This document shows, piece after piece, positions 1 to 13,526 of a stretch of 13,526 bases of DNA (within the stretch, counting starts at the first letter, position 1; every line of letters begins with the position of its first letter). Source of the DNA: a bacterium (lineage in GTDB: Bacteria; Orphanbacterota; Orphanbacteria; Orphanbacterales; Orphanbacteraceae); the NCBI GenBank assembly GCA_025782575.1, contig JALGYY010000024.1, positions 1 through 13,526 of the forward strand, in the 5' to 3' direction. The notes under the pieces are model-generated. The model made no database searches. It saw nothing but the letters and a program-made list of their open reading frames with translations, and had not been told where the DNA came from. Position numbers and translations under genes: made by a program.

Positions 1-262
1 TGGATTTTTGGACAGCCTCACATGGGTGTGATTCCGGGAATCCTCCTTCTGGAAAAGGTCGCCATTCTATTCTCGGTTCGGGGTGTTGTCAGCCGGCTCG
101 ATCAAGCCGATCGGAGGATTTCTTCCGAATTGCTCTCCGCCAGGAGGCGGGCGATCTTCGCGAGGGCACACATAAGTATTTCTTAAAATCGATAGAAAGA
201 TCGATTGAATTGGTACGGTCCTCGAACGGATCGGGAATGTCATCGAGGCTCGCGATACGCCC
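1..262. other. Left-edge stretch without a convincing gene
   Basis: I see no credible coding sequence here. Several short perfect inverted repeats are present: 30-35/37-42 around a single base, 94-98/105-109, 137-141/146-150 (5-bp GC-only stem, 4-base loop), and 187-193/200-206 (7-bp arms AATCGAT/ATCGATT, 6-base loop). The last lies about 57 bases beyond the stop of the broken minus-strand gene at 263-676. Read on the minus strand it is followed directly by TTTT, so it could be a weak terminator. An open frame on the minus strand continues to base 67, but its composition beyond about base 355 (many Arg and Ser, no pattern) looks like out-of-frame read-through rather than protein. Confidence 0.4.
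187..206 (-). terminator. Possible weak terminator hairpin
   Basis: Perfect 7-bp inverted repeat with a 6-base loop. On the minus strand it is followed by a short T run (four T including the last stem base). It is AT-rich and the T tract is short, so it would be a weak intrinsic terminator at best. Its place downstream of the last minus-strand gene of the hyp cluster is the main support. Confidence 0.25.
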
Positions 263-676
263 CTACCGAAAGAGAGTTTTGACCGCGCCCCAACCCGATT
301 CAGTTGCGCCGGTAGTTCCGATCTGGATTCCGGCGCCCACCGCGCACTCGAACGGCCCCCCCAATTATACCAGGAGTCTTCGAGGTCCACCGAAAGGACG
401 GCGAACGCTTGATCGATGGACCCCTCAAAAAATATCGTCGCAAGGTGAGCGGGCGGACCGGGCTGCGCGTTGAATCCCTTTATCGCCTGAAGAGTGACGC
501 ATCCCGCACTGAGTTCAACCGGTTCGAAGGTCCATTCGAATGTATAGGCGGTTGGTGCGAAGCTCTGATACTCAAGAATACTGTCCGCAGTGCAGATCGA
601 CTATCACACATTGATCCGCCGGGGAGGTGACCACCCATAAAGCCAGGGCCGCAATCAGAACTGAAACACGCGTCAT
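263..676 (-). pseudogene. Frameshifted small secreted protein with W-x-x-V-K-x-L-F-R tail
   Basis: The gene starts at ATG 676 after GAGGGG and opens with a hydrophobic signal peptide (MTRVSVLIAALALWVVTSPA). That frame stops after 34 codons. The next frame continues without stops from about 575 to the C7 run at 356-362 (reading EYQSFAPTAYTFEW, later AIKGFNAQPGPPAHL and VDLEDSWYNWGG). After that run the first frame again reads plausible protein (PFECAVGAGIQIGTTGATES) and ends in WGAVKTLFR plus stop at 263. The whole span is 414 bases, a multiple of three, so two compensating shifts restore one protein of about 137 residues. The second shift falls in a 7-base homopolymer. This may be a real pseudogene, a phase-variable tract, or two sequencing or assembly errors. 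The function is unknown. The tail resembles short C-terminal tails of secreted proteins I associate with Eisenbacteria/Krumholzibacteria-like genomes (recollection, not a search). It is last in the minus-strand hyp cluster, 10 bases after the preceding gene. Confidence 0.55.
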
Positions 677-686
677 TGCCACCCCT

Positions 687-956
687 CTACTTTCCCTCCG
701 TCTCCCCCTTGAACTTGCAGAAGATCGCCGTTACCTCACCGCTATCGTCGATCTCGGAGTGATCGCAATAGGGACATGTTTCATGGTCGGCGGAAATACG
801 CTTGAAGCCGAGCCGGGGGCAGAACGCCATCAACTTGGGGATTTCGTCGACAATACCGTCCGGAAACTCCTCGCAAAAGAGACGCACCTTTTCGTTATTA
901 TCGATCGGTGAAGATTCTTTGCCTTCGCCGGGTGTCCGGTCTTCGTTCTCAGTCAC
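687..956 (-). CDS. Small Cys-rich (zinc-ribbon-like) protein downstream of hypB
   Basis: This is an 89-residue acidic cytosolic protein with no signal peptide or membrane segment. It starts at GTG 956 behind a clear AAGGAG seven bases upstream. It begins 24 bases after the end of hypB on the same strand, so co-transcription is likely. It contains C28, C46, a CPYC pair at 61-64 flanked by H58 and H66, and C80. That could build one or two metal sites, but the spacing is not a classic two-CXXC zinc ribbon. I do not recognise the family. Its position suggests a metal-related or regulatory accessory to HypA/HypB, which is inference from location and cysteines only. A neutral alternative is a lineage-specific hypothetical protein. 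That it is a real gene is well supported by the Shine-Dalgarno site, the spacing and the tight packing. Confidence 0.65.
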   Translation of the reverse strand: MTENEDRTPGEGKESSPIDNNEKVRLFCEEFPDGIVDEIPKLMAFCPRLGFKRISADHETCPYCDHSEIDDSGEVTAIFCKFKGETEGK

Positions 957-980
957 GATGGCTCCTTCCTGCGGAAGCGC

Positions 981-1652
981 TCACGAAGCGATGGCTTTTC
1001 TCTTGAGGTGCACCTTCTTCTGGATCCAGTGAACCCACTCTTTGATTCCGTCTCCCGTTTTGCAGGACAATTCCAGAATCTCGATATTCGGATTCACCTT
1101 CCGGGCTGCTTTACGGGCTTTCATCATGTCGAAGTCGACATACGGCGCCAGGTCGATCTTGTTGATAATGAGCAGATCGGCTCGCACAAAAGTAGAGGGA
1201 TACTTGAATGGCTTATCGTCCCCTTCGGTCACGGAGAGCAGCACGATCTTCGCCTCCTCGCCGAGATCAAAACTCGACGGACAGACTAGGTTGCCGATAT
1301 TTTCGATAAAAAGCACATCATATTCGTCGGCACCCAATTCATCGAGCCCACGTTCCACCATTCTGGCGTCCAGGTGGCAGGCACCTCCTGTGGTGATCTG
1401 CTTCACCGGAAAACCGTACGGGGCGATCCTTTCGGCATCATTCTCTGTCTCGATATCACCGGTAAGCGTTGCGGCTTTCAGCTTCTTCGGAAACCACCGG
1501 AGCGTCTGCTCGAGCAGAGCCGTTTTCCCGGCACCCGGCGAGCTGATGAAGTTCAGCACGAGGGCGTTCTTCCTGGCGAAGCGCTCCCGCAGCTCCCCGG
1601 CAATCCGGTCATTTTCGTTCAGCACTTTTTCCCGGAGATCAATTCGACTCAT
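981..1652 (-). CDS. hypB: Hydrogenase nickel incorporation GTPase HypB
   Basis: The 223-residue protein is the SIMIBI-class GTPase that works with HypA to load nickel into [NiFe]-hydrogenase, and in some bacteria into urease. The sequence shows the P-loop SSPGAGKT (37-44), the GD-x-ET region (65-69), the dimer metal-site signature GGACHLDA with C92 and H93, the third ligand in NLVCP (C124), and the base-recognition NKID (164-167). It lacks the N-terminal CCGCG-type nickel site and any His-rich stretch, so it is the short form with no nickel-storage segment. The start ATG at 1652 overlaps the hypA stop by four bases (ATGA), which is typical translational coupling. No hypC, D, E or F or hydrogenase subunit lies in the window. 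Confidence 0.96.
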   Translation of the reverse strand: MSRIDLREKVLNENDRIAGELRERFARKNALVLNFISSPGAGKTALLEQTLRWFPKKLKAATLTGDIETENDAERIAPYGFPVKQITTGGACHLDARMVERGLDELGADEYDVLFIENIGNLVCPSSFDLGEEAKIVLLSVTEGDDKPFKYPSTFVRADLLIINKIDLAPYVDFDMMKARKAARKVNPNIEILELSCKTGDGIKEWVHWIQKKVHLKRKAIAS

Positions 1653-1996
1653 GACTCTTCAACCTCCAACCACGCAATTTCAAGCTCATCTCCCGAGATG
1701 AGCGTCGTCCGTGGATCGCCGCAATCAGGGCAATCCGTTTCATAATCGTCTACGATGAATTCCCGAGAACATGTCGGGCAGAGGTGACGTCGCGGCATGC
1801 GCTCCATCTCGACTTCGAGAGGAGCCAGGTCGGTATCTTTGATGAGAATGTCAAAGCTGAATTCGAGTGCGTTCGGGTCTATCCCGGCGAGTTCACCGAT
1901 CCGGAGACCGACTTTGACGATCCTCGACTCGGGCCGCTTCCTGCTCTCGCCTCGAATCGTCTCGATTATCGATGTAGCAAGGCTCAGTTCATGCAT
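1649..1996 (-). CDS. hypA: Hydrogenase maturation nickel metallochaperone HypA
   Basis: The 115-residue protein delivers Ni(II) with HypB during NiFe-hydrogenase assembly. The N-terminus MHELS is the invariant nickel-binding end of the family, where H2 is a ligand. I therefore place the start at ATG 1996 rather than the GTG one codon upstream, since an added residue would bury H2. GAGGAG lies about nine bases before this ATG. The structural zinc site is two CXXC pairs, CPTC (73-76) and CPDC (89-92). The length matches the usual 113-118 residues. It begins 90 bases after the marR-type gene on the same strand and overlaps hypB by four bases, so the three probably form one unit. Confidence 0.95.
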   Translation of the reverse strand: MHELSLATSIIETIRGESRKRPESRIVKVGLRIGELAGIDPNALEFSFDILIKDTDLAPLEVEMERMPRRHLCPTCSREFIVDDYETDCPDCGDPRTTLISGDELEIAWLEVEES

Positions 1997-2086
1997 CACT
2001 ATGGCTCCTCATACACCATAGCATCCGCATTCCGCTCCCCTGCCGCCAGCTTTTCGACGATTTTGGTCCATCCGGGGAGACCGCCC

Positions 2087-2689
2087 CTAGGTAATCCCCT
2101 GCTCTTCTTCCCGGCGAGGACTCCGCCCGGGTCTCTTGTGCAGGTGGTAGTAGCAGGCTTCTTCGTTTTGCTCTTTCACCAGGCAACGATCGCGGAAGAA
2201 GATTCCGCAACGAAAACAGATCTCACCCGTCCCACCGCTCGAGTCGGCGAGGTCGATCGAAAGGCGGTCGAGAATGGACGCTGTCTTAATGAATTCTTCG
2301 GAAGCAAAATCTTTGAAGAGTTTCTCAAGGGTCTCGTTCTGTACGATTTCGCAGCGTTCCAGCAGTTTTGTTCCACGCTCGGTGAGGGAGAGTTGGATCG
2401 ACCGTCGGTCCTTCGGGTCTTCCCGTCGATTCAACAAACCGCGACGAACGAGTCGATCCACGGATTTGCTGGCCGCAGGATTGCTGATCCCTAGAAAATT
2501 CGCCACTTCACTGATTTTCTCGGCGGCAGTGTTCGCCACCATCTTCAACAGCTTGAACTGGGAGACCGTAAGTTCTTCCTCCAGTTCCGTCCTCAGCTGC
2601 CTCTCCATCAACTCGCCCATGGCGGACGAAAAGATCTGCAGGCTTCCCAGGAAATCATTGATAATCCTGGTCCGTTGGCCGCTCCCCAT
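2087..2689 (-). CDS. MarR-family regulator with C-terminal cysteine-rich tail
   Basis: This is a winged-helix transcription factor of about 200 residues. The MarR core runs from about 10 to 150: helical N-terminus, helix-turn-helix around ISEVANFLGISNPAASKSVD (58-78), and a wing with the family signature D-x-KDRR (91-96) followed by LT-x-G. Beyond the core there is an unusual tail: C158-x2-C161, then C169, C179, H182 and H184, ending in a basic stretch. Cysteines so arranged could bind zinc, nickel or an iron-sulfur cluster, so a metal- or redox-sensing role is plausible but inferred. I chose ATG 2689 because AAGGAG lies seven bases upstream. A GTG at 2755 would add 22 residues with no good ribosome site. 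It heads the hypA-hypB unit and probably controls it and/or the divergent radical SAM gene. Confidence 0.85.
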   Translation of the reverse strand: MGSGQRTRIINDFLGSLQIFSSAMGELMERQLRTELEEELTVSQFKLLKMVANTAAEKISEVANFLGISNPAASKSVDRLVRRGLLNRREDPKDRRSIQLSLTERGTKLLERCEIVQNETLEKLFKDFASEEFIKTASILDRLSIDLADSSGGTGEICFRCGIFFRDRCLVKEQNEEACYYHLHKRPGRSPRREEEQGIT

Positions 2690-2944
2690 TTTTCGCTCCT
2701 TCTGTTCCTCTCTTGCCCCCACGCCAGATCTCGACAAATCAGTATGCTCCACCATCTACACGTTGAACGGTGTTAACTATTATGTCAAGCAACTATCTAG
2801 CGGCCATGTCGATTGGGGCACAAATCACGCCCATATACAGCCGGATCGCCCTTAATGCTTTCCTATTTATATTGATGCCGGCCATAGGCCGGCGAAAGCC
2901 CAGGCTGATCAATCCGCCGAGACCCTTCAGCCCGGAGTTGCGGA
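2690..2944. other. Divergent intergenic region between marR-type and radical SAM genes
   Basis: This 255-bp spacer must hold the start signals of both the minus-strand regulator/hyp unit and the plus-strand radical SAM gene. On the minus strand a perfect TTGACA lies at 2788-2783, but the expected -10 positions (around 2765-2760) match TATAAT poorly. The stretch 2762-2777 is an imperfect dyad with GTT and AAC ends, a possible MarR-type operator. The plus strand carries an AT-rich TATTTATATT segment at 2864-2873, just before the hairpin at 2877-2893. I cannot place a firm promoter for either direction. Confidence 0.4.
2877..2893 (+). promoter_or_regulatory. GC-only hairpin in the leader of the radical SAM gene
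   Basis: GCCGGCC-ATA-GGCCGGC is a perfect 7-bp all-GC stem with a 3-base loop. It lies about 50 bases before the ATG at 2945 and just after an AT-rich TATTTATATT stretch. No T run follows, so it is not an intrinsic terminator. It could be an RNA leader stem or a DNA operator, and no known riboswitch consensus is evident around it. Confidence 0.4.
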
Positions 2945-3898
2945 ATGACCGCCGAATCGCGACATTTTGATACGGGGGCCCATGCCCTGGGGAAAACGAT
3001 GAAGTTAAACGGTGTTCATGTCCTGTTGACCTACCAGTGCAATCTGGAATGCGACCATTGTTTCGTGTTCGGAAGCCCGTGGCAGACAGGTACTTTCAGC
3101 CTGGCCAATCTGCGACAACTTCTATCCCAGGCTGATGTCCTCGACACGGTTGATTGGTTCTATTTCGAAGGGGGAGAGCCGTTTCTCTACTACTCCCTTC
3201 TTCTCGAAAGCGTCCGATGTGCGGCGCAAAGGAATTACAAGGTCGGCATCGTAACAAACGGTTATTGGGCCACCGGCCAGGAGGACGCGGTAGAATGCCT
3301 CCGGCCATTCGCAGGCCTGGTCAGCGACCTGTCGATCTCCACCGATCTCTATCACAGGAATGAGAGGCAGTCGCGGTTTTCCAGGAATGCCATGCAGGCA
3401 GCCCACGAGTTGGGAATCGGCTCGTCGTTTCTGACGATCGCGCAGCCGGAGTCAATGGCCTCGAATGGGGAGTCGACCGGCGAGGAAGGTCCCATCCGTT
3501 ACAAGGGGCGGGCAGCCGGCAACCTGACACTTCGGGCAAGCGACAAACGACCATGGACCGAATTCGACGAGTGTTGCTGCGAGAATCTGCGCGAGCCCGG
3601 CCGTGTGCATGTCGACCCGATGGGAAACGTTCACATCTGCCAGGGAATTTCGCTTGGCAGTTTCTTGACCACACCACTTGTCGAATTGTGCAATCGCTAC
3701 GAACCGGACCAGCATCCCGTTATCGGTCCGCTTCTTCAGGGAGGGCCGGCCCAACTGGCCCGGCGTTACGGAATCGATCAAGATGGGTGCTTCGCCGATT
3801 CCTGTCATCTCTGTTACGAAACGAGGCTGCAGCTTCGGGAGCGCTTCCCTGAGATCCTCACACCCGAGCAAATGTATGGGGTATTAGAGGAGAGATGA
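2945..3898 (+). CDS. Radical SAM protein with SPASM-like C-terminal cysteine region
   Basis: The 317-residue cytosolic enzyme has the radical SAM cluster motif C32-x3-C36-x2-C39 (CNLECDHC), which binds a [4Fe-4S] cluster and S-adenosylmethionine. The GGEP motif at 76-79 contacts SAM, and TNGYWAT (104-110) matches a beta-strand of the partial TIM barrel. The C-terminal third carries C210-C212, then RVHVDPMGNVHIC (C232), and later C282, C287 and C290. This is a SPASM/Twitch-like layout suggesting one auxiliary cluster. Such enzymes often modify peptides or proteins, but the substrate is not shown and no precursor peptide gene is evident beside it. GGAG lies seven bases before ATG 2945. ATG 2999, also behind a G-rich stretch, would begin at MKLNGVHVLL and is a possible alternative start. 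It is divergent from the MarR-type regulator, which may control it. Confidence 0.88.
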   Translation: MTAESRHFDTGAHALGKTMKLNGVHVLLTYQCNLECDHCFVFGSPWQTGTFSLANLRQLLSQADVLDTVDWFYFEGGEPFLYYSLLLESVRCAAQRNYKVGIVTNGYWATGQEDAVECLRPFAGLVSDLSISTDLYHRNERQSRFSRNAMQAAHELGIGSSFLTIAQPESMASNGESTGEEGPIRYKGRAAGNLTLRASDKRPWTEFDECCCENLREPGRVHVDPMGNVHICQGISLGSFLTTPLVELCNRYEPDQHPVIGPLLQGGPAQLARRYGIDQDGCFADSCHLCYETRLQLRERFPEILTPEQMYGVLEER

Positions 3899-4014
3899 AG
3901 CTATTATGATCAGAGAGGCTCATATGGACTGAATCACTGGAATGGAACGCCTCCCCGGCAACATCAAAACCAGGATTTCCACCCCCGCGTCTTACCATAG
4001 AAGGAGGATCGTTC

Positions 4015-5319
4015 ATGCCCGAAACACTCACCATAACCGACAATCGAACAGGAAAAACGTACGAGGTCCCGATCATGAAGGGGACCTATCCCAAGTACGG
4101 CTCCGCTATACCCGCCATCGCGCTGCGCGACATCAAAGTGGACGACGAGGACTTCGGACTTCTCACGTATGATCCGGGTTTCACGAATACCGCCTCCTGC
4201 AAGAGCTCGGTAAGCTTCATCGATGGGGAACGGGGGATCCTCCGATATCGTGGATATCCGATCCAGGATCTTGCTGCTAACAGCACTTTTCTCGAGGTGG
4301 CCTATCTCATACTTCATGGTGAACTTCCGAGCGAGAGTCAGCTTTCCGAATGGACCAATAACATTACGAACCACACGATGCTTCACGAGAACATGAAGAA
4401 GTTCCTTGGCGGATTTCACCACGACGCACACCCCATGGGAATGGTGATCAGCACGGTAGCCGCACTCGGGACATTCTATCCCGGCGCCCGCGACATCTAT
4501 AACGAGTCGGATCGTCGCGAACAGATCTACAGGTTGACAGCGAAGATGCCTACGATCGCGGCTTACGCCTTCCGGCATAGTGCCGGGCTTCACTTCGCCT
4601 ATCCGGACAACAACCTCAGCTATGCCGGCAACTTTCTCAACATGCTCTTCAAGATGACCGAGCTGAATTACAAACCGGATCCCGTGCTCGAACACGCACT
4701 GGATGTGCTCTTCATACTGCATGCCGATCATGAGCAGAATTGCAGTGCCAGCGCCATGCGGGCCGTAGGAAGCTCGCTTCCCGATCCGTATGTGTCGGTC
4801 GCTTCTGCAGCAGCCGCCCTCTGGGGACCCCTCCACGGTGGTGCCAACGAGGCGGTTCTTCGGATGCTCCGAGAGATCGGATCGGTCGACAAGATTCCGG
4901 CCTATATCGATCGGGCCAAGTCGGGCGAGTTCCGGCTGATGGGCTTCGGCCACCGGGTATACAAGAACTACGATCCCCGAGCGAAAATCCTGCGTGAAAT
5001 GGCACCGCAGGTCTTCGAGATAACCGGGAAGAATCCGCTCATCGATATCGCGAAGGAACTGGAACGAATCGCTCTCGAGGATGAGTACTTCGTTTCCAGG
5101 AAGCTCTATCCCAACGTCGATTTCTATTCCGGCATTATCTACGAGGCGATGGGATTCCCGGTAGCCATGTTCCCGGTACTGTTCGCGATCCCCAGAACGG
5201 TCGGTTGGCTCGCTCAGTGGCAGGAGCAACTGGACGACCCCGATTTCAGGATCGCCCGGCCGAGACAGGTCTACACAGGTGAAGACGAGCGCTCATACAA
5301 GCCGATGAACTCGCGCTAA
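4015..5319 (+). CDS. gltA: Citrate synthase (type II, hexameric-type)
   Basis: This enzyme condenses acetyl-CoA with oxaloacetate to give citrate and CoA, the entry step of the TCA cycle in the cytosol. The 434-residue length fits the Gram-negative type II family of about 430 residues. The three catalytic residues are visible: H274 in GPLHGGANEAV, H313 in GFGHRVYKNYDPRA, and D369 in NVDFYSG. The helical region ADHEQNCSASAMR, next to the active site, is also intact. The N-terminal segment before residue 45 is the small beta domain typical of type II enzymes. ATG 4015 follows a strong AAGGAGG. The gene stands alone, 116 bases after the radical SAM gene and closed by the terminator at 5350-5384, so it is probably expressed from its own promoter. 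I could not locate that promoter. Confidence 0.97.
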   Translation: MPETLTITDNRTGKTYEVPIMKGTYPKYGSAIPAIALRDIKVDDEDFGLLTYDPGFTNTASCKSSVSFIDGERGILRYRGYPIQDLAANSTFLEVAYLILHGELPSESQLSEWTNNITNHTMLHENMKKFLGGFHHDAHPMGMVISTVAALGTFYPGARDIYNESDRREQIYRLTAKMPTIAAYAFRHSAGLHFAYPDNNLSYAGNFLNMLFKMTELNYKPDPVLEHALDVLFILHADHEQNCSASAMRAVGSSLPDPYVSVASAAAALWGPLHGGANEAVLRMLREIGSVDKIPAYIDRAKSGEFRLMGFGHRVYKNYDPRAKILREMAPQVFEITGKNPLIDIAKELERIALEDEYFVSRKLYPNVDFYSGIIYEAMGFPVAMFPVLFAIPRTVGWLAQWQEQLDDPDFRIARPRQVYTGEDERSYKPMNSR

Positions 5320-5349
5320 GAACGCCGTCACAAGCAAGACTAAAGAGAA

Positions 5350-5384
5350 AAGCCGCTCCCATGATGGGGGCGGCTTCTTCTTTT
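5350..5384 (+). terminator. Strong intrinsic terminator of gltA
   Basis: The 11-bp stem AAGCCGCTCCC / GGGGGCGGCTT has one G-T wobble and a 5-base loop. It runs directly into TCTTCTTTT. It begins 30 bases after the gltA stop. This is the clearest terminator in the window. Confidence 0.92.
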
Positions 5385-5546
5385 GGTCGACGAGAATCCT
5401 TTCCCATATTTCTTGCCGGCTTCCTGCTGCGACCTCGAATATTGAGCCTGCCTGCCTTTCATTCCGGTTGTCGTTTCGCAAAAATGAATCTAGCTTGAAA
5501 CTGAACGGGTTCATGCCGCGCTGACCCCCGGCAGAGGGGAACAGCC

Positions 5547-6014
5547 ATGCCGGTACGCAAGCTACAGGACTTTCTCGACAATGAGGGCGTCAAGTACGTC
5601 AGAATCAGCCACTCCCCCGCCTACACCGCGCAGGAGATCGCGGCCAAGGCACACATTCCAGGCAGGGAACTCGCAAAAACAGTTGTCGTAAAAATTAGCG
5701 GGAAGATGGCGTTAGCCGTAATGCCCGCCTCGTTGTTAGTCGATTTCGATCTTCTTCGAGAAGCCACCGGAGCAGAAGACGCCGTTCTTGCCACAGAGGA
5801 GGAGTTCAAGAGCCTCTTCCCCGGATGTGAGCTGGGTGCTATGCCCCCGTTCGGCAATCTCTTCAACATGGACGTTTTCGTAACCGAAGCGCTCACACAG
5901 GACGAAGAGATCGCGTTCAACGCGGGATCACACACGGAGCTCATTCGGATGAAGTACTCCGATTTCGAGAGGCTCGTGCGACCGAAGATTACCAGGCTGG
6001 CGATGACCCCGTAA
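5547..6014 (+). CDS. YbaK/ProX-type aminoacyl-tRNA deacylase
   Basis: This 155-residue protein is of the YbaK/EbsC superfamily, whose members hydrolyse mischarged aminoacyl-tRNA (for example Cys-tRNA-Pro or Ala-tRNA-Pro) as trans-acting proofreaders. Family landmarks are SHSPAYTAQEIA (21-32), AKTVVVK with the conserved lysines K44 and K49, the GAMPPFG loop (97-103), and the C-terminal NAGSHTELIRMKYSDFERLV (125-144). The length is typical of stand-alone domains. It lacks further domains, so YbaK, ProX and other subfamilies cannot be told apart here. The start ATG 5547 follows GAGGGG. It begins 160 bases after the gltA terminator and is probably first in a transcription unit with the rhodanese and acyl-CoA synthetase genes. 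No functional link between them is obvious. Confidence 0.9.
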   Translation: MPVRKLQDFLDNEGVKYVRISHSPAYTAQEIAAKAHIPGRELAKTVVVKISGKMALAVMPASLLVDFDLLREATGAEDAVLATEEEFKSLFPGCELGAMPPFGNLFNMDVFVTEALTQDEEIAFNAGSHTELIRMKYSDFERLVRPKITRLAMTP

Positions 6015-6060
6015 GGCCAGGCAGCCCTCGCATTCCGGGCACAGTCGGAGTAAAAACCGA

Positions 6061-6079
6061 TCGGGCGTGGTCCGCCCGA
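6061..6079. other. Perfect GC-rich stem-loop between ybaK-type and rhodanese genes
   Basis: TCGGGCG-TGGTC-CGCCCGA has a 7-bp stem and a 5-base loop. It lies 46 bases after the deacylase stop and 62 before the rhodanese ATG. On the plus strand no T run follows. On the minus strand a T5 run follows four bases after the stem, but there is no minus-strand gene to terminate. It may be an RNA processing or pausing site. Confidence 0.4.
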
Positions 6080-6141
6080 CCACTTCGCGTTATCATGTTA
6101 TGGACAACACTCCACTGACACCCCTCGCCTGGAGGCCCGGT

Positions 6142-6756
6142 ATGAACAGGAACGATTCTGAACTCCCCCTTAGTCGCTCTTCTGCATGGCCCGTGTGGCC
6201 TGCTGCGTTGCTCGTCTGCATTCTTGCAGCAGCCGCCGGGCCGGCAGCCGCCGAAGATGAGGTGCCGAGCGCCAAGCGTACCGATGCCGGGCTCTACATG
6301 ACCTCATTGGAAGCGTACGAAAAATGGCTGGCCGACCCGGAAGGCGTCAAAGTAATCGATGTGCGCACGCCCGAGGAATATATGTTCGTCGGCCACGCCC
6401 CCATGGCGATCAATATTCCGCTCCTCCTCGTAGACTACGCCTGGAAGGCCGATCTGAAGAGACTCGCCATGCACGAAAACCAATCGTTTCTTTCCGATGT
6501 GGAAAAGCGGTTTGCGAAAAATGATCTGTTGGTTGTCATGTGCCGGTCGGGCAACGGGAGCGCCCCCGCGGTCAACAAGCTCACCGCCGCCGGCTTCACG
6601 AACGTCTACAATATTCTCGATGGATTCGAGGGTGACAAAGTCGATGATCCCGGTAGCTATTTTCACAAAAAGAGGGTCCGAAACGGGTGGAAGAACTCAG
6701 GGGCACCATGGGGTTATGATTTGAATGCTGACCTGATGATCCTCCCTCAGGAATGA
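6142..6756 (+). CDS. Exported rhodanese-like sulfurtransferase domain protein
   Basis: The 204-residue precursor has a Sec-type signal peptide: a long polar N-region, the hydrophobic core WPAALLVCILAAAAGPAAA, and a likely cut at AAA-ED. It is therefore periplasmic. The single rhodanese domain shows the VIDVRTPEEY motif (D73, R75), GHAPMAINIP, and the active-site loop MCRSGNGS with the putative persulfide-carrying C134. The common form of the loop is CRSGNRS, so one Arg is replaced by Gly. The C-terminus adds NGWKNSGAPWGYDLN, an extension I recall from other exported single-domain rhodaneses. ATG 6142 is chosen over an upstream in-frame start because GGAGG lies six bases before it and the signal peptide then has normal length. 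The sulfur acceptor is unknown. It sits 54 bases before the acyl-CoA synthetase. Confidence 0.9.
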   Translation: MNRNDSELPLSRSSAWPVWPAALLVCILAAAAGPAAAEDEVPSAKRTDAGLYMTSLEAYEKWLADPEGVKVIDVRTPEEYMFVGHAPMAINIPLLLVDYAWKADLKRLAMHENQSFLSDVEKRFAKNDLLVVMCRSGNGSAPAVNKLTAAGFTNVYNILDGFEGDKVDDPGSYFHKKRVRNGWKNSGAPWGYDLNADLMILPQE

Positions 6757-6810
6757 CCTGCAGGTAGAGAACCGTTCGACCGTAGAACCTTGCCCGGTTA
6801 GAGAGGAATC

Positions 6811-8991
6811 ATGACAACCAAGTCAACCATGGAAAAGGAAGACGACCGAGCACGCCACCGGGAGAGCAGGGGAGGTGCGGAATCGCTCCGGCCACTTCTC
6901 CGGCCCCGATCGATCGCTGTCATAGGAGCCTCGAACCGGGAGAATTCGCTCGGCGCGGCCATCCTGCGCAACCTGTTCGAACTGGGGTTTCACGGACCGA
7001 TCTACCCCGTACACCCGAAGGCCTCCTTCGTTCATTCGACAAAAGCGTATCCTTCACTCGAGGCGATTCCCGACGAAATCGATCTCGCCGTAATTGTAGT
7101 GCCCCGGCAATTTGTTGAAGGTGTCATGCAAGAATGCGCCTCCAAGAAAGTAAAAGGGGTGGTCGTCATCACGGCCGGCTACAAGGAGACGGGAACGGAA
7201 GGGGCCAAAGCGGAGCAACGGATCCTGGAGATCGCCCGGGGGGCGGGGATTCGCCTGATCGGACCGAATTGCATGGGAATTATCTCCACTGATCCTGAGA
7301 CGCGTATGGACGCCACGTTTTCACCCACCCCGCCGCCGGAGGGAACCGTGGCGATCGGTACTCAGAGCGGCGCACTTGGTGTGGTCATGCTCGAGTACGC
7401 CCGCGAGCTTAATCTCGGCGTAAGTGATTTCGTTTCCATGGGGAATAAGGCCGACGTCTCGAGCAACGATCTTCTGCAGTGGTGGGAAAATGATCCGCGA
7501 ACAAACGTGATCCTTCTCTACCTGGAGTCATTCGGAAACCCCAGAAAATTCGCAGCCCTGGCACGTCGGATCAATCATAAGAAGCCGATCATCGCGGTCA
7601 AGAGCGGCCGGAGTCGGAAGGGATTGCAGGCGGCGAGCAGCCACACCGGAAGCCTTGCCGGTGCGGACAAGGCAGTGGAAGCACTCCTTGTGCAGACCGG
7701 CGTCATTCGGGTCGACACGGTGGACGAACTGTTCGACACCGCCGCTTTCCTCGCCCACCAGCCCGTGCCGAAGGGACGGCGAGTCGGAATCGTTACGAAC
7801 GCCGGCGGGCCGGCGATCCTGGCCACAGATGCCTGCGAGGCGTGGGGACTCCAGATGCCCGACCTTGATGATTCTCTCAAAGCGCGCCTTGCCGAGTTCC
7901 TGCCGAAAGAGGCGAGCTTCAAGAATCCCGTGGACATGATTGCGTCTGCCGGGGCCGAGGAATTCGAAAAGGCGACTCGAGTCATGCTCGAGTCCGATCA
8001 GATCGACGCGCTGCTCGTTCTGGTTGTTCGACCGATCATCATGAACGCGAGCGAAATCGGAAGGGCTGTCGTGCGCGGCGCCGCCGGTTCGAACAAGCCC
8101 GTTCTCTCCTGCTTCATGGGCCGCCAGGGGATCCCGGAAGCACTCTCGTCCCTCAAGGAAGCACAAATCCCTTCCTATGCCTTCCCCGAGTCGGCCATAC
8201 GGGTCCTTTCACGAGTGGCTCGGTACGGTGAGTGGAAGGAAAGGCCCCACGGTTCGATCCCGGAGCTCCCCGACTTCGACCGGGACAAGATCAGCGCGGT
8301 GCTCGAGCATGCCCGGGCGCGGCTCGGTACGGAGGGGGGCTGGCTTTCCCCAGGCGAAGTAGATGAGCTGCTCACCCACTGCGGTATTGCCACGCCAGTT
8401 TCCCGCTTCGCGCGTGACGGGGTGGCGGCCAGGGAGATCGCAAGAACAATCGGCTTCCCGGTAGTTATGAAGGTGATCGCCGAGGGAGTAGAACATAAGA
8501 CTGATGTCGGCGGTGTGCACGTCGACATTCGAAATGAAGACGAAGTAGAGCAGGCATTCAAAACAATTCGGCAGTCGCTGATCGAGCACGACATCCCGCC
8601 GGACGTCATGAGCGGCGTCATGATTCAGCCGCTGATCAAGAATGGGACGGAGGCGATTGTAGGAGCATCCTGCGACCCGTCCTACGGACATCTGATCATG
8701 TTCGGGCTGGGTGGCGTGCATGTGGAATTGCTTCGCGATGTTGCGTTCCGTCTGGCGCCGATGACGGATATGGACGCGAAGGAGCTGGTTCGCGGCATTC
8801 GCGGCTATCCCCTTCTCGACGGCTTCCGCGGCGCCGATCTTGCGGACGTTCCCAAGCTCGAGGAGATCATCCTGCGTGTTTCCACATTGGTGAGCACGTT
8901 CCCGGAAATACAGGAAATGGACTTGAACCCGGTCAAGGTTCTCGCCCGTGGAAAGGGATGTGTAACCGTGGACGCTCGGGTCAGGGTTTAG
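6811..8991 (+). CDS. ADP-forming acyl-CoA (acetyl-CoA) synthetase, fused alpha-beta
   Basis: The 726-residue cytosolic enzyme interconverts acyl-CoA, ADP and phosphate with the free acid, ATP and CoA, usually conserving energy from acetyl- or other acyl-CoA. Domains in order: a CoA-binding Rossmann domain (about 27-155, SIAVIGASNRENSLG, IRLIGPNCMGI), succinyl-CoA-ligase-like domains (about 175-460) with the phosphohistidine H278 in AASSHTGSLAG, and an ATP-grasp domain (about 500-726, GFPVVMKVIAEGVEHKTDVG, IMFGLGGVHVELL, EMDLNPVKV). No acetyltransferase domain is fused to it, so it is not a Pat/YfiQ-type protein acetylase. Length is full for the fused family. AGAGG precedes ATG 6811. ATG 6829 is an alternative. 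Acyl specificity cannot be read from the sequence. It likely forms an operon with the rhodanese upstream and the DinB-like gene downstream. Confidence 0.93.
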   Translation: MTTKSTMEKEDDRARHRESRGGAESLRPLLRPRSIAVIGASNRENSLGAAILRNLFELGFHGPIYPVHPKASFVHSTKAYPSLEAIPDEIDLAVIVVPRQFVEGVMQECASKKVKGVVVITAGYKETGTEGAKAEQRILEIARGAGIRLIGPNCMGIISTDPETRMDATFSPTPPPEGTVAIGTQSGALGVVMLEYARELNLGVSDFVSMGNKADVSSNDLLQWWENDPRTNVILLYLESFGNPRKFAALARRINHKKPIIAVKSGRSRKGLQAASSHTGSLAGADKAVEALLVQTGVIRVDTVDELFDTAAFLAHQPVPKGRRVGIVTNAGGPAILATDACEAWGLQMPDLDDSLKARLAEFLPKEASFKNPVDMIASAGAEEFEKATRVMLESDQIDALLVLVVRPIIMNASEIGRAVVRGAAGSNKPVLSCFMGRQGIPEALSSLKEAQIPSYAFPESAIRVLSRVARYGEWKERPHGSIPELPDFDRDKISAVLEHARARLGTEGGWLSPGEVDELLTHCGIATPVSRFARDGVAAREIARTIGFPVVMKVIAEGVEHKTDVGGVHVDIRNEDEVEQAFKTIRQSLIEHDIPPDVMSGVMIQPLIKNGTEAIVGASCDPSYGHLIMFGLGGVHVELLRDVAFRLAPMTDMDAKELVRGIRGYPLLDGFRGADLADVPKLEEIILRVSTLVSTFPEIQEMDLNPVKVLARGKGCVTVDARVRV

Positions 8992-9012
8992 GACCGCCGG
9001 AAAGGAGATTCC

Positions 9013-9483
9013 ATGTCTGACAAAGTCCCACCACACAAATACAACGGCGCTCGGTCTCTCGTGATTCTTCACGAGTCCCATATGCGCCAGTTTCTTCATA
9101 CATGGAGAGAAGCCCGGTTGGCGGGAGTGACTCTTCCCGAAACGGATGACCCCGACTACGAGTCGATGGATACGCTCCTACGACATGTCCTGCGGGCGGC
9201 ACGCGGCTATATCGTGTGGATGTGTGAGATGCTCGAGCTCCCCGATCCAGGCGTCGATAAGACACCCCCCAGCAAAGGAATCTATGGAGCAACCGACCTC
9301 TATCTGGATCACCTGTTCGAGAAGTGGCGCTCCCCTCTCGCCGATGTGGATGAGGAGCGATTCGGGATCCCTGAGTATCCTTCTCATTGGAATGTGCGCT
9401 ATTGCATCGACGCCATGCTGGAACACGCGGTGATGCACCCGATTCGCCATCGTTTCCAGCTTCTGCACTTGATGGGTCGGTGA
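9013..9483 (+). CDS. DinB-like four-helix-bundle protein
   Basis: The 156-residue cytosolic protein is predicted mostly helical. The pattern fits the DinB/YfiT-like superfamily, whose members bind a divalent metal with three histidines. H58 lies in LLRHVLRAARGYIVWM, followed much later by H138 and H142 in MLEHAVMHPIRHRFQLLHLM. Known members include thiol transferases (bacillithiol or mycothiol dependent) and many proteins of unknown role, so no reaction can be assigned. AAGGAG lies about six bases before ATG 9013, and only 21 bases separate it from the acyl-CoA synthetase stop, so the two are probably co-transcribed. The inverted repeat with a T run at 9511-9543 may end the unit. Confidence 0.75.
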   Translation: MSDKVPPHKYNGARSLVILHESHMRQFLHTWREARLAGVTLPETDDPDYESMDTLLRHVLRAARGYIVWMCEMLELPDPGVDKTPPSKGIYGATDLYLDHLFEKWRSPLADVDEERFGIPEYPSHWNVRYCIDAMLEHAVMHPIRHRFQLLHLMGR

Positions 9484-9510
9484 CGTCCCCTGAACCGGCA
9501 ACCGCTACGA

Positions 9511-9543
9511 CTCAGCTTGTGATAGTCTGCTGAGAGAGTTTTT
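9511..9543 (+). terminator. Possible terminator after the DinB-like gene
   Basis: CTCAGC (9511-9516) pairs perfectly with GCTGAG (9529-9534) across a 12-base loop. AGAG and five T (9539-9543) follow. The stem is short and the loop is long, so it would be weak. It lies 28 bases after the stop at 9483. The palindrome could instead be an operator for the lipoprotein gene starting at 9569. Confidence 0.35.
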
Positions 9544-9568
9544 CGTTTCTCCGGTCCCCGGTGCGTCT

Positions 9569-10804
9569 ATGCTTATGAATCCACGGTCATGGTGTCATAT
9601 TGTGCGACCCGTCGCTGTTCTGGTGTTGCTTCTCTTTTCGTTCATCGGATGTGGCCGGTCTTCATCTGATCGAACGGAGGTTGGTGAGAGTTCCTCCAGC
9701 AAGCGCCGTTTTCCCGGTTTTGTAGACACTCTCCACTACGGCCCTGCTCTTGAACTTCCGCGGCTCGATGTCATACGGGATCCGGACTCCTATCGAGAAA
9801 TGGCTCTCGCGTATGCCGAAGCACTCGAGGGACCGGCCGGCGATGGCGACCCTCATGTCACGCTGCTGACCGATCTGCTCGAAGGACAATTCGGGCGGGG
9901 TCGGCTCCTCTTTGTCGGCATGATGCATAGTGGGAGCGTCGATCTGGAGTTCACCGATCTCAATCAAGGGGATCGGTTGACTGATTACTGGTACGCCGCA
10001 ATCCGATTCCTCGCCCGAGCGCGGCCGGATTACGTTTTGATCGACAGCGATCGGGAACGGTTGTCTCTTCCGGGCGACGAGTGCGAGACTCACCCCGAAT
10101 TCTGCGATGAATTCAATGCGGCTTTCCCATCGATTGCCGACCTCCCACCCGAGCGAACGGCAGCCCAAAGCGCAATTCTTGCCAGGTACGGCATCGGGCT
10201 GACATACCAGGCGCTCAATCCGAATGCCACGATCCAGTGGATCGCCGGAGCTGCCGGGACGCCGGACCCATCCGGCATGGAAGACGGGGAGGCGATTCAG
10301 CAGATGAATGAGAACTGGGAAGATTCCGATCGAGCGGCGATGGAGCGCCTGGTCGATCTCTTCCGTCAGGCGGAGTGGCGCACAGTGGCCTATCTCGCCG
10401 GTGCCGGCGCGAATCCGCACAGACTGATCGACGAATACTTCCCCGATCCCGACCACCGGCCCACTATCTACCAGTCCGTCTGGCCTTCACTCCTTGTGGA
10501 AAACCGGGTCGTTCCGACCCTGGCGATTCTCTCCCTCGGTGATCGCGATGAAGACAGGATCGATGAAGCTCGAAGCCGGGCTCTTGTTACTTTTCTGGAG
10601 CACGCCGATCGGATTGATCCCTTTGTGTTCCCGTTCATGACCAAAGAGGCTCAGATCAAGGCACTCGAATCCGGCGCCTTAGAAGTATCGCGTTACGAGA
10701 AGGAGAAGATCTGGAACACATTAGTCCGGGGATCGCGCGATGAGGAGGTAAGCTACGCGCTGATCAATACTCTTGGGGCCGAGCTGGGGATGGCCGGTAG
10801 GTAG
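9569..10804 (+). CDS. Lipoprotein of unknown function
   Basis: The 411-residue precursor has a lipoprotein signal: basic N-region, core VAVLVLLLFSFIGC, and lipobox cysteine C28, followed by a Ser-rich tether (GRSSSD, GESSSSKRR). The mature part of about 380 residues is acidic and soluble-looking. One stretch, GRLLFVGMMHSGSVD followed by ARPDYVLIDSDRERLSL, loosely recalls the start of TraB/TIKI or ChaN-like folds (strand, G-x-x-H, then P-x-x-V-L). The remaining family motifs are not recognisable, so I do not assign it. C-terminal regions are helix-rich (ALVTFLEHADRID, KEAQIKALESG). No good Shine-Dalgarno site precedes ATG 9569 or the in-frame ATG 9575. It ends 29 bases before the convergent outer-membrane protein gene. 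Membrane anchoring is fairly sure, and which membrane is not. Confidence 0.8.
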   Translation: MLMNPRSWCHIVRPVAVLVLLLFSFIGCGRSSSDRTEVGESSSSKRRFPGFVDTLHYGPALELPRLDVIRDPDSYREMALAYAEALEGPAGDGDPHVTLLTDLLEGQFGRGRLLFVGMMHSGSVDLEFTDLNQGDRLTDYWYAAIRFLARARPDYVLIDSDRERLSLPGDECETHPEFCDEFNAAFPSIADLPPERTAAQSAILARYGIGLTYQALNPNATIQWIAGAAGTPDPSGMEDGEAIQQMNENWEDSDRAAMERLVDLFRQAEWRTVAYLAGAGANPHRLIDEYFPDPDHRPTIYQSVWPSLLVENRVVPTLAILSLGDRDEDRIDEARSRALVTFLEHADRIDPFVFPFMTKEAQIKALESGALEVSRYEKEKIWNTLVRGSRDEEVSYALINTLGAELGMAGR

Positions 10805-10833
10805 CACCTGGGGAACCCTGGCTTCATGCGGGG

Positions 10834-12462
10834 CTAGAATCGGTAGCTTGCGGATGAATAGAGCGACCGGCTCGCCTCATCCTGTCCTTCGCTGGTCTCT
10901 CCCGAAAGATTAACGTACCAGTAAGAAGCCACACGGAAATCGAAATCGATCGCGGTCCATGCGAGGCGGTCATTGTCAGAGGAATCCCCGATCCTTTCTT
11001 CCCGGCGTATTCCGTAAGTCACATCAGTCGAGATCCGGTCACCCAGGTTCGCCCCCAGTGTCCAGGAGTGGAGCCAGCCGACCGATCGCGTGTTCCGATA
11101 CCGCGTGTTCCTCGTTCGAATCCTGAGCCCGGTGAAACGGGGGAACCCCCAGCTGGTCGACAGCGTCTGGGAATGCGTGCCAGGGGAGCTTCCGCCATCC
11201 CGCGCACGCACACGAAATGCAATCCGATTCCTCTTCCACAGCTTCTGCGTCACGCCGCCCCAGATACCTTGTCTGTAGGTATCATCAAATTCGGTCTCCG
11301 GTGTTTCGAGACTCCGGTAAAGACGGATCGAACGGCGATTGTCATAGCCGCCGTCAATTGAAAACTGAGGCGTAATCGCCACTCGAGCGAGAAGAAAAGT
11401 ATTGGTAGGCGTGAGCGCATGGTCTTCCATTTCGCGCCGCCATCCCCGGTTCCAGTCCGCCTGTTGGGAGAGCGTGGCCATCCACCGCCCCCTGTTGAGA
11501 CGGGTTTGGAGAAAGAGGTACTCCCTGTCTATGTCTCCGTGAAGGTAGGTGCCGATCGCGCCGACCGTCATTGAGTATCGATTGCCCGGCGGCGTCTTTC
11601 CTTTGTATTCAGCGAAAAGGCCGTACTCAAAGATTTCCCCGGAAAGCCCGTAGTGCTTACTATCGGGCTGCGTTCCGGCCAGGATCCCATAGCCGATCCC
11701 CTTGCCTGCCCTCCTCGCGAGGAGGCCGTCGAAAACGCTGACCGCCGCAAGAGAGGGGGAGACCTGGCGACCGACGGTGATTCGATACTGAGCTCTTCCG
11801 GGATTCCAACTGGTCGACAGCCGGTAAATTCGCGTCCTTCCCTCGGAGGGCGTTTCGCCATTGGTGCGCACACGATACGTTCGCCTTGACCGTAGATCGA
11901 TTTCCACCCCCCAGTCGCTGGTCCCGATCCTCTCACTCGACAGTTTCAGGTTGAGGGCCGGCTGCGTATAGTCCTCACCATCTCCCGTGCGATCATCGAC
12001 GGCGATAAACCGAATGCTTGCCCTTCCACGGATCCCATGTTGCGATAACCATCGCCGGTTTTTACCCCTGCGAGGCGATGACTTCTTCCGGCTCTCGGAT
12101 CGGTCGTCCAGAACGGTGGAGCCTGAACCTGACTGAATGGCATCCCGGGGGGGAGTGGTCAGGAGAGAAAGGCGGACCGTCAGCCCAGCCCGCAGGGGGA
12201 GTGACGAATTCTCGATGGCGCAGACTGAATGCCCGGATGCCAGGTCAGTTACCTGAAGGCGGGCGACGATTTTTTCATCTTGAATCACGTCGAAACGCGC
12301 CCCGATGAATGCCCCCTTATCCCGCCCCACGTCCACGTACGCACTGGTTCGAGTGGAATAGGTAATGGCGCCCACCAGCCGATCGGGGACGGCCGATTCG
12401 TCCGCCAGGGCGAAAATCGCCTGCAGAAGCAGAACCGAAATGATAGTGAGCTGCCGTCTCAT
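10834..12462 (-). CDS. Outer-membrane beta-barrel protein with N-terminal SH3-like domain, coupled to a multiheme cytochrome
   Basis: The 542-residue precursor has a signal peptide (MRRQLTIISVLLLQAIFALA, cut likely after A20). A small domain at about 27-98 follows (VGAITYSTRTSAYVDVGRDK, then G-x-x-x-G-x-x-F-x-V), resembling the SH3-like C-terminal domain of FlgT-type proteins. Next is a basic Ser/Arg linker (about 100-142). From about 143 to the end there are alternating, aromatic-rich amphipathic strands, for example RYSMTVGAIGTYL, RWMATLSQQADW and YSSASYRF. A C-terminal Phe preceded by alternating hydrophobics is the usual Bam recognition end. The start ATG 12462 shares its A with the cytochrome stop (TGATG), with GGAG upstream, so translation is coupled. 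An upstream in-frame start inside the cytochrome gene (to 12495) is rejected. I infer a porin-like partner for outer-membrane electron transfer, analogous in logic to MtrB or OmbB. No sequence relation to those is claimed. Confidence 0.82.
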   Translation of the reverse strand: MRRQLTIISVLLLQAIFALADESAVPDRLVGAITYSTRTSAYVDVGRDKGAFIGARFDVIQDEKIVARLQVTDLASGHSVCAIENSSLPLRAGLTVRLSLLTTPPRDAIQSGSGSTVLDDRSESRKKSSPRRGKNRRWLSQHGIRGRASIRFIAVDDRTGDGEDYTQPALNLKLSSERIGTSDWGVEIDLRSRRTYRVRTNGETPSEGRTRIYRLSTSWNPGRAQYRITVGRQVSPSLAAVSVFDGLLARRAGKGIGYGILAGTQPDSKHYGLSGEIFEYGLFAEYKGKTPPGNRYSMTVGAIGTYLHGDIDREYLFLQTRLNRGRWMATLSQQADWNRGWRREMEDHALTPTNTFLLARVAITPQFSIDGGYDNRRSIRLYRSLETPETEFDDTYRQGIWGGVTQKLWKRNRIAFRVRARDGGSSPGTHSQTLSTSWGFPRFTGLRIRTRNTRYRNTRSVGWLHSWTLGANLGDRISTDVTYGIRREERIGDSSDNDRLAWTAIDFDFRVASYWYVNLSGETSEGQDEASRSLYSSASYRF

Positions 12463-13526
12463 CAATCGTCTCCGGTGGGATGACAGAAGTAACATTCGGC
12501 GCTTACGTAGGAGTACCCCGACACTTCCTTGTGGTCATTATCGACCTTGGTCTTGTCGTCATGCTTGTGACAATCAATGCAGGAAAAGACCGAAAAGTCG
12601 GAGGGAACAACATGGCAGGAAGCGCAATCGTTGTCCCACTTGTCTTTGTGCTTGCCCGAATAGATCGGGAAATAGGCTCCATCATGATCGAACGTCGCCC
12701 CCTCCCACTGATTCGTGTTGTGGCAATCGAGACAGTCGATCGGGAAACCGGCAGAAGCATGATTCGGGTTCATCGTGTTGTCGTAGTCCGGTTGATGACA
12801 GGAGTAGCAGTCGCTTGATGTCCCCTGATATACGCCGTCTCCGTGGCAGGTGATACATGTGAGCCCCGAGTGCCCGCCGTTCAACGGGAAGAAATTGTGA
12901 TCGAAGGGCGCGCCCGGCCACCCGCCGATGTCATGACACTGGGCGCAGTCGGTCGGAAAGCCGGCGTTTACATGATCGGGATCGGTAGTCGACTGGAAGT
13001 CGGTCAGATGGCAGTCTTCGCAGAGCGTCGGCGTTCCCTGGAAGACGCCGTCTCCATGGCACTGGCTACACGCCAATCCGCCATGTCCCTGGGTCAGTGA
13101 AAAGATATTGTGATCGAAAGTGCCGTCACCCCAACTCCCGATGTCGTGACACTCGGCGCAGTCGGTCGGGAAGCCGGCGTCTACATGATCGGGGTCGGTA
13201 GTCGACTGGAAGTCGGTCAGGTGACAGTCTTCGCAGAGCGCCGGCGTTCCCTGGAAGACGCCGTCTCCGTGGCACTGGCTACACGCCAACCCGCCATGTC
13301 CCTGGGTCAGTGAAAAGATATTGTGATCGAAAGTGCCGTCACCCCACCCGCCGATGTCATGACACTCGGCGCAGTCGGTCGGAAAGCCGGCGTCTACATG
13401 ATCGGGGTCGGTAGTCGACTGGAAGTCGGTCAGGTGACAGTCTTCGCAGAGCGCCGGCGTTCCCTGGAAGACGCCGTCTCCATGGCACTGATTACACGAC
13501 AACCCGCCATGTCCCTGGGTCAGTGA
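12462..13526 (-). CDS. Multiheme c-type cytochrome with tandem triheme repeats, 5' end beyond the window
   Basis: The frame is open to the right edge, and the first visible codons already lie within a repeat, so the gene is 5'-truncated. The TTG at 13502 sits mid-repeat (GGLSCNQCH) and is not a start. The 354 visible residues hold 15 CXXCH heme sites: three in each of four repeat units and three in a distinct terminal module (CASCH, CIDCH, CYFCH). Units one to three are 71 residues and nearly identical. The fourth is diverged and 73 long. Each unit also has three spare histidines (in GHGG or GHSG, at D/N-x-H of the P-x-H segment, and in FDH), enough for bis-His ligation of all three hemes. 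The terminal module also has spare histidines and ends in CHPTGDD. Periplasmic or extracellular location is implied by c-type hemes, though the signal peptide is not visible. It is coupled by TGATG to the outer-membrane barrel gene. Confidence 0.93.
   Translation of the reverse strand, partial: SLTQGHGGLSCNQCHGDGVFQGTPALCEDCHLTDFQSTTDPDHVDAGFPTDCAECHDIGGWGDGTFDHNIFSLTQGHGGLACSQCHGDGVFQGTPALCEDCHLTDFQSTTDPDHVDAGFPTDCAECHDIGSWGDGTFDHNIFSLTQGHGGLACSQCHGDGVFQGTPTLCEDCHLTDFQSTTDPDHVNAGFPTDCAQCHDIGGWPGAPFDHNFFPLNGGHSGLTCITCHGDGVYQGTSSDCYSCHQPDYDNTMNPNHASAGFPIDCLDCHNTNQWEGATFDHDGAYFPIYSGKHKDKWDNDCASCHVVPSDFSVFSCIDCHKHDDKTKVDNDHKEVSGYSYVSAECYFCHPTGDD
12888..13526 (-). repeat. Three near-identical 213-bp tandem repeats encoding triheme modules
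   Basis: Units lie at 13314-13526, 13101-13313 and 12888-13100, each exactly 213 bp (71 codons). By eye the first two differ at about nine positions. The third is also close, with most differences at its C-terminal end (coding GGWPGAPFDHNFF). A fourth, much more diverged 219-bp unit follows at 12669-12887. The array continues past the right edge. The low divergence indicates recent duplication or ongoing homogenisation. Confidence 0.95.

Follow-up and report, generated by a model that had tools for sequence, protein, structure and literature searches.

The closest described counterparts of the locus analysed here are the four-part porin-cytochrome systems termed PCC3 (He et al. 2017, PMC5566968), which were reported from Alpha-, Beta- and Gammaproteobacteria and are known from Sideroxydans, Leptothrix and Gallionellaceae. 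They contain a cytochrome of about 21 hemes and a larger, repeat-built one of variable size, with a median of 34 hemes (PMC5566968). PCC3 is a recurrent candidate for extracellular electron transfer, a function that is unverified according to the literature, and in the papers that we searched it came from Proteobacteria only. The window, that is the whole stretch of 13,526 nucleotides that was analysed, carries the last part of a conserved set of five genes, whose products most likely conduct electrons from inside the cell across the outer membrane.

The last gene of this module (10834..12462, minus strand) encodes a predicted outer-membrane barrel protein of 542 aa. According to the open reading frame, the protein starts with MRRQLTIISVLLLQAIFALA and ends in ...SASYRF. 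The N-terminal sequence corresponds to a signal peptide (about residues 1-20; 12403..12462, minus strand), whose boundary was placed by eye. It is followed by a small beta-barrel domain of the FlgT C-terminal type (residues 27-104; 12151..12384, minus strand), predicted to be periplasmic, and by a predicted transmembrane beta barrel with a C-terminal aromatic residue (residues 143-542; 10837..12036, minus strand). Upstream lies the 3' part of a cytochrome made of triheme repeats (12462..13526, minus strand). This fragment of 354 aa contains 15 CXXCH motifs, matches class III / c7 cytochrome families and is open at its 5' end at the contig edge, the contig truly ending at 13526. The two genes meet in a TGATG stop/start overlap (12460..12464, minus strand), where the TGA of the cytochrome and the ATG of the barrel gene have one base in common. 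Direct reading of the open reading frames and of the junction confirmed what the sequence-only reading had described, namely a cytochrome with at least 15 CXXCH sites joined by a one-base overlap to a signal-peptide-bearing barrel protein ending in YRF.

Rightward extension had been suggested as a way to find the signal peptide of the cytochrome and any further cytochrome genes, and a second contig of the same genome (C7), located via a homologous 20-heme cytochrome, supplied both: the signal peptide and, upstream, a 20-heme cytochrome. At its left end, C7 encodes the N-terminus of a cytochrome of the same type as the window fragment, and the first 45 bases of this contig (C7:1-45) are identical to window positions 13482..13526 (no strand assigned) and in frame with the cytochrome. 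In the two sequences compared, no second site with fewer than 4 mismatches to this 45-bp overlap was found, so that the join is likely. Near-identical 213-bp repeats occupy the contig ends (window 12850-13526, C7:1-2700) and are the likely cause of the assembly break. The joined cytochrome, about 1200 residues long, carries a signal peptide and at least 49 CXXCH motifs, the latter number being a minimum because copies of the near-identical repeats may be collapsed at the join. The CXXCH spacing 30-16-25 is repeated throughout its body (71 aa, or 213 bp, per triheme unit), which bears out the earlier description of a cytochrome built from triheme repeats. Outside the CXXCH motifs there are 51 histidines for 49 hemes, and there is no spare cysteine.

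The module genes on C7 lie on the same strand, in the order membrane protein, flavoprotein, 20-heme cytochrome and repeat cytochrome, with the barrel gene of the window coming next. The Fe-S flavoprotein (locus L162, G000:C7, 4381-5844) has a hydrophobic stretch at its N-terminus and contains a zinc ribbon, a pair of ferredoxin motifs and a domain of the pyridine-nucleotide oxidoreductase type. In its second ferredoxin motif, CxGHGxCxxxCP, a histidine replaces the second cysteine in 58 of 60 flavoprotein homologues, which suggests a 3Cys/1His cluster. The neighbouring membrane protein (C7:5845-6939) is of a diheme b type, with the motifs WLDVH-X13-H, SGVVG and WHVAH-X13-H. It is rich in histidine and weakly related to cytochrome b561 and ferric reductase types. 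In an alignment of 15 such membrane proteins, neither the four heme-b histidines nor the glycines of SGXXG vary. Of the 50 loci that have both the barrel and the membrane protein, 47 also encode the flavoprotein. Two genomes encode flavoprotein and membrane protein as one chain (L212:7892-10159 and L210:7259-10300), a NOX-like layout. A search with the membrane protein gave matches in 39 of 386 genomes across the domain, with the same neighbours at many of the loci fetched. A match to the membrane protein on an Acetobacter aceti plasmid was set aside: it covers 31% of that protein, and the annotation shows no multiheme cytochrome in its vicinity.

We then counted hemes in the 50 loci where both cytochromes are complete. 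The first cytochrome, corresponding to the 20-heme protein of C7, has 20 hemes in 30 loci, 23 in 12 and 17 in 3. The second, repeat-built cytochrome ranges from 9 to 73 hemes, and its heme number equals 3n+1 in 39 of the 50 loci (p ~1e-10 with loci treated as independent, a value that is only indicative because these loci are themselves related). We read these counts as pointing to a first cytochrome of fixed length and a second one that would be extensible in triheme steps. By analogy with the PCC3 models, this difference would fit a first cytochrome that spans the periplasm and a second one that reaches outward.

The conservation of the barrel was analysed with a profile built from nine barrels. 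Relatives were found in 3 of the 7 genomes from the phylum of the window, in four other phyla (40/132, 22/80, 40/247 and 1/2 genomes, many of the matches in the third being weak and partial) and in a Gemmatimonadetes MAG. No match was obtained in phage records. Among the 84 barrel matches inspected, 7 lie at contig edges; the other 77 have more than 60 bp of upstream contig, and each of these 77 is preceded on the same strand by a multiheme cytochrome. Among them, two represent fragments of a single gene, and a few are partial and weak. The stop/start overlap recurs in four loci (L010, L013, L015 and L016) and gaps of two bases are seen in two others (L011 and L017). The proposed pairing is thus conserved in several phyla, the barrel gene does not usually sit apart from heme proteins, and chance adjacency was rejected on the basis of these usable loci. 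The whole module is also present on plasmid pEMTOL02 of Emticicia oligotrophica DSM 17448, a cultured member of the Bacteroidota (NC_018749.1 78197-89995, L213). The order there is ccsA, membrane protein, flavoprotein, 23-heme cytochrome, 40-heme cytochrome and barrel, so that a cytochrome c maturation gene (ccsA) lies beside the module. The 40-heme cytochrome has 41 other histidines.

How does this module compare with described systems? As in PCC3, a barrel gene, predicted from sequence statistics, adjoins multiheme cytochrome genes; a cytochrome of about 20 hemes is accompanied by a large, variable and repeat-rich one (20 and at least 49 hemes in the genome of the window); and the inner-membrane protein is of the type of about 300 aa that carries SGXXG and two WX3HX13H motifs. 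The gene order is that of Slit_0867-0870 in Sideroxydans ES-1, provided that the outer two genes there encode the porin and the inner-membrane protein. In contrast to the published four-part PCC3, the module adds an Fe-S flavoprotein of NAD(P)H type. Its first cytochrome has 17, 20 or 23 hemes, whereas those of Gallionellaceae have 21, 24 or 27. Its porin is about 520-560 aa long and carries a FlgT-type domain, whereas PCC3 porins have up to 42 predicted strands. The module also occurs in non-proteobacterial phyla. In the literature searched, beyond which further papers may exist, we found no earlier report of PCC3 in other phyla. The module is best called a PCC3-like variant, matched on gene order, heme-count logic and motifs of the inner-membrane protein, the porins being compared by description only. 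The suggestion that it might be an undescribed type is therefore only partly right: architecture, heme counts and the WX3HX13H/SGXXG protein match PCC3 (PMC5566968), whereas the published description of PCC3 includes neither the flavoprotein nor a FlgT-type domain and covers no phyla beyond the Proteobacteria. The 3n+1 heme ladder is likewise absent from this four-part account.

MtrCAB, MtoAB and PioAB also have a barrel gene adjoining a multiheme cytochrome, with electron transfer across the outer membrane as the working model. However, their cytochromes have 10 and 10 hemes, as opposed to 20 and at least 49 here, and the module has no decaheme partner. A comparison of the barrel with MtrB/PioB profiles had been proposed and came out negative: none of 36 barrel members matched PF11854 or a corresponding NCBIfam family, no solved MtrB was matched by sequence, and membership in the MtrB/PioB family was rejected. 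Geobacter OmbB-OmaB-OmcB and Ext clusters likewise group a porin with periplasmic and outer cytochromes, but OmaB and OmcB, with 8 and 12 hemes, are set apart by their heme numbers. One divergent barrel member gave a weak match to the GSU2204 family.

We propose, with a probability of roughly 0.78, that the window encodes the distal portion of an envelope-spanning electron conduit of the porin-cytochrome kind, similar to PCC3. NAD(P)H or a cytoplasmic ferredoxin would reduce the Fe-S flavoprotein, and the membrane protein, with its two b-hemes, would pass electrons across the inner membrane. The 20-heme cytochrome, of fixed length, would carry them over the periplasm, and the barrel, with its FlgT-type periplasmic domain, would offer the heme chain a passage through the outer membrane. 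The triheme-repeat cytochrome, variable in length, could then act as a wire outside the cell towards a mineral, a humic substance or a partner cell. In this scheme the genes and their order, the conserved pairing, the motifs for heme and b-heme binding, the FlgT-like fold and the barrel-like sequence are observed, and we infer the locations of the cytochromes, the insertion of a heme protein in the barrel, the direction of flow and the external partner. The conduit function put forward in the sequence-only reading is well supported at the level of gene content, by the adjacency of barrel and cytochrome at all 77 usable loci and by the presence upstream of the rest of a membrane-to-membrane chain. 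A bolder version, which we advance tentatively and hold to be doubtful, would see in the module a self-contained circuit, independent of quinones, that leads from NAD(P)H to the surface of the cell. In it, the Fe-S flavoprotein and the NOX-like diheme membrane protein would feed a fixed heme wire in the periplasm and, through a barrel with a FlgT-type domain, an extracellular wire evolving in length by triheme steps; the circuit would be present in many phyla and able to travel on a plasmid.

The same conduit may instead run in reverse and take up electrons from Fe(II), minerals or other cells, delivering them to the inner-membrane b-type protein. We consider this rather unlikely. PCC3 was found in genomes of iron oxidisers and modelled as a system for electron uptake (PMC5566968), but both PCC3 clusters of Sideroxydans ES-1 are down-regulated during growth on Fe(II), a point that also weighs against our main proposal. 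Multiheme conduits are able to run both ways, and the Emticicia module is plasmid-borne. The Emticicia strain comes from warm spring water and the genus is aerobic, so that an export role is not obvious in this organism. On the other hand, the near-universal flavoprotein fits outward flow more easily, because bringing electrons from the level of Fe(II) to NAD(P)H is uphill. Electrons may flow either way: the flavoprotein would favour outward flow, whereas PCC3 was first proposed for uptake. For the PCC3-like conduit as such, the spread to several other phyla, the Bacteroidota plasmid and the NAD(P)H-type flavoprotein provide a putative source of electrons, an organism amenable to experiments and an anatomy that can be tested, composed of a fixed 20/23-heme part and an extensible 3n+1-heme part. 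They also suggest that electron exchange at the cell surface may be commoner than the known families show.

The barrel itself was analysed in two parts. The barrel gene of the window has no Pfam or NCBIfam family match, and no solved structure was convincing by sequence; in the scan of 36 family members, one matched Porin_4. We collected 79 full-length homologues; the C-terminus is complete in 77, and 54 of these have F, W or Y as their last residue. For residues 143-542, hydrophobic alternation reaches 0.386, as compared to 0.267 +/- 0.023 (maximum 0.330) in 500 shuffles. The assignment of these residues to a barrel is thereby well supported by sequence statistics. A structure model computed from a two-sequence alignment is of low confidence (pLDDT 35), a point against the conduit; about 21 long strands appear in it. 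The N-terminal domain (residues 27-104) gave a confident AF2 model (pLDDT 88.5, pTM 0.77) that superimposes on residues 265-356 of FlgT (3w1e) with Z 11.0 and rmsd 2.1 over 76 aligned residues. The SH3-like domain first noticed here is thus a real small barrel, of the FlgT C-terminal type. N-terminal barrels of F1-ATPase match its fold at a similar Z; we preferred FlgT because sequence profiles agree with it, FlgT_C (Pfam) being found in 4 of 36 barrel members and TsaP by profile with an E of 6e-4. In the Gemmatimonadetes barrel protein (L010:9434-11548), about 150 additional residues at the N-terminus precede the FlgT-type domain.

This domain raises the possibility that the barrel serves mainly as an export or assembly platform, with the FlgT/TsaP-type domain organising a ring or an anchor in the periplasm while the repeat cytochrome passes through and becomes a surface filament, without any stable heme-in-barrel arrangement. 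FlgT, of the flagellar H ring, and TsaP, the type IV pilus secretin-associated protein, are both parts of outer-membrane machines, and the repeat cytochrome can be very long (49-73 hemes). However, the likeness to these proteins is limited to the small C-terminal beta-barrel domain, and since the fold is shared with F1-ATPase N-terminal barrels it reveals no function by itself. No secretion, flagellar or pilus genes were recognised in the clusters examined and, according to the literature, known conduits with similar gene pairs have heme inside the barrel. We judge a platform role unlikely. Still less probable is a periplasmic electron store, in which both cytochromes would be a capacitor and the barrel an unrelated solute channel: the ordinary Sec signal peptide of the repeat cytochrome, with no lipobox evident in the joined sequence, would suit it and counts against the conduit, but the strict adjacency across phyla of barrel and cytochrome genes that overlap or nearly touch does not, and up to 73 hemes exceed the need of a periplasm-spanning role.

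Several other genes were observed in the window. Convergent with the barrel gene lies a gene for an exported 411-aa protein (9569-10804) with a lipobox-like N-terminus (FIGCG) and without Pfam or NCBIfam match. Positions 6811-8991 encode an ADP-forming acyl-CoA synthetase as a single chain holding both subunits, and positions 6067-6756 an exported rhodanese-like protein. Finally, the hydrogenase maturation gene hypB overlaps a likely hypA, identified by eye, at 981-1999 on the minus strand.
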